Both the position numbers and the translations under genes were made by a program. Below, piece by piece: positions 1 through 9,489 of a stretch of DNA of 9,489 bases. Each line of letters starts with the position of its first letter. The stretch's first letter is position 1. The DNA is from Pseudomonadota bacterium. GTDB taxonomy: Bacteria > SAR324 > XYD2-FULL-50-16 > JAHJRI01. The notes under the pieces were generated by a model, which did not search any database, was not told where the DNA came from, and was given only the letters and a program-made list of their open reading frames with translations. Where the stretch lies: the NCBI GenBank assembly GCA_022360105.1, contig JAKSDL010000767.1, positions 1 to 9,489 on the forward strand. Direction: 5' to 3'.

Positions 1-185
1 ATGCTTACCCTACCTGAATTCAATAGTATTGCATTGGCCACAGCGAATAATCGTAAAGAGGCCCGTTTCTTTGCACCTTTCTTATGTCTACCTGATTCAA
101 TAACCTGAGAAGAATTCAGATTCAATTCAAACGTGTAATTACCCGTTGTTCTGGCGAGCAGAGGCGAATTTTAAACGAGCAGACC
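1..185. other. Leader region with no supported gene
   Basis: Nothing here can be assigned. One forward frame is open from base 1 to a TGA at 106-108, about 35 codons, and could be the 3' tail of a gene that begins before the window. Its translation has no recognisable motif, and one reverse frame is also open across most of the stretch. Just before the first gene the sequence is A/T-rich and lacks a clear Shine-Dalgarno. I saw no convincing promoter hexamers or Bacteroidota-type TTTG / TAnnTTTG pair. Confidence 0.4.
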
Positions 186-920
186 ATGAGGATTACAGCC
201 AAAATTGTTGATATTGCGGAATTAAACAACAGACAAATCCGTAATATGTATGCGCTGATGAATAAATACTATGAGAATATCAGCTGGCAGACCTTTCAAG
301 CGGATCTCATGGAAAAGCAGCATATGGTGCTAATTCAGGATTCACATTTGGATGAGGACGAGATAGGAGGATTCAGTACGCTGAAAACGGTTGATCTTCA
401 GGTGGAAAATCAACAGGTTAAGGGTATTTTTTCCGGTGATACCATAATAGATAAAAGCTGTCGGGGAGGAGTTGTATCCCAAGTAGAATTTTTGAAATAC
501 CTATTGTCGTTGAAACGATGGGAGTATCCAAATGAAGCCGTTTATTGGATATTGATTTCCAAAGGCTATAGGACCTATCGGCTGATCAGGAGCTATTTTT
601 CCAAATCATATCCAAATGTTTTTGAGCAAACTCCACTTTTTGAAAAGGCGCTGATCGACAATTTTGGTAGTCTCGTCTACCCAGGCTGCTTTAGTGCTGA
701 TAAAGGGGTAATCTGTGCCAGTCGTACCAAGGACTACTTGAAGAATGCACAAGGCGAAATCACCCCGAGAAAAAGGGAAAATCCGGATATTAGCTATTTC
801 CTGGATATTAATCCGGGATATCACAGGGGCGATGAACTTGTGTGCGTGGCCGAAGTCAGCATGCAGAATCTGACGAAAACCGGTTATCGCCTGGTCAAAA
901 GGTATCTTGAGTATAATTAG
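186..920 (+). CDS. GNAT-like protein, putative acyltransferase of unknown function
   Basis: The 244-residue product looks soluble, with no signal peptide or membrane segment. It resembles an uncharacterised bacterial family that I associate with the N-acyltransferase (GNAT) fold. Visible hallmarks are a central strand ending in the motif F-S-G-D-T (residues 82-86), followed by I-I-D and a C-R-G-G turn (92-95). A second conserved stretch, V-Y-W-I-L-I-S-K-G-Y-R-T-Y, spans 119-131. In the fold, R-G-G would fall where acyl-CoA phosphates are usually held; this is inference. The ATG at 186 is the first start in frame after the upstream stops and gives a natural beta-strand opening (MRITAKIVDI). 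It is the first gene of a co-directional cluster, 206 bases before the GH3 gene. A role acylating the substrate or product of the GH3 and radical SAM enzymes is plausible but unproven. Being coding is near certain; the fold is moderately supported; the reaction is unknown. Confidence 0.8.
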   Translation: MRITAKIVDIAELNNRQIRNMYALMNKYYENISWQTFQADLMEKQHMVLIQDSHLDEDEIGGFSTLKTVDLQVENQQVKGIFSGDTIIDKSCRGGVVSQVEFLKYLLSLKRWEYPNEAVYWILISKGYRTYRLIRSYFSKSYPNVFEQTPLFEKALIDNFGSLVYPGCFSADKGVICASRTKDYLKNAQGEITPRKRENPDISYFLDINPGYHRGDELVCVAEVSMQNLTKTGYRLVKRYLEYN

Positions 921-1042
921 CAGCCGATTGATACACACTTTATTTATGTAGTCTGACAAGGAGCCAACCTGCCGTTATTTGCGACTTGATAGTGGAGAAG
1001 GTTTTCTGTTTTCATTTTAAACCTGAGTAATTGTTCCTCGGA

Positions 1043-1067
1043 CTGATAACTGATAACCAAAAAAAAA
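1043..1067. repeat. 7-bp tandem duplication followed by A9 tract, upstream of GH3 gene
   Basis: The heptamer CTGATAA occurs twice head to tail (1043-1049 and 1050-1056), followed by CC and nine A residues (1059-1067). It sits in the only intergenic gap above 100 bases between genes. It could be part of a promoter or leader for the GH3-to-rSAM 4 unit, since A-tracts often lie upstream of promoters or start codons in A/T-rich leaders, or it could be chance. No paired -35/-10 elements were convincing. Confidence 0.3.
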
Positions 1068-1126
1068 CGAGTTAAAAGCCTGTGTTTGGCCTCCAAACCC
1101 TAAAACGTGCGTTAAATAATTCCAAT

Positions 1127-2821
1127 ATGATCTCTGAATTTCTCAGCTGTTTAAAATCTAACCTGGCAGGGAGCCTTTGGTCGTTTTTGTGTCGACGGGA
1201 ATCAAGACGATTTTTTCAGCGTGTGAATGAAGTGGAGAAAACTCAGGAAAATGTGTTGCTCAAGATGCTTCAATCAAATGCTGACACGGTGTTCGGGAAA
1301 AGGTATGGCTTTTCGGAAATTAAAACCATCCGGGAATACCAGGAAAAAATTCCCATATCCGATTACGAAGGCCACAAAGTATGGATAGACCAGCTGGCTT
1401 CAGGTATTAACAACCTGCTGACCAAAGAGCAGGTAATAATGTTTGAACCATCCAGCGGCTCAACTTCTGCTGCCAAGCTAATACCTTACACCGGAAGCCT
1501 TAAGGCAGAGTATCAAAAAGGTTTGAAGGTCTGGATTTACGACCTGGCAACACGTATTCCCGGATTGTTTCGTGGAAAGTCTTATTGGTCCATATCTCCG
1601 GTAGTTAAGCAGAATCAAAGAACACCCGGGGGGACACCGATCGGTTTTGAAGAGGATGGTGAATATTTGGGCAAAATTCAGAAAGTTATTTATGACAGCC
1701 TCCTGGCTGTGCCGGTCGAGGTAAAGTATATTAACAGCAGGGAGTCTTTCAGGTATGTGTCATTGCTTTTTTTACTGAAAACCAAAAACCTTAGTTTTAT
1801 TTCCGTCTGGAATCCTACATTTTTTGAACTGCTGGTCGATCAGCTACTGATTGATCAAGAGCGTTTACTCCATGACCTGGAGTATGGCCATATTTCCATT
1901 GATCTGGATGTTGTACCGGAAAACTATATGTCGATCCTGCAGGCAAAACTGGGAAGAAATATAAAACGAGCAGTCGAACTCAGGGAAATATTGGCAAAAA
2001 CGCCGGGAGAAATAAACTATGCCGCAATTTGGCCTAATCTGAAAGGAATCAGCTGTTGGGCTTCCGCCAACGCAAAGCCCTATGCTGAAAGACTGGCGCA
2101 GAAATTCCCCAAGGCCAGATTGCAGGGAAAAGGACTTTTGGCAACCGAAGGGATAGTAACCATTCCCTTGTCCGGTAAAACGGGAAATGCCCTGGCTTTT
2201 TGTTCACACTTTTATGAGTTTATTCCTGTCAATACATCCTCACAGGAAGTAAAAACCGCAAGTCAGTTAACGTCAGGCGAAACCTATTCAGTTATGATTA
2301 CAACTGGTGGTGGCCTGTATCGTTATCGTTTGTTTGATTTGGTCAAAGTGAAAGGCTTTGAAGGAAGTTGCCCATTGCTCGAATTTGTTGGTAAGGAGGA
2401 TAAAATTTCCGATTATTTTGGAGAAAAACTAAATGAGCAATTTGTTGCCGAAGTTCTGCAGGAAACCTTTCAATCCATTAATGCAGAGTTTCCCTTTTTC
2501 ATGCTGGCTCCTGAAACCGCTACTGATGGGGAGTTTTTCTACACACTTTTCCTTGAGGCAGGAGAAACATTCCCTACCACCGGTCTTTCCAGACTTGGAG
2601 TTCAGGTGGAACACAGACTAAAGAAAAACTATCACTACAATTACTGTCGGGACCTGGGGCAGATCAAAGCATTGCGCATTTTCAGAATAGAGGGGCAAAA
2701 TGGAGAACAGTCCTATCTCAAGGCCTGTGAGCAATCCGGTCAACGATTGGGAGATATCAAGCCGGTCGTGCTGCATCCAAAAACGGGTTGGTCATCTGTG
2801 TTCACAGGAAAATATATCTAA
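1127..2821 (+). CDS. GH3 family acyl-acid-amido synthetase-like adenylating enzyme
   Basis: The 564-residue protein matches the GH3 (auxin-responsive promoter) family in length and motif order. GH3 enzymes belong to the acyl-adenylate-forming superfamily: they activate a carboxylic acid with ATP and transfer the acyl group to an amine, usually an amino acid. The N-terminal helical region carries the family signature D-T-V-F-G-K-x-Y-G-F. Nucleotide motif 1 is seen as S-S-G-S-T (residues 109-113) before K-L-I-P-Y-T, motif 2 as A-T-E-G (339-342), and motif 3 as Y-R-Y-R-L-F-D-L-V-K-V with Asp404. A small C-terminal domain follows. An upstream GTG at 1082 would add 15 residues. I prefer the ATG at 1127 because bacterial GH3 proteins usually begin just before this helix and neither site has a Shine-Dalgarno. 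Bacterial GH3 acyl and amine substrates are mostly unknown, and plant-type auxin conjugation should not be assumed. Its place before four radical SAM genes suggests that it makes an amide or activated acyl intermediate for them. Confidence 0.9.
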   Translation: MISEFLSCLKSNLAGSLWSFLCRRESRRFFQRVNEVEKTQENVLLKMLQSNADTVFGKRYGFSEIKTIREYQEKIPISDYEGHKVWIDQLASGINNLLTKEQVIMFEPSSGSTSAAKLIPYTGSLKAEYQKGLKVWIYDLATRIPGLFRGKSYWSISPVVKQNQRTPGGTPIGFEEDGEYLGKIQKVIYDSLLAVPVEVKYINSRESFRYVSLLFLLKTKNLSFISVWNPTFFELLVDQLLIDQERLLHDLEYGHISIDLDVVPENYMSILQAKLGRNIKRAVELREILAKTPGEINYAAIWPNLKGISCWASANAKPYAERLAQKFPKARLQGKGLLATEGIVTIPLSGKTGNALAFCSHFYEFIPVNTSSQEVKTASQLTSGETYSVMITTGGGLYRYRLFDLVKVKGFEGSCPLLEFVGKEDKISDYFGEKLNEQFVAEVLQETFQSINAEFPFFMLAPETATDGEFFYTLFLEAGETFPTTGLSRLGVQVEHRLKKNYHYNYCRDLGQIKALRIFRIEGQNGEQSYLKACEQSGQRLGDIKPVVLHPKTGWSSVFTGKYI

Positions 2822-2827
2822 AACTCA

Positions 2828-2873
2828 ATAGTGGTCATAAAAGGCTTTAAGTGCCAACCAGATCATCCACTAT
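2828..2873. repeat. Weak inverted repeat between GH3 and rSAM 1
   Basis: ATAGTGG (2828-2834) is the exact reverse complement of CCACTAT (2867-2873), separated by 32 bases. This occupies most of the 69-base gap between the two genes. The stem is only 7 bp, the loop is long and no U-tract follows, so an intrinsic terminator is unlikely. It could be an operator-like dyad or a coincidence. Confidence 0.2.
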
Positions 2874-2890
2874 AATGGTGATTCAATATC

Positions 2891-4222
2891 ATGAAAATCT
2901 TACTGGTATTAGCTAAAGGTCAGCTCCACCGGTTGCGTGCGGGGCCTGTTAACATATCTTTCAGAGAAGCCCCGTTAACGGCTACCATGTTGGCCGCTCT
3001 GGTGCCGAAAGAATTAAATGCTTCCGTTAAAATAATCGACGAAAGTGTCAGCAAGATTCCGTTTCATGAAACTTTTGATGTGGTAGGAATCAGCATTCTA
3101 ACCGGGACGTCTATTCGGGGATACCAAATTGCGGACAGGTTTCGAGAAAGGAACACAACCGTTGTATTAGGGGGCATTCATGTTACCTTGATGCCCGATG
3201 AAGCCAGGAAACATGCGGATAGCATCATCACCGGTTTTGCCGAAAAAACCTGGCCTCAGTTGCTGTACGATTTTAAAAACGGGCAACTGAAACCCGAATA
3301 CCATGATCCGGTAGGTACTATCCAAAATCTGCCCCTGCCCAGAAGAGATCTTCAAAAACGCTTTGGTTACATGGCCCCCAATACTGTCTTTGCAACCAGG
3401 GGATGCAAGGGGCGATGTGATTTCTGTAGCGTGGTAGCCGGAAATTACGGTTGGTATAAAAGACCTGTCGGAGAAGTTATCGACGCAATAAAACAATCAA
3501 AAAGGCGGCTGGTTGTGTTCAACGATGTTAATCTGACAGAAGATGTTGACTATGCAAAAGAGTTGTTTTCGGCAATGATTCCTTTAAAAAAACAGTGGGG
3601 AGGATTGGCTTCCACTGTTATCGGTCAGGACGACGAATTGCTGAATCTGATGCAGAAAAGTGGTTGCTGCTATATATTATTTGGATTCGAAACCATTGAT
3701 AACGCCAGTTTACGAGGAATCAAGAAAGGGTTTAACAAGTTTGAGCATTACAAACTGGTAGTGCGGAAGATGCATGAAAAGAATATCGTGGTTCATGGAT
3801 GTTTTATTTTCGGGATGGACGGAGATACCCTCGAAACCTTTGATCAGACAGTGGAAGCCATTCTGGATTTAAGAATCGATATTCCCCGATTTGCCTTGCT
3901 CACACCATATCCCAAAACTGCCCTTTTTAATCGATTGAAAGCCGAGAATCGCCTGTTGCATCAAAACTGGCAGTATTACGACACCCAGCACGTTGTCATC
4001 AAACCAGGTAAAATGACTCCATACGAGTTGGATGTGGCATTTAAAAAGGCTTTCAAGGATACTTTTTCTTTTAAACACATCGGCCATCGTCTTAAAGGTG
4101 CCGGAAGAAATAAAATTATCTCCATGATGGGCAATCTGGCGTACCGAAAATACGTCCACAGACTAATGAACGATAAAGACCGATTTCCAGTAACGTTTTC
4201 CGCAGATGAAATCAAAAACTGA
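2891..4222 (+). CDS. B12-binding-type radical SAM enzyme, divergent member (rSAM 1)
   Basis: This 443-residue protein has an N-terminal cobalamin-binding-type Rossmann domain (about 1-130), a radical SAM barrel (about 160-360) and a C-terminal extension of the DUF4070 type. The first domain shows the I-D-E strand end and the G-G-I-H-V-T-L-M-P-D-E loop. The [4Fe-4S] ligands are C172-x3-C176-x2-C179 within R-G-C-K-G-R-C-D-F-C-S. The following strand carries F-N-D-V-N (210-214). Late in the barrel is T-P-Y-P-K-T-A-L-F-N-R-L, the family's P-x-P-x-T-x-L-x-x-R-L element. No DxHxxG lower-ligand motif is present. It differs from the three downstream paralogs: it lacks their M-E-P-L and D-D-R-V-E motifs, and Q-Y-Y-D replaces their Trp-Trp pair. 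It probably acts on a different substrate position or catalyses a different step. The ATG at 2891 opens directly on beta-strand 1 (MKILLVLAKG). Its leader has no strong ribosome binding site. Methylation or another radical reaction is possible; the product is unknown. Confidence 0.92.
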   Translation: MKILLVLAKGQLHRLRAGPVNISFREAPLTATMLAALVPKELNASVKIIDESVSKIPFHETFDVVGISILTGTSIRGYQIADRFRERNTTVVLGGIHVTLMPDEARKHADSIITGFAEKTWPQLLYDFKNGQLKPEYHDPVGTIQNLPLPRRDLQKRFGYMAPNTVFATRGCKGRCDFCSVVAGNYGWYKRPVGEVIDAIKQSKRRLVVFNDVNLTEDVDYAKELFSAMIPLKKQWGGLASTVIGQDDELLNLMQKSGCCYILFGFETIDNASLRGIKKGFNKFEHYKLVVRKMHEKNIVVHGCFIFGMDGDTLETFDQTVEAILDLRIDIPRFALLTPYPKTALFNRLKAENRLLHQNWQYYDTQHVVIKPGKMTPYELDVAFKKAFKDTFSFKHIGHRLKGAGRNKIISMMGNLAYRKYVHRLMNDKDRFPVTFSADEIKN

Positions 4223-4307
4223 CTCGACTGGCTGAAGGTGCCAAAAAGAGGGTATTGATTTAATGCCTTATCAAAGCCTATGCAAAATAAACTGTAGAAT
4301 GTAGCCG

Positions 4308-5414
4308 ATGGAATCAGAAATAACCCTCAGGGTTGCGAACCAAGCGGATAACCAGATGTTATGTGATCTGGCGCGAAACTCAGTTATGTCTGGTGTGCTG
4401 GATGTGGTTTACGCCCGTGATCCCGATTATTTTCACGGGCTTAACATCCAGGGAAAAACCAACCATGTGTGCATCTTTGAGAAAGACAAGAAAATGGTTG
4501 CTATGGGGAGTCGCTGTATGAAACCGGTCTATGTTAACGAAGAGAAAAAAGTCGTCGGTTATTTAAGCGGGCTTCGTGCTGTCAAACGGTTACGAGGTGG
4601 TGTGACAGGACCCATTTTTAACCTTCTGAAAGTTCACCATCAGCAGGAGTTTGCACCAATTTATATCAATACCGTTATCGACAACAACAAACTCGCCCTT
4701 AACAGCCTGACCGGAAAGCGACCGGGTATGCCAAATTATGTAGATTTTGGAGCTTATACAACCCATCTTCTGGTTTTTAAAAATCAGACTATGTCTACTG
4801 GCGATGATAATCAACTTTCGCTTATAAGAGGATCTGAATCCACCCTTGGAGAAATTGTTCAATTTATAAATCGTGTTGGAAAAGCAAAACAATTCTTTCC
4901 GGTCTATGAACGAAATGATTTTAAAAGTGCTTACACGCGTGGATTCAAGGCGGATGATTTTTATGTAGCCATAAAGCAAGATTCCATCGCAGGAGTGATC
5001 GGAAAGTGGGATCAAGCAGAATTCAAACAGAACATTATTACAGGCATTCATTGGGAGTGGATCAAGGAAAAGCTTGGTAGTACTGTGAATTTTGACATTG
5101 CTGACTACAAAAACCTGGTGGTAATGAATAAACCGATAAAATCCTTCTACCTGAGTTTTGTGTGCATTGAAAATAATGATCCAAAAGTCCTGAGGTTCCT
5201 TATCGACAAGGTTTTGGGTGAACACATGAATTCCGGATATCAATACTGCGTGATCGGTTTTCATACGCAAGACCCGTTGAGGGAAGCATTGAAGGGGCTT
5301 GCCACAATTGACTACACAAGCAGATTGTTTCTTGTCTGTTGGGAAGAAGGATTGCCTTACCTTGAATCCCTGAATCATCAACTGGTCCCTTACTTGGAAA
5401 CTGCAGCTCTCTAG
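4308..5414 (+). CDS. GNAT family N-acyltransferase-like protein
   Basis: The 368-residue protein begins with a typical GNAT opening (E-I-T-L-R-V-A-N-Q-A-D-N) that leads into helix 1. The acyl-CoA-binding motif A region is visible as G-Y-L-S-G-L-R-A-V-K-R-L-R-G-G (residues 84-98), where the last arginine and glycines would form the pyrophosphate loop. Further on, Y-I-N-T-V-I-D-N-N-K-L-A-L-N-S-L resembles the asparagine-containing segment seen late in GNAT domains. The remaining residues, from about 160, probably form a second, degenerate GNAT-like lobe, a common arrangement at this length. The acceptor and acyl donor cannot be read from the sequence. The gene interrupts the radical SAM series, 85 bases after rSAM 1 and 14 before rSAM 2. 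That spacing argues for co-transcription and a role in the same pathway. A 263-codon antisense open frame over it is judged a shadow. Confidence 0.82.
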   Translation: MESEITLRVANQADNQMLCDLARNSVMSGVLDVVYARDPDYFHGLNIQGKTNHVCIFEKDKKMVAMGSRCMKPVYVNEEKKVVGYLSGLRAVKRLRGGVTGPIFNLLKVHHQQEFAPIYINTVIDNNKLALNSLTGKRPGMPNYVDFGAYTTHLLVFKNQTMSTGDDNQLSLIRGSESTLGEIVQFINRVGKAKQFFPVYERNDFKSAYTRGFKADDFYVAIKQDSIAGVIGKWDQAEFKQNIITGIHWEWIKEKLGSTVNFDIADYKNLVVMNKPIKSFYLSFVCIENNDPKVLRFLIDKVLGEHMNSGYQYCVIGFHTQDPLREALKGLATIDYTSRLFLVCWEEGLPYLESLNHQLVPYLETAAL

Positions 5415-5428
5415 CTTATCTAACCCCG

Positions 5429-6727
5429 ATGCATATTACCTTTATTCGTCCCAACATGTTTGATGAGAGGCAAGGGGATGCCATGGAACCCCTGGCATTT
5501 TCCATTCTGGCTTCACAAACACCTACAGGTATTACGACTGCCCTGTTCGATGATCGTGTTGAAGAGATCGATTTTAACCAGTCGACGGATCTGGTGGCTA
5601 TTTCTGTTGAAACATTTACAGCAAAAAGATCGTACGCTATAGCCGACACATACCGACAAAAGGGAGTTCCGGTGGTTATGGGGGGATATCATCCTACTTT
5701 TTTGCCCGACGAATGTCTGGAACACGCTAATGCTGTGGTCATTGGCGACGGGGAGCGGGTCTGGAAACAGGTTATTCAAGATGTGCAAAACGATTCATTG
5801 AAAAAGAAGTACCAGCAGCCGTTGACAGATGTTTCAGGGTTGACTTTTTCTAGAGAGATTTTCCGGGGGAAAAAATACAACAAAATCACTCCTATTCAAT
5901 TTGGAAGAGGCTGCAAATTTCACTGCGATTTTTGCTCCATTCGAGCCTTTTACGGAGACACTCTGCTCTCAAGGCCTATCAATGAAATAGTTTCGGAGAT
6001 TCAGGCATCCAACCGAAAACTATTTTTTGTCACGGATGACAATATTTTTTCCAATAAAACGAGGGCAAGAGAATTGTTTCAGGCCCTGGTACCATTGAAG
6101 ATCAACTGGCTTTGCCAGGTAAGTATCGATGTGGCCAGGGATGAATCGCTACTCAAGCTAATGAAGGAAGCGGGCTGCGTGGCTGTGATAGTTGGGTTTG
6201 AATCGCTGAAATCTCAAAGCCTTACACAGATGAACAAAACGATCAATTCAAGTATTAACTATCAAACCGCCGTTGCTAAAATCAAAGCTGCGGGCCTGAT
6301 GATTTTTGGTACTTTTGTTTTTGGATACGATTCGGACACGACAGAGATGTTTGAAAAAACCCTGGAATTTGCCCTGGATTCGAAACTGCTGATCGCACAA
6401 TTCAACCCGTTGATGCCCATGCCGGGAACTCCATTATATGAGAGACTGAAACAGGAAAACAGGCTGCTTTACGACAAATGGTGGCTCGATCCAAAATTTA
6501 AATGGGGGGAAGCCATGTTCAAACCCAAAGGCATGACAGCAAAAGAGCTCTCAGAGGGGTGCAAAAACATTCGCGAGAGGTTTTATAGCTACCAATCCAT
6601 TTTCAAACGTTTGTTTGATTCAAAAGGAAACGCAGCCAGTCTCAGAAATATGTTTGTGTACCTGTTGATAAATTGGGTCTCTAAGCGTGAGGTACAAAGA
6701 AAAACAGGTCGGGCTCTTAACAGCTGA
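5429..6727 (+). CDS. B12-binding-type radical SAM enzyme, tandem paralog (rSAM 2)
   Basis: This 432-residue enzyme is the first of three adjacent, closely similar radical SAM proteins. Its N-terminal cobalamin-type domain contains M-E-P-L (19-22), F-D-D-R-V-E-E-I-D and D-L-V-A-I-S-V-E-T-F-T-A, then M-G-G-Y-H-P-T. The cluster ligands are C162-x3-C166-x2-C169, followed by the T-D-D-N strand (D203, D204, N205). The late barrel element is P-G-T-P-L-Y-E-R-L (from P332). The C-terminal extension carries W351-W352-L-D-P, then F-K-P-K-G-M-T and a Y-S-Y-Q-S-I-F-K-R-L segment, matching DUF4070-type tails. Such enzymes usually cleave SAM and use a methylcobalamin-type cofactor for C-methylation, though BchE-like members perform other radical chemistry. 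No DxHxxG is seen, so any cobalamin would need another lower ligand or none. It starts 14 bases after the GNAT-like gene with no Shine-Dalgarno, suggesting an operon. The ATG at 5429 aligns with the paralogs' beta-strand 1. Confidence 0.93.
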   Translation: MHITFIRPNMFDERQGDAMEPLAFSILASQTPTGITTALFDDRVEEIDFNQSTDLVAISVETFTAKRSYAIADTYRQKGVPVVMGGYHPTFLPDECLEHANAVVIGDGERVWKQVIQDVQNDSLKKKYQQPLTDVSGLTFSREIFRGKKYNKITPIQFGRGCKFHCDFCSIRAFYGDTLLSRPINEIVSEIQASNRKLFFVTDDNIFSNKTRARELFQALVPLKINWLCQVSIDVARDESLLKLMKEAGCVAVIVGFESLKSQSLTQMNKTINSSINYQTAVAKIKAAGLMIFGTFVFGYDSDTTEMFEKTLEFALDSKLLIAQFNPLMPMPGTPLYERLKQENRLLYDKWWLDPKFKWGEAMFKPKGMTAKELSEGCKNIRERFYSYQSIFKRLFDSKGNAASLRNMFVYLLINWVSKREVQRKTGRALNS

Positions 6728-6742
6728 AAAAACAAATTTTCC

Positions 6743-8110
6743 ATGAAAATAATCTTAATCAAACCAAATATCGGGCGCAAAGAACACAGTCTTTTTGTTG
6801 ATGAAGCCAGGATGGAGCCTTTGCAACTCGGGGTGATCGCAGGTTTAACCCCCGAAAGTCATGAAGTTCTGCTTTATGACGATCGAGTTGAAGCAATCAA
6901 CTATGATCAACCGGCGGACCTGGTGGGGATCACTGTGGAGACTTTCACGGCAAGGAGAGCCTATGAAATTGCGTCGGCATACAGGGATCGGGGAGTACCT
7001 GTTATCATGGGGGGTATGCATGCCACCCTGATTCCGGAGGAAGTGGCGGATTATGCCGATTCGGTTTACGTGGGGGATGCGGAACATCTCTGGGGTGAAG
7101 TACTTGATGATCTTTCCCGGGGAAAACTTAAACCGCTGTACAAGGCGAAAGGGGGAATTCCCCAAATCAAGTCGTTACCAAAGCGAGATCTGTTCGCAGG
7201 AAAAGGTTATTTACCCCTCTCCTTACTGCAGTTTACCAGGGGCTGTCAGAATTCATGTACTTTTTGTGCAACCAGTGCTTTTTTCAAGCAAAAGTATTAT
7301 CACAGGGAGGTGAATGATGTTGTTAAAGAGATTGTTGAGCAACAGCTCAAGCTACTGTTTTTTGTGGATGACAACATTATCTGCGACCACGAAAAAGCCA
7401 AAGAGTTGTTTCGTGCCTTAATCCCTTTAAAAATCAAATGGGTCAGTCAGGCCAGTCTTGACCAGGTAAAAGATCCGGAGTTGATGTCATTAATGATAAA
7501 AAGTGGTTGTGTAGGAAATGTAGTCGGATTTGAGTCGATTAATCCCAGCAACATGCTGGTTTCGAGAAAAGGACCAAACATCAACCGATCCCACAATTAT
7601 GAAGATGAAATAAAAACCCTTCACCAACACGGTTTACAGACCTGGGCTGCTTTCACCCTGGGGTATGATGAGGATACGGTTGAACATATCAGGCAGACAA
7701 CTAAATTTGCCCTCAGACATAGATTTACCTGGGCCGCCTTTAATATTTTAATGCCTTACCCGGGAACACCACTGTATTCAAAGCTGGATCTGGAGCAACG
7801 GCTGTTATATGACAGGAAATGGTGGCTGCATCCGGAATACCGGTTTAATCACGCGGCGTTCCTGCCAAAAGGGATGACTCCGGAAGAGTTGACTGAAGCA
7901 TGTTTTAAAGCCAGATCGCGTTTCAATAGCATTGGATCTTTGATCAAACGATTCTTCAATTTTAAAACCAATTTAAAATCTCTATCCAGCATATTGATCT
8001 ATTTGACTTATGCCAGGTTGTTCAGGAAGGAAACCTTTAAAAAACAGGGAATGTTTTTTGGGTACACCGATAAAAAAATCACAGAATTTCAAAAACAACA
8101 AGGTGTTTGA
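6743..8110 (+). CDS. B12-binding-type radical SAM enzyme, tandem paralog (rSAM 3)
   Basis: The 455-residue protein shares the full architecture of its two neighbours: Rossmann domain with M-E-P-L (24-27), Y-D-D-R-V-E-A-I-N-Y, V-E-T-F-T-A-R-R-A-Y and M-G-G-M-H-A-T; barrel cluster C168-x3-C172-x2-C175; D209-D210-N211 strand; P-G-T-P-L-Y; and W360-W361-L in the DUF4070-type tail. The sequence around the cluster differs (R-G-C-Q-N-S-C-T-F-C-A). Mid-barrel it has F-E-S-I-N-P-S-N-M-L, followed by a longer R-K-G-P-N-I-N-R-S insertion than rSAM 2. These differences fall where the substrate pocket would be expected, so a distinct substrate or position is likely (inference). The C-terminus is extended by about 20 charged residues after the shared tail. 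The ATG at 6743 follows rSAM 2 by 15 A/T-rich bases with no Shine-Dalgarno and aligns with the other paralogs' starts. Confidence 0.93.
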   Translation: MKIILIKPNIGRKEHSLFVDEARMEPLQLGVIAGLTPESHEVLLYDDRVEAINYDQPADLVGITVETFTARRAYEIASAYRDRGVPVIMGGMHATLIPEEVADYADSVYVGDAEHLWGEVLDDLSRGKLKPLYKAKGGIPQIKSLPKRDLFAGKGYLPLSLLQFTRGCQNSCTFCATSAFFKQKYYHREVNDVVKEIVEQQLKLLFFVDDNIICDHEKAKELFRALIPLKIKWVSQASLDQVKDPELMSLMIKSGCVGNVVGFESINPSNMLVSRKGPNINRSHNYEDEIKTLHQHGLQTWAAFTLGYDEDTVEHIRQTTKFALRHRFTWAAFNILMPYPGTPLYSKLDLEQRLLYDRKWWLHPEYRFNHAAFLPKGMTPEELTEACFKARSRFNSIGSLIKRFFNFKTNLKSLSSILIYLTYARLFRKETFKKQGMFFGYTDKKITEFQKQQGV

Positions 8111-8118
8111 CTTTAAGA

Positions 8119-9456
8119 ATGAAGATAACATTTATCACTCCGGCTATCGGCAAGAGAAAAGGTAAAAAATACATAAAATCATGGCGGATCATGGAACCGC
8201 TGACTATTGCCACCCTGAAAAGTTTGACTCCTCAGGATGTAGAGACCGAGTTCTTTGATGATCGGGTTGAACTGATTGACTATAATACGAGAACTGACCT
8301 GGTGGCGATTACCGTTGAAACCTATACTGCTTATCGAGCCTATTCAATCTCTGCCGAATTTAGGAAAAGAGGCGTTCCGGTGGTGATGGGTGGTTATCAT
8401 GCCACGATTATGCCTGATGAAGTAGCTCAACATACAGATGCTGTGGTGGTGGGAAATGCCGAATCGATTTGGCAGACTGTCTTGCGTGATGCTGAGAATA
8501 AGACTCTTCAGCCAAGGTATTTCGGGGCACAGGAATACTCAAAATCTTTACCGGATAGATCAATTTTTAAAAATAAAAAATACTCCCCCATGGGATTGGT
8601 GGAAACCGGAAGAGGTTGTATCTTTCAATGTGATTTTTGCGCGATTACCAGGTTTTATCACAAACAATATCATCCACGACCTGTGGAGCAGATCGTGGAT
8701 GATGTGAAATGTTCAGGAAAAAAGTTTTTTTTTCTGATTGATGATAATATTGTGGCCAATCCTCAGTATGCGATTGAATTGTGCAAAGCCTTGGAACCAT
8801 TGAAAATAAAATGGACCAGCCAGGGAGCCCTGACCATGGCGAACAATCCTGAATTGCTGAAATGGTTGAAAAAAAGTGGTTGTGACATTTTGTTAATCGG
8901 ATTTGAATCTCTTGAGCCGGAGAATCTTAAATCAATAAATAAAGATTGGGCATCCAGACTGGGGGAACAAAACGAGTTAATTGAGACAATACATTCAGCT
9001 GGAATCAGCATTTATGCAACATTTTTATTTGGGTTGGACCACGATACACCAAGTGCTTTTGAAAATGCTGTCCAATTTTCGAGTCAACACGGATTCTATT
9101 TCGCTGCTTTTAATCATGTCACTCCTTTTCCGGCAACACCCCTTTACGAAAGATTGCTTGGTGAAGGAAGAATGATAAAAGAAAAATGGTGGTTGGATCC
9201 CACTTACACTTACGGTGCCTTGCCATTTCATCCCAAAAAAATGAGCTTTGAAAAAGTGGGGGAAGAGTGTGCAAAGGCCAGAAGAACCTTTTTTAGCTAT
9301 CGTTCCATCCTGAGCCGTTGGTGGAAGTTGTTAAAAAGAAATATGAATCCCCTGGTCAGTCTTATTTTCCTGAACTCCAACATCATGCTGCAAAAAGAGG
9401 TGGATCAGCGCATGGAATTGCCTATTGGTATCAATTTGGATGAATTACCAAAATAA
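8119..9456 (+). CDS. B12-binding-type radical SAM enzyme, tandem paralog (rSAM 4)
   Basis: This 445-residue enzyme is the last of the tandem set. The N-terminal domain shows M-E-P-L (25-28), F-D-D-R-V-E-L-I-D-Y, V-E-T-Y-T-A-Y-R-A-Y and M-G-G-Y-H-A-T. The [4Fe-4S] ligands are C167-x3-C171-x2-C174, followed by I-D-D-N (D208, D209, N210). The PGTP element of the paralogs is changed to P-A-T-P-L-Y-E-R-L. The tail has W357-W358-L-D-P-T-Y-T-Y-G and F-F-S-Y-R-S-I-L-S-R. I chose the ATG at 8119 because it aligns with the paralogs' first residue. A TTG at 8107 would add four residues and overlap the rSAM 3 stop. The chosen start is 8 bases after that stop, suggesting translational coupling. Like the others it lacks DxHxxG. 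The reaction is unknown; C-methylation or another B12-radical SAM step on the shared product is the leading idea. Confidence 0.93.
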   Translation: MKITFITPAIGKRKGKKYIKSWRIMEPLTIATLKSLTPQDVETEFFDDRVELIDYNTRTDLVAITVETYTAYRAYSISAEFRKRGVPVVMGGYHATIMPDEVAQHTDAVVVGNAESIWQTVLRDAENKTLQPRYFGAQEYSKSLPDRSIFKNKKYSPMGLVETGRGCIFQCDFCAITRFYHKQYHPRPVEQIVDDVKCSGKKFFFLIDDNIVANPQYAIELCKALEPLKIKWTSQGALTMANNPELLKWLKKSGCDILLIGFESLEPENLKSINKDWASRLGEQNELIETIHSAGISIYATFLFGLDHDTPSAFENAVQFSSQHGFYFAAFNHVTPFPATPLYERLLGEGRMIKEKWWLDPTYTYGALPFHPKKMSFEKVGEECAKARRTFFSYRSILSRWWKLLKRNMNPLVSLIFLNSNIMLQKEVDQRMELPIGINLDELPK

Positions 9457-9472
9457 CTTGCGAGATTGGAGA

Positions 9473-9489
9473 ATGACAACATTTCTGCA
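9473..9489 (+). CDS. Possible start of next operon gene (cut by window edge)
   Basis: An ATG at 9473 opens a frame (M-T-T-F-L) that runs off the end of the window. It lies 16 bases after the rSAM 4 stop, matching the 14-15 base spacings upstream. GGAGA directly abuts the ATG, which is too close for a normal ribosome binding site. Five codons are too few to identify the product. Confidence 0.3.

What the first reader, a model, noticed from the sequence alone, without database searches (positions are those of the whole stretch)
186..9456. Uncharacterised GH3 / GNAT / four-radical-SAM gene cluster
Seen: seven co-directional genes, with short gaps in the second half, encode a carboxylate-activating GH3 protein, two GNAT-like proteins and four cobalamin-type radical SAM enzymes. 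Known: GH3 proteins make acyl-amides through acyl-adenylates; B12-radical SAM enzymes methylate unactivated carbons or remodel rings; GNATs transfer acyl groups from acyl-CoA. Inference: together they could build and decorate an amide-linked small molecule or lipid. I cannot match the set to any known pathway, and the usual NRPS/PKS carrier domains or a precursor peptide are absent from the window.
Basis: partly seen in the sequence, partly recalled or inferred. Interest (0 to 1): 0.75.

Follow-up and report, generated by a model that had tools for sequence, protein, structure and literature searches.

The report
Conserved seven-gene amide-lipid operon, uncharacterised
Seven neighbouring bacterial genes, including an amide-bond maker, two acyl-transfer-like enzymes and four vitamin-B12 radical enzymes, form a conserved set that also sits complete on a Citrobacter plasmid and probably makes an unknown fatty amide molecule.

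Summary
In detail: seven co-directional genes encode a GNAT-fold protein (A), a GH3 ligase (B), a tandem-GNAT protein (D) and four B12-type radical SAM enzymes (C, E, F, G). A Citrobacter portucalensis plasmid carries all seven as reciprocal best matches in one tight operon, A-GH3-C-G-D-E-F. Among 282 Myxococcota genomes, close relatives (E<1e-100) of C and of F occur in the same five, all A-positive. GH3 lies within about 6 kb of A in 15 of 21 A-positive genomes; the 18 A-linked GH3s tested and the window's lie apart from 8 of 10 unlinked ones. D's model resembles N-myristoyltransferase to the last residue, where that enzyme has its catalytic carboxylate. Loci without the radical enzymes often hold Rieske proteins or fatty-acid desaturases. 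Best reading: a biosynthetic operon for an N-acylated lipid or fatty amide tailored by B12 radical chemistry. Product, substrates and step order are unknown. I found no published description.

The parts
186..920 (+). A: GNAT-fold protein, 244 aa; probable small N-acyltransferase
1082..2821 (+). B: GH3 amide ligase, listed as 579 aa from a GTG; the true start may lie further in
   Evidence: PF03321 and PF23571 above cut-off; aligns with solved plant GH3 enzymes, best E 1.9e-18; the database record is 518 aa
2891..4222 (+). C: B12-type radical SAM enzyme, C-type
   Evidence: PF04055 and PF02310 above cut-off; C-type set 100/99 in the tree
4308..5414 (+). D: tandem-GNAT, N-myristoyltransferase-like protein, 368 aa
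5429..6727 (+). E: B12-type radical SAM enzyme, E-type
   Evidence: PF04055, PF02310 and PF13282 above cut-off; E-type set 92/92
6743..8110 (+). F: B12-type radical SAM enzyme, F-type; 59% identical to the Citrobacter copy
   Evidence: PF04055 and PF02310 above cut-off; F-type set 100/99
8107..9456 (+). G: B12-type radical SAM enzyme, G-type
   Evidence: PF04055 above cut-off, PF02310 just below; G-type set 86/81

Best explanation
The seven genes are one biosynthetic operon for an N-acylated (amide-linked) lipid or fatty amide. Inferred mechanism: GH3 (B) activates a fatty or modified carboxylic acid with ATP and joins it to an amine, as OlsH does with ornithine; D, an N-myristoyltransferase-like tandem GNAT, moves a long acyl chain from a thioester onto an amine, with its own C-terminal carboxylate as base; A is a second, smaller N-acyltransferase; the four B12 radical SAM enzymes act on unactivated carbons of the acyl chains or head group (methylation, ring closure, coupling or dehydrogenation). 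Shown: the gene set, its recurrence, family membership of B, C, E, F and G. Predicted: the folds of A and D. Inferred: substrates, order, lipid nature and every single reaction.
For: Complete set in one operon on a Citrobacter plasmid, seven of seven reciprocal best matches, followed after 6 nt by a PAP2 phosphatase and, on the other strand, by a fifth B12-type radical SAM gene and a gene annotated fatty acid desaturase. GH3 near A in 15 of 21 A-positive Myxococcota genomes. Close relatives of C and of F in the same 5 of 282 genomes, all A-positive. GH3 tree split 100/98. D: NMT-like to the last residue, shared C-terminal end in 29 of 29, catalytic C-terminal carboxylate in NMT. A GH3 enzyme making N-acyl ornithine from free fatty acid is published (PMC12493201). 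Lipid-type neighbours: fatty-acid desaturases, a fatty-acid hydroxylase, DUF3419 plus a methyltransferase in one operon with C, G, D and A.
Confidence: 0.5

Rival explanations
1. The operon makes a small secreted amide (a signal or defensive compound) with short or aromatic acyl parts; the radical SAM enzymes modify the amine or ring part, not a lipid chain.
For: Plant GH3 enzymes, the nearest solved relatives, act on small acids (names); A's fold matches are with small-substrate acetyltransferases; B12 radical SAM enzymes of antibiotic pathways score in the same range as the lipid ones; MFS and efflux genes flank A, GH3 and D in L118.
Against: Fatty-acid desaturases, a fatty-acid hydroxylase and a PAP2 phosphatase recur as neighbours; D resembles an enzyme of long-chain acyl transfer.
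Confidence: 0.25
2. Two modules that merely travel together: an A-GH3-D amide module and an independent radical SAM module.
For: A, GH3 and D occur together without these radical SAM genes in many loci; an E-F pair lies apart from C and G in G138 and G229.
Against: Close relatives of C and of F were seen in 5 of 282 genomes and in each case with A; D and the radical SAM genes interleave in the window and in one tight operon on the plasmid.
Confidence: 0.12
3. A lipopeptide (RiPP) pathway: D acylates a side chain of a small precursor peptide and the radical SAM enzymes modify the peptide.
For: A tandem GNAT, NpuN, puts long acyl chains on a lysine of a lanthipeptide (PMC13060382, passages); some B12 radical SAM enzymes mature RiPPs, and models such as ApyD score weakly.
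Against: No + strand ORF of 20 aa or more inside the A-GH3 gap, and the other gaps are at most 85 nt; no gene annotated as a precursor within the Citrobacter run. RiPP models score far below their cut-offs. DNA beyond the window is not held, so a distant precursor is not excluded.
Confidence: 0.08

Closest known systems
OlsH/OlsI ornithine-lipid pathway of Singulisphaera acidiphila (PMC12493201; abstract, section 8 and part 1 of section 9 read)
   Same: A bacterial GH3 enzyme makes an N-acyl amino acid, the first step of an aminolipid
   Different: B is far below the OlsH model (64.7 against 620 bits); no radical SAM, NMT-like or A-type gene is named in the parts read; the acyltransferase there, OlsI, is an alpha/beta-hydrolase
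Eukaryotic N-myristoyltransferase
   Same: Tandem GNAT fold over almost the whole length of D, ending at the same C-terminal residue
   Different: About 11-13% identity; no Pfam NMT match in D; a mycobacterial tandem GNAT is tied; substrate unknown
BchE, HpnJ and ladderane-type (TIGR04072) B12 radical SAM enzymes
   Same: Among the better-scoring curated models for C, E, F and G; B12-binding plus radical SAM layout
   Different: Best score 127.1 against a cut-off of 481.35; no curated cut-off is reached
Selidamide / nostolysamide tandem GNAT NpuN (PMC13060382, passages)
   Same: A bacterial tandem GNAT that transfers long acyl chains to an amine
   Different: It works in a lanthipeptide cluster with a precursor peptide; none was seen here; no sequence comparison with NpuN was made

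Membership tests
GH3 acyl-acid amido synthetase (B) | GH3 domains above Pfam cut-off | tested here: met
   PF03321 181.8 and PF23571 66.7 bits, both cut-offs 23.6; PF23572 22.1, just below its cut-off
GH3 acyl-acid amido synthetase (B) | ATP-dependent amide formation | not testable with these tools
   Needs an assay
OlsH lyso-ornithine lipid synthetase (B) | NCBIfam equivalog NF052613 cut-off of 620 bits | tested here: not met
   64.7 bits
B12-type radical SAM enzymes (C, E, F, G) | Radical SAM domain with CxxxCxxC | tested here: met
   PF04055 above cut-off in all four; motif in all four
B12-type radical SAM enzymes (C, E, F, G) | N-terminal B12-binding domain above Pfam cut-off | tested here: inconclusive
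   Met in C, E and F; G 29.0 against 32.1
BchE, HpnJ, TIGR04072 (ladderane-type) | Curated equivalog cut-off | tested here: not met
   Best scores 127.1 of 481.35, 102.8 of 577.6 and 86.2 of 360, all for E
N-myristoyltransferase (D) | Tandem GNAT fold ending at the catalytic C-terminus | tested here: met
N-myristoyltransferase (D) | Sequence match to the Pfam NMT families | tested here: not met
   None in D; 1 of 29 members, NMT_C at E 0.024. So 'works like', not 'is a member'
GNAT superfamily (A) | GNAT fold | tested here: met
GNAT superfamily (A) | Acyl-CoA or acyl-ACP binding | not testable with these tools
   No sequence family match in A; 2 of 61 members weakly match PF13527
RiPP cluster (selidamide type) | Precursor peptide gene in the cluster | tested here: inconclusive
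   None inside the A-GH3 gap or annotated within the Citrobacter run; DNA beyond the window end is not held

The most novel reading that the evidence does not exclude
A transferable pathway for a new class of amide lipid: an N-myristoyltransferase-like bacterial enzyme and a GH3 ligase assemble a bis-acylated amine, and four successive B12 radical SAM enzymes fuse, cyclise or branch its chains, doing without oxygen what Rieske enzymes and desaturases do in relatives of the same A-GH3-D core.
Probability: 0.2. Interest if true: 0.85.

Novelty: new variant of a known kind. Interest (0 to 1): 0.62.

Why it matters
It defines a testable biosynthetic unit of seven genes that recurs from a metagenomic bacterium and Myxococcota to an enterobacterial plasmid typed mobilizable. 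It gives bacterial GH3 enzymes, which are numerous (3217 matches) and mostly unassigned, a recurring partner set; it proposes an N-myristoyltransferase-like acyltransferase in bacteria; and it offers four related B12 radical SAM enzymes that look like parts of one pathway.

Tried and rejected
Own genome: none held. The genome-contig scan gave one locus. Viral contigs: no relative of F. E. coli genomes: no near match to the Citrobacter cluster; plasmids: only that plasmid. Treponema and Acetoanaerobium plasmid matches to F at 32% were not taken as orthologues. Ladderane, BchE, HpnJ and RiPP filings were rejected on curated cut-offs. A sphingolipid-like reading was dropped: the L001 gene is a glycine C-acetyltransferase by NCBIfam and the L039 aminotransferase passes none of the cut-offs shown. 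Membrane-spanning lipid synthase was considered (PMC13274423, passages); no sequence comparison could be made. The ladderane genome paper (PMC2649909) was seen in three passages. Fold families absent from the VIA rows are not excluded. A search for 'bacterial ceramide synthase' with two other terms returned no paper. The first GH3 tree lacked L035 (too short), L073 and L074 (reason not examined); one search includes them and the three plasmid-record loci, and is the tree cited. Dropped before counts: the 9 of 28 A-positive genomes with E above 1e-15; in the tree the L042 pair (near copies of L041), the cut G-type gene of L046 and the distant L061 gene at 2885-4573. The E<1e-100 limit for C and F was set after seeing a gap in the results (next F match 1.5e-75, next C match in another genome 3.0e-80), and both calls scored only the best five or six candidates of a genome. 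Gene calls come from a home-made caller that missed known genes (A in L037, L043, L044 and L045; GH3 in L044, L045, L062 and L075); tblastn or the genome search placed those.
Full report
OBSERVATION. The window holds seven co-directional ORFs from 186 to 9456. I call them A (186-920), B (1082-2821), C (2891-4222), D (4308-5414), E (5429-6727), F (6743-8110) and G (8107-9456). The gaps are 161, 69, 85, 14, 15 and -4 nt. There is no tRNA, no Rfam match, and no terminator-like site on the + strand between genes (the + strand sites listed lie inside genes). B is a GH3 protein; C, E, F and G carry a radical SAM domain with CxxxCxxC and a B12-binding domain, that of G just below Pfam's cut-off. DUF4070 passes its cut-off only in E.

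THE PLASMID COPY. A search of 72,556 plasmid records with A gave 12 records. One, plasmid NZ_CP134684.1 of Citrobacter portucalensis (source Larus michahellis; typed mobilizable, IncFIB, IncFII), carries A-GH3-C-G-D-E-F in one run with gaps from -8 to 6 nt. All seven are reciprocal best matches to the window's genes among the eight Citrobacter proteins compared: A 26%, GH3 32%, C 42%, G 43%, D 21%, E 46%, F 59%. D is the weakest (E 1e-8 by BLASTP; 172 bits with the D-family profile). RefSeq names them hypothetical protein, GH3 auxin-responsive promoter family protein, radical SAM protein (four) and N-acetyltransferase. Next come a PAP2-family phosphatase and a hypothetical gene, then on the other strand a fifth B12-type radical SAM gene and a gene annotated fatty acid desaturase. 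Near-identity searches found the cluster in no other plasmid record and in none of the 5,426 E. coli genomes.

MYXOCOCCOTA. The one locus from the genome collection (L001; Myxococcota by the label) led to a phylum search. A matched 28 of 282 genomes, 19 of them at E below 1e-15. These 19 plus two reached through D (G286, G290) make 21 genomes. GH3 lies within about 6 kb of an A gene in 15 of the 21. In the other six, G069, G171 and G286 have GH3 on other contigs, and G114, G259 and G269 show none at E 1e-20. G178 has a second A gene with no GH3 near it. A rough expectation is 0.003 such pairs per genome. In a GH3 tree of 35 rows, the 18 A-linked GH3s (15 from Myxococcota, three from plasmid records), the window's and six database relatives lie on one side of a branch with support 100/98, and 8 of 10 unlinked Myxococcota GH3s lie on the other. 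The two exceptions come from G171 and G286, which carry A-D-C-G without an adjacent GH3. Against this, G069, a close relative of G171, shows only a GH3 of the other branch; its assembly may be incomplete. The context of the six database relatives is not known.

THE RADICAL SAM GENES. C matched 57 of 282 genomes at E 1e-40, but five at E below 1e-100: G069, G114, G138, G171 and G229. F matched seven of 282 at E 1e-70, and the same five at E below 1e-100. All five carry A. The 1e-100 limit was set after seeing the gap in the results. The chance of five of five is 8e-7 by the hypergeometric with 19 A-positive genomes, or about 3e-4 if they count as three lineages; kinship of A itself is not corrected for. 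In G069 and G171 the order is C-G-D-A. In G138 it is A-C-G-D beside a divergent GH3; in G229 A-C-G is cut by the contig end and a D gene lies on another contig. G138 and G229 each hold a tandem E-F pair at another place. The radical SAM tree of 24 rows gives a C-type set (100/99), an F-type set (100/99), an E-type set (92/92) and a G-type set (86/81), each with one window and one Citrobacter member. E and G are only moderately supported, and the second gene of G114 is not placed within them.

NEIGHBOURS THAT SPEAK TO FUNCTION. In the 20 loci compared, a Rieske protein family is present in 8 (Pfam-checked in L032 and L036); it is also in L061 (Pfam) and L064 (by clustering). B12 radical SAM genes of the C and G types are in L041, L042, L043, L046 and L061; of these loci only L061 showed both kinds, and L043 and L046 are short. 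Fatty-acid desaturase genes adjoin D in L036, L049 and L064, and one lies in L032; a fatty-acid hydroxylase is in L033. In G286 (L061) a LysR gene is followed by C, G, D, A, a DUF3419 protein (336.7 bits), a methyltransferase and a Rieske protein, the genes from C on overlapping or nearly so. DUF3419 is, from recall, the family of BtaA, the first enzyme of betaine-lipid synthesis; the papers were seen as a listing only. In the record labelled A. baumannii X4-300, the run is MFS, A, GH3, outer-membrane efflux protein, D, SurE, which does not point to lipids.

EXPLANATION. The best reading is one biosynthetic operon for an N-acylated lipid or fatty amide (confidence 0.5). OlsH shows that a bacterial GH3 enzyme can make an N-acyl amino acid from free fatty acid without ACP or CoA (PMC12493201: abstract, section 8 and part 1 of section 9 read), though B is not OlsH by its curated model. 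D and A would add further acyl groups. The four B12 radical SAM enzymes would tailor unactivated carbons; their nearer curated models (BchE, HpnJ, ladderane-type) include ring-forming and lipid-linked enzymes, but none is met. I infer, without data on the hosts' use of oxygen, that they do in some hosts what Rieske enzymes and desaturases do in others; L061, with both, shows that this is no strict exchange. Substrates, order and product are unknown. Rivals: a small secreted amide (0.25), two modules that merely travel together (0.12), a lipopeptide (0.08).

NOVELTY. Five searches of the held papers (open-licence PubMed Central only) found no description of the set: one search gave only the OlsH paper, none, one unrelated paper, and searches gave other lipid and natural-product papers, seen as listings except where cited above. 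Each enzyme family is known; the set and its product are not, as far as these searches reach. I rate it a new variant of a known kind.

Noticed in passing
L122:17271-19513: Downstream of the Citrobacter operon, on the other strand, a fifth B12-type radical SAM gene, nearest to C (37%), next to a gene annotated fatty acid desaturase.
   Followed up: partly
L001:4095-11464: A and GH3 bracket ferritin-like, 399-aa unknown, 2Fe-2S ferredoxin, Rieske and hexapeptide genes; the same gene families recur in L033, L039 and L040, a different tailoring set with the same core.
   Followed up: partly
L032:8438-11293: A large protein with RnfD-like membrane and FG-GAP/UnbV repeat parts follows D; relatives are in L034 and L035.
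   Followed up: no
L118:9923-15903: In a 3.97 Mb record labelled a plasmid of Acinetobacter baumannii, A-GH3-outer membrane efflux-D-SurE; by its size the record looks like a chromosome.
   Followed up: no
L047:4846-9366: A SPASM-type radical SAM gene, not of the B12 type by Pfam, precedes D, A and GH3.
   Followed up: no
   Followed up: no
L089:2051-7845: In G229 a further C-like radical SAM gene (39%) shares a contig with a D relative (30%), perhaps a second, divergent cluster.
   Followed up: no
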